Positions 1-64,000 of a stretch of DNA of 64,000 nucleotides are shown one piece after another; within the stretch, counting starts at the first letter, position 1, and each line of letters begins with the position of its first letter. The notes under the pieces were generated by a model. The model saw nothing but the letters and a program-made list of their open reading frames with translations. It ran no database searches and was not told where the DNA came from. The DNA is from Balneolales bacterium (GTDB lineage: Bacteria > Bacteroidota > Rhodothermia > Balneolales > Cyclonatronaceae): contig JAIULZ010000005.1 of NCBI GenBank assembly GCA_022565805.1, positions 1 through 64,000 on the forward strand, read 5' to 3'. Position numbers and translations under genes: made by a program.

Positions 1-53
1 AAACCCCCACAGTGGACTTTCACCACCAAGTTGATTGCCATGCACGGCACACA

Positions 54-88
54 TAAAAAAACCCGGCTCCTATCCGGATGCCGGGTTT
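54..88 (-). terminator. Rho-independent terminator of the cohesin/T9SS protein gene
   Basis: A perfect 9-bp inverted repeat pairs positions 59-67 (AAACCCGGC) with 80-88 (GCCGGGTTT) around a 12-nt loop. A run of A on the left of the plus strand becomes a U-run on the minus strand. It lies about 45 bp after the stop codon at 131, so it should end the minus-strand transcript of the large secreted protein. Confidence 0.85.
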
Positions 89-130
89 ATATCAATCAAC
101 CAAATGAAAACTTTTTAACCTATATCAATC

Positions 131-3100
131 TTATTTAACGAGCATCATTTTTCGTGTGAAAGACTGTTCTCCGGCGGTCATCCGGATTAAGTACACACCC
201 GAAGTAAGACGGCTGGCATCAAACATTTGGGTATGGGTTCCGGCAGCCATCTGCTGACGATCTGCTAGTATTGCCACGCGCTGGCCCAGAATATTTACTA
301 CTTCAATAGTAACGACTTTGTTGTCGCTCAAATCGAAGCGAATATTCGTTGTTGGGTTAAACGGATTCGGGTAGTTCTGGAAAAGAGCCGTTTCAAGCGG
401 GAGTTCAGTCGTTTCGCTGGAAGTAGCCAGTTCAATAGTGATTTCAGCATCAATCTCATCGATGGTGACGGTTGCGTTATTCTCATTTACCACGCTGAAA
501 CGGTGGATCAGCAGTTCTGCAGACGAGCTCCAGTTTTGCTCGGCAGTTACAGTAAAGCTGATAAACTCCGAGGCAGAAACAGCATCGGTTGGTCCTTTAT
601 GCACTTTAGCACCGGAAACTTCATAATCCTTGAGTAGATCGAACTCTAAAAGACGATTGTCCTGCTTCCATTCATCTGCCCATTCTAAGGCGATTCCTTT
701 TGTAAGGGTGAAAGATTCTGCGCTTGCACCGAAAACTTCAGCCATAAACGAGACGCCCTGAATATTGAGTAAATCGGCGGTACGAAGGGTTATGGTTGCA
801 ACATCGCCTTCATTTAAGGCTGGTAGGAAGAAAGAGGCAAGTGGCGGAACTTCACTTTCCTCATCTGCATCATTTACCGTTTGACCAAAGTTAAGGCCAA
901 TAGCAAGCAGGTCGGTTTGGTTTACTCTTCCGCTACCGTCTGTATCGGCAAAAGTTGCTTCTACAGGGTCCCAAACCAGCGCTTCCTGACCCACCCAGTC
1001 GGTAGAGGCATTCTCACGAACAGGTCCGGTTTGGTTCCAGTAAATACCCAGGGGCAGAACATCCGCTTCATTTACCTCACCATCGTTGTTGGTGTCTCCC
1101 GGCCAAACAGTTACGAATACAGAGCCGTCGTCGTCGTTGAAGAATACCGTATCCAGAACCTGATCAGTATCAGCGGGGCCGAGAGTAAGGCTTCTGTTCA
1201 AGTTAGGATCACCATTCAGCAGTTCCCAGCCGTCATTAGGATATTCGCGGTCACCAGCAGTTTGAACAAAGAACTTATATCCTAAAGTTTGGTCTTCATC
1301 TCCGAATACGTTACGCGAGACTTCATAAACCAGCGAACCAGTTTCAACGGGAAACAACTCATCGTTCAGGCCAAAGTAGTTAAAATCGCCGCGAACAAAA
1401 ACACGATCACCAGATTCGGGCTCGAAGGGACCATTTGCCTGTACGCTCATATCCACAGAAAACGTAACATTTCTGGATGGGGGAAAGACATCATTATTAT
1501 TAAAGAATACCGTCTCCAGAACTTGCTCTACGTCGGCAGGACCCAGAATTAAGAGTCGGTTGCCACCTGGACCAACATCACCTTCATAATTGCTATCATC
1601 CGCGAGATCACCGGCGAAGAATTTATACGCAACTTCCGCGTCCTCGGCTCCTTCTACAGATACAATTACCGAATACACAAGTTCGTCACCCTGTATCATT
1701 TCAATTGCTCCCCAATCGTTAAAACTACCTCTCACATAAACAGGGTCTTCATCGGGGTTAAAATTACCAAGAGCCTGCTGTACGCTCATATCTACCGAAA
1801 ATACTACATCGCGCACCGGCGGCAGTTCCTGATTGCTAAACAAAACCGTATCGAGCACCTGCTCCACGCCATCCGGGCCCAGTGTTAGAATACGATTTAA
1901 GCCTTCGCCATTTAAAATTTCCCATCCGTCGTTAGGATAATCTCTGCTATCTCCAGTTTCAACAAAATACTTGAATTCTACCTCAGAGCCTGTATTTCCC
2001 TCAACAGAAAAGGTAACACTATACACAAGTCCGTCGCCGCTTGCGGTCATTATCTCACCTGCGGCTTCGAATCCTCCATCAACGAACTCACCTCTCAGGT
2101 AGACATCATCGAGCTCCGGGTCGAAAAAGCCAAGAGCCTGCTGTACGCTCATATCCACAGAAAATACCACATCGCGAAACTCAGCTTCGAATGGCACATT
2201 ATCGTAAAACACGGTGTCTAATACTTGCTGCTCATTGGCAGGACCAAGCACAAATTCACGATCGGGCAAACCATCCAACTCAAAAGCGTTATCTATTTTA
2301 AACTTATAGAACTGAACTTGCTGCTCTGGACCTATTATTGGTATGCTAACTTCATAAATATTAGAATCTTCATCAGAGGCCGTCATAGCAACATCAGACC
2401 AGCCGCTAAATGAGCCTGCCACATTTACAGTGTTTACTTCGGGGTTGTAATTTCCAAACTGAATCTGCGCGCTCATATCTACCGAAAATACTACATCGCG
2501 CTCGGCCTCGAAATCTGGTTCAGAATCGTACCACTGCGTTCCGTCGTACCAGCCATCGGTATTTCGCTCTAAATCTTCTGTTTTATTATCATCTTCATCA
2601 GGTCCATCTGCAAAAATTATCCTATCAAACATATCTGGTATATCCTGAAAATACCAAACTGATCCCGCTTCCGGCTCATTCATCAGAATTCCGGGAAATG
2701 GAGCTATTTCACCGCCCCCATTACTGCTAAAGGCATACACAAAAACCTGATCCCATATGGCTTGGTTTTCTCCATTTATAGGAAATGGTGGGTTATTATA
2801 GTGTACCCGAAAAGTTTCATAATCTACAAGAACAGTCGCATCTTCGGGAGCCTCAACATCGGGGATGGGCTGTCCGGCAGAATTGCGCACATCTATGTCA
2901 GAAAAAGCAAACTGTGCTTCGCCTGTTTCGGGTAAAGCACCTACGTTAAAAGTAAACGTAGCAATAGCGCCTGAACCTGAGGCAGCTCCGCTTGTGCGAA
3001 CAACGCTACCACCTATGCTCGAATCAGATAAATTATCTGCAATTGCGAGCGGGTTCTCGCCCATAAGGGCACCGGCCTGTATCCCCGAAAAAGAAAAACG

Positions 3101-3331
3101 GCTGTTATCATAGCCAATTTCCAGGCCGTAGAAAAAAAGATCGCTGGCATTATCGGCCGAAAAAGTAACACTTACCTCCGAAAAAGGTACTATTACCTCG
3201 GGGCTTATACTAACGCTTAGGCTAAACTCCTGTGCGTTCTCGTCCTGCACTATCTGCGCAGCAGCCTGGCCAAACCAGCCTGAAAGCAAGAAAACAGCAC
3301 AGGTTATCGCTGTTGTAACATAATTTCGCAT
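131..3331 (-). CDS. Secreted multi-module protein: cohesin-like, starch-binding-like repeats, dockerin, T9SS sorting domain
   Basis: A 1066-residue exported protein. Residues 1-25 form a signal peptide ending AAA. About 35-170 resemble a cohesin fold. About 175-272 resemble a CBM26-type starch module, with a short motif around 'IIFADGPDEDDNKTEDL'. Four repeats follow, starting near 277, 384, 505 and 618. Each opens with a form of 'VVFSVDMS' and contains 'VYVRGSFNDW'-like text typical of CBM20/CBM48-like starch-binding folds. Two calcium-binding dockerin repeats lie near 738-768 ('GDTNNDGEVNEADVL') and 795-820 ('DTDGSGRVNQTDLL'). A second cohesin-like beta module lies near 850-985, and the C-terminal 75 residues are a T9SS type A sorting signal with 'LFQNYPNPFNPTTNIRF'. 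I infer a surface or secreted glucan-binding, possibly self-assembling, scaffold. No catalytic domain is visible. It is transcribed alone and followed by a terminator. Confidence 0.8.
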   Translation of the reverse strand: MRNYVTTAITCAVFLLSGWFGQAAAQIVQDENAQEFSLSVSISPEVIVPFSEVSVTFSADNASDLFFYGLEIGYDNSRFSFSGIQAGALMGENPLAIADNLSDSSIGGSVVRTSGAASGSGAIATFTFNVGALPETGEAQFAFSDIDVRNSAGQPIPDVEAPEDATVLVDYETFRVHYNNPPFPINGENQAIWDQVFVYAFSSNGGGEIAPFPGILMNEPEAGSVWYFQDIPDMFDRIIFADGPDEDDNKTEDLERNTDGWYDGTQWYDSEPDFEAERDVVFSVDMSAQIQFGNYNPEVNTVNVAGSFSGWSDVAMTASDEDSNIYEVSIPIIGPEQQVQFYKFKIDNAFELDGLPDREFVLGPANEQQVLDTVFYDNVPFEAEFRDVVFSVDMSVQQALGFFDPELDDVYLRGEFVDGGFEAAGEIMTASGDGLVYSVTFSVEGNTGSEVEFKYFVETGDSRDYPNDGWEILNGEGLNRILTLGPDGVEQVLDTVLFSNQELPPVRDVVFSVDMSVQQALGNFNPDEDPVYVRGSFNDWGAIEMIQGDELVYSVIVSVEGAEDAEVAYKFFAGDLADDSNYEGDVGPGGNRLLILGPADVEQVLETVFFNNNDVFPPSRNVTFSVDMSVQANGPFEPESGDRVFVRGDFNYFGLNDELFPVETGSLVYEVSRNVFGDEDQTLGYKFFVQTAGDREYPNDGWELLNGDPNLNRSLTLGPADTDQVLDTVFFNDDDGSVFVTVWPGDTNNDGEVNEADVLPLGIYWNQTGPVRENASTDWVGQEALVWDPVEATFADTDGSGRVNQTDLLAIGLNFGQTVNDADEESEVPPLASFFLPALNEGDVATITLRTADLLNIQGVSFMAEVFGASAESFTLTKGIALEWADEWKQDNRLLEFDLLKDYEVSGAKVHKGPTDAVSASEFISFTVTAEQNWSSSAELLIHRFSVVNENNATVTIDEIDAEITIELATSSETTELPLETALFQNYPNPFNPTTNIRFDLSDNKVVTIEVVNILGQRVAILADRQQMAAGTHTQMFDASRLTSGVYLIRMTAGEQSFTRKMMLVK

Positions 3332-4073
3332 AAAGTAAATAAGCTATTGTGATGATTTTTTTGAAAGGTAGCAGGTTTGCGGAAATCGAAAGAGCTCGTA
3401 GATTGGTGTCGAATTTCAAAACGTATAGTTGCTGCATGCTATCGAATTACATCCGGGCAACGAATCCATACCTATATTCAGCACAGACAGGATTAATCGT
3501 TTTACAGATGTGATGTGATATTATGGCTACGTCTATACAGCATAAAGACAGCTCAATCCGGTTACTTTTTTGTGATAAATTCTTTAAAGCCTTCCCGCAC
3601 AGAGCCCAATCCTAAAACTGTACCAGGCATCGATTAGCAAAGCGCTTTTCTAAAACTTTAGCTAAGGATAACTTATGATCGTTTTTTTTACTGCAAACTA
3701 GTTTGGTATCTGTATTTGATAACTCACTATCCTTTGCTCAAAGCTTGAAAGCGCTTACATTCTTAAAAATAATAAAAGTTGTTCAGAAAACAAGCTGATT
3801 TATTAAATGACGTAACAAAAATATTTCAGGTTATTTTGCACACGTCAAGGCTGCGTCTGCTTATCGATAGTTAAATGACAGATTCGAAGAGGTGAGACGG
3901 CACAAATCTACGTATTAATGCCATGAGAACATAAAACCGAAATATTGCTTCTCTGTTGAAGAATTTCATTTTGTATACAGACAACAGTCTGGCATAAGAG
4001 TGGTTTTCAAAGCATTCTATCAAACAAACTGAGGTTTTCATGAAGAAAAAACGCCCTGAAAGATCAAATCAGA
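3332..4073. other. Intergenic region with one dispersed repeat copy
   Basis: AT-rich spacer of 742 bp between the 5' end of the T9SS protein gene and the 3' end of the acyltransferase gene. It should hold the promoter of the former, but I cannot assign one. It contains a copy of the dispersed repeat at 3986-4021. I see no convincing gene, RNA gene or terminator otherwise. Confidence 0.5.
3986..4021 (+). repeat. Dispersed intergenic repeat, copy 1
   Basis: This copy matches the copy at 43538-43579 closely: GGCATAAGAGTGGTTTT followed by CAAAGCATTCTATC, against GGCAAAAGAGTGATTCT followed by GCAAAGCCTTCTTTT. It lies about 50 bp beyond the stop of the acyltransferase gene. No open reading frame covers it. 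Confidence 0.6.
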
Positions 4074-5468
4074 TCACACCACTTCATCTAATAGTTCTTC
4101 AAACTCTTTACCAAACCAGTAAACCAGCCGGTCGGGGTCTTTCATAAGACCGGAGTCGGATGCAACCCCAATTCGAACAGCGTTATCGTAGCTTATTATG
4201 CTAATACCAAGGCCAAGATTTCCGGATTTCGGTACCCAAAACATGATGTCTGTAAGAGCCGAACCTGCAATAAACAGCTGTCTTCGCGGGCCAGGCACAT
4301 TTGTAAAAACAGCGGTGCACTTTTTGCTCAAAAATTTTATAACCCACTTTTCTAAAAATAAGGGCATTCGTCCTAGCAAAGAGAGCACCCCATACACCAC
4401 TACAGCCTCTCCGGACTGCTTAATTTGATTCATTTCCTGCTGAATGGTTCTCAGGCGAAGCATTTTATCTTCTTCACCTACTGGCAAATTAAGAAAAATA
4501 AGCCCAAACCGGTTTCCAGTTCTATTTAAATCTCCGTTCGATCTTAAATTTACAGGTACCGACACACGTAGGGTTGGGGGTTGCTCTGTTGCTTGCGTTT
4601 TACCGCCTTCCTCTAAATAGCTGCGAAGAGCACTGCACGCTACCCAAAGTAGAATATCATTTATTGTTGCGCGGTATTTAATGGATAGCTTTTTTACCAA
4701 CTCAAGGGGATATCGGTCGGACCATGCCGCTTGTTTGTTAACTTCTAAGACTCCCTTGAACGATCCGGGGTTATCTTTTGGCATCCAAAGAAGTTTTGAA
4801 AGCGCACGGCCAATTTTTACTACATTTTCGAAACCTTGCCGAAGAGTTCCTCCCGTTTTTTGAGCTCCATTAGCATCATTCCAGTCGTTTCTGCGACGTG
4901 GGCTATACTCTTTTTCGGGCTCGAAATACGCGCCTCCCGGGCTCACTGTGGCCAGCGAAAGCAGAATGCGAACCAGCCCTATACCATCGGCAATGCAGTG
5001 ATGAAACTTGGCCACCAAAGTTGCTTTGCGATAAACCTCATTATCGGAATCGGGGTCTTCACAAATTAAATGCAGTTCCCAAAGCGGGATGTTGAAGTCG
5101 AGCGGCCTGCTCATTAATTCGCTCACATACTTTTGCAGCCCAACAAAACCGGGGGTTTTATCGGAGTAAACCCGAATTAGATGCTGGTCCAGATTGAATT
5201 CACTGTAGGACTGCCATACCGGGATTTGATTTCTGCCGGTTACTTTGCAAACAAATGGAGGATAGATGAGCAATCTCGAGCGAATCAGGTTTTGCAAAGT
5301 TTCCCAGTCTGGTGCGGGTTCGAGGGTAAATAGACCCGTAATAACCATTTGGTTGGTATCTTGCTCCATACGAAGCCAGGCAGCATCGGCACCATCCATT
5401 ACAGAGGTTAGCCCTGCATTACCTGCAAGCTTTACACCATGTGCTACATCAGAATTAAGAGACTGCAT
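4074..5468 (-). CDS. WS/DGAT-type wax ester synthase/diacylglycerol acyltransferase
   Basis: A 464-residue protein of the family's usual length. This family transfers acyl groups from acyl-CoA to fatty alcohols or diacylglycerol to make storage lipids. The catalytic HHxxxDG motif is intact as 'HHCIADG' near residues 154-160, preceded by the family opening 'MDGADAAWLRME'. The C-terminal half matches the WES/DUF1298 region, with 'NVPGP' and 'ISYDNAVRIGV'. The ATG at 5468 is preceded by AAGGCGGT, a plausible though closely spaced ribosome site. It stands alone between two intergenic regions. Whether it makes wax esters or triacylglycerol cannot be read from the sequence. Confidence 0.88.
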   Translation of the reverse strand: MQSLNSDVAHGVKLAGNAGLTSVMDGADAAWLRMEQDTNQMVITGLFTLEPAPDWETLQNLIRSRLLIYPPFVCKVTGRNQIPVWQSYSEFNLDQHLIRVYSDKTPGFVGLQKYVSELMSRPLDFNIPLWELHLICEDPDSDNEVYRKATLVAKFHHCIADGIGLVRILLSLATVSPGGAYFEPEKEYSPRRRNDWNDANGAQKTGGTLRQGFENVVKIGRALSKLLWMPKDNPGSFKGVLEVNKQAAWSDRYPLELVKKLSIKYRATINDILLWVACSALRSYLEEGGKTQATEQPPTLRVSVPVNLRSNGDLNRTGNRFGLIFLNLPVGEEDKMLRLRTIQQEMNQIKQSGEAVVVYGVLSLLGRMPLFLEKWVIKFLSKKCTAVFTNVPGPRRQLFIAGSALTDIMFWVPKSGNLGLGISIISYDNAVRIGVASDSGLMKDPDRLVYWFGKEFEELLDEVV

Positions 5469-5922
5469 ACCGCCTTATGTGATAAAAATAATTTTGATAC
5501 CGCACTGTATCGCTTTGCATTGCGGCAAGAATAGATTCGGCCTGTGCTTTTATAAATAGAAGGTTTCTCGAAGCCTTCAAATATAACTAAAAATGGGCTT
5601 TGTGGCGTGAATAACACTACGATGCGCTTAATAACCCGGATTAAAGCCATGCTCAGGAGCTACTTTTTAACTTTTAGAGCCGCAATGTGTAAATAAGATT
5701 TTTAACCTGACGATAAACACATGCTTCCTGCTATGAAATACTAAACATCTTTTCTATCTATCTATTTGGCTATGGTGCTTTCTGTATAATTTTCTTGAAC
5801 TTTTTCCGGATTTTAAGGCTTATTCACCCCGATTGCCAGAATGCCAGAATGCCAGAATGCCAGAATGCCTAACTTACGGTCTTATCTATCGATATTAAAA
5901 AAAAACCCCTTAAAAAAGTGTG
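5469..5922. other. Intergenic region with an 8-bp tandem repeat
   Basis: 454-bp spacer between the start of the acyltransferase gene and the end of the REC-SpoIIE gene, both on the minus strand. It contains the tandem repeat at 5835-5869 and a small imperfect hairpin near 5556-5580 (GAAGG with CCTTC). No gene is supported. Confidence 0.5.
5835..5869. repeat. Tandem repeat of GCCAGAAT, 4.4 copies
   Basis: Four perfect head-to-tail copies of the 8-mer GCCAGAAT followed by GCC, about 55 bp downstream of the REC-SpoIIE phosphatase stop codon. No spacer units are present, so this is not a CRISPR array. Such arrays are prone to slippage and may vary between strains. Confidence 0.85.
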
Positions 5923-7065
5923 CTAACCTATTTTCTTTATTAATAACAGCGTGGTATCGTCTTCGAAAGCGCTTAATCCAGAAAGTTCGAGCAGGTGGTT
6001 TACAATTTTTTTTGCGTCGGCATCAGCCCCACTGTTAAGGTATTTTGTAATACCATCTTTAACAAAGTGAAAACCTTTTGTTTGATCTTCGGAAGCGAAG
6101 AGTTCGGAGAGTCCGTCTGTGAAGCAAAATAGAATATCCCCGGTTTCCATACGAACCACTACTTCTTCGAAATTAGCTTCTTTACGCAGGCCCAGAATGC
6201 CTGTATCTTCGGTTTGCACCTCTTCCATCACCGATTGATTTGCCCGAAATAACAAAAGTGGATATTGAAGCGCGTTACTTAGTACAATTTCAGGACTATT
6301 GGGTTTTATGCTAACTAAAGTTATAGCACAAAGAGTATTACCCACCTGATCATCATGAAAAATAGCTTCGTTCATTCTATTCAGGATTTCACCTGTACGA
6401 ATGTTTTCTCCTTGCGAGCCGGTTACCAGTACGCGAACCGATGATCTTAAATAAGCAGCATATGCATGTGCAAACACCCATGCTTTCCAGTGTTTGCCCA
6501 TCACATCACCAATAACAGCCAAAACCTGATTGTCGGTACTAATAAAATCTACGAAATCTCCGCCCGGTATCCCTTCATGCCCCTGATTAAAATGTTGAAC
6601 AGAGTAGCCGGCGATTTTTGGTGGTGTGGCAGGGTTAAGCAATACCCCTGTAGTTTGTGAAGCCTTATCGAGTTCGTTGGCCATATTGCTACGAATTTTC
6701 TCTCTTTTTCGCAGCGCATTCTTCATTTTCGTAACCATTACCTGCGGCCCATCTGTTTTCGGAATAAAATCTTCCACATCCATCCCCAGGCCCTTCATAA
6801 TATTTTCTTCGCTATTATAAGCCGATAAATAAAGAAAGGGTATTTCGGAGAATTCTGGTCTTTGCTGCAAAATTTCCCGAAACTCGAAACCATCCATTTC
6901 CGGCATCATAATATCACATACAATGGCATCGGGTGTAATTCGGCTAAGCACTTCTAAAGCGATTCTTCCGTTCTCTGCTTCAAGCACATTATAGCCCTCT
7001 TTTTTAAGCATATAGCCAAAAAGAGAGCGCATGGTTGGTTCGTCCTCTACCAATAGGATATTCAC
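5923..7065 (-). CDS. Response regulator-PP2C/SpoIIE phosphatase (RsbU-like)
   Basis: A 380-residue fusion of a receiver domain (1-120) and a SpoIIE/PP2C-type serine phosphatase (about 165-378). The receiver has the acidic pair near residues 8-9, the phospho-acceptor D51 ('CDIMMPEMDG') and K102. The phosphatase keeps its metal-binding aspartates in 'GGDFVDF', 'GDVMGK', 'FTDGLSE' and 'FEDDTTLL'. By analogy with RsbU/RsbP it should dephosphorylate a STAS anti-anti-sigma protein when its receiver is phosphorylated. The STAS gene lies just upstream with a 40-bp gap, which fits a partner-switching module. No RsbW-like kinase is in the window. The start codon is GTG, and the first residues are the expected beta-1 strand of the receiver. 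Confidence 0.9.
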   Translation of the reverse strand: MNILLVEDEPTMRSLFGYMLKKEGYNVLEAENGRIALEVLSRITPDAIVCDIMMPEMDGFEFREILQQRPEFSEIPFLYLSAYNSEENIMKGLGMDVEDFIPKTDGPQVMVTKMKNALRKREKIRSNMANELDKASQTTGVLLNPATPPKIAGYSVQHFNQGHEGIPGGDFVDFISTDNQVLAVIGDVMGKHWKAWVFAHAYAAYLRSSVRVLVTGSQGENIRTGEILNRMNEAIFHDDQVGNTLCAITLVSIKPNSPEIVLSNALQYPLLLFRANQSVMEEVQTEDTGILGLRKEANFEEVVVRMETGDILFCFTDGLSELFASEDQTKGFHFVKDGITKYLNSGADADAKKIVNHLLELSGLSAFEDDTTLLLIKKIG

Positions 7066-7105
7066 AGTAGCTTTACTTATTAAATGAATTACAGGATGAT
7101 GGGGG

Positions 7106-7453
7106 TCAAACCGTTTTTAAGGCTTGAACGGCCTCTTCACTAGTACTGTAAATTTTGAAAATATTATACAGCCTTGTAAGTTCGAACATAGACTTAACCG
7201 GCGGCTGCAGGCCACAAACGGCAAGTTCTCCGTGATTTTTCATGGCCAGCTTAAGGCCTTTCACCAAAGTACCTAAAAAATTACTATCTATAAAAGAAAC
7301 AGCTGTAAGGTCGATTACGATAGATTCGACATCGGGCTCGTTCAGTTTTTTTTCTATTAGATCGAATATTGCAGCCGATTCAATAGCTGTACACCTCTCA
7401 GACTCTACCCTGATAATGCCAATATTGTTTCTTAGATCATAACTATGTAGCAT
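7106..7453 (-). CDS. STAS-domain anti-sigma factor antagonist
   Basis: A 115-residue single STAS domain from the ATG at 7453. A longer reading from 7492 adds 13 hydrophobic residues that do not fit the family. The conserved loop 'FIDSNFLGTL' places the phosphorylatable serine at S57 after D56. Proteins of this kind bind a serine kinase/anti-sigma factor when unphosphorylated. The adjacent REC-SpoIIE phosphatase gene is 40 bp downstream on the same strand and is the likely activating phosphatase. The downstream target is not in view. Confidence 0.88.
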   Translation of the reverse strand: MLHSYDLRNNIGIIRVESERCTAIESAAIFDLIEKKLNEPDVESIVIDLTAVSFIDSNFLGTLVKGLKLAMKNHGELAVCGLQPPVKSMFELTRLYNIFKIYSTSEEAVQALKTV

Positions 7454-8165
7454 AAGAATGAAATAAATTTGTGCTAAAAAATTATATATCAAAAAGCCTT
7501 TCCCGGCTTCCCGGTAATGTTTACTCTTGAAAGTATAGGATTCGGGCTTTAAAGTATCTTTATGATTAGGATAGGCATCGGGTACTTCTACTAGTTTTGC
7601 CTACACCGGAGACTACCGCAGTGTTCCTGTAATAACAATCGCAAATTAATCTATATTAGCGTAAATAAGCCAAATTTACAAGTTTTCCAAAGGTTTTAAC
7701 GTTTGAGTTTCAGTGCATTCCATACCGTTTGAGATCATTTAAAACTATATTAAGATAAATTGATTTTTTGCATTACTGAAAGGATATTTATCGGAAAAGA
7801 TTTCCATTCGCAGGGCTCTTTTTTCATTTCATAGGTAGGCTTTCAAACCAAATCAAAAAAACAGGGGGGGCGAAAGTTCATTCGATCTCAACCCCAGAAA
7901 GCCGACAAATTGGTGAGGTACGGTAAAAGACGGGCAAATAAACGGTTTTACAAAGCCTTCATTTAGTATATTATACTTATGCTACACGAGGCCGGAGTAT
8001 ATGCAGTGCAACGGCCTTTTACACCCGGGTTATTTGCAGTTCATAAAATTTCGGGTTTTAAGTAAAGGCATTTATTATGATGGAAGACTTGCCCGCTAAT
8101 GGCGTACGATAGAAACAAATACGAGCAATTACGACGCCCAACTATTAATATTATTTATTATATCT
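7454..8165. other. Divergent intergenic region with one dispersed repeat copy
   Basis: 712 bp between the divergent STAS and DUF4301 genes, expected to carry both promoters. It contains a dispersed repeat copy at 7924-7965 with a partly complementary arm near 7832-7840 (AGGCTTT). A 6-bp GC-rich hairpin, AGGCCG (7989-7994) with CGGCCT (8012-8017), is followed by TTTA and could be a weak plus-strand terminator. No gene is visible. Confidence 0.5.
7924..7965 (+). repeat. Dispersed intergenic repeat, copy 2
   Basis: Contains AAAAGACGGGCAAATAAACG followed by GTTTTACAAAGCCTTCATTT. It is the closest relative of the inverted copy at 10367-10412. It ends about 200 bp upstream of the DUF4301 gene. Confidence 0.7.
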
Positions 8166-9743
8166 ATGAAGGCATCCTTAGAAAAAAAATTATCTGCGCA
8201 GCTACAGGAAAAAAATATTTCAAAAGAGGAAGTTCAGCGTCAGCTTGATCTTTTCAAAAATGGGGTTCCTTATCTTCAGGTTGAGCGCCCTGCGATAGCA
8301 GGTGATGGTATTTTAAAGCTCAGCGATGCTGAATCCGTATCGTATAAGGAAAAATATGACGCCATTATCGGCAATGGAGAAATCCAGCTCAAAAAGTTTG
8401 TTCCGGCATCTGGGGCGGCCTCCAGAATGTTTAAACAACTCGAAAGCATGTTGTTGGAATATTCCGAAATCGACAATGAGGTTCTTAAGAAAGACAAAGA
8501 AAACTGCAGGTTTGCCGCAACATTTATTCAAAATATCCGCAAATTCGCTTTTTTTAAGCTTCTCTCCGAAAAGCTTTCAGCAAATGGTTTAGAAATCGAA
8601 GAGCTTCTCAAAAATGGTGAATACAGGCCTCTAATCGAATATACCCTAAGCGAAGCCGGGCTCTCCTATTCGAGTATGCCAAAGGCATTAATACAGTTTC
8701 ATCAATACGATAACGGAAGCCGCAGCGCTACTGCTTTACAAGAACAATTTGCAGAAGGATGCGCCTATGCCAGAATGCCAGACAGCTCTGTTCGCCTGCA
8801 TTTTACTATTTCTCCCGAATTTCTTGATGATGTAAAGTTACAGAGCGAGTTGATCATTTCTGAATGGAAAAAGAAAGATGCCGGCATTCAATTTATGCCC
8901 GAATTTTCGTTTCAGCAGCCATCTACCGATACCATTGCCGTAGATGAAAATAACGAACCTTTTATTGATTCCGACGGCCGGGTTCTATTTCGCCCAGGCG
9001 GACATGGCGCACTAATTGAAAACCTTAATGAGCTGAATACAGACGCTGTATTCATTAAAAACATCGATAATGTTGTGCCGGATCATCTCCGGGATGACAC
9101 CATTTTTTGGAAAAAAGTAATTGGTGGTGTGGGCCTTAATATACGTGAAGAAGTATTCGCGATGATCAACAAGTTAAGTGAAGTAGCTGGTAAAAAAGCC
9201 GATGCTTCACTTTTAGAAGAAGCAGAAAAACTATGCACAGAAAAACTAAACCTGAGCCTGCCCGAAACATACGCTGTCGCCGCTGTAGAAAATAAGCCTC
9301 ACGTATTAATTGATGTTCTGAATCGCCCAATAAGGGTATGCGGTATGGTTAAAAATGAAGGCGAACCGGGGGGCGGGCCATTTTTTATTAAAAAAGAGGG
9401 TCTCGTAAATAAGTTGCAAATTGTAGAATCTTCTCAGCTAAATAAAGATGATGCCGGCCAAATGAAGATACTTGCCTCTTCTACTCATTTTAATCCGGTA
9501 GACTTGTTCTGCATTCTCAAAGATTACTCTGGCGAGGCATTCGATTTAAATAGGTTCACAGATCCAGAGACCGCTTTTATTGCCTCAAAATCCAAGGATG
9601 GAAAATCACTAAAGGCTTTGGAGCGACCCGGGTTGTGGAACGGGGCCATGGCTCATTGGATAACCGTATTTATTGAAGTACCGGTTAGTACCTTTAACCC
9701 TGTTAAAACCGTGAACGATCTTTTAAGGCCACAGCACCAGTAA
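8166..9743 (+). CDS. DUF4301 family protein
   Basis: A 525-residue soluble protein recognised as DUF4301 by its length and by the glycine-rich segment 'KFVPASGAASRMFK' near residues 76-89. The family is found mainly in Bacteroidota and relatives. Its N-terminal half has been likened to sugar nucleotidyltransferases, but no activity is established. A second conserved block, 'LFRPGGHGALIENLNEL', lies near 278-294, and 'GEPGGGPFF' lies near 399-407. Both could bind phosphate or a nucleotide, which is inference. It stands alone, with a convergent neighbour 23 bp beyond its stop. Confidence 0.85.
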   Translation: MKASLEKKLSAQLQEKNISKEEVQRQLDLFKNGVPYLQVERPAIAGDGILKLSDAESVSYKEKYDAIIGNGEIQLKKFVPASGAASRMFKQLESMLLEYSEIDNEVLKKDKENCRFAATFIQNIRKFAFFKLLSEKLSANGLEIEELLKNGEYRPLIEYTLSEAGLSYSSMPKALIQFHQYDNGSRSATALQEQFAEGCAYARMPDSSVRLHFTISPEFLDDVKLQSELIISEWKKKDAGIQFMPEFSFQQPSTDTIAVDENNEPFIDSDGRVLFRPGGHGALIENLNELNTDAVFIKNIDNVVPDHLRDDTIFWKKVIGGVGLNIREEVFAMINKLSEVAGKKADASLLEEAEKLCTEKLNLSLPETYAVAAVENKPHVLIDVLNRPIRVCGMVKNEGEPGGGPFFIKKEGLVNKLQIVESSQLNKDDAGQMKILASSTHFNPVDLFCILKDYSGEAFDLNRFTDPETAFIASKSKDGKSLKALERPGLWNGAMAHWITVFIEVPVSTFNPVKTVNDLLRPQHQ

Positions 9744-9766
9744 GCGCGGGTGTGCTCAAAAAAGGG

Positions 9767-10318
9767 CTACTTACCTTTTTTTATTTCAGCAAATCCTAAA
9801 AAAATAAATAAAGTGCCAAAACCAATCATCAGTATGGCTATTACATCCGAAACTGTAGCACCGTCATTAGGATTAAAATAGATTAAGGTAGGGCCCTTGA
9901 GCCATGCGGGAGGGTCTACTACGATTAAGATTGCTGCTAAACAAATTACAACCATTCCAAAAATGGTATTAAGCACGGCATGAAACATTTTGCGCTTACG
10001 TTTTACCCGAATAGCATCGTCGCTTGTTAACCGAACTTCATCGAGCAGCAGCAAAACTTCATCTAATGCCTCGTCTCTGTCCCGGAACTGTTTTCTGTTT
10101 TTTTTTCTTATGGCTTCGCTTATTTTTTTAAACCGGTCATCTGCTTCAACTCTTTTTTCCTGTTCAATCTTTTGCACTTCATTCTCGGCATCATCGCTGG
10201 TAAACAAATTCTCTTCCAGCAAAGATAACGCTTCATCTATGGCCTTTTCCCGGCTTAGATTTTTTTTCAGATTAATTTTAAATGCGTTAAAATTCTTACT
10301 CTTATTCTTGGCTGACAT
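9767..10318 (-). CDS. Hypothetical membrane protein with duplicated helical motif
   Basis: A 183-residue protein that I do not recognise. A highly charged, probably coiled-coil N-terminal part (1-110) carries a clear internal duplication: residues 23-44 (EKAIDEALSLLEENLFTSDD) resemble 80-102 (DEALDEVLLLLDEVRLTSDD). Two membrane helices follow near 112-134 and 156-177, separated by a short loop, and the protein ends in lysines. The topology suggests a cytoplasmic duplicated helical domain tethered to the inner membrane. It is convergent with the DUF4301 gene. Confidence 0.7.
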   Translation of the reverse strand: MSAKNKSKNFNAFKINLKKNLSREKAIDEALSLLEENLFTSDDAENEVQKIEQEKRVEADDRFKKISEAIRKKNRKQFRDRDEALDEVLLLLDEVRLTSDDAIRVKRKRKMFHAVLNTIFGMVVICLAAILIVVDPPAWLKGPTLIYFNPNDGATVSDVIAILMIGFGTLFIFLGFAEIKKGK

Positions 10319-10755
10319 GCTGGGAAATTTTATTGAAAACTGATGCCATAATTACTATCCAAACCATTAAAAGAAGGCATTGCAAAACTACTTATTTGCC
10401 CGACTTTTTCCCTGAATTAAAAATTAAATCCTCAATTATAGTAATCTTCTAATACAGGATACAAAATAAATAAGACTCTGTTCAGGAGCTTTTATATTTT
10501 AGCGACAGAATGCTTTTCTAACCCTGCTTACAATATAGGTTCTAAGCAGACTTAATAAAACCTTTTTACAAATTACTGGATAAAACTTTAAAAAGGCATG
10601 CTTATTCACTTCTAAGGTTGCTTCCCATTTAAATTACAATTACTTGAAATGAATAGTTCGGTAATTTAAAAATCCATTCTCAAACAAAACATTATTAAAT
10701 CAATTTGACTGTGAAAAATGTCGAAACGGCCAACCCAAGCATATCGCAACAAAAG
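10319..10755. other. Divergent intergenic region with an inverted repeat copy
   Basis: 437 bp between the divergent membrane-protein gene and the GT4 gene. It contains the dispersed repeat on the minus strand at 10367-10412. A partly complementary arm (AATGCTTTTCT) lies near 10509-10519. The remainder is AT-rich with no supported gene. Confidence 0.5.
10367..10412 (-). repeat. Dispersed intergenic repeat, copy 3
   Basis: Read on the minus strand it gives AAAAAGTCGGGCAAATAAGT followed by AGTTTTGCAATGCCTTCTTT, nearly the same as copy 2. It ends about 50 bp upstream of the membrane-protein start at 10318 and points towards it. Confidence 0.7.
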
Positions 10756-11994
10756 ATGACAGATTTAAGCAAAACACCGATCGTTATGATTAGCATGTCT
10801 CGCTGGGATGGCGACTTCTCCTCTGCGGCATGGTCTATAGCACGAACTTTTTCGCAATCTCAGCCTGTAATTTATGTTGATTACCCGTATACCGTAACAG
10901 ACTTTATTCGCGAATATAAACAACCCAATGTTAAGGAGCGTGTTCCGGCTCTTTTATTCAAAAACAAACCTCTTAGAAAGCTGGAAGAATTTGGTGGTGA
11001 ACTTTATGCCCTTACACCACCCGTAATGATGCCTGCGAAAAGGTTTTCCAAAGGTTATGTTTATAATACGCTTAATACGTTTAACGACCACCGCCTTGCC
11101 AAAACTATACTTAAAGCAGTAAAAGAGCTGGGTTTCACAGACTTTATTTCCTATAACTCGTTTAATCCCCAATATTTAACCGTTTTACCCTCGTATTTCA
11201 AACCTGTTTTAAACCTTTATCAATCTAGGGACGACATTAATGCGCTGGAGCCCTATCTGCGAAAACATGGTGTTGAAGGCGAAATTACCGCCATACAAAA
11301 TGCTGACGTCAGTTTTGCAACATCCACTCATTTACGGCGCACTCTTTGTGAACGAACCGGTGCAGACGTAAAGTTCTTGCCAAATGCCGCAAGTTTCGAA
11401 ACCTTTCGCAAAGCCTACGACGAATCTCTTCAAGAACCTGCAGACCTGCAAAAAATACCGAAACCACGAATTGGCTATACCGGCAATATTTGCCACCGGC
11501 AAGATTATCCTCTCATTAAAGCACTTAGCGCGGCGCACCCCGATAAGTCGATTGTTCTTGTTGGTCCAAAAAATTTCCATGCGCATACAAACATACAGCT
11601 GGAAGAAATTCCGAATGTTTATTTCACCGGACCAAAAAAAGTTGACGAATTACCAGCTTATTTACAACACTTCGATGTATTAATACTCCCCTTTCTGTGT
11701 AACGATGTTACCCGAAGTATTTACCCGCTCAAGATAAACGAATATCTGGCATCGGGTAAACCGGTGGTTGCAACTCCTTTTTCGGAAGACATCCGCTCTT
11801 TTAGCGACGTAATACAACTGGAATCGAGTCATGAGTTATTTACTGCTGCCGTTGAAACTCAACTAAAAACCGATAGCACAGAAAAATCCAGGCAGCGCTA
11901 CGAAAGAGCATCCTTAAATACGTGGCAGAACCGTGTAGAACAGATTCGTAAATGGATGCATAAGGCCTGTATAAACAAAAATGAGGGCTCGTAG
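10756..11994 (+). CDS. Glycosyltransferase, GT4-like (TuaH-like)
   Basis: A protein of about 412 residues with the two-domain GT-B layout. The C-terminal nucleotide-sugar-binding part includes 'RIGYTGNICHRQDYPLI', 'ILPFLCNDVTRSIYPLKINEYLASGKPVVATPF', with the usual acidic/ExxxxG(K)P region of family 4 transferases. The N-terminal 'MISMSRWDGDFSSAAWSIA' resembles enzymes from cell-surface polysaccharide loci. I chose the ATG at 10756; a longer reading begins with TTG at 10705 and adds 17 residues without clear homology. It faces the polysaccharide locus convergently and probably contributes one sugar. Donor and linkage are unknown. Confidence 0.8.
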   Translation: MTDLSKTPIVMISMSRWDGDFSSAAWSIARTFSQSQPVIYVDYPYTVTDFIREYKQPNVKERVPALLFKNKPLRKLEEFGGELYALTPPVMMPAKRFSKGYVYNTLNTFNDHRLAKTILKAVKELGFTDFISYNSFNPQYLTVLPSYFKPVLNLYQSRDDINALEPYLRKHGVEGEITAIQNADVSFATSTHLRRTLCERTGADVKFLPNAASFETFRKAYDESLQEPADLQKIPKPRIGYTGNICHRQDYPLIKALSAAHPDKSIVLVGPKNFHAHTNIQLEEIPNVYFTGPKKVDELPAYLQHFDVLILPFLCNDVTRSIYPLKINEYLASGKPVVATPFSEDIRSFSDVIQLESSHELFTAAVETQLKTDSTEKSRQRYERASLNTWQNRVEQIRKWMHKACINKNEGS

Positions 11995-12073
11995 CAGTAT
12001 TCTTAACTCACTACAAGCAGGCATTCAAAAACCTTCTATTTTGTTCGTATTCTAAGCTGATGCAAAAAGCCGA

Positions 12074-12116
12074 AAAACAAGTAGAAAGGAGTTTAATAAA
12101 ACCTTCTACTTGTTCT
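12074..12116. terminator. Bidirectional terminator hairpin between convergent genes
   Basis: AACAAGTAGAAAGG at 12076-12089 pairs with CCTTCTACTTGTT at 12102-12114 with one bulged base and a 12-nt loop. It sits between the plus-strand GT4 gene and the minus-strand pyruvyl transferase gene. The U-tracts are poor, so efficiency is uncertain. Confidence 0.6.
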
Positions 12117-12163
12117 CTGCGCCTGTACGATTTCTGTTATACCGGTAGGTTAAGTTATTTGAA

Positions 12164-13384
12164 TTAAAATAACTTAAACACTATTTCGCTTTTTTGCTTT
12201 ATCTCCGGCAGTTTAGCTTTAATCATTGCAGATAAATCATCTTTATTGCTTTCAAGTTCCGAAAATAAAGAAAGTACACCATCTGCAGACATATCATGAT
12301 CTTCTACCACAAATCGCTGCATACCGAAAAGTAAAAAAAGCTCTCTGTACTTATGCGACCAGCTAATGGCCAAAGACGGAATTCCCAGACTAAGCCCAAA
12401 GATAAGGCTGTGAAAGCGAGATGCGATCAAAAGGTCTGTTTCACGAATAATAGCCTTTATTTCCTCGGCTGTACGGTATTCTTTTATCAGGGTGATGCCT
12501 TTTTGGCTAGGGAGCTCATTGTAAATTAAACCGCATAAAAAGGAGTCGTCTTTAACCCCCGAACCCATAGGGCGTATTTCATTTGGAATAAGCACAACGT
12601 GATATTTATCTCTAAGGCTTGCAATAACCTTAATAAAAAGCTTCACATAGGGATTATCACCACCTTTCTCGGGCCAGGTTTCAAAAATTCTCATATTGGG
12701 TGAAATACCAAGAAGCTGTTTTTCTTCGGGGTTTGCAAAGCCGTTATCCTCCAGAAGTTTTTTACCATCCAGCTCCGGCACCGGAAAATGAAAAGCTATA
12801 TCTGTAAGCAGGGTAATTTCATCTTCTGCTTTTCCCAGCAGTTTTGCCAAATAGCTTCGGGATACTTCATCACGTGCAAAAAAAGCATCCGATGCGTTGA
12901 GCATCTTAATGCAATTTGCGGCAACTTTAGGATCATCGAAGCCACCCCAGGCCTGTGGCATAAAAAAGTATTTAGCTCCATTTTTACGACAAAAATCAAT
13001 AACCTTTAAGGTCTCCAGTGGCTGCTGATAGCCCCTTTTATCGCCATAGGCAAAACCGCTAACGTCTATGGCAGCTTTAAGCCCTTTAATGGTGTTAAGT
13101 TTATCTGCGGGAGTTATGTCGGCATAAGGTTTGCCGGGAAGTCCGGTTATTTTTTCAATTTTACCCCTTACCTTTCCGGTAAATTCTACAATCGGGCTTT
13201 TATCGTAATAAAGAGGTGTCATACCCTGCGAAGCAGCGATAGAAGCTTCCTCTTCGTGGCAAATGGCGTAAATCTGCGCCTCGGGATATGTTTGAAGCAG
13301 CTTGAAACGAACCGTTTTCAGCATTGCCTCAGCCCCTTTATTGGTAAAATTACCCCCTACTATCAGGAATGATGGTGAAGCCAT
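12164..13384 (-). CDS. Polysaccharide pyruvyl transferase family protein
   Basis: A 406-residue protein of the WcaK/CsaB/AmsJ family, which adds ketal-linked pyruvate to sugars of exopolysaccharides. The N-terminus 'LIVGGNFTNKGAEAMLKTV' is the typical opening. The C-terminal half carries 'DLLIASRFHSLIFGLSLGIPSLAISWSHKY', the family's signature RxHxxxxxxxxGxP region. The ATG at 13384 is preceded by AAGGAG with 7-nt spacing. It is the last gene of the minus-strand polysaccharide operon, 39 bp after the flippase gene. Pyruvylation would give the polymer a negative charge, which is inference. Confidence 0.88.
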   Translation of the reverse strand: MASPSFLIVGGNFTNKGAEAMLKTVRFKLLQTYPEAQIYAICHEEEASIAASQGMTPLYYDKSPIVEFTGKVRGKIEKITGLPGKPYADITPADKLNTIKGLKAAIDVSGFAYGDKRGYQQPLETLKVIDFCRKNGAKYFFMPQAWGGFDDPKVAANCIKMLNASDAFFARDEVSRSYLAKLLGKAEDEITLLTDIAFHFPVPELDGKKLLEDNGFANPEEKQLLGISPNMRIFETWPEKGGDNPYVKLFIKVIASLRDKYHVVLIPNEIRPMGSGVKDDSFLCGLIYNELPSQKGITLIKEYRTAEEIKAIIRETDLLIASRFHSLIFGLSLGIPSLAISWSHKYRELFLLFGMQRFVVEDHDMSADGVLSLFSELESNKDDLSAMIKAKLPEIKQKSEIVFKLF

Positions 13385-13397
13385 ACTTATGCTCCTT
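13378..13397 (-). promoter_or_regulatory. Strong Shine-Dalgarno site before the pyruvyl transferase gene
   Basis: On the minus strand TAAGGAGCATAAGT precedes the ATG at 13384. Such a clear site is uncommon in this window and supports the chosen start. Confidence 0.6.
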
Positions 13398-13423
13398 ATA
13401 AATGAATGATTGGTTAAATAAAC

Positions 13424-14938
13424 TTATTTTTTAAGAATGGATCGCGCCAGACCAACAACTCCGGTAAGTCTTGCCCGGGTCGAGGGCATTGGAAGCCAGA
13501 GAATTACATACGAAAGACCGTAAACTAAACCTAAGACAAAAATTTCGAGCCAGAGATTAAGTTCGGGCAAACGAACATAAACTGCATATAAAAATACACC
13601 AGCAACAAGCGAAATAAATGTTACCGGAGCTATAGTCACAAAAAAATCTTTTACTCTTACTGGTGTTTTGTGAAAACAATAGTACAGGGAAGGAATCAGA
13701 ATAAGGTAGTTTGAGATAGCATACGCAATTACCAGACCGTTTAGCCCAAACTGTATGCCCGCCACAAATGCTATTGTAACAAAAATGGCATTCCAAACAC
13801 CCCAGAAAAAGTATCTGGTTGAAAGCCCCGACGCAATCATTACCATACCTCTGCTGCTGGCTACCGGCTGTATAAATGCGGTTATTGCCAGAAGTTGGAA
13901 AATACCGGCGGCCTGTATCCAGTTTTCTCCAAGCAAGAATAAAATAATAGGGTTTGCGGTAACAAAAAGAAAAACCACAATGGGCATTGAAAAGAAGGCA
14001 AGCAGGAAAACATATTCGCGATAGTAGTTTCTAAACTTTTCAGGCTCCTTTGCTAACGCACTAAGTGCAGGAATACCAACCGCATTTAGCGGATCCCTAA
14101 GCTGCGTAATGGGCAGCATAAGAATTTGATATGCTTTCGAATAAAGCCCCAGGGCATCTGTTCCTATGTAACGGCCAATGAGAACATTGTCCAGATTTCT
14201 GGAAAAATAGTTTATCATGCTAAAGCCCGAAATACCGGCACCAAAACCAACCATTTCTTTTATGCGGCTGTCTATACGAGAGAAAGATGGTCTCCAGTCG
14301 CATTTAACCCATAGCATTACGCAAGTTATGGCAGGGTTTAGGATGTTAATAGCAACCAGCGCCCAGTAGCCATAACCGGCCCATGCCATATAAAGGGCAG
14401 GCATGAGGCTAAAAAAGGAAGCTGCCATTGTAATAGAGGCAAGCTCACCAAATTTCATTTGCCTGCTAAGCAGTGCAGAGTGCTGTGTCGACAGCCCGCC
14501 GAATAATGCGGCAAAAGAATACAGAGCGGCAATATTAAAAAGGCGGGGCTCATCATAGAACCAAACTAAAAGAGGCCCCATTGCCACGATAATGAGGCCA
14601 AGCAGTATACTCACAAAGAAATTAAACCAGAAGACCATGCTCACCAGTCGCTGTGTAAGCCCGTCTTTTTGGATAATTGCCTGAGCCATACCCAGATCTT
14701 TAAAAATAAGGATGAAACCCGTAAAGGCGGTAACCATGGCTATAAGGCCATAATCTTCTGGCAGAAGCAGTCGCGCCAGAAAAATAGTTGTTACAATATT
14801 AACTGTAAAACTAAAGAGTTGCGCACCAACTGTACGCACCCCACCCTGAACCGATCTCCCTTTAAGATCTTCGCTTAGATGGTTTCTTTCGAACCATTTT
14901 GTATGAAAATAGCGGGCAATAAACCTGCCGTGCCTCAC
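13424..14938 (-). CDS. Wzx-type oligosaccharide flippase (MOP/PST family)
   Basis: A 504-residue integral membrane protein with about 12-14 hydrophobic segments. The opening 'GGVRTVGAQLFSFTVNIVTTIFLARLL' is typical of WzxC/TuaB-like PST transporters. It should move undecaprenyl-linked repeat units across the inner membrane. The start is GTG at 14938, preceded by TGAGGT 6-7 nt upstream. The nitroreductase gene ends 23 bp before it. Its position between sugar-modifying enzymes and polymerases fits a Wzx/Wzy pathway. Confidence 0.88.
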   Translation of the reverse strand: MRHGRFIARYFHTKWFERNHLSEDLKGRSVQGGVRTVGAQLFSFTVNIVTTIFLARLLLPEDYGLIAMVTAFTGFILIFKDLGMAQAIIQKDGLTQRLVSMVFWFNFFVSILLGLIIVAMGPLLVWFYDEPRLFNIAALYSFAALFGGLSTQHSALLSRQMKFGELASITMAASFFSLMPALYMAWAGYGYWALVAINILNPAITCVMLWVKCDWRPSFSRIDSRIKEMVGFGAGISGFSMINYFSRNLDNVLIGRYIGTDALGLYSKAYQILMLPITQLRDPLNAVGIPALSALAKEPEKFRNYYREYVFLLAFFSMPIVVFLFVTANPIILFLLGENWIQAAGIFQLLAITAFIQPVASSRGMVMIASGLSTRYFFWGVWNAIFVTIAFVAGIQFGLNGLVIAYAISNYLILIPSLYYCFHKTPVRVKDFFVTIAPVTFISLVAGVFLYAVYVRLPELNLWLEIFVLGLVYGLSYVILWLPMPSTRARLTGVVGLARSILKK

Positions 14939-14961
14939 TTAGCTACCTCACAGGCTTAAGT

Positions 14962-16014
14962 CTATTGAATATTGAGCTGTAATAGCTGATCTGTCGTCTT
15001 TTTCTGAGAATATGGAATCCCCCCTTCAGGATCGGCGTAGCCAAGACCGATAAGCATCATGGGTCGCTCATCGGGTTTTACCTTTAGCAACTGATCCATT
15101 TTATTTTCCAGATACTCTATATCGGGCCAGTTTATTGTAAGCGAACTAAGACCAAGGGTCTCAAGCGCCAAAATAAAGCTCATCGATGCGAGACCGCCGT
15201 CGAGATAAATTACATGTCTGTCGCGCTCACTCGCATAGGCGCTCAGTTTCCCTACTAAAACAATAAGTACCGGAATATTTTCAAAGAAAGGACGAATTCC
15301 CATTGGGATGGCTCCCACTTTATTTTTCATATCCTGATCTGTGAAAATCCGGAACTCAAAAGGCTGGCGGTTACATGCAGATGGTGAATAAGCCGCAGCT
15401 AAACAGGCTTTTTGAATTAAGTCGTAGGGAACTTCTTTATCAAGGAAATAACGAACCGATCGTCTTTGTCTGGTTAGTGCAAGAAAGTCTTCATAAGTTA
15501 TATTACTTTTTATGGTCTGTGCTCTTTTGTATGGCACATAATCTACAGGTTTAAGCTGTACTTCAACCTTATGCTTTGTGCTCTGGAATTTTTTGTATGC
15601 TTCTGCTATTACGGAATTGGTTGTATCGGTAGAATTAAAGTATGTTTGCAGAACACTTGAAGCCCATTTAAGTAATTCTGTATCGGGTTGGCCGGTGTAG
15701 TCTCCGAATTCGGAGAGTTTTTTATAATTATGAACCGTATCGCCAATATAATCTAAAGCAAATACAGACCGGCGATTTTTCATTATCAGCCCTTTTTCGA
15801 TGCGGTGTACCTGTCTTCTAAGGTGAAAAGAGTTTGGCTTATTCTCTTTCAGCGCCTGCAGGTGCATAAATTTACCCTCCAGAACTTTTTGGTGCTCTCT
15901 GGAAAAATCACTTGAAAAAAGGAAATAATACAAGTCTGCCAGTTTAGGGTGCCGACGTACTACTGGTAACAGAATATTATTTTGTACATACAGCTTGAAA
16001 TCATACAGAGACAT
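14962..16014 (-). CDS. Nitroreductase-family protein with N-terminal extension
   Basis: A 350-residue protein. The C-terminal 190 residues are a flavin-binding nitroreductase fold with 'RRSVRYFLDKEVP' near 180-192, 'AAYSPSACNRQPFEFRIF' near 205-222 and 'LGLGYADPEGG' near the end. The N-terminal 150 residues contain 'HRIEKGL', a conserved mark of nitroreductase-like proteins found in polysaccharide clusters. It lies inside the operon between a GT2 gene and the flippase. A role as a flavin-dependent modifier of a sugar or a lipid-linked intermediate is inference; the substrate is unknown. Confidence 0.82.
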   Translation of the reverse strand: MSLYDFKLYVQNNILLPVVRRHPKLADLYYFLFSSDFSREHQKVLEGKFMHLQALKENKPNSFHLRRQVHRIEKGLIMKNRRSVFALDYIGDTVHNYKKLSEFGDYTGQPDTELLKWASSVLQTYFNSTDTTNSVIAEAYKKFQSTKHKVEVQLKPVDYVPYKRAQTIKSNITYEDFLALTRQRRSVRYFLDKEVPYDLIQKACLAAAYSPSACNRQPFEFRIFTDQDMKNKVGAIPMGIRPFFENIPVLIVLVGKLSAYASERDRHVIYLDGGLASMSFILALETLGLSSLTINWPDIEYLENKMDQLLKVKPDERPMMLIGLGYADPEGGIPYSQKKTTDQLLQLNIQ

Positions 16015-16077
16015 AGGTAGGAATACTAATAATGATAGGTTAATAAAGTGCCGTGCAACTCAACACATGCAGGCAAA

Positions 16078-17052
16078 TCATGCAAAAGACCGCAACCGCT
16101 CTCCCGATAGCTTCACTATTTCTTTGGTTCCGTCAGCACGGGTACGAATTTCAGGATTTTCTTTTACATTAGAATGCCGAAGATGCCACAAAACCCCATT
16201 TATATAGGCTTTGAGTAATTTTATATCGCCATTTAAGGCAAGTTTAATCGTATTCTTTGGAAATGCAAGGACCAAAAAAAAGAGCAGACTGGATAAAAAC
16301 TGTGAACCGGAGGTATTTCTTCTCATGTAAAGCAATCTCCCGCGCACCATATAGTACGATTTAATGACCGAGTTTTTGCCAACTGTAACCGATTCTTTAT
16401 GGTATACAGCCGATGTTCCAACATATCTTACCTTATAGCCTGCTCTTCTTATCATTTGGCACCAGTCGTGCTCTTCATAATACAGAAAAAAAATATCTGG
16501 CATGAGCCCAACCTCCTTTGCAACTTTGGTGGGTATCATCATCGCTGCACCATGACCAAGCATGGTATCACGAATATCGTTAAACTGGCCATTGTCTTTC
16601 TCTAAACTACCGCTGTTCGCTTCCCGCATCGTAAACGGGTTTATACCTGTTGAACCGGAATACTGTATAATTTCCCTTTTGCCATCTTCATGAAAAACGA
16701 TCTTGGGAGAAGCCATGCCAATACGTTTATCTGCTTCGCATTCCTGTACAAGGGGGAACAAAAAATCTGAAGCGACTTCGGTATCATTATTTAAAAACAT
16801 CAGATACTTGCCTGATGCATTAGCTATGCCAACATTGTTGGCACCGGCGAAGCCAAGGTTTTCTCCGGTTTTAATAAGCTTAATCTCCGGAAATTCGGTT
16901 CCGACGGGGCTTATATCTTCTTTTGAACCATTATCTACCAGAATAACTTCGAAAGAAGGATAGGTTACATTTCTCAAGGAAGCCAGGAACTCTCTGGTTA
17001 CCCCCAACCCATTGAAGTTGACCGATATAATTGAAACGAGCGGATAATCCAT
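16078..17052 (-). CDS. Glycosyltransferase family 2 (WbbL/rhamnosyltransferase-like)
   Basis: A 324-residue GT-A fold transferase. Visible motifs are 'SIISVNFNGLGVTREFLASL' at the start, 'VDNGSKED' near 36-43, the metal-binding 'LNNDTEV' near 92-98 and 'GAAMMI' in the acceptor region. The 'FFLYYEEHDWCQMIRRAGYKV' block marks the WbbL-like branch. A hydrophobic segment near 255-275 suggests membrane association. It sits in the polysaccharide operon, 63 bp before the nitroreductase gene. The sugar it transfers cannot be read from the sequence. Confidence 0.87.
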   Translation of the reverse strand: MDYPLVSIISVNFNGLGVTREFLASLRNVTYPSFEVILVDNGSKEDISPVGTEFPEIKLIKTGENLGFAGANNVGIANASGKYLMFLNNDTEVASDFLFPLVQECEADKRIGMASPKIVFHEDGKREIIQYSGSTGINPFTMREANSGSLEKDNGQFNDIRDTMLGHGAAMMIPTKVAKEVGLMPDIFFLYYEEHDWCQMIRRAGYKVRYVGTSAVYHKESVTVGKNSVIKSYYMVRGRLLYMRRNTSGSQFLSSLLFFLVLAFPKNTIKLALNGDIKLLKAYINGVLWHLRHSNVKENPEIRTRADGTKEIVKLSGERLRSFA

Positions 17053-17217
17053 AAAATTAAATCTAATACTAATAATGGAACAAGCTGGTTAAGCAGGACA
17101 AAAAATTACCTGCCGAATACAGCAAAAAAAATTAACTTAACGAAACCCAAAGTTTCCATTAACCCTCAAACTATTTTAATATAAGGTCTAATTTATGATA
17201 CCATTACAAGATTATCA

Positions 17218-18807
17218 CTATCGGGTTTTAAAAATTCGATGTGTAAGTACTTCTTCGGGACCAACGTTATTATTAACCTTATAAGCAGTATCGGCATCGG
17301 GCTTATCTTCGTTAAGAAGCTGTCGGTCTATATATAGTATTTTTGAAAAAGCTGCAGCTGCCAGGAAGAATATACCATTAATTGGTGGCGAATTAATAGT
17401 TTCCTGAGGATAGTTAGTAATTACCAGGCACATCATAATAATCAGGAACATTAGCTGATATGCTCTAAGTTTATCACTCTTTATTTTAAAATAATTACGA
17501 ATACCTTCTATTAAAATAACGGCTAATAAGGCATTAAAGAGCAGTAGTCCAATCCAACCGGCTTCTACAGCCGTTCGCACAAAGCCGCTGTCTGGCGGGA
17601 ATTGCGCCAGTGGTGAATGTGGACTAAATCGCTGCCCCCATACCCCAGTGCTTCCCAGACCTCCACCTAGTGGATGCGACCGAATAAATGGCTGAATGAA
17701 CGCTTGATTCTGGACTCTAACATCGAAAGATGCATCGTCGCCCGGTTTAAATGCGCTTTGAAACTGCACTAAACGCTGATTACTAGTTGGCATATTGACA
17801 ATTCCAAGGAATAATATTCCTAAAATTGCGGAAGCTACAACTACACGGAGGTTTCCGTTTAGCACAATGTAGGTTACCAATCCAACAATAGGCACGATAT
17901 AAGCCGCGCGCGTTCCAGAAGTAAGCATCCCCCAAAACATGGTAAAAGCCATTATTAAAAGAACAGCTTTCTTAAAATAGCTATTTGTGGCGAGCGTAAG
18001 CGCGATTGCAGCCGTAGCGCTAAGCGCCATAAGAATACCGAACACCATGGGTCCGGAAAAGAAAGACCATACACGAATATTTCCAAACTGATAATATCTT
18101 CGAAACCGGACCGGATCTGCGGTAAGCCAATTCCACTCAAACTGCCGTAAGCCAAACGTATCTTGAAAGATGCCGTATAATGCGCCTACAAAAGCAATAC
18201 CCATCCAAAAAAAGACAATGGCTTTTAGGTACTGCATATTATCTATGGCATACAAAAGCACATAATAAAGCACCATTATACCTGCAAAACCTCTGATGGT
18301 ATATACCCAAGCTTCTTTGGATGCAGCATCCGGATTAAAAAACAGTAAGAAGGTATAGACGATCCATAAAAGCACAGCATAGCTTACGGGGTTATTCATG
18401 AACCTCCAGTCGCGTTCCCGTGATTGCCTTACAATTAATCCAAAGACAAGTGCCGCGGTAACAGCATCAAAGGATATTCCGAAAGGAATATCAGGTATTA
18501 ACCTCGAAAGCCCGAGTACTGTAAACAATAGTGTAAAAAGTACAAGAATGCCAAACTTCAGGTTAAAGATAAGCGCTGCCCCAATTGGCAGACCAATTAT
18601 TACAACGGCTACCAATACAGCAGGCACAAGACCTTTTAAACCTGCTATTAATCCGATTAAAACCGCAGAGCCCAATAACAGTAGAATACCAAAAGGATTA
18701 ACTAACTTTTGCAGGATAGTCTTTTCATAAAGCCACAATTTACCGCGTTTCCAGGCAGATGATTGTTCAGCTTTGGTTTTGCTGATATGTAATATGGGAT
18801 GGAACAA
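17218..18807 (-). CDS. O-antigen polymerase/ligase family protein (Wzy-like), paralogue A
   Basis: A 529-residue membrane protein with about 11-12 hydrophobic segments and a large external loop holding 'PLGGGLGSTGVWGQRFSPHS', a Wzy/WaaL-family signature. It is clearly paralogous to the gene at 19253-20803: both share 'WSFFSGPMVFG', 'NQRL..FQSAFK' and 'LAQFPPDSG'. The only plausible start is TTG at 18807, because a stop lies four codons upstream and no ATG occurs in the first 120 codons. One of the pair probably polymerises the repeat unit. The other may be a second polymerase or a ligase to a surface anchor, which is inference. Confidence 0.83.
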   Translation of the reverse strand: MFHPILHISKTKAEQSSAWKRGKLWLYEKTILQKLVNPFGILLLLGSAVLIGLIAGLKGLVPAVLVAVVIIGLPIGAALIFNLKFGILVLFTLLFTVLGLSRLIPDIPFGISFDAVTAALVFGLIVRQSRERDWRFMNNPVSYAVLLWIVYTFLLFFNPDAASKEAWVYTIRGFAGIMVLYYVLLYAIDNMQYLKAIVFFWMGIAFVGALYGIFQDTFGLRQFEWNWLTADPVRFRRYYQFGNIRVWSFFSGPMVFGILMALSATAAIALTLATNSYFKKAVLLIMAFTMFWGMLTSGTRAAYIVPIVGLVTYIVLNGNLRVVVASAILGILFLGIVNMPTSNQRLVQFQSAFKPGDDASFDVRVQNQAFIQPFIRSHPLGGGLGSTGVWGQRFSPHSPLAQFPPDSGFVRTAVEAGWIGLLLFNALLAVILIEGIRNYFKIKSDKLRAYQLMFLIIMMCLVITNYPQETINSPPINGIFFLAAAAFSKILYIDRQLLNEDKPDADTAYKVNNNVGPEEVLTHRIFKTR

Positions 18808-19252
18808 ATGGATATGTTAAAAACGACGGGAAATCACGGAAAAGCACCTACAGCAACTATAGCCAACATACAAATATGATGCGTATTAATGCATACTTGA
18901 AATTAAACTTTTTTAATTTACTGCACTTTAAATTTAATTATAACATTAAAACTGTTGTTACATTTAACTATAGGAATAAACTATCTACGTATTCATATTA
19001 CTGAGACTAAATAAAAATAATAAGCTAATTTTCAGCTTTGAAAAGAAATCATTATTTATTCCAATTTGAACTTTAAATACCATTGCCACATGTTACTGTT
19101 TCTCTAATCTTCTTTGAGGTAAGCAGAATGCGGCTTATACTTTCTGCATTAGTGCCTTCCCCATTATTAAAAACCATCTGTTTTATTTCTCTAATTATAA
19201 CTTGCTAATCAATTATTTAGTCTAAAAAAGGCTAATTGGTATGAATGCACCA
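18808..19252. other. Intergenic region between the two polymerase paralogues
   Basis: 445-bp very AT-rich gap inside an otherwise tightly packed operon. I see no open reading frame with support, only a short imperfect hairpin near 19123-19150 (AATGC with GCATT). It probably carries a separate promoter for the downstream gene set. Confidence 0.4.
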
Positions 19253-20803
19253 TTATTGCTTTAGTCGATTTTTCCCGAAATTATTATTAATGTTTTCATT
19301 CGGGTAAAATTCTTTTAGCTTAACGCCCATAGCCAGCGAAAATATAAACAGATATACAAGTGGTGGCGAAAAAGTAGATTCCTGAGGTAGGTTGGTAACT
19401 AAAAGAGAAACCAAAACAGCAATAAAAACAAGAGAGAGTCCCCTGCCTGTTGGGTCTTTAATATAAAAATGATTATAAATACTTTGCCTCAGCGCCAGGT
19501 AATACAGAATCAGAAATAAAAAGAGGCCAAGCCACCCCATCTCTACCGCTACACGTACAAGACCGGAGTCGGGTGGGAATTGAGCTAAGTCTGTATGAGG
19601 CGAAAACCGTTGCCCCCATCGCCCGGTACTTCCCAAACCTCCACCCACTGGATTTGATTGTATAAAGGGTTGCATATCTTGCCAGTTCTTTACACGAACA
19701 TCATAGGAAGCATCTGCTGTGTACTTAAACGCACTTTGAAAAGCCGCCAGCCGTTGATTATCGGTTGGCATGTATACAAAAAATGCACCGATGCCGATTA
19801 CTATAATGGTATAGAATAATGATTTCCCCTTAAAGTTAAGTACAAAATAGGTTAACACCACAATAAGTGGAATTACATATGCGGCACGTGTGGCTGTGGT
19901 AAACATTGCCCAAAACATGATAATCCCACCTATAATATAGGCAGCTTTAAGCCATGGGGTTTTTACAATAGTTGATAATATAATCGCTACAGAGGATGAA
20001 ATTCCCATTAGGAGCCCAAAAACCATAGGGCCGCTAAAAAACGACCATTTACGTATAGAACCCCACTGCCGGTAGCGGAAATAACGGGTTAAATCTTCTG
20101 CAAGCCAAGCCCATTCGAATTGCCTAAGCCCCACATAATCTTGGAATAAACCATATAAAGCCCCAAGAAAAGCAATTGACATCCAAAGGCCAATTAATAT
20201 CCATACAAACCGTACCGAATCTACTGTATAAACAAAAACAAAATAAAGTAATATGATTAGAGCATAGGCCCGTATGGTGTAGAGCCAAGCCAACTGAGAT
20301 TCTGCTGCCGGGTTAAAGAGCTGAGCTATTGCAAATGAAACCCAAACAATAATAGCTATACCAAGAGGGCTTTTAAAGTAAGACCAATCTGTATTTTTGC
20401 TAAACAGTAGCTTTAAAGTTAAACCTGCAAGCAATGCTACCGTAACAATATCAAAAGAAATTCCCAGGGGTACCGTTGTAAGCACCTTGGAAAGGCTCAG
20501 GAGAGTAAATTGCAGAGTTAGCAGAAAAATGAGACCAAATTTCTGATTAAATATGCACCCAGCAATTATGGGAACTCCAACGATGAAAAGCGCTGTAAGC
20601 GTTACTCCTGCCAGCCCGGCAAAAGATGCCAGTACGGATAAAACTATAGCAATAAATGCAAATAATGAATATCCAAGAGGGTTTAACAGCTTCTGATTTA
20701 TTGCTTGATTATAAAACCAGCCCCCACGCCTGCCATATGCAGCATAATTATGTTCTGCACTAGACCCGTTGTTACCAAACTGATATTTATAATCATTTTT
20801 CAT
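19253..20803 (-). CDS. O-antigen polymerase/ligase family protein (Wzy-like), paralogue B
   Basis: A 516-residue membrane protein with the same architecture as the gene at 17218-18807, including 'PVGGGLGSTGRWGQRFSPHT' and 'LAQFPPDSGLVRVAVEMGWLGL' in the large loop. It starts with ATG at 20803, 9 bp after the stop of the 48-residue membrane peptide, so the two are co-transcribed. Similarity to paralogue A runs over nearly the whole length, pointing to a tandem duplication followed by divergence. Confidence 0.85.
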   Translation of the reverse strand: MKNDYKYQFGNNGSSAEHNYAAYGRRGGWFYNQAINQKLLNPLGYSLFAFIAIVLSVLASFAGLAGVTLTALFIVGVPIIAGCIFNQKFGLIFLLTLQFTLLSLSKVLTTVPLGISFDIVTVALLAGLTLKLLFSKNTDWSYFKSPLGIAIIVWVSFAIAQLFNPAAESQLAWLYTIRAYALIILLYFVFVYTVDSVRFVWILIGLWMSIAFLGALYGLFQDYVGLRQFEWAWLAEDLTRYFRYRQWGSIRKWSFFSGPMVFGLLMGISSSVAIILSTIVKTPWLKAAYIIGGIIMFWAMFTTATRAAYVIPLIVVLTYFVLNFKGKSLFYTIIVIGIGAFFVYMPTDNQRLAAFQSAFKYTADASYDVRVKNWQDMQPFIQSNPVGGGLGSTGRWGQRFSPHTDLAQFPPDSGLVRVAVEMGWLGLFLFLILYYLALRQSIYNHFYIKDPTGRGLSLVFIAVLVSLLVTNLPQESTFSPPLVYLFIFSLAMGVKLKEFYPNENINNNFGKNRLKQ

Positions 20804-20812
20804 CCGTTATAA

Positions 20813-20959
20813 TCAGAAAAAAACGATTTTAAGGAATAAGAAAACTAGTAGACCTATTGAAATAGCCATAGCAATTGTTCTACGCAACATATCTACTTGC
20901 GACAAACCATCTTCTGAAACTATATCGTCTTCTGTATTTTTTTTGGGCTTTGTAATCAT
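20813..20959 (-). CDS. Small single-pass membrane protein (48 residues)
   Basis: An open reading frame of 48 codons from ATG 20959 to TGA at 20813. A hydrophilic acidic stretch ('KPKKNTEDDIVSEDG') is followed by 'MLRRTIAMAISIG' and a hydrophobic helix to the C-terminus. It fits exactly between two real genes, 7 bp after the GT2 stop at 20967 and 9 bp before the polymerase start at 20803, with no other room for a gene. This operon packing is the main evidence that it is real. I do not recognise a family. A helper of the neighbouring GT2 synthase or polymerase is plausible but unproven. Confidence 0.65.
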   Translation of the reverse strand: MITKPKKNTEDDIVSEDGLSQVDMLRRTIAMAISIGLLVFLFLKIVFF

Positions 20960-20966
20960 ATAATAC

Positions 20967-22241
20967 TCAGAACTTATACTTTCTTGTTATGTTCATATCG
21001 GAAACAACTTCTTCGATAGTAAGTTTTTTTTGATGCGTAGTTTCCATAAAAGATGTTTTTGCCTGTCTTATACGAACCAATGCGAGTACCTGCCTGAAAA
21101 CAAACAGCGGTACCGATAACAATGCTTTCCAGACACGTGAATCGGCTGAAGCTGCTTTCAGAGATGCTAGAAAATTAAGCGTAAAAAGAACCCATGCGGC
21201 GCTTATATAAATGGCTACAGACGATGTAAACACCCATGCGGCGGCTACTAATAGTAGGCCACCAGCTCCAAGTATAAATAGCGGTGGTATGGATATCATT
21301 AAGCCAAAGAAAAATGCATTACTAGAAACGTTTTTCACTCCCCAAAATGTAAGCGATAAAGCTTCTCTGTAATATGAAAACCAGGAGCTTATCCAACGGG
21401 TACGCTGCCGCTGTACTTGTTCACCCGAAGCTACTTTTTCATCGAAAAGGACTGCATTTGCCGCATATGCAATAGTGAAACCATCTCTTATAAGCTCGCT
21501 CTGCAGAATTTTGTCTTCAGCAGAGATCACTTCGCCTTCTTTAGCTGCTTCTAGCGTTCTTTGGGTGTGTTCGGCATAATATGTTGTTTTAACTGCCATA
21601 CCAGAACCGGCAATTGTTGCAGAACTGCCCATTCTAAAGGGTGCCATGCGCTGCGTAACGTGATAATAGTACTCGCCTGCGGCATCTATGCAAGCATAGG
21701 CGGTATTCAAATTTTTTGCGGTTCGGCGCGCCTGAATAACCTCAAACCCTAGCAACATAAATTGGTTTAACTCTTGCAACAAATCTTCATGAGCAAGGTT
21801 ATCAGGATCGAAAACCAGTGTATACTCATGGTTAATCGGGTTAATCGAATCAAGAGCCAGCCTTAGCGATTTAACCTTAGAGTCGAGGGGACTCTCCGGG
21901 TAGATTATTGTTAAAAGCGGATGCTCAGGGTCTGTTGGCTCTTTTTCGCAGCGATCGGCTACTAAATAAATATGATAGTTAGAATACTTTTGTTTGATCA
22001 GCGAATCGATTAATAAAAAGGCGAATTCTTTTTCTTTATAGGCCGTAATTACACATGCTATGCCTGTTTCCCGATCTTCTGGGGAAAAGGAACGCGAATT
22101 GCCAGGCTTAGCGGCTATCGCAATATCCCCAAGTTGCACAGGCATAATTAAAGCCAAAATATTGTATAAAAATGGCAGTATTAGGTAAAAAGCCACAATT
22201 AACTGAATTGTGATAAACCCGTAAATAAATAAATCTGCCAT
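20967..22241 (-). CDS. Membrane glycosyltransferase family 2 (processive type)
   Basis: A 424-residue protein with an N-terminal membrane helix, a GT-A catalytic domain and at least three C-terminal membrane segments. It shows 'FDPDN' (DxD-like) near 143, 'AEDKIL' (ED-type acceptor motif) near 242 and 'QRTRW', a match to the QxxRW motif of processive synthases, near 280. This set is characteristic of cellulose/hyaluronan-synthase-like enzymes, which build and may extrude chains. In this locus it may instead add a single sugar. It is 100 bp downstream of the Wzc-like gene and 7 bp upstream of the small membrane peptide gene. Confidence 0.85.
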   Translation of the reverse strand: MADLFIYGFITIQLIVAFYLILPFLYNILALIMPVQLGDIAIAAKPGNSRSFSPEDRETGIACVITAYKEKEFAFLLIDSLIKQKYSNYHIYLVADRCEKEPTDPEHPLLTIIYPESPLDSKVKSLRLALDSINPINHEYTLVFDPDNLAHEDLLQELNQFMLLGFEVIQARRTAKNLNTAYACIDAAGEYYYHVTQRMAPFRMGSSATIAGSGMAVKTTYYAEHTQRTLEAAKEGEVISAEDKILQSELIRDGFTIAYAANAVLFDEKVASGEQVQRQRTRWISSWFSYYREALSLTFWGVKNVSSNAFFFGLMISIPPLFILGAGGLLLVAAAWVFTSSVAIYISAAWVLFTLNFLASLKAASADSRVWKALLSVPLFVFRQVLALVRIRQAKTSFMETTHQKKLTIEEVVSDMNITRKYKF

Positions 22242-22341
22242 TGGCCATTAATCTTACAAGTAATAAAGAATCCAGACTTTACAATACTGAGCTAATATTT
22301 TACTTCTGGCTGAAAATAAATCGATGCCCTGACTATAAATT

Positions 22342-24681
22342 CTATGCATCCGACGCTTTAGCCTTTTTAAACTTAGGCTTCTTTTTCCTGTCAGCCCTGC
22401 TAAAGGCGCCCTTAATATTACCTCTGGATATTTGCTTGATCGCATGCTTAAGCATGTTACTTTCGACTTCAACATCACCATAGATATACTGGATTTCCTC
22501 TATGGCCACTTTATTTAAAATACTGCCATTAAAAGTAATCTTACTACTGTCAATTTCTTCGATTATAGAAGCATCAATACCGTTTACAACTTCACCTGCA
22601 GCGTAAGTGAGTGTAATGGAGTCGGCGTATTCTAGCAATTCACGGCTATTATTATCTCTTACCATAGTTGTGGAATCAATAATGATAAGGTCATATTCTT
22701 CAGACATTTTCTCAAATGCGTCTTTTATTTTAGCAGGAACTGCAACTTCGGAAATGGTAAGGTTACTTTTCTCGCAACCCAATACGTGCACATTTTCATG
22801 CCCCGTTTCGTGTACAGACATAGACAATGACATTTCCCCACGCAGATATTCAAACAAGTGAGGTTCTACATCGAACTGAAGCGTGAGATCATTGCTAATT
22901 GTATTGGTATCAACAATAAGTACTTTACGTCCCGTTTGTGCAATCGCATAACCAAGCACTATTGATATAAATGTTTTACCGGATCTTGCCTGACTACTTG
23001 TAATTAACAGGCGCTTCCCGTTCATGTAGGTTAGCACATTAGACCTTAGTAGCCTTACAAGAGATAATGTAGCAGCAAGTAAAGGTTTTTCGGGTTTCTT
23101 TTCGAATAGTTCCGGTACGTTTAATTCGTCTTCGTCGTTTTCTCCAATAAGAGGAACCATACCGAAAACAGGTTTCTGAGTACGATCGGCCAGTTGCTTA
23201 GCATTACGTATTGTAAGGTCGAAATATTCAATCGCAAAAATAGCTACCAAACCAAAAGCAAAAGATCCAGCGGCGGCTACTAACAGAATAAGCAAACGTT
23301 TGGAAGGTAGCGGATCCCTTGGTGGGAGAGCACGCTCAATGGTTTCCATTTGAGTACCGCTACTCATAGATTGCTGACGTAAGCGAAATTCGTTCAGGCG
23401 ATCCAGCATGGATAAGTAATCCCTCTCGGCCAAATCAATTTCACGAATGTAAGAATCCAGAATAGCCTCAACCCGTGCGAATTCGCGCGTCAGGTTTTGC
23501 ATTCGTGTTAATTCAGTTTCGATATGAATGAGCGACTGACGGGCATTTTCTTTATCTATTGCAAGCAAAAGTCTTCTTGTAATAAGGTCTTGACGAGCTA
23601 CACGTGGATCTGCAATAGCCTGATCATTAAGACGACTAATGCTCTCATTAAGGATGGTTCGTTCCTGATCAATCTGCGTCAGAAGCTGTGTTGCAAGTTC
23701 TTCGTCGCCTCTTATGCGGGCATTTAACATTCTTCGGTTAAGTTCGGCCATAGAGCTTCTGGCAACTGCAATCTGCGTATTCAATGCAGAAGATCGGCCT
23801 TCGGTAAAATCTACTCCACCCTCACGCAGCACTACATCCATACTGTCTATAAGACTTTGTGCACCTCTGAATGTTCGCATCTCTGTTTGCCGCAAAAACT
23901 CAAAGTCAGACATTTGCACGGCGATAGCCTTGGTCTGTTCATACAGGTTTGTTATGCTGTTTGCTACTTTAAAATCTTGTAGCCTTCGCGTTCTTTCCTG
24001 CAATTGAACTTCCCTCAGCCGAACCTGCTCGAGATAGAATTCTATATTCACACCCAGGGTACGATCCTGCGACTGTCGGTAAAATGATATAAATCGTGTG
24101 GCCAGGGTGTTTGCAATGTAAGCTGAAAGATCTGGGTTTTCGGTTTCAACAAGAATTTGTATATAATCGCTTTGCCCCATTCTGTTAATACGAACCCTCC
24201 GCCTGAGGCTTTCATAGTCGTACTCTTTATCTACAAGAATTCGATAGATTTGCTGGCCTATACCATCCGTCTCATTCATACTTAAATGATTAGAGATGTA
24301 GTAGCTAAGCGTATCAATCATTGCTGCTTTTTGGGGTTCATTCAGCTCACGGTAAAGCTCTCTTCTTGGCCGGAATGCACGCTCGGTGTTTTGCAAATCT
24401 CTTCTGAGCAAAGAATATGAAACCTGATCAAAAACTGGTTTTGAGCTAATAAGCTCCATCAAGTTCGCATAGCGAAACGTAATTTGGTCTCTGCTAATTC
24501 TTCCATCGTTTCCAGGGGTATTTTGTGCTTCAATAAAACCACTGGAAATAACAGCACGAGCTCTGTAATCACCTTCTTTATTTTTCACAAAAATGAAGGT
24601 AATAATAACCGTAATAACAGGAAGCAGGATTAAGACGGGAAGATGTCTGTAAATTGTTTTTAAAAACTGAATAATGTCCAT
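22342..24681 (-). CDS. Wzc-like chain-length determinant with BY-kinase domain lacking a tyrosine cluster
   Basis: A 779-residue protein. Two membrane helices (about 15-32 and 467-487) bracket a periplasmic Wzz domain with long coiled-coil segments. The cytoplasmic part has a Walker A ('SQARSGKTF') near 562-570, Walker A' ('VLIVDTN') near 589 and Walker B ('YDLIIIDST') near 664, as in bacterial tyrosine kinases. The C-terminus is lysine-rich ('KKKPKFKKAK') and has no tyrosine cluster, so classical autophosphorylation cycling is unlikely. It controls polymer length and export. Its ATG follows the stop of the TolC-like gene by 4 bp, so the two are translationally linked. Confidence 0.87.
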   Translation of the reverse strand: MDIIQFLKTIYRHLPVLILLPVITVIITFIFVKNKEGDYRARAVISSGFIEAQNTPGNDGRISRDQITFRYANLMELISSKPVFDQVSYSLLRRDLQNTERAFRPRRELYRELNEPQKAAMIDTLSYYISNHLSMNETDGIGQQIYRILVDKEYDYESLRRRVRINRMGQSDYIQILVETENPDLSAYIANTLATRFISFYRQSQDRTLGVNIEFYLEQVRLREVQLQERTRRLQDFKVANSITNLYEQTKAIAVQMSDFEFLRQTEMRTFRGAQSLIDSMDVVLREGGVDFTEGRSSALNTQIAVARSSMAELNRRMLNARIRGDEELATQLLTQIDQERTILNESISRLNDQAIADPRVARQDLITRRLLLAIDKENARQSLIHIETELTRMQNLTREFARVEAILDSYIREIDLAERDYLSMLDRLNEFRLRQQSMSSGTQMETIERALPPRDPLPSKRLLILLVAAAGSFAFGLVAIFAIEYFDLTIRNAKQLADRTQKPVFGMVPLIGENDEDELNVPELFEKKPEKPLLAATLSLVRLLRSNVLTYMNGKRLLITSSQARSGKTFISIVLGYAIAQTGRKVLIVDTNTISNDLTLQFDVEPHLFEYLRGEMSLSMSVHETGHENVHVLGCEKSNLTISEVAVPAKIKDAFEKMSEEYDLIIIDSTTMVRDNNSRELLEYADSITLTYAAGEVVNGIDASIIEEIDSSKITFNGSILNKVAIEEIQYIYGDVEVESNMLKHAIKQISRGNIKGAFSRADRKKKPKFKKAKASDA

Positions 24682-24685
24682 TTCC

Positions 24686-25402
24686 TTAATTCTCCATGAA
24701 TACGGTTTCTATTGGAACACCAATAATTTCTTCTACGGCATATCTGGACTTAAAGAAATCTGTTCTGGCAACAATAAGTCTTAACCTTTCCTGAACCAGA
24801 TATTCTTCTGCACGCTGCATTGCCTGTACATCCAAATCTCCTCTCTCAAATCTTTGCCTTACAGATTCTACTGTTGACTGAGAATTTTCTACGGCTTCTA
24901 TCATAAGCTGTAATCTCTCGGCAGATTGAAGAAAGAAGGAGTAATGCTCCATCAATTCCCTGTTTATTCTTTTTCGCTGTATACTTAGCTCATTACGAAA
25001 AATCCGCTCATCAATTTTAGCAATACGGATACGACCTGGCGTTCGGAAAATCCGTCCTAAATTTAATCTTACTGAAATACCAAAACGACTGTATAAATCG
25101 GGAGACCCCTCTTCTATAAACCAATCGGGATAGTAGTTATAAACTATATCCAAAGCATCGAACCACTCAAGCCTTGCGTTACGAATGGCTACTCCGGAAC
25201 GGTCTATCAAGAGTTCAGACACTCTAAAAGCTTCATAATTTTCCCATGCCAGATCCTGAAGTTTAGCAATAATTTCAGGGCTTTCAGACCTTTCGAGCAT
25301 AGGATTTACGTTAAAGGCCTGGCCGTGTGCAGGCACCGCAACGAAGCAAATCGAAATGCAATATACTGCTGCAATAAGTTTTAAATAGAGTTTTTTATTC
25401 AT
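24686..25402 (-). CDS. Short TolC-like outer membrane efflux protein
   Basis: A 238-residue exported protein with a signal peptide of about 27 residues (ending near AHGQ). The mature part is mostly long amphipathic helices, with 'RINRELMEHYSFFLQSAERL' and 'RFERGDLDVQAMQRAEEYL', resembling one OEP repeat of TolC. TolC-type proteins usually have two repeats in about 400-450 residues, so this is about half length. It directly precedes the Wzc-like gene with a 4-bp gap, the place where a Wza-type export protein is expected. It could be an outer-membrane partner or a periplasmic helical connector; assignment is moderate. Confidence 0.65.
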   Translation of the reverse strand: MNKKLYLKLIAAVYCISICFVAVPAHGQAFNVNPMLERSESPEIIAKLQDLAWENYEAFRVSELLIDRSGVAIRNARLEWFDALDIVYNYYPDWFIEEGSPDLYSRFGISVRLNLGRIFRTPGRIRIAKIDERIFRNELSIQRKRINRELMEHYSFFLQSAERLQLMIEAVENSQSTVESVRQRFERGDLDVQAMQRAEEYLVQERLRLIVARTDFFKSRYAVEEIIGVPIETVFMEN

Positions 25403-25626
25403 GTTTTAAAGTGTTGCAGGTCAGCATTTAAGCTTTTAGAGTTCTACGAGTTAATGATAAATCTAATTTGAGAATGCGGGCTGTTAGTCGTTATTACAAG
25501 TTTGAAGTTAACTTTAGAAAGATTTTAAAGGGATTATTTTAAATAAACGACAGCTTACCACCTTCAGCTATATATTTTGCAATATGGATAATATACTTAG
25601 TAAAGTACTAAAAATGATACCGTTAG

Positions 25627-26766
25627 TTACCGTTCTAAAATTTCTTTATAAATTTGCAAGGTTTGGTTGGCCGTATTTGCCCAGCTAAACCTGCCGGAGT
25701 TCTGTATACCTGCTTCGATTAATTTTTCTCTAATCATTGTATTCTCAAGTATAGACAACGCAGCATTTGTTATTTCGGAACAATTTTCGGGATTTACAAG
25801 CCACGCATCTTTACCGGCTACCTCAGGCATTGAAGACGTATTCGAAGTAATAACCGGTGCTCCGCAAGCCTGTGCTTCTATAATTGGAATACCAAAGCTT
25901 TCTCGCAAAGAAGGATATAAAAAAAGCTCTGTCTGATAGTAAATACCTGGTAAATCTGTATTGGGAATATAGCCTGGCAGAATAAAACGCGACATTAAAT
26001 CTGTTTTTCCTAAACGAACCAATTGTTGTTTAAGGGCATCGCTGCTATAATCTGCAATTAATACCTGAAGGCTTTCATTTTTACATTTACTAAGTACATC
26101 TATAACAGACTTAAGAACATTATTTAAGTTTTTCTTAGGATCTGTATTTCCAAGAAAAAAAATGAATGAGTCGGGCAGATTATACTTTTTCTTGATCTCA
26201 TCTTTCTGCTTTTTGGCATAAGGGATAGAGAACTTTGGAGAAATACCGTTGTAAACTACTTTTAGCCCTGGAATTTCTCCGAAATGGTTTATAATCCTTT
26301 TTTTCTCGAACTCAGATACTGTAATAATTTGTTCTGCCTTATGAACAATTCTTGGTACGTTCCACTTTCTATAGAAATAACCAAGTTTTTGGTACAAGCT
26401 TGCACCCTGCATACCTTTTTTTTCCAGATATATGATATCGTGCAAGGTAAGCAAAAGTGGGATCTGAAGCTGCAAAGGTGCGGTATTACTGGTACAGTGC
26501 AATAAATCTATCTTATACTTTTGCACTGCGGCCGGAAGCATTACTTGTTCCCAGTAAGGATAGGTTGTGCCCGGCACCTCAACAACCGTAACACCGTTAC
26601 CCGATTCGAGACAAACATCTGAATCTGGTTTTACAAAAACAAAGAACTCAAAGCCAGAACTATCGGTTTGCTGTAGGTGGCGTATTGTTTCAAGCGCAAC
26701 CATATCCATCCCATGTTTTTTGGAACGAAATATTCGCTGTGCTTCTATGCCTATTCTAAGTGCCAT
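25627..26766 (-). CDS. Glycosyltransferase family 4 (group 1)
   Basis: A protein of about 379 residues with a GT-B fold. The donor-site motif 'YPSLRESFGIPIIEAQACGAPVITS' is the classic family 4 EX7E region, and 'FFLGNTDPKKNL' precedes it. The N-terminal 'RIGIEAQRIFRSKKHGMD' is common in mannosyltransferase-like members. The ATG at 26766 is preferred over an in-frame TTG two codons earlier. It is 51 bp after the sugar transferase gene. The sugar specificity is not determinable here. Confidence 0.88.
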   Translation of the reverse strand: MALRIGIEAQRIFRSKKHGMDMVALETIRHLQQTDSSGFEFFVFVKPDSDVCLESGNGVTVVEVPGTTYPYWEQVMLPAAVQKYKIDLLHCTSNTAPLQLQIPLLLTLHDIIYLEKKGMQGASLYQKLGYFYRKWNVPRIVHKAEQIITVSEFEKKRIINHFGEIPGLKVVYNGISPKFSIPYAKKQKDEIKKKYNLPDSFIFFLGNTDPKKNLNNVLKSVIDVLSKCKNESLQVLIADYSSDALKQQLVRLGKTDLMSRFILPGYIPNTDLPGIYYQTELFLYPSLRESFGIPIIEAQACGAPVITSNTSSMPEVAGKDAWLVNPENCSEITNAALSILENTMIREKLIEAGIQNSGRFSWANTANQTLQIYKEILER

Positions 26767-26816
26767 CTGCAATATTTACCATTAAAAACACGACAAAGCC
26801 TGAAGTATGGTTTACA

Positions 26817-27578
26817 TTAAACCGATTCTTTTTGAAACATAGCCGGGATTGTCATAAACATAATTTTAATATCCAGCCAAATTGAAAACTCCTCAGCATA
26901 TTGAACATCCAGTCTTATGCGCTCCTCTTCTGTCATATCAGATTTACCTCTTTTAGTAACCTGCCATAAACCGGTAAGGCCTGCAGGCGCCAAAAATCGT
27001 TTCGAAGCAAAATCTGTTGTCAGCTTTTCGGCTTCATATAGTGGCAGAGGGCGGTTTCCTACAACCGACATATCCCCCTTCAAAATATTAAACAGCTGAG
27101 GTAGTTCGTCTAAACTGGTATTGCGTATAAAAGAGCCTAACTTAGTTATTCTGGGATCATTGCCAAATTTCTTGAAAGCTGCGCCATCTTTCAAAGCCTT
27201 TTCGACCAAATACTCATTTTCATCGACAACACGATCATCTTGATACAACAAGACTTTAGGCATGGGATTTTCTGAATCCCCTGCAGCAACAGGATCTTCC
27301 ACACTGGCTTTAGATGTTTTTTCTGAGCTATACATGTTCTGATCCTTCATTTTATCGATCTGCTTATCAGCATCGGGTATCATACTCCGAAACTTATACA
27401 AATCAAAAATATGATAGTTAGAACCTACTCTTTGAGAAACATAGATTGCTGGAGCACGGGATTCGAATTTTAATAAAAGATAAACTAGCAACATTACAGG
27501 GGCAAACAGCAAAATGAGCACTGTAGCAACAGCAATATCAAAAACTCTCTTTATAAAGAGATCAAGTCGTCTGTTCAT
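26817..27578 (-). CDS. Polyprenyl-phosphate sugar-1-phosphate transferase (WcaJ/PglC-type)
   Basis: A protein of about 253 residues that should attach the first sugar phosphate to undecaprenyl phosphate and so begin repeat-unit synthesis. It has the membrane re-entrant helix ('FDIAVATVLILLFAPVMLLVY'-like) near 10-35, 'YKFRSM' near 62-67, the catalytic 'SLDELPQLFNILKGDMS' near 172-188 and 'AGLTGLWQV' near 213-221. The ATG at 27578 is chosen over a TTG at 27614. About 60 extra acidic residues lie between 'KFRSM' and 'DPRITKLG', longer than usual. It leads the polysaccharide operon. Confidence 0.9.
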   Translation of the reverse strand: MNRRLDLFIKRVFDIAVATVLILLFAPVMLLVYLLLKFESRAPAIYVSQRVGSNYHIFDLYKFRSMIPDADKQIDKMKDQNMYSSEKTSKASVEDPVAAGDSENPMPKVLLYQDDRVVDENEYLVEKALKDGAAFKKFGNDPRITKLGSFIRNTSLDELPQLFNILKGDMSVVGNRPLPLYEAEKLTTDFASKRFLAPAGLTGLWQVTKRGKSDMTEEERIRLDVQYAEEFSIWLDIKIMFMTIPAMFQKESV

Positions 27579-27670
27579 AGACCCACACTTAGATAATCGC
27601 GATAAGGATAACAAGTTAATTAACCGGTCATTTCATACCAGAAATAAACGGCACCGAAATGGCTAAGATA

Positions 27671-28063
27671 TTAAATCTTTTGGGTTCTCTTCAATTTATT
27701 AAATATTCTAAAGTAGAGTTCTTCGGGGTTAAAAGGCTTAACTAAATAATCATCTGCGCCAGCTTTGAAACACTGTACTCTATCGTTACTGCTTTCGTTA
27801 GCCGAAAGTATCATTACAGGTATTTTATCGAAGCTTTTATCTGTTCGTATGAACTCCATTAGCTGATAACCATCCATTATAGGCATGTTCAAATCAGCAA
27901 CGATAACATCCGGCCGGTTGCCCTCATTGAGCCATTGCCGGGCTTCTTCCCCATTATTTTTTGTAATTACGGTGAAGTATTTCTTTAAATAAAATTCGAG
28001 CAATTTTCGAATGCTAATCTCATCATCAACAATTAATACCTGTATTTGATCGAACTGAGACAT
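27671..28063 (-). CDS. Single-domain response regulator
   Basis: A 130-residue receiver domain with no output domain. D13-D14, the phospho-acceptor D57 ('VADLNMP'), S87 and K109 are all present, so it should be functional. The hybrid kinase gene ends 33 bp upstream on the same strand, so it is probably its phosphorelay partner. It may act as a CheY-like diffusible messenger or relay to another protein. The sugar transferase gene starts 92 bp downstream, linking signalling with polysaccharide synthesis. Confidence 0.9.
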   Translation of the reverse strand: MSQFDQIQVLIVDDEISIRKLLEFYLKKYFTVITKNNGEEARQWLNEGNRPDVIVADLNMPIMDGYQLMEFIRTDKSFDKIPVMILSANESSNDRVQCFKAGADDYLVKPFNPEELYFRIFNKLKRTQKI

Positions 28064-28096
28064 AATAAATACTAAAATATGGTTATAAAAAATAAA

Positions 28097-30259
28097 TCAC
28101 TGCTCTTTGAGATACCTGGCCAATTCTTCATTAGCCTTATTTATAATCTCAAAAAGTTTAATAATATGTTGCTTTATCAAGTTAATATCAGACTCCGATT
28201 TGGCCAGACTCTCTATTTCTTTGATATGTGATGCTTCCGGATCTATACCTACATAGCCTAATACAGGCTTCATTTTATGAGCAGCTTTTGCAATAGCATC
28301 GAAATTTTGGTTGTCCACGCCCTCATTCAGGCTATCCATATGATCTACAGATTGATCAATAAACAAGTTTATCATTTCATCCATAAACTCTTTATTCCCA
28401 TCTGAAATTTCCCGCAAATAAGCTAAATCTGTTACCATAATAATTTCTGAATTTTCCGAAGCATTGTTGGTATGGCGAGCTGGCGCAACTTCCATATCTG
28501 ACGATACAATAAAATCGGTTTTTAAAGTGGTACCGTTTTTTTTCTGCTGAACCCAATACTTAAGGTTGTCGGGGAAGAATGGTTTTCTAATTATACCATC
28601 CATGCCCGATTTAAGGCATTGCATTTCATCTTCTTTAAGAATTGATGCAGTTAGTGCTAATATAGTGACTTTATCACCCAAAAGATGCCGAATCTTTCGG
28701 GTCGCTTCGTAGCCGTCCATTACCGGCATTTGTATATCCATCAAAACTATATCAAATTCTTCTTGCTGCATTTTCTCGACAGCTTCGAGCCCATTCTTAG
28801 CTACATCATAAGATGATCCCCATTTTTTCAAAATAGTAGTAACTACTTTTCTGTTAATAGGGTGATCGTCAACAACCAGAAATCTTAGATTTTGTAGTAA
28901 CTCATGCGTAATTGTAGTATTGGAGAACTTCGAATCATCGGCTACATCTACAGGAAGCGTAACTTCGAAGCAACTTCCATGGCCAAGCTCACTTTCGAGT
29001 TCAAGTGTACCATTTAGCAAAGATACTGTATTCTTTACAATACTCAAGCCTAAACCTATACCACTATACGAGCGGGTAAATCCCTGCTCTATTTGGGCAT
29101 ATTTCTCAAATACATAGTCTTGTTTATCTTTGGAAATACCAATTCCTGTATCCTGAACGCTAAAACATAAAAGACTACTTTCTTCCTTCCAGTAAATCTT
29201 TGCTTTAACCTCACCTTCGTTAGTAAACTTAATCGCATTATCAAGCAGATTCTTAATAATATTTCTGATCTTTTGATAATCGGATATAAATACAGCCGGC
29301 AGCTGTTCGGAGATTTGGTAGGTATATTTTAAGCCTTTTTCGGTTGCTTTTTCGTGGTAGGCATTTAAAATGGGAATTATATCTTCATCAGGATGAATAA
29401 TATCTTTTGTGAGATAATCCGGATCGTGCTCTGATGTTGAAAACTCAGCTATTCCTGTGAGAACTTCCATCAGGTTTGCTGCAGATAGTTTAATTGATTC
29501 CAGAAAAGATTTTTTACTTAGATCGTCTTCCAAATCTTCGAGCTGTTCTGCTAAACCCACAATTCCATTCATGGGTGTACGAATTTCATGGCTCAGATTA
29601 GCGAGTATCTGATTCTTATTTTGCAGCTGTGTTTGCAATAGGGCTTTTTGCTTCTCAGACTCTTCAATTTCGTACCGGTTATTTATGATGGGGAAAATCC
29701 AGCCGAGCATACTTTCCCCCGGTTTTTCCATAAATGATTTTGCTATAGTAGCAATGTGCACGCAGTTGTCTATAGCAATATAACCGGCAAGTTTACCTTC
29801 TTTTAGATAAGGAAGCATACAGGTGCTCTTTATATGTAAAGCATGCAAGAGTTCTTGCTCTACATCAGGGAAAGTATCGATTTGCCCATATACACATTTA
29901 TTCTCTTTGAACTCTGCAAACCATCTCTCGTAGTAAGGATTAACAGGAATCATTTGAGCGTCTTTATTTTTGCGCCCTTCATTACCTGCTTTCCACGATA
30001 CTAATTGCGAGAAATAGTAATTGGCGGTCTCTTCTGTACCGGTTACTTTGTCTTCCGGTGCTACAGTCTTAGCAGCATCTTCGTTGTAGTCGACTATGTA
30101 AATTGTTAAAGCGGAAGCTTCTATGTGGCTTCCAATGTGTTCCAGAATTTGTTGAAGGCGGATCGCAAATTCCTCATGGCTTAACTTAATGTTACTTACA
30201 TCAGATAACATTTTATAGAGCGCCGGAACTTTGGTGAGCAGGCTTGAGTCAAATTTCAT
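28097..30259 (-). CDS. Hybrid sensor histidine kinase (GAF-like, HisKA, HATPase, REC, Hpt)
   Basis: A 720-residue cytoplasmic kinase with no membrane helix. The N-terminal 200 residues resemble a GAF sensor. HisKA has its phospho-histidine in 'LANLSHEIRTPMNG' near 223. HATPase N, G1 and G2 boxes follow ('NLLDNAIKFT', 'DTGIGI', 'GIGLGLSIV'). A receiver has D near 506 ('VLMDIQMPVMDGYE'), and a C-terminal Hpt domain has its histidine in 'AAHKMKPVLG' near 660. The full His-Asp-His chain suggests a final transfer to the receiver gene 33 bp downstream. Confidence 0.9.
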   Translation of the reverse strand: MKFDSSLLTKVPALYKMLSDVSNIKLSHEEFAIRLQQILEHIGSHIEASALTIYIVDYNEDAAKTVAPEDKVTGTEETANYYFSQLVSWKAGNEGRKNKDAQMIPVNPYYERWFAEFKENKCVYGQIDTFPDVEQELLHALHIKSTCMLPYLKEGKLAGYIAIDNCVHIATIAKSFMEKPGESMLGWIFPIINNRYEIEESEKQKALLQTQLQNKNQILANLSHEIRTPMNGIVGLAEQLEDLEDDLSKKSFLESIKLSAANLMEVLTGIAEFSTSEHDPDYLTKDIIHPDEDIIPILNAYHEKATEKGLKYTYQISEQLPAVFISDYQKIRNIIKNLLDNAIKFTNEGEVKAKIYWKEESSLLCFSVQDTGIGISKDKQDYVFEKYAQIEQGFTRSYSGIGLGLSIVKNTVSLLNGTLELESELGHGSCFEVTLPVDVADDSKFSNTTITHELLQNLRFLVVDDHPINRKVVTTILKKWGSSYDVAKNGLEAVEKMQQEEFDIVLMDIQMPVMDGYEATRKIRHLLGDKVTILALTASILKEDEMQCLKSGMDGIIRKPFFPDNLKYWVQQKKNGTTLKTDFIVSSDMEVAPARHTNNASENSEIIMVTDLAYLREISDGNKEFMDEMINLFIDQSVDHMDSLNEGVDNQNFDAIAKAAHKMKPVLGYVGIDPEASHIKEIESLAKSESDINLIKQHIIKLFEIINKANEELARYLKEQ

Positions 30260-30847
30260 AATCTAATTAACAACTTAATGGTAACCATATAGTCAAATAC
30301 CCAATCTTTTTATAAAGCTAGAAACACTTTTGTTGAATTTAGTCTTTGCCTAATTCATTTAATAAATATAAACACGTTATTTACTGCTGTACCGAAACTC
30401 ATATTTCAATCCAATTATTCCTTCGGTCAAATATTCGGAGCGTATTTTTTTAGATATATGCTGCTACACATATATGTTTTTGAGTATACTAAGTATCCAA
30501 CAATTACGGCATGCTCTACAATTTGTACCTTTTCAGACAATGATTACAGCTTTACACCTACAATTTAAAGGCATCTTTTTACTGTTCAATGAAATTGAGA
30601 CTTCTATTTGATTTTATTCTATAATGATCCGGTTTCTTAGCTATCATTTAGCTTTTTACCACTTTTGGAACTTCTTAAGGCTTGTCAATCTGGTAATGTA
30701 AGAATTACCGGCTTTATTTGATATTAGGAATATGTCTGATTTACAGAATTAGGCGACATCCTGAGTAGAGATGTCGCCTAACTGTTTTTTATCTAGTCAC
30801 TAAACTACTGCACATAATTCTTGTTGCAGTATAACTAATTCTAATTG
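30260..30847. other. Intergenic region holding an orphan plus-strand terminator
   Basis: 588 bp between the kinase start and the LruC protein stop, both minus strand. A strong hairpin at 30743-30790 has its U-run only on the plus strand, where no gene is annotated. A weak TTGAGA (30595-30600) and TATAAT (30620-30625) pair, separated by 19 bp, lies upstream. This could be a small RNA gene. No protein-coding frame is supported. Confidence 0.4.
30743..30790 (+). terminator. Orphan Rho-independent terminator (plus strand)
   Basis: A perfect 12-bp stem pairs TTAGGCGACATC (30749-30760) with GATGTCGCCTAA (30770-30781) around a 9-nt loop, extended by ACAG with CTGT across a bulge. T6 follows on the plus strand. 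On the minus strand no U-run follows, so it is not a typical terminator for the neighbouring minus-strand gene. Confidence 0.75.
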
Positions 30848-33043
30848 TTACTCGTCGTCTCCGGAACCCGGCTTAATATAAAGCAGATTCTCCACCCTGT
30901 TGCCCGGCAGGTCCAGATACCAATCTGGATTCGCAGATCCACCTGATTCTGCCCAGTTTCTAAAATTTGGGTATGCCAAGGTTTTATCTACCGACTCGAG
31001 CGGGTATGGAATGCTAACCGGAACATTAATAGCCCAGTTTAAATTATTTCTACTCTTAAAGTAGCGGTTTTGCGAAGGTCTGGAGTCGTCGTCGCGAGTA
31101 CCAAGTCTCGACAAATCTGCCAAAGCAGTTGGTGACATACCTGGCAGGTGAATCTCATGCGTACGATCTTCTTTTACAAATATGAATGGTTTGTACGGAG
31201 GCGTACCAAGCTGCTCGCGGGTAACCGGGCTGTTAAAGGTTACCGATACCCTGATGGTGTCTTCCTGAACATGATTTGCAGGATTTTGAGTATTCACAAA
31301 ACGACCGATATTTTCGGTTGAATCATCTGTCATTATGATTACTGCTCTGCTATGACCTGCTTCTGTGCCGTTACCATTAAGTGTAACCAGCCCTTTTGGA
31401 GTACGTGTACCGGTAACGCTCGCAACGCTACCAAAAGGTACTGGAAGCTCTACACCAAAGCCGCTTTCTAATGCCGCACCAATCGCGCGGATTACAAAGA
31501 TAAATTCAATATCTACTATTCCGTTTGAGGCATTCGTTACCTCATTAATATGATAATCAAGTACTAAGTCGTTCATATCGTAGTCGCCAAGACTTGGCCA
31601 CAGATCTTCGAAAGCAAGTGTTCCAAAAACTCCGGCTGCCGGATATGGATTATTGAACGCGCGATCCGGATCATCTGGATACTCATCCTGATCATCTGGT
31701 ACACCATCCCCATCGGAATCGCTACCGGAATTGTCGCCTGCACCCGGGTTACAGCTCGATGGTGGTATAAATGCATCGCAGTAAGTAACTCCACTTCCTA
31801 TTGTACCGTTATTGCGATCTATTCCAAACGCATCACAAATATCCATCAAATTGTTAATGGATCCGCCACCATTAATTACGGTGCGAAGGGCAACGTTAAT
31901 TCTTGCATAAGCCGAGTTAGGACCGTTTATATCTCCGTTAACCGTGAGGTCAGTAGTTTCTAAGAGACCACCAGGTCCAAAATTAGTATTTGTACTACCA
32001 TTAGCAGTGGTTCTGCCGGTTACCTCAATGTAAGAATTATTATCTAGGGTAGAGTTTTGGTCAAAATCACCCGATACAATTATGGTACAATTATTTACCG
32101 TTAGCGAATTAGAGTTATTAGCGAAATTGCCGGCTACTTCAAGACGACCATTATTCGTAAAAAGATTCGAGTTATTAAAATTGCCGGAAATATTAGCCTG
32201 ATTGTGATTAATAAACTCCGCGCCGTTATTCACATTTAAGCCAGGAGCATTTAAAATTCCCATATTCTCCAGCTTGTAGCCCAAACCAACACTTGACTGA
32301 TAATTCAAAACACCCTGATTTAACAAATAGGCAGATGTATTATTCAGATTAATTGCCTGCGAAGAAAGGACTCCGGTTTCACCGATTTTTATAGTCGAAA
32401 CAGCACCTCCATTAACATTTACGTTTTGGAAGCTCACATTACCACATGCTTTAAATTCTGAACTACCGCCATTAAACGTTACCGTAACACCTTGTAAAGA
32501 TACACCTTCGGGAACACAAACAGTTTCACCATTATTTATTGTGATACTTCCACCGGCCATGTTTCCAAGCGTGGTTGTACAGCCAGTCGTACAGCTTACA
32601 GGATCTGGAACATTCATGGTCTGTGTGCCGCTGTTCAAGGCAGACTTAGAAACAGATACGTTAATTCTGCTTCCTGAAAGCGGAACAGCCTGGTATTGCG
32701 TAATGTCAGCGCCAAACTTAGAAGCAATCCAAATTTCTTCTAAATAAGTAGGGATATTAACCTTGGTTTCAGCACTACCAGATTTCAAAGAAACACGCTT
32801 CATTACTCTTCCACTTTCTGAAGGGTGTGCTGTTAATATGGATACAACCGCTGGCTGAGATCCTGAATTGCTATTAATTACAAACTCAAAATCTCTGGTT
32901 GTCTCATAATTAAAGTTATTGGGTACTCTCATGTTGTTGAAGCCCTCCTCATTATTACTACCGGATGGACCACTCGAACAAGAGACAGCTAGTAAGGCTG
33001 CTAATGCAAAAGCTGTTATGCTTAGTAGAATTCTTTTATTCAT
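30848..33043 (-). CDS. LruC-domain outer-surface lipoprotein
   Basis: A 731-residue protein with a lipoprotein signal ending 'LAVSC', giving lipidation at C22. Residues about 150-430 are rich in Asn, Gly and Ser in short regular repeats, consistent with a beta-solenoid. A calcium-binding thrombospondin type 3-like repeat ('SDSDGDGVPDDQDEYPDD') lies near 440-460. The C-terminal part has the LruC/DUF4842 signature 'AFEDLWPSLGDYDMNDLVLDY' near 478-498. Related Leptospira and Bacteroides proteins are surface proteins of unknown function. It stands alone; an upstream LytTR regulator gene is on the same strand 487 bp away. Confidence 0.83.
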   Translation of the reverse strand: MNKRILLSITAFALAALLAVSCSSGPSGSNNEEGFNNMRVPNNFNYETTRDFEFVINSNSGSQPAVVSILTAHPSESGRVMKRVSLKSGSAETKVNIPTYLEEIWIASKFGADITQYQAVPLSGSRINVSVSKSALNSGTQTMNVPDPVSCTTGCTTTLGNMAGGSITINNGETVCVPEGVSLQGVTVTFNGGSSEFKACGNVSFQNVNVNGGAVSTIKIGETGVLSSQAINLNNTSAYLLNQGVLNYQSSVGLGYKLENMGILNAPGLNVNNGAEFINHNQANISGNFNNSNLFTNNGRLEVAGNFANNSNSLTVNNCTIIVSGDFDQNSTLDNNSYIEVTGRTTANGSTNTNFGPGGLLETTDLTVNGDINGPNSAYARINVALRTVINGGGSINNLMDICDAFGIDRNNGTIGSGVTYCDAFIPPSSCNPGAGDNSGSDSDGDGVPDDQDEYPDDPDRAFNNPYPAAGVFGTLAFEDLWPSLGDYDMNDLVLDYHINEVTNASNGIVDIEFIFVIRAIGAALESGFGVELPVPFGSVASVTGTRTPKGLVTLNGNGTEAGHSRAVIIMTDDSTENIGRFVNTQNPANHVQEDTIRVSVTFNSPVTREQLGTPPYKPFIFVKEDRTHEIHLPGMSPTALADLSRLGTRDDDSRPSQNRYFKSRNNLNWAINVPVSIPYPLESVDKTLAYPNFRNWAESGGSANPDWYLDLPGNRVENLLYIKPGSGDDE

Positions 33044-33530
33044 GGTAAACCTTTTTTAAATTTCTTGTCTGTATGCCGGGATTGATCATTAAGTTGCAAC
33101 TCTGCAAAGTATCGACTATCAGGATTGCAGATGCTATATACATCTCAACTTTGATCTAAAATATAGGGTATTTCAGTTGTAGCGTAACCCGATTCGATGA
33201 AGTATTGCAATCAGTCGATAAAATAAATGTATGGTGAGAACTCTTCCAGATTCTTATATGTTTTCTATATGTTTTCGAAAGAAACTATAAACATAACACC
33301 CATTACATATCTGTCTTTGATGAGCAGTATTGTGAAAGTATCCGTGCTTAAATAAGGAACTACATTAGTATTAATATAGCATCTACAAACACTTCATCAT
33401 AATAGCAAAGCGTATCGATTCATCTTATAAGCCTTTTGTTTCCCAATAATTGGTTTAGGCAAACAGCATATATATCGTTTAGTAGCCTGGATTCTTAGCT
33501 TAAGTACTTATATTAAATGCAGAATATTTT
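33044..33530. other. Intergenic region upstream of the LruC lipoprotein gene
   Basis: 487-bp AT-rich spacer between the LytTR regulator stop and the lipoprotein start, likely holding the lipoprotein promoter. A short palindrome, CCAATAATTGG, lies near 33445-33455. LytTR proteins bind paired direct repeats, but I could not recognise a pair with confidence. Confidence 0.4.
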
Positions 33531-34217
33531 TTACAGCAAGTTAAGAGACTGAAAAAGTTTTTCTTTGTAAGAGCCTCCAATGGGTATCGCTCTTTTACCA
33601 ATTAAGACAGAATTATCTTCTACAGACTCAATTTTATCGCGACGTACAGTATATGTACGGTGAATTCTTATAAAATCTTTTTTGGGCAGTCTGTCTGCAA
33701 GGGCTTTCATAGTTATATGTACAATAAATCTCTCTTTATCGGTAAATATAACCATATAATCTGCTGCTGCCTCTATATAAAGGATATCATGAAAACGAAT
33801 TTTCACGAGCTGATTATCTTTTTTAACAAAAAGGTGGTTCATACCATCCTGTACTGTTTGCCGGCTTTCAAAAATATCTTTTGCTTTAGAAACCGCTCTT
33901 AGAAAACGGGGGTAATCAAGTGGTTTTAAAAGGTAATCTACGGCATCGTGCTCAAATGCTTTTACGGCATATTCTTCTTTTGAGGTCACAAAGATTACAA
34001 GAGGTTTGTCTTTCAAAGAGTTAAGGAAGTCTATGCCGCTTACTTCGGGCATTTCCACATCCAGAAAAACAAGATCTATTTTTTGCTTCGATAGCAACGA
34101 AATTGCTTCGATAGCGCTCTCACAGCTGGAAACTAAGTCCAGATTGGGTGTTTTGTCAACAAGTTTTCTCAGAATATCTCTGGATAACTGTTCGTCATCG
34201 ACAATCAAACAGTTCAT
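33531..34217 (-). CDS. LytTR-family response regulator
   Basis: A 228-residue protein. The receiver (1-120) has D7-D8, phospho-acceptor D53 ('VFLDVEMPEVSG') and K98. The LytTR DNA-binding domain (about 130-228) shows 'DILYIEAAADYMVIFT' and 'FIRIHRTYTV'. It should bind promoter DNA when phosphorylated, but its cognate kinase is not adjacent. It lies 22 bp after the GT2 gene and is probably co-transcribed with it. The LruC lipoprotein gene is the next gene and a candidate target, by position only. Confidence 0.93.
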   Translation of the reverse strand: MNCLIVDDEQLSRDILRKLVDKTPNLDLVSSCESAIEAISLLSKQKIDLVFLDVEMPEVSGIDFLNSLKDKPLVIFVTSKEEYAVKAFEHDAVDYLLKPLDYPRFLRAVSKAKDIFESRQTVQDGMNHLFVKKDNQLVKIRFHDILYIEAAADYMVIFTDKERFIVHITMKALADRLPKKDFIRIHRTYTVRRDKIESVEDNSVLIGKRAIPIGGSYKEKLFQSLNLL

Positions 34218-34239
34218 AATAATAGCTTGATTTAATTAT

Positions 34240-35409
34240 TTAGACCGCCCTCTGTGCACGCTCCCAGTTCACAGATTGCGTTCGTCTTATATAGCGTCTG
34301 AAACCTAAATATACTGCTGTATTCATCATAATGAAGTAAAATGGAATAAAGAAAATTTTCAACTTTATTTTTCTTCTTTCCAACATGTAACCCATAAGTG
34401 CAAAAAAATAAAAAAGTAGCTGTAAAGCTAAAATCAGCTGGTAGATTTGCCCTTCAGAGAAGGCAAGATACACATTAAATATAAACAGTACAGGCAACAA
34501 TAGTGGTGCAAGTGTCCATCGTAAAACACGGTGCGAGACATACTGAAACCATAGCTTTGGATTTGGGAATGGATTAAGCAAATGCCTGAGCCTAACTATC
34601 GATTGAATACCTCCTGCCGCAATTCTAATTTTACGCGTCATTTCTGCGCTTGCATGTGCAGAGGGCTTTTCACTAGCGTTAGCATCCGGGGCGTAAGCAA
34701 CCCTGTAGCCCTTAGCCGCAACCCGTAGTGAAATCATAAAGTCGTCGAGCAGCGTATCTGGTTCTACAGCTTCGTACAGGCTTTTTCGCACAGAGAAAAG
34801 TTCACCGGCGGCTCCTACAACAGAATAAAACTCAAAGTCTTTCTTTTTTAGGTAGCTTTCATACTTCCAGTAAATGCCTTCACCGGCGCCGCTTGCCGCC
34901 TCTTCTTCTCCCATTATTATTCTCTTCTCTCCGGCAACAGCTCCTATTTCCTTATTTGCATAATGCTTAACAATATTACGAACCGCTTCAGGGTTAAGCA
35001 GTGCATTTGCATCAGAAAATATTAGTATGTCGTTGTTGGCATGTTCTACAGCACGTTCCATTGCCGCAATTTTTCCGGCTCTTTCGGGTTTATGAAGCAC
35101 TTTAAACCCGGGGTATGCGCTAAGTAAATCAGGAGTGCCATCATCAGACCCGTCGGTACAAAAAATGATCTCCATTTTATCAACAGGATAATCGAGCTGA
35201 TGCATATTCTCTGCTTTTGCCTTAATCCAGTCGGCCTCATTCCATGCTGCCACTATTAAAGTTACGGCGGGCTCATATGCTGCAATTTCGGCTTCTGTGA
35301 GCTTATTTTTTTTACCAAATAAAGCTGCCATCACCGAAATCACAAATCCATATCCCACGTACGTGTATAGAACAATAATGATTCCAACCCAAAATACAAT
35401 TTCAGACAT
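34240..35409 (-). CDS. Membrane glycosyltransferase family 2
   Basis: A protein of about 389 residues with an N-terminal membrane helix, a GT-A domain and three C-terminal membrane segments. Visible motifs are 'TLIVAAWNEADWI' near 50-62, 'CTDGSDDGT' near 84-92, 'FSDANALLNP' near 131-140 and 'LLDDFMISLRVAAKG' near 217-231. The ATG at 35409 is preferred to a TTG three codons upstream. It is followed within 22 bp by the LytTR regulator gene. It probably belongs to surface polysaccharide or glycolipid synthesis; its acceptor is unknown. Confidence 0.85.
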   Translation of the reverse strand: MSEIVFWVGIIIVLYTYVGYGFVISVMAALFGKKNKLTEAEIAAYEPAVTLIVAAWNEADWIKAKAENMHQLDYPVDKMEIIFCTDGSDDGTPDLLSAYPGFKVLHKPERAGKIAAMERAVEHANNDILIFSDANALLNPEAVRNIVKHYANKEIGAVAGEKRIIMGEEEAASGAGEGIYWKYESYLKKKDFEFYSVVGAAGELFSVRKSLYEAVEPDTLLDDFMISLRVAAKGYRVAYAPDANASEKPSAHASAEMTRKIRIAAGGIQSIVRLRHLLNPFPNPKLWFQYVSHRVLRWTLAPLLLPVLFIFNVYLAFSEGQIYQLILALQLLFYFFALMGYMLERRKIKLKIFFIPFYFIMMNTAVYLGFRRYIRRTQSVNWERAQRAV

Positions 35410-36001
35410 ATTTGTCAATTATTATAGATAATTATGGCACAAACTAAAATATAATATGCCGAACGCGAGATTAATTGTATCTAAATTTTTAGTATCCGAC
35501 TAGTTCTTAAGCGATTATTATAACTACAACAAACCTATCAAAAATATGAGATTAAACTTATGAGAGACTATAAATTAATTTCATTAAAGCGTATGTTTCG
35601 TGGCACATAACAGCATGCCTACTTTTAAATTCTGCTCTGTTATTCTGCTACCACAACATTTTTTCTTCAGAAACTTTTTAAAACTACGCTTTTGCCAGTC
35701 TACTATTTTAAGCCCCAATACGTCAATACCTCGGGACCTTAGCCTCAAATACACCAAAAAGAGAAGATTTGGTAGAAATCCTTCATAAAAACTTTCTCAA
35801 CGACAAAATCTTTACTAAGCTGTTTGTAAGTAATTACTTTTTCTTAAAGTTTTTACCGATGTTAATCTGAACTGAAAATACTATTTTTTGAAGCAAAAAA
35901 TACTTTATTAATAAACTAAATTTATTATTAGATATAATTCCTCAAATAATACCGGGACTTTTTACCTGCCCCCTCCTACATGTAGGCTTTTAAAACTATT
36001 T
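35410..36001. other. Intergenic region with a possible degenerate repeat copy
   Basis: 592 bp between the PAS kinase stop and the GT2 start, both minus strand. A 12-bp perfect palindrome, CCTACATGTAGG, lies at 35975-35986 just past the kinase stop. A degenerate match to the dispersed repeat (minus strand, TGGCAAAAGCGTAGTTTT) lies at about 35664-35701. No gene is supported. Confidence 0.4.
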
Positions 36002-38305
36002 TTAATGGCTAAGCTCATCCAGAATATCGCTGAATTCCATTAATAGAGATAGTATTTTTTCGAGTTCCATTTCTTTAAATGCCCGGTTTAACTCATTTCC
36101 AAAAACTATAAAGAATTCATTTCCCGCTTCTAGGCCAATGTCTTTCAGGTTTTTAATCAATAACTGCATATCTGGCAAATATAAACCAGTTTTCAGGTTT
36201 TCAACAGCTGGCAGCGCTTCAGAAATGAGCTTTTCTCTTAAAGCGGGAGGCAATTGGTCAACATTTTTTTTGAAATCGGAGTAAAATTCACTTCTTAAAA
36301 TTTTATCAGACTCAATTAATGAAAATTCTGTTTCCAACTGGTGTTCTTTTTTAAATGTGCTTAGATAGCCTTCTTCTTTTTGAACTAAGGAATCTGGAAG
36401 TGATAAAGTAAATACGCTGCCAATACCAGCTTCGCTACTAACAATTATTTGCCCCCCCATTTGTTTTGCAAGCTTTGCTGAAATTGCCAGGCCCAGACCA
36501 GTTCCACCGAACTCGCGCGTTATACTCCCACTTTCTTGCTCAAATGACTGAAAGACCTTGGTGAGATACTCTTTACGAATTCCTATACCGGTGTCTTTCA
36601 CAATGAACAATATTCGTGAAAGCCCAAAAAAGTTTCTGTTATTGGGTCTTACTTCAATATTTACACTCCCCACTTTAGTAAACTTAATCGCATTACCCAA
36701 AAGGTTAATAAGTATTTGTTTTAATCTCACGTCATCAACATAGAATATATCTGGCACATCAGATGCAACATGCATACTTAATTTTATTCCCTTTTTATTC
36801 GCTTCGAGCCTAAATAATTGCGTTATCTCAGCAGTAACCTTTCGTATATCCGTTTTATTAGGTTCAATCACAAGTTTACCGGCTTCTATCTTAGATAAAT
36901 CCAGTAAGTCGTTAATTATATGAAGCAAGTTTTTACCACTTGATTTAATGGCCTCTAAAAACGACAGATGGCGACTATCTTGCAGTTCCAGGGCCAACAG
37001 GTCTGCAAAGCCTATTACTGCATTCATTGGCGTTCTAATTTCATGACTTATGTTAGCCAGAAATTCAGATTTTACCTTATTTGCTTCAAGAGCTTTATCT
37101 TTAGCATACCTTAATTGCTCCATAACTTGTTTTTTTTGAGTTATATCGGTCCCATAAGCAAGTATGAAGCGCAGCCCTCCCTTATCATTAAAATATGGGG
37201 TTAGGGTACGCATCATTACACGTTTTTCACCATTGCCCGTTTGAACTTCGTCTTCAAAGGTGATGGATTTTTGGCCCTCAACGGCTTTATCGAATAATTC
37301 ACGGCGCCTTACAGCAATTTCTACGGGCTTATTTCTGTATTCGCAGTAGTCAAAATCTGTACGTCCGATAATCCATTTTCTGATTTCATCGTTTTGAATT
37401 GCTTTTTTATTAACGAACATATATCTGTGGCTGGAATCGAAGGCCACAATTTCTGTATCTATTGTTTTAAGCATCTCATCGTAGAAATCGATTAGCTTGT
37501 ACAAATCAGATATAGCTCTTTCTTCAAAGACATTTTCATCCCCTTTATTAGTCTCGGTAAGAAAACCCTCTACCAGAAATAAGCCGGGTAGCGCACTCTC
37601 TTTAGACATGAACCGTTTAACAGACCACTCTACCACTATAAAATTGTTGTCTTCTGTCTTGACTTTTCCATAAAACATTCTGGCAGAGTCCGGATCGGGA
37701 TTACTCTCAAATTCGGCTAATATCCAAAGTAGTTGGCTTTGCGCATACTCACCAAGATATCCCAATAGAATGTTTTCGGTTTTTTGCTCAACAGAATATC
37801 CTGTAATTTTACAAAATGCCGGGTTTGTCCATTGTAACCCACACTCCCTATTAATGAGGCAAAGCAGTGGTCGTGAAGACTTTTTTACAGTCTTAAGTTT
37901 GTCAGGCGATTTAACTACCGAGCATAAAATGATCTTTTCGGAGTCTGCCCCTGTTACCTTAGCCGAGTTTGGGATAATTGAGAAATTAAAGACAGCAGGC
38001 GAAGGCTCAATATCGAATCTAAATAATCCTGCTTCCCGTAATACTTCCCCTTTTTGAATGTTTTCAAATACTTTTCGAGAATCCCAATTATTTTCAGGAT
38101 CAAATGGGATATCCTTTATTTTATGCTTATTAGCACTACCAGCATGGCATCTATTGAGTAAAGAAGGGCTAGAAAACAGCAGATCGTCCTTTTCGTTAAA
38201 GCAGAAGAAATACGGGGATCGAGCAGCCTCAGTATCACCAAAACAGGAACTGAGCAGATCCGTAATTTCTTTGAAAGCATTATTTATCAAATCAGCGAGA
38301 ACCAT
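36002..38305 (-). CDS. PAS-domain sensor histidine kinase
   Basis: A 767-residue cytoplasmic kinase. A poorly conserved N-terminal region is followed by two PAS-like segments (about 135-260 and 270-395). HisKA has its phospho-histidine in 'LANISHEIRTPMNAVIG' near 420, and HATPase boxes are 'NLLGNAIKFT', 'DTGIGI' and 'GTGLGLAIS'. About 110 helical residues follow ('LPPALREKL...'), a tail that in related kinases usually comes after a receiver; here no receiver is present. It must therefore signal to a separate regulator, possibly the LytTR protein encoded downstream. Strand and gene order allow this, but it is unproven. Confidence 0.88.
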   Translation of the reverse strand: MVLADLINNAFKEITDLLSSCFGDTEAARSPYFFCFNEKDDLLFSSPSLLNRCHAGSANKHKIKDIPFDPENNWDSRKVFENIQKGEVLREAGLFRFDIEPSPAVFNFSIIPNSAKVTGADSEKIILCSVVKSPDKLKTVKKSSRPLLCLINRECGLQWTNPAFCKITGYSVEQKTENILLGYLGEYAQSQLLWILAEFESNPDPDSARMFYGKVKTEDNNFIVVEWSVKRFMSKESALPGLFLVEGFLTETNKGDENVFEERAISDLYKLIDFYDEMLKTIDTEIVAFDSSHRYMFVNKKAIQNDEIRKWIIGRTDFDYCEYRNKPVEIAVRRRELFDKAVEGQKSITFEDEVQTGNGEKRVMMRTLTPYFNDKGGLRFILAYGTDITQKKQVMEQLRYAKDKALEANKVKSEFLANISHEIRTPMNAVIGFADLLALELQDSRHLSFLEAIKSSGKNLLHIINDLLDLSKIEAGKLVIEPNKTDIRKVTAEITQLFRLEANKKGIKLSMHVASDVPDIFYVDDVRLKQILINLLGNAIKFTKVGSVNIEVRPNNRNFFGLSRILFIVKDTGIGIRKEYLTKVFQSFEQESGSITREFGGTGLGLAISAKLAKQMGGQIIVSSEAGIGSVFTLSLPDSLVQKEEGYLSTFKKEHQLETEFSLIESDKILRSEFYSDFKKNVDQLPPALREKLISEALPAVENLKTGLYLPDMQLLIKNLKDIGLEAGNEFFIVFGNELNRAFKEMELEKILSLLMEFSDILDELSH

Positions 38306-38674
38306 TATAGCCCTGAAAAAGGTTGTTTTTGACGATTATGAGATATACACGCCATCTGAACAAAATGCAAAATAGAAGACCGACTTGACTTAGTATTTTT
38401 TTTTAAATACTGATTTGTAATTTGTAAATAAGCTTTAAGGCGATCAGCCGACTTCATTCTATAGCAAAACTTACACATTAAGAGTTTGAACGTGTGATAA
38501 ATTTTAGTACATAGTTGTAAATAGCAGTTTAGCTATGATTTTAAAGCCAAAAAAGCAATATCTCGTCTGCTTTTTCTAAATTATGGAGTTAACAAACTAA
38601 ATTACACACCCGGTCTGTTTTCTCTTTATCTGCTTTTATTTTTTTTACTCAGTGTATGAGGCCTTCTCTATTTT

Positions 38675-38697
38675 AAGAATCTTTAATAAAGATTCTT
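38675..38697. repeat. Near-perfect palindrome AAGAATCTTTA-A-TAAAGATTCTT
   Basis: An 11-bp inverted repeat around a single central base. The short centre fits a dimeric protein-binding site better than a terminator. It lies about 370 bp from the kinase start and 670 bp from the CrtI start. Confidence 0.5.
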
Positions 38698-39081
38698 GCT
38701 TCGTTCGTTTTTAACGCCCCTGCCCTGAAACCATAAGACATAACACTAGTCTAAGATTGATCTTACAAAGTTTTTAAAAAAGAGTAATGTGTGGCCATAT
38801 TTCTCAATTATAACAACATCCGCGCGAAAAAACGAATTGAAGTACCATATTTGCTTAATTTTGTTTTCATCAACCGGATCAATCTCGCATAAAGTAAAGC
38901 CGTAATTAAACGTTTTGTTTTGTTTGCAGGTTTAATTGTTTTTGTCTGTCATAACGAAATGTTATTTATTCATTAGCTAACAGAAGGCTATGAATAAGTT
39001 CCTGTTTTTTATTTTTGAAGCCGAAGTAAAAAACTAAACCGGATTACAGGCTAAGTTTTTGATGATTTTCTTTTTGCCTCA

Positions 39082-39123
39082 AGTAGGCAGGAAAAAGAAT
39101 GGTTTTGCAAAGCCTTCTTGTAA
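39082..39123 (+). repeat. Dispersed intergenic repeat, copy 4
   Basis: Contains GGCAGGAAAAAGAATG followed by GTTTTGCAAAGCCTTCTTG, matching the other copies. A partly complementary arm (AGAAGGCTATG) lies near 38982-38992. It points towards the CrtI gene about 240 bp downstream. Confidence 0.7.
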
Positions 39124-39366
39124 TGAAGCAAAAACGTGTAGATAAATATCATTATAGAGTATACTTTCAAAGTAATGCTTAATAAATATAAATATCTTTG
39201 CACAGACCTATAATTACAAATAGATTGCATATTACATATATTTTGTAACCATTAAGCCATTAAACGGAGACAATATAATCTGTAGTACTTCTTCAGAGAC
39301 TTATTGGCACAAGCAATTGAACAAATTGAAAATATTTTAACTAACCGAATCATAAGATTTTTTGAA

Positions 39367-40851
39367 ATGAGTAAAAAAATAGCCGTCATCGGAACCGGAT
39401 TTGGAGCGCTTGGTGCAGCTGCTCGCTTACTAACCCGTGGTTTTGAGGTAGAGATGTTTGAAAAGAGAGACAAACCCGGAGGACGGGCCTATGTATATGA
39501 AGTAAATGGATTTAAATTTGATGGAGGCCCAACTGTTCTTACGGCTCCTTTTATGTTCGACGATATATTTGAAGCTGCCGGGAGAAAGCGCGAAGACTAC
39601 ATCAAATTTGTTCCTTGCCAGCCCTACTACAGAATTTTTAACCACGAAAGACGCTTTTTCGACTACAACAGCGAGGAGGAATTCACCTTAAATCAAATTG
39701 AAAAGTGGAATCCTGATGACAAACAAGGGTACCTTGACTTCCTTGCAACCACAAAGGCGATTTTTGATAAAGGCTTTACCGAGCTGGCCGATGTGCCCTT
39801 CCTAAAGTTTACAGACATGCTAAAGGTTGCTCCCGATCTTATTAAGCTTCAGTCTTATAAAAGCGTGTATTCTTACGTTTCTCAATTTATAAAAGATGAC
39901 TTTCTGAGACGCTGCTTTTCTTTTCACCCCTTACTTGTAGGTGGCAACCCTTTCGATACAACCTCTATTTACGCAATGATTCACTATTTAGAGCGGGAAT
40001 GGGGCGTACACTATGCAATGGGCGGAACCGGAGCACTTGTTAGTGCTATGGTGCAGCTAATTGAAGATCTTGGAGGCAAAGTTCATCTAAACACAGAAGT
40101 AGATGAAATTTTAATTGAGAACAAAAAGGCAAAGGGGCTTCGTCTTAAAAATGGTACCCTTGTTCCTGCAGATGCGGTTGTTTCCAACGCAGATGTACCT
40201 TTCACCTACCGCAATTTGATTAAAGAAGAACATCGCCGCAAGTATACCAACAAAAAACTAGACCGCATGCACTATAGCATGTCTCTTTTTGTGATTTACT
40301 TCGGTACAAAGAAACGCTATCTCGACACCGACCTGAAACATCACAATATAATATTGGGCGAACGCTACAAGGCGCTTTTAAAAGATATTTTCCACGAGAA
40401 AACTCTATCCGAAGATTTCTCTCTGTATCTGCATATGCCTACAATTACCGACGACACCATCGCGCCGGAAGGCTGCGAGTCTTTTTATGTGCTATCTCCT
40501 GTTCCTCACCTCGACTCCGGCACAGACTGGACAAAAGCCGCCAAGCCGTACAGAGACGCCATTATGCAGTTTCTGGAAGACAATTATCTTCCCGACTTGC
40601 AAGAAAATATTGTGGCAGAGCATTACATAGATCCGCTGCATTTCCAGAACGACCTTAACAGCTTTAAAGGTTCTGCTTTTTCGGTTGAGCCATTGCTCAC
40701 ACAATCGGCATGGTTCAGGCCGCACAACCGCAGCGAAGAATGCAGCAATCTGTATTTCGTAGGTGCCGGAACGCATCCTGGAGCTGGTTTGCCCGGTGTG
40801 CTTTCCTCATCTAAAATCGCTGAAAAACTGCTAACCGGCGAAATTGGGTAA
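39367..40851 (+). CDS. crtI: Phytoene desaturase-family carotenoid oxidoreductase
   Basis: A 494-residue FAD enzyme from the ATG at 39367; a longer TTG reading from 39304 adds 21 residues before the nucleotide-binding fold. The N-terminus carries the dinucleotide motif '[15 protein letters not shown]' followed by an acidic residue and 'KPGGRAY'. The C-terminus ends in '[18 protein letters not shown]', the bacterial-type CrtI signature. It introduces double bonds into phytoene or a later carotenoid. Paralogues such as CrtD act on other substrates, so the precise step is uncertain. No other carotenoid gene is in the window. A terminator follows 32 bp after the stop. Confidence 0.87.
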
Positions 40852-40882
40852 TCGGTAATTCAGATTGCTCTAAAGTCTTACG

Positions 40883-40923
40883 AACTGCCTCCGATATTAG
40901 AAAATCGAGAGGCAGTTTTTTTT
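40883..40923 (+). terminator. Rho-independent terminator of the CrtI gene
   Basis: AACTGCCTC (40883-40891) pairs perfectly with GAGGCAGTT (40909-40917) and is followed by a T-run. It ends the CrtI transcript before the HTTM gene. Confidence 0.9.
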
Positions 40924-41129
40924 AGCCTGGATTTTTCACCAAAGTCTTTAATGAATAATACAGGCTAAAAGACTTAACGGAAGCCAAATTTTACCGTATT
41001 CGCTATGGGGCAGAACATAGACTTTCCAAAATGACGGTATTGTATTATTATCTAACGGTTTTTTAAGCTTCAAAAAAAAACAGGGTGAAGACTTGTATTA
41101 AAGGTAATCTTACAAAACACATCCGATCG

Positions 41130-42596
41130 ATGATCCGCTACGATTTAAATTACTTCCGCCAATTGTGTAACAAGCAGGTATCGGCCTCGAGTCTGGGGTT
41201 GTTCCGAATCTTGTTTGGCGCAGTTTTGGCCTGGAAATCAGTCACCTATTTAACGAGCGGACTCATACCCTGGCTTTGGGTATATCCCGACTTTAATTTT
41301 TACTACGGCTTTTTTAGCTGGGTGAAGGCATTTCCCGAGCCCGTACTTTATGGGTTATTCGTAATTTTGCTGGGCTGCGCATTCTGCATTATTACGGGAT
41401 TTCTGTTCCGTATGGCGACCACAGCCGCATTTATTATACAGCTGTACTTTTTTCTGCTCGAGCAAGCGCATTATCTAAACCATGAGTATCTCGTTCTCAT
41501 CATAAACCTGCTGCTCATTTTTATTCCGGCAGACCGCTGCTACTCCATTAAAAATCGGAGTGCAAAAAATACCATTGCATTTGGTTATGTACTTTTGCTG
41601 CAGCTTCAAATTGGATTGGTTTATTTCTTTGGCGGCATTGCTAAAATTAACACCGACTGGCTAAACGGCGCTCCGATGAATATATGGCTGCCCGAAGTTA
41701 CAGATTTTCCCGTTTTGGGTCCGTTTTTCGCGGAGCAGAGCATTGCTCTTATTTTCAGCTATAGCGGACTGATTATAGACCTCGTTGCTCTTCCGTTACT
41801 TCTTTTGCCCAAAACCCGCAGTTGGATGGCAATTATCCTGCTCGGCTTTCATTTAATGAACGACCGGCTCTTTCAGATTGGGATATTCCCGTGGTTTATG
41901 ATTGCGTCGCTGGTTTTATATTTCCGTGCAGGCTGGCCCGAAGCCGTGCGCAAGAAATTCATGGCATCAACTACAGCCGTGAAAGGTATTTATACGATTT
42001 TCTTTTTGGCCGGTGGGTTCAGCTCGCTTTTTTTTCATGAAGGAATAAGTGCCGTGCCATTTCTTGTAACCGGCCTGGTATTTGTGATGCTGTTTTCGGC
42101 TTTCGATGAGACTGTGCCCCAAGAATCAGAACTCATCACCAAAAGTTCTGCCCCTGCAGATTACATCAAACCCGGGCTGATGGTTTTCTTTTCGATCTGG
42201 CTTTTTTTTCAGATCGTCGTGCCGCTTCGTCATTTTACGATACCGGGCAACCCCAGCTGGACCGAAGAAGGCCATCGCTTTTCGTGGCAAATGAAGCTTC
42301 GTACCAAAAGCTGCACCGATCAGTTTTACACCTGGGATTTTGAAAAGGAGGAGCTTAAAGCCATTCCCAGAGGTTATAAACTATGGGAATGGCAGCATGA
42401 TGTAATGGTTTCTCGTCCGCACATGATTTTGCAGTATGCCAATGTATTAAGTAAAGCCTATGATAACGGACCCATATTTGCTGACATCAGCTGTTCCTTA
42501 AACGGAAACCCTCCCAGAAGACTACTCGACCGAACCACTGACCTAACCCGGGTAAGATTTACAGACTATCGGCAAAACAGCTGGATAAACCGCTAA
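41130..42596 (+). CDS. HTTM-domain membrane protein (vitamin K-dependent gamma-carboxylase-like)
   Basis: A protein of about 488 residues with several membrane segments in the first 330 residues. The conserved block 'YFFGGIAKINTDWLNGAPM' near 170-188 identifies the HTTM family, which is related to vitamin K-dependent gamma-glutamyl carboxylase. Bacterial members have mostly unknown substrates. The soluble C-terminal 120 residues contain 'GHRFSWQMKLRTKSC'. I chose the ATG at 41130; a GTG at 41085 would add 15 residues. A terminator follows directly. Confidence 0.83.
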   Translation: MIRYDLNYFRQLCNKQVSASSLGLFRILFGAVLAWKSVTYLTSGLIPWLWVYPDFNFYYGFFSWVKAFPEPVLYGLFVILLGCAFCIITGFLFRMATTAAFIIQLYFFLLEQAHYLNHEYLVLIINLLLIFIPADRCYSIKNRSAKNTIAFGYVLLLQLQIGLVYFFGGIAKINTDWLNGAPMNIWLPEVTDFPVLGPFFAEQSIALIFSYSGLIIDLVALPLLLLPKTRSWMAIILLGFHLMNDRLFQIGIFPWFMIASLVLYFRAGWPEAVRKKFMASTTAVKGIYTIFFLAGGFSSLFFHEGISAVPFLVTGLVFVMLFSAFDETVPQESELITKSSAPADYIKPGLMVFFSIWLFFQIVVPLRHFTIPGNPSWTEEGHRFSWQMKLRTKSCTDQFYTWDFEKEELKAIPRGYKLWEWQHDVMVSRPHMILQYANVLSKAYDNGPIFADISCSLNGNPPRRLLDRTTDLTRVRFTDYRQNSWINR

Positions 42597-42637
42597 AAAA
42601 ATGCATCTGAACCAATTAAGCTCAGATGCATTTTAAA
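42595..42637. terminator. Bidirectional terminator
   Basis: ATGCATCTGA (42601-42610) pairs perfectly with TCAGATGCAT (42622-42631), with an A-run to the left and a T-run to the right. It can serve both the HTTM gene and the convergent aldolase gene. Confidence 0.88.
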
Positions 42638-42658
42638 CGCAGCTTTGGACTTTAAATA

Positions 42659-43315
42659 CTACTTCAAAGAGGCCTGAAGCTTATCCCAGTCAGACAAAAA
42701 CTTTTCCAGCCCGGAGTCGGTGAGAGGATGCTTAAGCAGTCCTTCCATAACGCTGAGTGGCATGGTAGCAACATCGGCTCCCAACCTTGCGCACTCCACA
42801 ACATGCATTGGGTGACGAATGCTCGCTGCCAAAACTTCGGTCTGAAAGCTGTAATTTGTATATATAGTTACGATATCTTCGATTAGCTGCAGCCCATCGG
42901 TAGAGATATCGTCTAATCTGCCCAAGAAAGGAGAAATATAGCTTGCGCCAGCTTTTGCGGCAATCAGCGCCTGTGTAGAAGAAAAGCAAAGCGTACAATT
43001 GGTACGGATGCCTTCCTCAGAAAAAGTTTTAATCGCCTTAATACCGTCTTTAATGAGCGGCACCTTTACTACCACATTATCTGCAATAGCGGCAAGCCTG
43101 CGGCCTTCTTCGAGCATTTCTGCATACGTAACAGATACCACCTCGGCAGAAACATCTCCTTCTACCATTTCGCATATTTTTGCAACATGCCCTTCAAAGT
43201 CGCGCACGCCTACTTTTGCACAAAGCGAAGGGTTTGTAGTAACCCCGTCGAGCACTCCCATCGCTTCGGCTTCTTTAATTTCTGTTAGGTCGGCACTGTC
43301 TATAAAAAATTTCAT
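42659..43315 (-). CDS. fsa: Fructose-6-phosphate aldolase / transaldolase-like protein
   Basis: A 218-residue TIM-barrel protein of the small transaldolase/FSA family. The Schiff-base lysine is K84 in 'VVVKVPL', and the N-terminal '[12 protein letters not shown]' and 'GVTTNPSL' are diagnostic. It either cleaves fructose 6-phosphate reversibly or acts as a transaldolase in the pentose phosphate pathway; the two cannot be told apart reliably by eye. The length is normal. It is transcribed alone on the minus strand. Confidence 0.9.
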
Positions 43316-43537
43316 ATTAAAAATTGGTCTGATTTTACGGGATTAATTACATAGCATCCGTTTCGGTTTGCCGGTTTTTAATGACTAAAATGGAAAAACC
43401 GCACTTATTAAATACGTTAAACCGAACCCAAGAAACTACGTTGTGATAATTGTTCTTAAAAATAAAGGAAATAGTCGCTGATAAAAACAACCAGTTTTAG
43501 AAGGCTTTGAAAAACCTACCATTTTTGCTCCAAGGAA

Positions 43538-43579
43538 GAAGACGGGCAAAAGAGTGATTCTGCAAAGCCTTCTTTTATT
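43538..43579 (+). repeat. Dispersed intergenic repeat, copy 5, with long-range inverted arm
   Basis: Reads AAGACGGGCAAAAGAGTG followed by ATTCTGCAAAGCCTTCTTTT. An exact complement of its core, AGAAGGCTTTG, lies upstream at 43499-43509 and pairs with CAAAGCCTTCT at 43563-43573. The T-run after the right arm makes the whole unit terminator-like on the plus strand. Confidence 0.72.
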
Positions 43580-43802
43580 GTGTTTCATGAGTAAATACAT
43601 CCAAAACACAAATACTTAGAATCCAATTGTTGCAATTCTTACCCAAAGTGTATGAAGTCTGGTGAAGTTCTTTTTTGGAATTATGAATTATATAGCCATA
43701 AGTAATTAGTCGGAAAACGAGTAATCGGATTATACTCACTAAATCTATCTGCTAATATCAGATAATGATTTGTAATACAGTTCGAGGGTGTAAATTTTAT
43801 TC

Positions 43803-43982
43803 ATGCTCAATTTGTTAAGCTACTATTTTGGCGCCTTTAAAATAATATACCGACCACTTAACGAGTATTTTTTGGACTCAAACATTAGAAAACGACTTCA
43901 TAAAAAAGTTTTTGATACCATTTTTAAAATCAATTGCCCTTCATTAGCTAGCAGATTTACAAAAAAATCGGCCGAAGCCTAA
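43803..43982 (+). CDS. Possible small hypothetical protein (59 residues)
   Basis: An open frame from ATG 43803 to TAA 43982 in an otherwise empty gap. It begins 'MLNLLSYYFGAFKIIY' and ends 'TKKSAEA', basic overall with a hydrophobic start. I recognise no family, see no clear ribosome site, and the frame could arise by chance in AT-rich DNA. Listed as tentative. Confidence 0.22.
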   Translation: MLNLLSYYFGAFKIIYRPLNEYFLDSNIRKRLHKKVFDTIFKINCPSLASRFTKKSAEA

Positions 43983-44802
43983 ACTAACGCCAAAATAATT
44001 GAAACTTCAAATCCCGGCTATATTCAGTACAAACAAAAAACGAGCTTAAATTTGAATGCTGTAGTAAGCTTAACAAGCTTGTTTGCAAAATAATCGAATT
44101 TTTCCTTAGTCAGACGATTAAAAACTCCCTCTTCTTATGGCGAGTCAATTGCTGCGGCAAAAAAAAATACGGCGTATTTGGTTTACAGAACATCAAAATC
44201 TATTGAAATAAATGCAACTATGAAACCTCAAAGCGTGTTAACGACCATATAAATAAATCTTTTAAATCATTGAGTATCAATGGTAGATGAGGTCTTTAAC
44301 AAACTGTCGTCATGTTCGAATACATCATTGGAACAGTAAACAAATGCACTTTTTTAGGATTATTTATTTCGGAATGAAACATCAGAAGGGAAAAAATGCC
44401 CCGATATCTTTTAAAAATACATTCAGAGACCGGTTTCTGATTATAACACCCAAAAGACATGCTAAATCTTTTTCCTTTACTTAAAGAGCTTCGGAAAACG
44501 TCTGTTTTTTTATTCAAGGCCGCAAGCCCCGACTCATAAAAGCGATATAAATAAGGCAGCTAAAAGAGAGCCTGGCAAAAGCTTTAAAAGCTGTTACAAA
44601 AACTTCATGATGTAAAAGAAATTAAAGTACTGATAATGAGCTGAACAAGTTCTTTATAATTGCGTCTTAACAGATTGAAGTAACGCGGTCCGTATTGTCA
44701 CTTTCTGGCGAAACCGATTAATGAGACTGTTAGCAGTTATTTAAGATCTTTTTTTGATATTCGATTAATTAATTATAGTTGAGAATTCTTATCTGGGATA
44801 AT

Positions 44803-46014
44803 GTGAAAAAAATAGGTTGTTTTATTCTGATGCTTCTGATTGCAGGAGCTTGTTCGCGCGGAGGCGGAGAAAGCCCACAAAACCCATGGGCCGGCATGCA
44901 GGGCCAAAGGGGAACCAGCGTACAGGTCGTGGACCTTCAGCGCTCTTCTATTTCTGATATTGTTCGCGCCTATGGTAATATACAGGCAGAAGATGGGGTA
45001 AGAATATCGCCTCAGGTTTCTGAAAGGGTTACCCGAATTCATGCAGATCTTGGTGATACCGTGCGCGTTGGCGATATGCTGGCGCAACTGAGAGATGTTA
45101 ATTTTACTGATCAGGTTGCCAGAGATCAGGCGCAGCTTTCACAGGCACGCTCGGCCGTGGTGCGCGACAGCCTCGACTTTGCCCGGGCAGAAGCTCTCTT
45201 CGATCGCGAGCTTGCATCCAGATCGGAGCTTGAAAACGCCCGTGTGGCCTATAATAATAGCCGGGCTCAGTACGAATCGGCAAGAGCAGCGCTAACTCAA
45301 TCGCGTGAAAATTTGGCATTTACTCAGGTTCGGTCGCCTGTAGACGGCGTTATTACACGACGAAATATAAGCCCCGGAGATCTGGCCAGTACCGGTACCG
45401 TTATGTTCGAAATATCTAATTTAGCAGGATATGAAATTAGACTATTTTTGCCTTTAAGCGATCGGCGCAGAGTTCGGCTTAACCATGAAGTAAATATTCG
45501 GCTTACCGGAGATCGAGACTTTACCGCCCGGGGTATTGTGTCGAGAATAAGCCCGGGACTCGACCCCCTTACCGGCCTTGCAGAAGTGGTTATATCGCTG
45601 GTAGAAACAGATGAGATGATTTTACCCGGAAGTTTGGCTGAAGCCCATATTGTGGCCCGCACCAATCCTTCTTCGATTGTTATTCCCCGGAATTCTCTGG
45701 TAGAAAATGTACAAACTATTCTCGATCCGGAAACTAATTCTATTCGCATCAACCGGCAGTTTAATGCATTTATTGCACAAGGCGATTCTGTAGCACGACT
45801 TAGACCTCTGGAAATCGGCCTCGAAGAAGGAGACCGAATTGAAATTCTTTCCGGTTTACAGGAAGGTGATCGACTAATTGTAACCGGACAAGCCGGCTTA
45901 GAAGATAACGCCCGTATTCGGGTAGCAGGCAGTCAGCGACCTTCACGCCGGGGAGATATTCCCATCACAACAGATACGACCTCTGCAGAAGCCACCTCGG
46001 CAGCGACAGAATGA
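44803..46014 (+). CDS. RND efflux periplasmic adaptor lipoprotein
   Basis: A protein of about 403 residues of the HlyD/AcrA adaptor family. A short signal ending 'LIAGAC' indicates lipid anchoring at the cysteine. Biotinyl-lipoyl-like halves flank a helical hairpin rich in 'ARDQAQLSQARSAV' and 'ALTQSRENLAF' text, then 'VRSPVDGVITRRNISPGDLA'. The C-terminal part ends in a disordered Ser/Thr/Ala tail. I prefer GTG at 44803, which gives 'KKIGCF' as a proper lipoprotein start, over TTG at 44779. It bridges the permeases downstream to an outer-membrane channel encoded elsewhere. Confidence 0.88.
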   Translation: MKKIGCFILMLLIAGACSRGGGESPQNPWAGMQGQRGTSVQVVDLQRSSISDIVRAYGNIQAEDGVRISPQVSERVTRIHADLGDTVRVGDMLAQLRDVNFTDQVARDQAQLSQARSAVVRDSLDFARAEALFDRELASRSELENARVAYNNSRAQYESARAALTQSRENLAFTQVRSPVDGVITRRNISPGDLASTGTVMFEISNLAGYEIRLFLPLSDRRRVRLNHEVNIRLTGDRDFTARGIVSRISPGLDPLTGLAEVVISLVETDEMILPGSLAEAHIVARTNPSSIVIPRNSLVENVQTILDPETNSIRINRQFNAFIAQGDSVARLRPLEIGLEEGDRIEILSGLQEGDRLIVTGQAGLEDNARIRVAGSQRPSRRGDIPITTDTTSAEATSAATE

Positions 46015-46044
46015 TGGGGTATTCTTAACGAAACCTTTTCAAGC

Positions 46045-46068
46045 GCTCCTCGCTCCTCGCTCCTCCTC
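46045..46068. repeat. Short tandem repeat GCTCCTC x3
   Basis: Three perfect 7-bp units plus a partial one lie in the 97-bp spacer between the adaptor and first permease genes. The spacer has no other visible feature. Confidence 0.7.
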
Positions 46069-46111
46069 TACACTACAGGGATAATCCCGCAATCTATATG
46101 CAAACAGGTAC

Positions 46112-49100
46112 ATGAAACAACTTCCCGATATAGCAGTTCGCAGGCCCGTTACCTTTCTGATGCTCGCCTTGGTTACAGTGGGATTTGGTCTTTTCGGGCT
46201 TTCGCGGCTCAATCTGAATCTGTATCCCGATGTGGCTTTCCCCACCATAACCATTTACACTACCTACGATGGTGTTGCGCCAGAGGATATTGAAACGTTA
46301 ATAAGCAGACCTCTGGAAGAGCTGGTTGGAGGCGTTAGCGGGTTGCGAAGAGTACGGTCGCTTTCGAGCCAGGGTTCATCGGTAGTTAAGCTGTATTTTA
46401 ACTGGGGTACTGATTTATTTGTAGCCCAGAACGATGTTCGAAAACAGGTCGATTTTGCACGAAGAGCCATTCCAGACGACGCCGATCAACCCATTATTTT
46501 TGCCTATGATCCGAATCAGGAGCCGGTTATGGTTCTCACTCTGCGCTCCAACACCCGAAGCCCGGTAGAACTTCGAACACTGGCCACTCAACAGCTTGAG
46601 CAACGATTCGAACGAATACCCGGTGTAGCATCTGCCGAAACCTCGGGGGGTCTCGAACGACAAATTAACGTCTGGATGAACACCGACCAGATTTTGGCAT
46701 ACAATTTGGATATCGGTTCGGTAGCTCAGCGGCTTCGGCAAGAAAATGTACAGGTACCGGCAGGCGAACTTGTTGAAGGCCGAATGGTATATTCCCTGCG
46801 AACAACAGGAGAGTTCCAAAATGTAGATGAAATACGATCTGCAATTGTAGCCGTTCGCGACGGCGAACCGGTACGACTTAGAGATATAGCAGAAATCGAA
46901 GATGGGGTGCGACAGCCTATAGGAAATGTTCGCGTACAGGGCGAGGAAGGCGTAATTCTTAATATCTACCGGCAAAGCGATGTAAATATTGTTACCACTG
47001 CAGCCAATGTTCGAAACGAACTGGATAACATCAGGCGTACATTGCCAGCCGGTGTAACGCTGGATTTACTTACGGATCGCTCGGAATTCATCACCCTTTC
47101 AATCCGCAACATTTATATTACAGCCCTCATTGCTATAGGTCTGGTTGTTTGTATTCTACTTCTTTTTCTACGAAGTTTTCGAACCGCGCTCATTGTAGCT
47201 ATTTCAATACCTGTTTCCATAATTGCTACATTCAGCATTATGGATTTTGGCGGGGTTACGCTCAACGTTATTTCGCTATCGGGACTCACGCTTGCGGTTG
47301 GGCTCGTAGTAGATAATGCTGTGGTGGTGCTAGAAAATATTTTCCGATTTAAAGAAGACCGGTTTGAAGGCAGAGAGGCCGCAGTCAAAGGCGCTCAGGA
47401 GGTTTCTGCGCCCATTATTGTTTCTACCTTAACTACCGTTGTGGTATTTTTGCCTGTACTTTTTGTACCGGGCATTGCAGGCTTTTTATTCCGCGACCTG
47501 GCGCTCACCATTTCCTTTGCGCTGGCAATATCAACCGTTGTTGCCCTCACCTTAATACCGTTGCTCACCTCGCGATTGTTTAAAAAGCCAAGCGGGAAAA
47601 CCAACCAACCTCTCGACGATAACGACGGAAATAAATATAAAGAAGCTGCATTTTTCAAGAAACTGACTACGAAATATCAGAATTCGCTGAGCCGGGTTTT
47701 GCCGTATAATAAAGTTATCGTTTTTGTTACGGTAATTTTCCTGATACTAACCACTCCTCTTCTTCTTCGCCTTGGCGGCGAATTTTTTCCACAGGTAGAT
47801 GAAAATGCCTTTGTAATTGAATTAACCAGAGAACCCGGCGTAAACCTTTTCGAGCTAGAAAATTCTTTCGTATTGGCAGAGGAAATCATAATGGAAACCG
47901 TGCCTGAAGCCCGCTTAATTGTATCTGATTACGGGGATAAGCGTGGAGTTGAAGGTGCTGAATTTCCTGGAGGGTTCAGAGGGTTAATTCGAATCGAGCT
48001 AATTTCATCGAGAGAGCGAAACCGCGGACAGCATGAAATTGTAGCTCAACTTTTAGAAGATCTTAGGGATATACCAGGCGCAACCTCCAGAGAATTACGC
48101 GAAAACCCGCTTAATCCGGATGGACAGGATGGGCTTATTGTTAACCTGTTTGGTTTCGATCCAGAAGTAAAATCGGAGCTGGCTTCTGTAATTATGCAGA
48201 ACATGATGCAAACCCCCGGTATCGCTGCGGTTTCTTCTTCGGCAGATGAAGGCCGGCCCGAATTACGTGTTATTATGGATCGTGAGCGCATCAGCAGAAA
48301 CGGACTCAGCACCTCTCAGGTTGCCAACGCCATCAGCGACGCTATTCGGGGTAACAACGCCACCCGATTTATTGATCAGGGGCTACAGTTCGATATTACG
48401 GTACAGCTTGCCGCTCAGGAGACTTCCCGATCTACCGATCTGGAGCGCATTCAAATTCGAACCGAAAGCGGCATTTGGATGCCTCTCTCAAATCTGGCCC
48501 GAATAGAGCGCTATACAGGTCCTTCAAATATTTTACGTATCAATCAGGAGCGTGTAACCGAGATACAGGCCGACCTTGCCGGCACAGATCTTCAAACTGC
48601 AGCAGAGCGCATCAATGCTCAGCTAAGCCAAATCCAGTTTCCCGATGGTTACCGATACGAAATCGGTGGCACAGCAGAAGAACAGCGGGCATCTTTTTTC
48701 TATCTCTTGATTGCCTTTTTGGTAGCCGCAACATTAGCCTATATGGTGATGGCATCTCAGTTTGAAAGCCTGCTTGAGCCATTCATAATCATATTTACGA
48801 TACCATTGGCTTTTTCCGGTGTTATTTTAATGCTTTACTTAACCGGTACTCCTGTTAGTGTAACGGCAATTATTGGCCTGATCTTGTTATCCGGAGTTGT
48901 AGTAAATAACGGTATTGTAATGATAGACTACATTAAAATACTACAAGCACGCGGTCTTAGCCGCATCGATGCCGTAGTAACAGGTGCCAGCAGGCGTTTA
49001 CGCCCCATCATCATGACTGCCGCGACTACTATCCTTTGTATGGTACCGCTGGCATTCGAATTGGGCGAAGGGGCCGAAACCTGGAGCCCCATGGCACGAA

Positions 49101-49270
49101 CCGTAATTGGTGGCTTAACTGCCTCAACCATACTAATGCTTTTCTTTGTACCATCTCTGTATCTGCTTTTCAGCTCAATAAAAGACTGGGCCGGAGTAAA
49201 AGACATAGAAAGAGCAGACCCACTCTCTGCTGCAGAATCTGCGACCTCACTACCAGAATCACGGCCATAG
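46112..49270 (+). CDS. RND-family efflux permease 1
   Basis: A 1052-residue inner-membrane transporter of normal AcrB length with 12 membrane segments. The N-terminus 'PVTFLMLALVTVGFGLFGL' is TM1. TM4 has 'LAVGLVVDNAVVVLENI', where the usual second aspartate of the proton-relay pair is asparagine. 'VTAIIGLILLSGVVVNNGIVMIDYI' lies near TM10-11. It should export drugs, lipids or other amphiphiles using the proton (or sodium) gradient. It is the middle gene of the adaptor-permease-permease operon, and the second permease begins 21 bp later. Confidence 0.93.
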   Translation: MKQLPDIAVRRPVTFLMLALVTVGFGLFGLSRLNLNLYPDVAFPTITIYTTYDGVAPEDIETLISRPLEELVGGVSGLRRVRSLSSQGSSVVKLYFNWGTDLFVAQNDVRKQVDFARRAIPDDADQPIIFAYDPNQEPVMVLTLRSNTRSPVELRTLATQQLEQRFERIPGVASAETSGGLERQINVWMNTDQILAYNLDIGSVAQRLRQENVQVPAGELVEGRMVYSLRTTGEFQNVDEIRSAIVAVRDGEPVRLRDIAEIEDGVRQPIGNVRVQGEEGVILNIYRQSDVNIVTTAANVRNELDNIRRTLPAGVTLDLLTDRSEFITLSIRNIYITALIAIGLVVCILLLFLRSFRTALIVAISIPVSIIATFSIMDFGGVTLNVISLSGLTLAVGLVVDNAVVVLENIFRFKEDRFEGREAAVKGAQEVSAPIIVSTLTTVVVFLPVLFVPGIAGFLFRDLALTISFALAISTVVALTLIPLLTSRLFKKPSGKTNQPLDDNDGNKYKEAAFFKKLTTKYQNSLSRVLPYNKVIVFVTVIFLILTTPLLLRLGGEFFPQVDENAFVIELTREPGVNLFELENSFVLAEEIIMETVPEARLIVSDYGDKRGVEGAEFPGGFRGLIRIELISSRERNRGQHEIVAQLLEDLRDIPGATSRELRENPLNPDGQDGLIVNLFGFDPEVKSELASVIMQNMMQTPGIAAVSSSADEGRPELRVIMDRERISRNGLSTSQVANAISDAIRGNNATRFIDQGLQFDITVQLAAQETSRSTDLERIQIRTESGIWMPLSNLARIERYTGPSNILRINQERVTEIQADLAGTDLQTAAERINAQLSQIQFPDGYRYEIGGTAEEQRASFFYLLIAFLVAATLAYMVMASQFESLLEPFIIIFTIPLAFSGVILMLYLTGTPVSVTAIIGLILLSGVVVNNGIVMIDYIKILQARGLSRIDAVVTGASRRLRPIIMTAATTILCMVPLAFELGEGAETWSPMARTVIGGLTASTILMLFFVPSLYLLFSSIKDWAGVKDIERADPLSAAESATSLPESRP

Positions 49271-49291
49271 CACAAAAACAGACTTCCCGTT

Positions 49292-52200
49292 ATGAATACA
49301 CACGGCATTATTTACCGGCTTTTGAAGCGCCCTATAACTGTTTTTATGTTTACGCTTCTGGTTTTAGGATTCGGAAGCTTTGCGCTCTTTAATCTTAAAA
49401 TCACGCTTTTACCGAATATCGATATTCCGGTGGTGGCAATTTCCACCAACTACAGGGATGTAGCGCCAGAAGATGTAAACCGTATTCTCGTTGTGCCCAT
49501 CGAAAACGCAATTGCATCTATTGATGGTGTGGAGCGCATAGAATCGAATGTGAGACGCGGAGGAGCATTTATTGTGATGCGCCTAAAGCCTGGTACCAAC
49601 GCCGCAAGAGTAGAAATGGATGCCAGAGAAGCAATAGACCGCATTCGCAATGATATTCCACGAGAAGCATCTCAGCCCATTATTTTCCAGTTCGATCCGG
49701 AGCGCAGACCAATAATGAGTCTCAGCGTTTCGGCATCTAACAGAGGCCTCGATGAGCTTAGACAGCTAAGCGTACAAATGATCGAGCCTATGATCGAACG
49801 TATAGAAGGTGTAGCCTCTGCTGATACAAGAGGAGGTCTTGAGCGGGCTATATACGTTAATCTTCATCCGGAGCAAATGCAACTGCACCGGGTTGTACCA
49901 GCAGATGTAGAGCAAGCACTTGCCGCCAATAATGTGCAGATTCCAGTAGGAAATCTGTTAGCAGGCCGTACCAGCTACAGTGTTCGGGCTATGGCGATTT
50001 ACAGGTCTATAGACGAGGTTAACGACACGATTATACGTTTTTCAGAAGATGGGGTCCCGGTGCGGCTCAGAGATATTGGCTCTGCAGAAGATACCTTCGT
50101 AGACATTACTACGCTTGTAGAAGTAAATGGTCTCAACTCTGTAACCATAGACGTTCAGAAACAATCCGATGCGAATACACTCGATGTTTCTCAAGATGTA
50201 ATTAATGCCATCCCGAATATTGAAGCCATACTCCCGCCCGGTATTCGAATGCAGGTATTAAATAATGAAGGACAGTTTATTGAAAACTCCATTTCGAACC
50301 TCACGCAGTCTGCATTAGCAGCGCTTGCTTTAGTTGCATTAATACTGTTGCTTTTTATGGGAAGTATACGAGCCGCAGCCGTAGTTGCTATAAGTATACC
50401 AATTTCCATGACGGCTACCTTCGCTGCTATGTATTTTACAGGAGTAACTCTTAATATAATTTCGATAACCGGCCTTGCGCTGGCTGTAGGTCTGCTAGTA
50501 GATAATTCTATCGTAGTCCTGGACAATATAATTGCCAAAATTGAGAAAGGCCTCAGCATTTTTGATGCCGTGCTTACAGGTACTAATGAAATGAAGGGCG
50601 CACTGCTTGGCTCTACACTTACCACCTTGGCTGTATTTGTGCCAATGGGTTTTCTAAGCGGCTTTACAGGACAGATTGCCCGCGACCTGGCGCTAACTAT
50701 CTCTTTTGCCATTTCTCTGTCGTATATCGCTTCTATTGTTCTTATTCCCGTTTTTGCCTCGCGCTTTTTAACTACCAAATCTGTAGATACAGATGGCATC
50801 ATGTTTAGATTAGTGCGCAGAACCGAAGGCCTGTATGCCCGCTTTCTACGCTGGCAGCTTACACACAAACGTTATACAGGCCTTGTAATAATCGCCGTTA
50901 TAGCGGGTATTATTTCTTTATTTCGGGTCGTCCCGGGGGAGTTTTTTCCGGATAATGATACTGGAGAACTTATTGTGGATATTAACTTGCCGCCGGGTTC
51001 TCAACTCACCCAAACTGCTGAAATTTTAAGAGATATAACCGACCGTTTACTCGAAGACGATCGAGTGGTTACAACCCTTACGTCCATTGGCCAAAGTGGA
51101 TGGAGGCGAGAAAGCAATGCCGGCCGTGTTACCGTAACTTTAGTACCTCAAAGAGAAAGGTCTCAGACCACAGACGAAGTATCAGCAGAGTTTCGACGAG
51201 AGCTGGTTTACGATGACGTAACTGTACGTGTTTTTGGTCAGCAGGGTGGCTTTGGTGGTGGTGGTGGTCGCGGCGGATTCGGCAGCGGCATGGGTAATAT
51301 TACCGTGAGCCTTATAGGCCCGGATGTTACCGTTTTACAGGGTATATCCGACCGCATAGAAGGCGTAATGCTTCAGGATAGCCTGGTATTAGCAGTAGAT
51401 AACCAGAGGGTTGGCTCTTTACCCGAAATAATATATCAGCTGGACCGTGTTGCTTTAAGCAGACTTGGTACCAACTTTAATACAGCCGCGAATAATTTTA
51501 AAACCCAAACACGTGGTACACAAGTTGGACAGTTTCGGGTAGACGGGCGGGAATTTCCTATTGAAGTAAGGCTTGAAGACAGCTATCGCAGAGGCCTTAA
51601 TGATTTGAACCGAATACAGGTAGCCCGTTTAGATGATCAAACTATAACCACCCGTGCCGTAGGTTATTTCGAACGTCGCGAAGGGTTTAATACCATCAGA
51701 AAGGTAAACCGTGAAACACAGCTGGATGTAAGCATTCGCGTACAAGGAGATGCGCGTACGCATCAAAGTCGTATTGTAGAGCTTTTTGAGTCGGATGTTG
51801 TTTTGCCAGATGGCTACAGATACGAATTCACCGGTTCTATCCAGGATCAGCAGGAAAGTCAGCGGGAGCTTATGCTCGCCCTTCTTGCGGCAATTCTGTT
51901 AACCTATATGGTAATGGGCGGCAAATTCGAAAACCTGCGTGATCCTTTCGTTATTCTATTTACAATACCTTTGGCTTTCTTCGGTGCCTATCTGATGCTA
52001 TACATTACTGGTACCGCATTTAGCGTTCCTGCCGGCATAGGTATGCTTATTTTAGTAGGTATCGTAGTAAATAATGGAATCGTGCTCATCGACTACATTA
52101 ACCAGAATACCTCTTACGATATGGAGCCCAAAGTCTATTTAGATGCGTTCGTAAAATCATCTACACGTAGGGTTCGTCCTGTTATCCTAACTATGTTAAC

Positions 52201-52387
52201 TACGGTATGCTCCATGGTTCCCCTTGCTTTGGGTATAGGCGACGGCTCAGAAACATGGGCACCTTTAGCGAGAGCGGTTATTGGTGGCCTTATTTTTTCT
52301 TCTATTTTTACTCTTTTTATAGTACCGGTCATCCACGCTGGCTTATCCATTACTAAATATCGTTTAATAAAAAGAGCTCAGCTTTAG
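49292..52387 (+). CDS. RND-family efflux permease 2
   Basis: A 1031-residue paralogue of the preceding permease, related along its length but clearly diverged. TM4 has 'LAVGLLVDNSIVVLDNI', again with VDN instead of VDD. A glycine-rich insertion ('GGFGGGGGRGGFGSGMGN') lies in the periplasmic part near residues 651-668 and is probably a flexible loop. Tandem RND permeases sharing one adaptor can form mixed trimers, as in MdtBC. That is inference here. No outer-membrane factor gene accompanies the operon. Confidence 0.93.
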   Translation: MNTHGIIYRLLKRPITVFMFTLLVLGFGSFALFNLKITLLPNIDIPVVAISTNYRDVAPEDVNRILVVPIENAIASIDGVERIESNVRRGGAFIVMRLKPGTNAARVEMDAREAIDRIRNDIPREASQPIIFQFDPERRPIMSLSVSASNRGLDELRQLSVQMIEPMIERIEGVASADTRGGLERAIYVNLHPEQMQLHRVVPADVEQALAANNVQIPVGNLLAGRTSYSVRAMAIYRSIDEVNDTIIRFSEDGVPVRLRDIGSAEDTFVDITTLVEVNGLNSVTIDVQKQSDANTLDVSQDVINAIPNIEAILPPGIRMQVLNNEGQFIENSISNLTQSALAALALVALILLLFMGSIRAAAVVAISIPISMTATFAAMYFTGVTLNIISITGLALAVGLLVDNSIVVLDNIIAKIEKGLSIFDAVLTGTNEMKGALLGSTLTTLAVFVPMGFLSGFTGQIARDLALTISFAISLSYIASIVLIPVFASRFLTTKSVDTDGIMFRLVRRTEGLYARFLRWQLTHKRYTGLVIIAVIAGIISLFRVVPGEFFPDNDTGELIVDINLPPGSQLTQTAEILRDITDRLLEDDRVVTTLTSIGQSGWRRESNAGRVTVTLVPQRERSQTTDEVSAEFRRELVYDDVTVRVFGQQGGFGGGGGRGGFGSGMGNITVSLIGPDVTVLQGISDRIEGVMLQDSLVLAVDNQRVGSLPEIIYQLDRVALSRLGTNFNTAANNFKTQTRGTQVGQFRVDGREFPIEVRLEDSYRRGLNDLNRIQVARLDDQTITTRAVGYFERREGFNTIRKVNRETQLDVSIRVQGDARTHQSRIVELFESDVVLPDGYRYEFTGSIQDQQESQRELMLALLAAILLTYMVMGGKFENLRDPFVILFTIPLAFFGAYLMLYITGTAFSVPAGIGMLILVGIVVNNGIVLIDYINQNTSYDMEPKVYLDAFVKSSTRRVRPVILTMLTTVCSMVPLALGIGDGSETWAPLARAVIGGLIFSSIFTLFIVPVIHAGLSITKYRLIKRAQL

Positions 52388-52971
52388 ACTGTTTAAAATA
52401 TCTGATAAACCTCCTGTCTACAGGAGAACACCGATTATATTTTATGGTTTTAGTTTAGCGAGTTGTATTATTTTCCTGAATTGAAAAAGAAGTTATTTAA
52501 TTAAACAACCTATACTATAAGGAAGATTTCGAAAAAACTTGTTCATAGGCTACGCCGGACCCAATAATACCAAAGCCATTTAAATCTTGGGATTCAGGTT
52601 TACTTGCTCATTCGGAAAAATAAACGAGGGAAAAATGGTAATACTAACCTATCCTAAGCAATTAATCGGGTATGAGTAGATGATAACAAGTAAAGCCACA
52701 TAATTGGTAAAGTAAACTTTGAAAGCCTATTGCCTCTGTTTATTTTATACCAAAGATGACAAAAATTTCGTTTTATAATACAAGAAACTATCAATCGGAA
52801 ATATCAACTTAAAGTATGTGTACAGAGGCCGCAAGCGGGTTACTATAGTTAGTGTCATTTATCAAGTATTTCCACTGGCTTCAACCACAGCAAGTCTGTA
52901 ATCATTCTGTTATTGGGTGATTTCACATTATCCCGTTCATTCTACCAGTTCACATTAAAAATCACATCATT
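52388..52971. other. Intergenic region after the RND operon
   Basis: 584 bp before the YtxH gene. A short hairpin, CTCCTG (52411-52416) with CAGGAG (52421-52426), lies about 25 bp after the permease stop without a U-run, so it is a doubtful terminator. No gene is supported in the remainder. Confidence 0.4.
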
Positions 52972-53274
52972 ATGGCTCAGTATTCAAAAGGTTTTATCTA
53001 CGGGCTCCTGACTGGGGCAGTATTAGGTTCATTAACAGCAGTGATGTTGGCTCCCGATAAAGGCAGCAACACCAGAAGTAAGGTTTCTTACCGCATCCAA
53101 AACTATATTGATGAGCTTAGCAGCCTATTAGATGAGTTAAAGGATGAAAAAGCATCAATTAATTCTGCAAAAAAGCAAGGCGATGATGTAGTTCAAGACG
53201 CTAAACAAAAGGCTGAAGATTTAATAAAAGAAGCCGAAGATCTTCTAATGAATATTCATAAAGATAAAGGATGA
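52972..53274 (+). CDS. YtxH-domain small membrane protein
   Basis: A 100-residue protein with the YtxH pattern: a glycine-rich membrane helix near 8-26 ('GFIYGLLTGAVLGSLTAVML') followed by 'APDKGSNTR' and a long charged coiled-coil tail. YtxH proteins are often general-stress proteins of unknown mechanism. It is monocistronic and followed by a strong terminator shared with the convergent kinase gene. Confidence 0.85.
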   Translation: MAQYSKGFIYGLLTGAVLGSLTAVMLAPDKGSNTRSKVSYRIQNYIDELSSLLDELKDEKASINSAKKQGDDVVQDAKQKAEDLIKEAEDLLMNIHKDKG

Positions 53275-53360
53275 TCCAATTTGTTTTTTTGGTCTTTTTA
53301 AAAGCCAAAAATAAAGCTGGTGTGCTATCAAAATAACTAAGAAACTTTCTTGTAACTCCA

Positions 53361-53405
53361 CATCAAAAAAAGCTCGTTTTTTAAAATCGAGCTTTTTTTT
53401 TGATG
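53361..53405. terminator. Bidirectional Rho-independent terminator
   Basis: CATCAAAAAAAGCTCG (53361-53376) is mirrored by CGAGC plus a T-run ending GATG (53388-53405). A-run and U-run flank both sides, so it ends both the YtxH and the convergent kinase transcripts. Confidence 0.9.
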
Positions 53406-53433
53406 TGTATATCAACAGTTACAAAAAGCAAAG

Positions 53434-56400
53434 TTACTCTTCAGTTAGAACTCTTTTTGTTAACTCACGAATCTCTTCCAATAAGTGATTAAAGGCAGGG
53501 AGTTTATTTTTGATAAAATCAGGCAGGCTGTCTTTACCTTCATTCATTATTTTTTTTTCGCAATCCAGAGCCAACATATACATCTTACCAGCCATGACTG
53601 TAGCTGATGAACCTTTCAGCATATGAATTTGATCTTTTAATTCTTTAAGTTCCTGTTTTTTTGCCAAAATATCCATTCTCCCCAATATCTCTGCTGTATC
53701 AGAAAAGTACTTCTTCAAAAGTAGATTCACTAGCTTAGATTCTCCCCCATATTTTTCAAAAAGCTGCACAAAATCAAGCGTATTTGTATTATCAGTATTT
53801 TGGTCAGAAGAATTATCAATAGCAGAAAAATCAGACTTCGACCTACCTAAGGCTGTATTCTTTTTAGATATATCATTTTCATTTTTTTCAATCAAAGCCG
53901 GAACAATCTGATCCAGAATACTTGAAATATCTTCCAGCCGATACGGTTTAGTTATATAGGCGTTCATTCCCGCAGACTGACTTTTAGATTCATACCCGGC
54001 CAATGCATGGGCTGTAACTGCAACAACCGGAACAGATGCCTTTTTACTGTCATCCAGCTCACGAATTAGTTTGGTAGCCATAAAACCATCCATCACCGGC
54101 ATCTGGCAGTCCATAAAAACAACATCGAACCTACCGTTACTAACTTCATTATATGCTTCTCTTCCACTTTCAACTATTGTAAATTTACAGCCCAATTTTC
54201 TGAATATAAACTCGATAAGCATTTGATTTACGGTATTATCTTCTGCTATAAGTACATTTAAACCAGAGTATTTCCCTTCTTGATTATGATTTGAGCTGTT
54301 TTGTCCGGTATTATCCGGAGCTGATACTGAAATTTCTTCTGAACCCTCACGCTTAAAATTTAATAAAGGTCCTTCTTGTTCAATGTCTATGGGTATTGCA
54401 GCTAAATCTGTCTCTGCGTTGTAGACAATTTTCCGTATTTGATCTGATGTTACAGGCTTATTGATAAGGCCATATATATCATATTCTTCAAGCATCCCTT
54501 CTGCCAACTGCTCATCTCCGCCAACAAGAACATAAATCCGGGAATCCAGAAAATACAGTCTGTTTTTGATGCAATTGATCATTTCAAGCATTCTATTCAA
54601 TCCACATCCATTATCAATAAATACATGGTTTAATACTTTATTATGCTCCTCAATTTCATCTAAGACCGAGTTTGCTTCAGCAATATTTTTCACCCTCCTG
54701 AAACCAACATCATAAAGACTCAATAGTTTTTTCAGATAAACGAAATTAAATTCATTATCTGCAAACAACATAGCCAGCGGTTTTCTATTAGCATTAATAT
54801 GATCAACTTCATTCTCAGCTACAGATTCTGCTTCTTTGCTTTTACTCACATGCGTTAGCGAAATTTCAAGAGGAATAATAAACTGAACAGTTGTTCCAAT
54901 ACCTTCTTCGCTCTCCAAAGATATTGTGCCATTCATTCGCTCAATAAGATTCTTGCAAATAACCAAACCGAGGCCGCTGCCTTCAAAGTTTTTTGTAAGT
55001 GATGAATCTATTTGAGAAAAAGGTTGAAATAACCTCTTCTTATCCTCATCATTTATACCAATACCGGTATCAACAATTGTAAACTTTATGTAAATTTTAT
55101 TTTTGTTTTCATCGGCACTTACTTTTTTTACCGACAGTTGCACTTTGCCTTTTGGAGTAAATTTATAGGAGTTACTCAATAAATTAATTAATGCCTGCTT
55201 TATCCTCAATTTTGCACCCGAATAGTATTCCATCTGCAGATCATTATCTACATCTATAGAGAAATCTAGTTTCTTAGTTTCCATTCTAATGCTAAACATT
55301 TGTTTTATTTCAAACAGAAGCTCATCGATAGAAAAGATGACTTTCTCAAATTTGAGCTGGTTACTTTCAATTTTATGATAGTTAAGAATATCACTAATTA
55401 TTGAAAGTAAGGTTTCGCCACTATTCGCCATTATTTTGGCATATTTTTTCTGCTCAGAAGAAAGATCTGTTGCAGAAAGTAAATCCAGCATTCCCATTAT
55501 TCCGCTTAGAGGTGTTCGTATTTCGTGGCTCATGTTTGCAAGAAACTCGCTTTTAGCCCGGTTTGCTGCTTCTGCTTCATAGCGAGCACGAATTAACTCT
55601 TTTTCATTTTGTTTTCTTACCTCTGCGTTCGAAATTAGCTCAGATAACACTTTTAAAAGCTGTAGCTCCATATTGGTCCAACGCTTTACAGAACGGACGC
55701 TATCGAAACCAACAAACCCTATACATTCGCTACCGTGCACAAGTGGCAGGGTTATCAGCGATTTAACTTTTTGAGCGTTTAAAATCTCTTTTACGGTATT
55801 TCCGTCTTCGAGCTCATCTACATTTTTTATATGGATAAGTCGTCCTTTTTTATGTGCATTTACCCAACCTGGCACTATATCGCATGGAATGCCCTGAAGA
55901 TTATCTATTTCGGGGGAAATCCCATCTGCACACCACTCATAAGTATTATACATGAGCTGTTCGCTAAAGTCATATCTAAAAACATACACTCTGTCGATCT
56001 CGGCGAGCTTGCCAACCTGCATAAGTGTGTAGTTAATGGATTCATTCAAATCTTCGCTGGAGATGTTTACCAGCTTTATAGCAACATCCATTACTACTGC
56101 TTGAAACTGATTTTGTCTTTGCAGCAGATTTTCCAATTCTTTAGAAGGTGTTATATCCCTACCGACGGAAATAAAATATTTGAGCTCTCCTTCTTCATCA
56201 AATATTGCTCTATCATACCATTCCTGCCATTTTTCAGACCCATCGTCAGTAACCACAAGATGCTGATAGGTTCTTTCAGGTTCCTTAAGACTGAGCTTAC
56301 TTAGATGATCCCTGATATTTTCGTGCTGAGATTCCGGAATAAATTCTAAAAATGATTTTCCTTGTATCTCATCCGGGTTACAACTGAATTGCCTCGCGTA

Positions 56401-56514
56401 TGCCGCATTAACCAATAAGAGCGTAGTATCTGGTTTAAACTTACAAACAAAATCTCCACGCACTTCAAAAATATCACGGCAGAGCTCCATTAAGGTATCA
56501 TCGTATACACTCAT
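53434..56514 (-). CDS. Large hybrid histidine kinase (PAS, GAF, HisKA, HATPase, REC, REC, Hpt)
   Basis: A 1026-residue cytoplasmic kinase. PAS spans about 10-130 and GAF about 150-300. HisKA has its histidine in 'LANMSHEIRTPLSG' near 329, and HATPase boxes are 'NLLSNSYKFT', 'DTGIGI' and 'GSGLGLVI'. A first receiver-like domain (about 575-690) keeps an aspartate in 'VFIDNG' and a lysine in 'INKPV' but has lost the N-terminal acidic pair, so its phosphorylation is doubtful. The second receiver is canonical, with D near 801 ('VFMDCQMPVMDG'). A C-terminal Hpt has its histidine in 'QIHMLKGSS' near 963. The order resembles BarA-type phosphorelay kinases. The partner regulator is not adjacent. Confidence 0.9.
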   Translation of the reverse strand: MSVYDDTLMELCRDIFEVRGDFVCKFKPDTTLLLVNAAYARQFSCNPDEIQGKSFLEFIPESQHENIRDHLSKLSLKEPERTYQHLVVTDDGSEKWQEWYDRAIFDEEGELKYFISVGRDITPSKELENLLQRQNQFQAVVMDVAIKLVNISSEDLNESINYTLMQVGKLAEIDRVYVFRYDFSEQLMYNTYEWCADGISPEIDNLQGIPCDIVPGWVNAHKKGRLIHIKNVDELEDGNTVKEILNAQKVKSLITLPLVHGSECIGFVGFDSVRSVKRWTNMELQLLKVLSELISNAEVRKQNEKELIRARYEAEAANRAKSEFLANMSHEIRTPLSGIMGMLDLLSATDLSSEQKKYAKIMANSGETLLSIISDILNYHKIESNQLKFEKVIFSIDELLFEIKQMFSIRMETKKLDFSIDVDNDLQMEYYSGAKLRIKQALINLLSNSYKFTPKGKVQLSVKKVSADENKNKIYIKFTIVDTGIGINDEDKKRLFQPFSQIDSSLTKNFEGSGLGLVICKNLIERMNGTISLESEEGIGTTVQFIIPLEISLTHVSKSKEAESVAENEVDHINANRKPLAMLFADNEFNFVYLKKLLSLYDVGFRRVKNIAEANSVLDEIEEHNKVLNHVFIDNGCGLNRMLEMINCIKNRLYFLDSRIYVLVGGDEQLAEGMLEEYDIYGLINKPVTSDQIRKIVYNAETDLAAIPIDIEQEGPLLNFKREGSEEISVSAPDNTGQNSSNHNQEGKYSGLNVLIAEDNTVNQMLIEFIFRKLGCKFTIVESGREAYNEVSNGRFDVVFMDCQMPVMDGFMATKLIRELDDSKKASVPVVAVTAHALAGYESKSQSAGMNAYITKPYRLEDISSILDQIVPALIEKNENDISKKNTALGRSKSDFSAIDNSSDQNTDNTNTLDFVQLFEKYGGESKLVNLLLKKYFSDTAEILGRMDILAKKQELKELKDQIHMLKGSSATVMAGKMYMLALDCEKKIMNEGKDSLPDFIKNKLPAFNHLLEEIRELTKRVLTEE

Positions 56515-56623
56515 ATTAGGTCATCTTTGGTTAAAAAGGCAAAGCGAAAAGTATTTGATGCAGAATTTATCAGGGAGTTTCAGAATATTTTAAACTTGAG
56601 CCCGCTCCGAAAAGTCAAATTTG

Positions 56624-56662
56624 AACCACGGAGTCACGAAGACTCGAAGTTTTACGAAGGCA
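56624..56662 (+). repeat. Degenerate tandem 'CACGGAGT/CACGAAGA' repeat
   Basis: Consecutive 8-bp-like units CACGGAGT, CACGAAGA, CTCGAAGT and then a diverged ACGAAGG lie after GAAC. Sequences of this style occur widely in intergenic DNA of environmental bacteria (from memory, not searched). It lies just before a short open frame. Confidence 0.45.
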
Positions 56663-56675
56663 AGTAACTGTTTTT

Positions 56676-56822
56676 ATGATACGAGATTTTGCGCTTGAAG
56701 ACATAAATTTCGAATTAGAGATTAATCGCAGTAGCCTCAATCTTAAAATGAATTTTCTATTAATGAGAAGCCGAAATTATAGCGAATTTAATGACTATTT
56801 TATTGATATGAAGTTTTTTTAA
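56676..56822 (+). CDS. Possible small hypothetical protein (48 residues)
   Basis: An ATG-to-TAA frame beginning 'MIRDFALEDINFELEINRSS' and ending 'NDYFIDMKFF'. I recognise no family. It could be a remnant of a longer gene linked to the degenerate repeat just upstream, or chance. The lack of a clear ribosome site and the AT-rich sequence keep confidence low. Confidence 0.2.
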   Translation: MIRDFALEDINFELEINRSSLNLKMNFLLMRSRNYSEFNDYFIDMKFF

Positions 56823-57100
56823 CTGAATTGATTTTTCATTGCCAAAAAGTTACAAGATTCGAATTATAAGAGGCATGACAATGAAATTTTCGGCGAGTTA
56901 TTCCCCGAAATAGCTTTAAACAAGGAAAATGACAGTTTCCCAAAACTGCATTATTTATAAATAAATATTTAATTAAGCGTATCACTCTGTTCTTCAGTTA
57001 GATAGATTACTTTAAGTTTTCAGGTTTCATTTCAAAAGTGCACCGTGCGTTGCGATTACTACTAAGTCAAATTTAGTTTTTGAACTGCGTTTTCCTAAAA

Positions 57101-57142
57101 TAAAAAAAGCCTTCCCGCTACAATTAAATAGCAGGAAGGCTT
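57101..57142 (-). terminator. Main rpoC terminator
   Basis: AAGCCTTCC-CGCTA (57107-57120) pairs with TAGC-AGGAAGGCTT (57129-57142). On the minus strand the stem is followed by T7. It ends the rpoBC operon. Confidence 0.9.
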
Positions 57143-57152
57143 AAATCGTACC

Positions 57153-57185
57153 GAAGAAAAAAAGCCTTCAGTTTAGACCGGAAGC
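57153..57185 (-). terminator. Second, weaker rpoC terminator
   Basis: On the minus strand GCTTC and GAAGGC form an imperfect stem followed by a run of T immediately after the rpoC stop codon. With the hairpin at 57101-57142 it makes a tandem terminator pair. Confidence 0.5.
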
Positions 57186-57191
57186 TAAATT

Positions 57192-60100
57192 TTAGCTTTC
57201 GGCACGGAGAATATCCGCAATAGATTTGGCTTTATCATCTGTTTCAACAGGAGTTTCACGCTGCTGCATACCACCAACAATCAAGTTTTGATATGTTCTC
57301 ATACCTGTACCTGCTGGTACGCGATGACCAACAACTACGTTTTCTTTTAGTCCGAGCAGGAAGTCTGATTTACCTTCGACTGCTGCAGATGTAAGAACCT
57401 TGGTTGTTTCCTGGAATGATGCGGCCGAAAGCCAGCTATCAGTAGAAAGAGCGGCTCGGGTAATACCCAGTAATATTGGCCTTGAAATAGCCGATTGAGA
57501 TTCCCTAACAATTAGCTCTGCCTTGTCTTCCTTAATAAGCTGCGAATTTATTTCACGCACTTCCCTTCTGGTTAGAAGACTTCCTAGCGGAAGATCTGAG
57601 CCACCCTGATCGGTTACTACAAATTTACCAATCAGATTATCATTAGTGCGGGCTACTTCAAAACGGTCTACTTTATCACCTTCAAGATACATAGTATCGC
57701 CCGGATCAGTAATTTCGACCTTTTGCATCATGGTACGCACAATTACTTCGATGTGCTTATCATTGATTTTTACACCCTGCAGACGGTAAACTTCCTGGAT
57801 CTCATTCACGATATATGATTGTACAGCGAATGGCCCGAGAATGTTTAGAATATCTTGTGGTAAAATCGAACCTTCAGACAGCGACTGACCTGCAGAAACG
57901 TAATCGTTTTCCTGAACCAGAATATGCTTCGAAAGTGGGATAAGGTAGGTACGTTTGTCTACACCATCCTTACTTTCCACGATAATTTCCTGCGAGCCAC
58001 GCTTACGATTACCAAAACGAACAACACCGTCGATTTCGGAAACAGTTGCGGGATCTGCTGGTGGTCGAGCCTCAAAAAGCTCTGTTACACGCGGAAGACC
58101 AGCTGTAATATCTTTCGACTTAGCAGCTTTACGCGGAATTTTAGCAATAACCTGACCTGCAGAAACGCTTTCGCCATCTTCTACAACTACGTGTGTTCTA
58201 ACAGGGAGCGTAATTTCTTTTAAACGCTCACCATCAGCAATTCGCAGCGTTGGAACCAGCGTGCGGTCTTTACTGTCTATAATTACTCTTTCTTTATAAC
58301 CCGTTTGGGCGTCTGTCTCATCAGCGCAGGTTACGTCATCTATAATATCTTTAAAGCCAACAGTACCATTCATCTCAGAATAGATACGGGCATTATAGGG
58401 ATCCCACTTACAAAGCGGCTGCCCTTTCATTACCATATCGCCATCTTCGATAAGCATCTCTGAACCGTAGGGCACATTATAACTGTTTAATACTTTACCT
58501 GTATCTTCTACAATTTTAAGCTCACCAGCACGGCTAAGAACTACATTAAACTCTTCTTCCCCATCGTTATATGTAACTACACGAAGGTTTTCGAATTCAA
58601 CTTTACCGTTAAATTTGGCTTTGTGCTGCGATTCAGCTTCGAGTCGGGCTGCTGTACCACCAACGTGGAATGTACGAAGCGTAAGCTGTGTACCCGGCTC
58701 ACCAATAGACTGAGCAGCAATTACACCCACAGCCTCACCAACCTGTACCAGTTTACCACGCGTAAGATCACGACCATAACACATCGAGCAAACCCCACGC
58801 CCCGTCTCACAGGTTAGTACCGAGCGAATCTCTACTTCCTCGATAGAAGTTTCGGCAATTTTACGACCGATTTCTTCGGTTATAAGCTGGTTCGAGTGCA
58901 CAATAAGCTCATCGGTTAGCGGATCAAAAATATCGTGCATGGAGGTCCGGCCGATTATACGGTCTTCAAGACTTTCCACGATGTCTTCGTGATCTTTAAG
59001 AGCTTTAATTTTAATTCCACGAAGAGTACCACAATCGTGTTCTGTAACAACAACATCCTGAGATACATCTACGAGGCGTCTGGTAAGATAACCTGCATCA
59101 GCTGTTTTAAGAGCTGTATCTGCAAGACCTTTACGTGCACCGTGAGTAGAAATAAAGTATTCAAGTACGGTTAGACCTTCCTTAAATGAAGAAAGAATCG
59201 GTGTTTCGATTACTTCACTTCCAGAATCGAGCGAACTTTTTTGCGGCTTAGCCATAAGACCACGCATACCACCAAGCTGACGAATCTGCTCTTTAGAACC
59301 CCGGGCACCGGAGTCGGCCATCATATAAACAGGGTTAAAACCTTGTTTATCTTCTTTAAGGGCATTGAAAAGCGTTTCAGAAACACGGTTTGTTGTGCTT
59401 GTCCACTTATCGATAACCTGATTGTAGCGCTCGTTATCGGTGATAAAACCGGTATCGTAACGCTCCTGAATTAGCCTTACTTCCTTCTGAGCTTTTTCGA
59501 TAAGCTCTAGCTTGGCATCGGGAATAACAATATCTGCCAGACCAAATGAAAGACCACCACGGGTTGCGTTTTCGAAACCGAGGTATTTCATATCATCAAG
59601 AAACTGAGCAGTGCGGGCCGTACCCACTTTTGCGAATACTTCGCCAATGAGGTTTCTTAGCTCTTTCTTCCCGAAAGTCATGTTTTTGAAACCAAGCTCA
59701 TTGGGGATGATTTCGTTAAACAGGACTCTACCCGGATTCGTATTAATAATCTCGGTTTTCTTAACGCCGTCTACTTCGGTAGTTAAGCGCATACGAATAC
59801 GATCGTGCATTCCAACAACGCCGAGGTCGTATGCAATAATAACTTCGCCTGCATCAGAGAAAAGTTTACCTTCACCATCTATAGGAGGGCCAACTTTCGT
59901 CATATAGTACAGACCCAAAATCATATCCTGTGAAGGAACTGTAATAGGTCCGCCACTGGCAGGGTTCAAAATATTATGCGCACCTAACATAAGCGTAGAC
60001 GCTTCCAAAATAGCATCGTTGCTTAGGGGAAGGTGAACCGCCATTTGGTCACCGTCAAAGTCAGCGTTAAATGCAGTACATGCAAGCGGATGAAGCTGAA

Positions 60101-61478
60101 TAGCTTTGTACTCAATAAGAATTGGCTGGAAAGCCTGTATACCGAGTCTGTGGAGAGTAGGAGCACGGTTTAGAAGAACCGGGTGACCGTCAATTACGTT
60201 TTCCAAGACATCCCAAACTACTTCATCGCGCCTGTCGACCATTTTCTTGGCGCTTTTAACGGTCTTAACATAGCCCCGCTCAATAAGACGACGAATTACA
60301 AACGGCTTATAAAGTTCTACAGCCATTTCTTTGGGGAGCCCGCACTGATGCATTTTAAGCTCTGGACCAACAACAATAACCGAACGGCCGGAATAATCGA
60401 CCCGTTTTCCGAGCAAGTTTTGGCGGAAACGCCCGCTCTTACCTTTAAGCATATCGCTCAAAGACTTAAGAGGTCTGTTATTATTTCTTACTGCGTTAGT
60501 CTTTCTGGAGTTGTCAAACAAAGAATCTACGGCTTCCTGAAGCATGCGCTTCTCGTTTCTGAGAATTACATCAGGGGCTTTAATATCGATAAGACGCTTT
60601 AGCCTGTTATTGCGGATAATTACTCTGCGGTACAGATCATTCAAGTCTGAAGTTGCAAAGCGACCACCTTCAAGCGGTACCAGCGGACGAAGTTCTGGTG
60701 GAATAACCGGAACCACTCGCATTACCATCCACTCGGGACGGTTTTCGATGGTTTTATTAGCCGTACGGAAAGCTTCGAGAACCTGAAGTCTCTTCAGTGT
60801 TTTCTTTTTCCGGAGCATGGATGTTTCGGTCTTAACCTGCTCGCGATACTTATATACGTCGTTATCTAGATCGATGCGGGCAAGCATAGCTTCTACTGCC
60901 TCGGCACCCATCATAACAATAAACTTATCCGGATCATCGTCGTCCAGTTCGCTATGTTCTTCTGGCAACTGGCTGCGAATATCGTAATACTCCTCTTCGG
61001 TAAGCATGTCGCCATACTTATAGCCGAGATCTTTGGCCATACCCGGGTTTATTACGACAAAATTTTCGTAATAAACTATTTTATCCAGGTTTTTAGAAGA
61101 AAGCCCGAGCAGATAAGCTACTTTATTGGGCAGAGACTTAAAGTACCATATATGTACAACGGGTACACAAAGGCTAAGGTGCCCCATGCGCTCGCGTCTA
61201 ACGGCTTTACGGGTTACTTCAACACCACAGCGGTCACAAATTATACCCTTATATCGAATACGCTTGTATTTACCACAATGGCATTCCCAGTCTTTAACCG
61301 GACCAAAAATTTTCTCGCAGAATAAACCATTCATTTCAGGCTTAAACGTACGATAGTTGATGGTTTCCGGTGTAAGAACTTCACCTCTGGATCTGGACAG
61401 AATTGCTTCTGCCGATGCAAGTGAAATCTTCAGGGCTTTAAAATCTTTGGATACGGTGTCGCTTACTGTTAGTGACAA
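57192..61478 (-). CDS. rpoC: DNA-directed RNA polymerase subunit beta'
   Basis: A 1428-residue beta' subunit. The N-terminal zinc site is '[20 protein letters not shown]'. The catalytic magnesium loop '[15 protein letters not shown]' lies near 468-482, and the C-terminal zinc site is '[13 protein letters not shown]'. '[15 protein letters not shown]' is the conserved trigger-loop neighbourhood. The start codon is TTG at 61478, fixed by a perfect GGAGGTG 5 nt upstream. It follows rpoB by 61 bp on the same strand. No truncation or insertion is evident. Confidence 0.97.
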
Positions 61479-61483
61479 AGTTC

Positions 61484-61490
61484 CACCTCC
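61484..61490 (-). promoter_or_regulatory. Strong ribosome-binding site before rpoC (TTG start)
   Basis: The minus strand reads GGAGGTG 5 nt before the TTG at 61478. This near-perfect Shine-Dalgarno sequence determines the start, which otherwise would be unclear because the first ATG codon is well inside the conserved protein. Confidence 0.8.
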
Positions 61491-61539
61491 ATATTTAAAT
61501 GTTTGATAAACTCGAATATGATTCTTTGAGACATACGAA

Positions 61540-64000
61540 TTACTGTTCGATGCTTACTTCGAGGCCAAGACCCTGAAGTTCTTTAAGTAATACGTTAAAC
61601 GACTCGGGCGTATTTCCATCGGGCAGGTTTTCTCCTTTAACGATAGCTTCGTATACCTTCGAGCGACCTTTAACATCATCGCTCTTAACGGTAAGCATTT
61701 CCTTGAGGATATTAGCAGCCCCATATGCATAAAGTGCCCAAACCTCCATCTCACCAAGTCTTTGCCCCCCGAACTGAGCCTTACCACCAAGTGGCTGCTG
61801 AGTAATAAGAGAGTACGGACCAATAGAGCGAGAGTGCATTTTATCCTCAACAAGGTGATTCAGCTTCATCACGTACATGAGACCAACGGTTGTCTGTTGA
61901 GAGAAACGCTCTCCTGTTCGGCCATCATGCAGGTAAGTTTTACCATTTGGCGGTAAACCGGCTTTTTCCAGCCAGCCCTGAACATCATCGTACTTGGCAC
62001 CGTCGAAAATTGGTGTAGCGAATGTTACGCCCAGTTTTCTGCCGGCCCATGCAAGAATTGTCTCATAAATCTGACCCAGGTTCATCCTTGATGGTACGCC
62101 TAGCGGGTTAAGAACGATATCAACCGGAGTTCCATCTTCCAGAAAAGGCATATCTTCTACGGGAACTACCTTGGCAACAACACCTTTGTTACCGTGGCGG
62201 CCGGCCATTTTATCGCCTACCTGAAGTTTGCGCTTCTTCGCGACGTAAACCTTGGCTTTCTTAACAATTCCGGGTGGAAGTTCATCACCAACCTGAATCT
62301 GATATTTAGCTCTTTTTGCCTCAGACTCATAGCTACGGCGAAGAATGGTATAGTTTCTGAAGAGAACCTCAACCAATTTATTAACCTCATCGTCCTGGCA
62401 CCACTGCTGCCTTGCTTTAACTTGCAGAGGCTCTGAGATATCATCAAACATCTGCTTGCGGTACTTCTCGCCTTTCGGCAATATTTCAATACTTAGAATA
62501 TCTACAACACCTGGCGAAGTTTTATCCTTAAGAAGCCGGTACATTCTGCTTGCCCATTCTGAGTTAAGCTTTGCAATTTTATCTGCAAGCTTAACATTTT
62601 CTTTTTCGACCAGATCTTTTTCTTCCTTACGGGAAAGCTGTTCATCTTTTTTACGACTAAAAAGCTTTGTACCAATAATTACACCTGATACACCTGGAGG
62701 AGTTTTAAGCGAAGCATCTTTTACATCACCGGCTTTATCACCAAAGATTGCACGAAGCAATTTTTCTTCGGGAGTCGGGTCACTTTCGCCCTTAGGCGTA
62801 ATTTTACCAACAATAATATCGCCGTGCTTAATTTTGGCACCTTCACGAATAACGCCGCTTTCATCGAGATTACGAGTTGCCTCGTCGCTCACATTCGGTA
62901 TTTCGCGGGTAAGCTCTTCTTCACCACGCTTGGTATCGCGTACCTGTTGCTCAAACTCTGAGATGTGTATTGATGTATAAATATCTTCTGATACTACTCT
63001 TTCGCTTACTACAATCGCATCTTCGAAGTTGTAGCCACGCCACGGCATAAACGCTACCAGAAGATTTGTACCGAGAGCCAGTTCCCCGTCGTTTGTTGCA
63101 CAACCGTCGGCAATTGGCATACCTTTTATAACCTTGTCGCCTACTTTTACAATAGGACGCTGATTTGCGCAAGTATCCTGGTTGGTACGTTCAAATTTTC
63201 TTAGCGTATAAGAAACAATACCGTCATCGAAATAGGCCAGATTTTCCTGCTCAGAACGTACATATCGAATTCTGATTTCGGTAGCCGAGACATAAACTAC
63301 TTCGCCATCGCCTTCTGCAGTAATAATAGCACGAGAGTCTTTTGCGGCACGGTATTCAAGGCCAGTACCAACAATAGGCTTCTGTGGTCTGAGTAATGGA
63401 ACACCCTGTCGTTGCATGTTAGAACCCATAAGGGCGCGGTTAGCATCATCATGCTCGATAAAAGGAATCATGGAAGCCGCAACAGACGCAATTTGGTTTG
63501 GAGCAACATCCATAAACTCTACTTCATCTGGAGTAGCAAGACCTACATTACTGTCTCTGAATCTGGAAAAAATCAGATTATTTACGAAACGGGAGTCTTC
63601 ACCAAGCTCAGCGTTTGCTTGTGCGATAATGGTTTCATCTTCCTGCTCAGCCGCGAGATACTCTACACTTTCTGTAACCAGACCATCTTTAACTTTACGG
63701 TATGGAGTTTCTATAAAGCCAAACTCGTTTACCTTGGCATGCACGCAAAGAGAAGAAATAAGACCAATATTTGGTCCTTCCGGAGTTTCAATCGGGCAAA
63801 GACGTCCGTAGTGAGTATAGTGTACGTCACGAACTTCAAAACCGGCACGTTCACGGGTAAGACCACCCGGGCCCAGTGCAGACATTCTGCGTTTGTGGGT
63901 TAATTCGGCCAGCGGATTTGTTTGATCCATGAACTGAGACAGCTGATTCGTACCAAAGAAGGTATTAATAACGCTGGAGATCGTGCGCGCATTAACCAAA
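61540..64000 (-). CDS. rpoB: DNA-directed RNA polymerase subunit beta (5' part missing)
   Basis: The C-terminal 820 residues of the beta subunit; the N-terminal part lies beyond the window edge. The first visible residues are the rifampicin-binding region, '[16 protein letters not shown]' followed by '[15 protein letters not shown]', with the Q, D, H, R and S positions at which E. coli resistance mutations map all in wild-type form. The conserved '[14 protein letters not shown]' and C-terminal '[18 protein letters not shown]' are present. The rpoC gene follows 61 bp after the stop. Confidence 0.97.

Follow-up and report, generated by a model that had tools for sequence, protein, structure and literature searches.

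The frame at positions 20813-20959 on the minus strand of the analyzed DNA (64,000 nucleotides, hereafter the window; contig 5 of a 4.47-Mb genome, whose relatives with named records are Balneolales/Balneolia) is a real, conserved coding gene, and the peptide that it encodes is inherited with one clade of Wzy polymerases. It appears likely that this peptide is a selected microprotein that serves as the dedicated single-helix subunit of this clade, in whose polymerases annotation has probably missed a second, small subunit. The features of the locus are as follows (relatives are cited by genome, G, or locus, L, number).

20813-20959, minus strand: 48-aa microprotein, ATG at 20959 and TGA at 20813-20815 (from reading of the frame, relatives and selection)
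20816-20878, minus strand: C-terminal membrane segment, residues 28-48 (from sequence and the AlphaFold helix)
20828-20830, minus strand: codon of Lys44, four residues before the C-terminus (K/R here or one position off in 24 of 26 members)
19253-20803, minus strand: Wzy1, polymerase of the O-antigen ligase superfamily (PF04932) and proposed partner, 9 bp downstream of the peptide
17218-18807, minus strand: Wzy2, a paralogue (45% identical) and second possible partner; the one Wzy present in each of G005, G004 and G002 groups with it
20967-22241, minus strand: processive-type GT2 (PF13641), adjoining the peptide upstream in the window, though not in the majority of loci
22342-24681, minus strand: Wzc-like co-polymerase (AAA_31, weak GNVR)
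24686-25402, minus strand: OEP/TolC-like export protein of the same locus (domain match)

The original prediction described an uninterrupted frame fitted between two genes, with a charged N-terminus and one membrane helix, and both points were confirmed. The 48 codons are separated from the GT2 end (20967) by 7 bp (20960-20966) and from the Wzy start (20803) by 9 bp (20804-20812). The peptide reads MITKPKKNTEDDIVSEDGLSQVDMLRR, followed by a single hydrophobic segment, TIAMAISIGLLVFLFLKIVFF, and AlphaFold placed its helix at residues 21-47 when the peptide was modeled alone and at residues 21-46 in a read-through model with Wzy. The 26 family members tabulated have the same architecture, with charged residues in the N-terminal part and a single membrane helix at the C-terminus, and are 29-60 aa long (median 44.5). 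The N-terminal part differs between members in both length and sequence; many of the longer ones begin with M-[IR]-I-x-P. On the other side of the helix, the last K/R lies four residues before the C-terminus in 19 of the 26 members, three in three and five in two; W takes its place in two sister sequences (L048 and L071). Of the 24 members that have the C-terminal basic residue, 23 carry two or more K/R ahead of the helix, which favours an N-in orientation; however, the net charge beside the helix is inconsistent (-1 to +3 across members), and the topology is therefore uncertain.

Conservation of the frame was evident among the relatives. Peptides of 51, 53 and 46 aa, with 28-32% identity to the window peptide, occupy the same place in G005, G004 and G002, and a profile built from these four members and applied blindly to 97 genomes recovered G009 (E 1.3e-7) and G006 (E 7.7e-7), the next best place reaching only E 0.0126. 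Between G005 and G004, 31 of 45 nucleotide differences in the peptide gene fall at third positions, as do 18 of 22 between G425 and G412 (dN/dS 0.03); dN/dS values from saturated third positions came out as 0 and were left unused as numbers. The excess of third-position changes, together with the dN/dS of 0.03, indicates that relatives keep the frame as a protein under purifying selection. We also screened all genes of at least 300 codons in the fetched loci for a frame of 25-65 aa with a C-terminal helix just upstream. Ten of 369 genes had one, seven of these frames being family members, and hence the chance rate is 3/362; this screen is conservative, known members in L071, L201 and L042 having escaped it. 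Absence of the frame in close relatives had been named beforehand as a result that would refute the prediction; the prediction withstood this check, for all family genomes with this Wzy carry the peptide. That the frame is open by chance and has no product, for which nothing more than its small size speaks, is already refuted by the profile matches, the selection, the background rate and the Wzy tree, and has next to no probability left.

Gene order decides which neighbour the peptide belongs to. The upstream gene in the 26 loci was variable (Wzc in eight, processive GT2 in five, another glycosyltransferase in five, Wzx in three and none recognised in five), whereas the downstream gene was Wzy in 23 and a GT2c in three, with Wzy next after the GT2c. 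Because the upstream gene varies and the downstream Wzy is constant, the choice between GT2 and polymerase, which the original prediction had left open, is settled for the polymerase. It is true that a processive GT2 adjoins the peptide in the window, G005, G004, G002 and G224, which would suit a subunit of that enzyme. However, the order in G006 is Wzc-peptide-Wzy with no GT2 between, and in G009 a GT2 relative (52% identical) is present while the peptide lies about 3 kb away, ahead of a GT2c that precedes Wzy. Furthermore, 80 loci with relatives of the GT2 were found, and among the 51 examined for the peptide only two had it behind the GT2 (L013 and L022, which are the G004 and G002 contigs already counted), the other 49 lacking it at that place. 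Gene order thus led us to reject the GT2 as partner, and a GT2 subunit is highly improbable. In all but one of 17 adjacent loci, the distance from peptide stop to Wzy start is between -8 and +18 nt (106 nt in the exception), which suggests coupled expression; peptide and Wzy are probably made together, with the peptide normally encoded immediately upstream of Wzy. A second gene order, peptide-GT2c-Wzy, was observed in L212, L213, L214, L215, L130 and L010 (genomes G503, G484, G468, G522, G356 and G009), and the position of GT2c in these loci makes a part in a larger complex possible.

The distribution of the peptide follows that of the Wzy. A Wzy profile search of the 97 relatives yielded six genomes, the same six as the peptide (E<=7.7e-7), four of which had themselves built the peptide profile. 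A wider search of 394 genomes from the phylum found the Wzy group in 45, and a short peptide with an F-L-K-I-L-F-F-like ending lies directly upstream of Wzy in many of these 45. The family peptide profile matched 18 places in the 394 genomes at E<=1.5e-7, every one in a genome with this Wzy (45 genomes), the remaining 349 giving none; the next match (E 2.2e-4) fell inside a long frame. It should be noted that this profile was built mostly from the same genomes, so that the search is a test of specificity, and that it recovered 18 of 19 known members, missing G140.

Phylogenetic analysis gave the same picture. In a tree of 52 Wzys, 25 with the peptide lay on one side of a single branch and 27 without it on the other. 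When the tree was extended to 61 rows, 31 Wzys with the peptide and 30 without were again split by one branch (support 97/97). A single change accounted for this distribution, a value reached in none of 500 shuffles and found in 96% of 200 bootstrap trees. Absence from the 30 outside Wzys was judged from their upstream regions and from the 394-genome profile, which a very diverged copy elsewhere could escape; for 19 of the loci with no frame listed, the reading covered all three frames. The Wzy frame of L140 has an internal stop, and its longest open piece was entered in the tree. Five genomes examined after the family had been defined also fit. On the plasmid of Flammeovirgaceae SG7u.111 (CP139022.1), the Wzy falls inside the clade and a frame, MSDNKFSNDRILEITVTTFSVFIILLLFLKIIFF, lies 7 nt before the annotated Wzy start; this frame is unlisted in a gene table that is incomplete, and may still be annotated. 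G503, G484 and G468 have clade Wzys with clear peptides (HMM E 7.5e-15, 1.7e-12 and 2.3e-5), and the peptide of G523 is weaker (E 0.045 in a small search) but has the same ending and the right position. The Wzys of Salinibacter, Hymenobacter and Aureispira plasmid records fell outside the clade, and no peptide was found where it was looked for upstream of them.

Wzy1 and Wzy2 matched PF04932 with 45.6 and 43.3 bits (cut-off 31.7), and the content of the locus (Wzx, Wzc, OEP and glycosyltransferases) points to a polymerase rather than a ligase. An AlphaFold model in which peptide and Wzy were read through two stops (mean pLDDT 86.1, pTM 0.84) resembled, in its Wzy part, WaaL most closely (7tpg_B; Z 21.8, rmsd 4.2, 349 aligned residues, model residues 137-554), followed by FtsW and RodA structures (Z 10.0-13.4), which assigns the proposed partner to the WaaL/SEDS fold. 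Foldseek itself listed no match at E<=0.001, and the Wzy profile matched none of the sequences of solved structures. The peptide helix had a pLDDT of 92-95 in the read-through model and of 91-97 alone. Since the helix is equally confident alone, the model is silent on packing, for or against, and we rejected it as packing evidence after this control. We also considered whether the peptide might be an N-terminal helix lost from a split Wzy gene. This was not supported: in Wzys from outside the clade the start lies at much the same point, the translations read show no obvious extra N-terminal helix, and the WaaL match stops short of the peptide. Production of a peptide-Wzy fusion by stop read-through was rejected as a general rule, for peptide and Wzy are in frame in the window and eight loci, whereas about half of the adjacent loci are out of frame.

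Small membrane subunits are a known kind. BcsF and IcaD/PgaD are small, easily missed membrane proteins of polysaccharide operons, but they belong to cellulose or PNAG synthases and not to Wzy; one dedicated to Wzy would, as far as we have seen, be new. SecE/Sec61-gamma resembles the peptide in having a cytoplasmic helix followed by one C-terminal membrane helix, although its gene context is different. Profile matches to it were weak (one of 21 members, Pfam E 0.0032; peptide profile against PDB, E 0.036), and only that one of the 21 members reached E<=0.1. With a match in a single member and a different context, we took the similarity as a shared general shape. A closer parallel is PBP2. According to passages of PMC10449877, the single PBP2 membrane helix, packed against helices 8 and 9 of RodA, strongly stimulates this polymerase; in that pair, as is proposed here, one helix on the N-terminal side is the partner of a polymerase that has many helices and takes undecaprenyl-pyrophosphate donors. 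The Wzy trees add a trait that is bPBP-like, namely a single-helix candidate partner inherited with a polymerase of the Wzy superfamily. In contrast with the peptide, which stops 3-5 residues past the conserved K/R, PBP2 has a large periplasmic enzyme (transpeptidase) domain, and no sequence kinship between the two was shown.

By analogy with PBP2 and RodA, we infer that the peptide binds Wzy and affects its activity. The single helix, putatively oriented N-in/C-out, would pack against the many-helix Wzy and could stabilise or activate it, much as RodA, a related polymerase, is stimulated by the lone PBP2 helix. The C-terminal basic residue would then lie at the periplasmic membrane face, where Wzy handles the undecaprenyl-pyrophosphate-linked sugar, and may help to keep in place either the lipid pyrophosphate or an acidic Wzy residue. 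The fullest form of this proposal, that a large Bacteroidota Wzy clade is a two-part enzyme composed of Wzy and an obligate one-helix microprotein whose basic residue helps to hold the lipid-pyrophosphate substrate at the periplasmic face, is tentative, and we regard it as less probable than the subunit role itself.

Other roles next to Wzy have to be weighed against that of a subunit. The peptide might act as an adaptor whose helix docks between Wzy and the Wzc-type co-polymerase, joining the two and passing on chain-length control. The locus includes a Wzc gene, in eight of the 26 loci Wzc directly precedes the peptide, and in the ECA system Wzy sits inside a ring of co-polymerase helices, as reported in passages of PMC10030265. 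However, at the Hymenobacter and Aureispira loci, whose Wzys lie outside the clade, OEP/TolC is present together with a large gene at the place of Wzc, and the peptide is missing. In addition, when the helix was compared with the Wzc helices of its own locus, mimicry was not seen in any of five loci, the best matches being no better than those of shuffles (a weak test at the level of sequence). We therefore consider an adaptor unlikely. The same comparison bears on a built-in inhibitor or regulator of Wzy acting in the manner of Iap. This 31-aa membrane peptide of phage D3, as portrayed in the relevant part of PMC12004945, binds and blocks Wzy and is said to mimic helix 2 of Wzz. Both are tiny membrane peptides that act on a Wzy polymerase (the action of our peptide being predicted), and size and single helix agree. 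Iap is phage-borne and inhibitory, whereas the present peptide accompanies every Wzy of the clade and always lies in a polysaccharide locus, chromosomal or, in one case, on a plasmid, in an operon and under purifying selection; in the weak comparison above, mimicry of a co-polymerase helix was not seen. An inhibitor thus seems still less probable than an adaptor.

A translational leader, in which translation would matter for the start of Wzy and the peptide itself would not, has in its favour that most loci have no more than about 20 nt between stop and start. It would hardly explain the conservation of amino acids with a constant K/R near the C-terminus, nor the loci in which a whole gene stands between peptide and Wzy, and is very improbable. 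The dedicated Wzy subunit is accordingly the reading that we prefer.

Wzy has so far been viewed as an enzyme of one chain under the control of a co-polymerase, and both the purification and the study of Wzy enzymes are difficult. If the peptide is an obligate subunit, Wzy expressed alone would fail or mislead, and the addition of a peptide of 30-60 aa could enable Wzy activity assays and structures. The principle seen in RodA-PBP2, in which one added helix turns on this enzyme fold, would then extend to the polymerases of sugar coats. The parts of the Wzy review literature consulted (PMC12004945) name the co-polymerase as partner, and we found no description of such a Wzy-linked peptide in the open-access literature; one promising match (PMC13390465) was discarded, its subject, as far as the text available goes, being GtrA flippases. 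The window peptide belongs to no Pfam or NCBIfam family, and 21 family members gave only single weak matches to these databases. The original remark that a small subunit of this sort is easily missed by annotation was apt, for a small gene of a phylum-wide family that has no model in either database can be missed in every genome.

Several additional observations were made on the Wzys and the locus. Position 474 of Wzy1, in a P-Q-E-S stretch near the C-terminal end, is Q in all 25 clade Wzys and in four of 27 outside (mostly N there), as judged from residue fractions; it is a possible contact with the peptide. The tandem genes Wzy1 and Wzy2 are separated by about 445 bp, in which no frame of at least 40 aa exists on their strand. 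The relatives have one Wzy, which groups with Wzy2, while Wzy1 lies on a long branch and may have acquired a new linkage. A nitroreductase-like flavoprotein gene (14962-16014) is found in the polysaccharide locus of the window beside Wzx and a polysaccharide pyruvyl transferase, and G005 and G004 have a gene of equal start and size at this place. Finally, a receiver protein and a hybrid sensor kinase (27671-30259) head the polysaccharide locus in the window, and kinase-like frames were observed at the corresponding place in G005, G004, G009 and G006.
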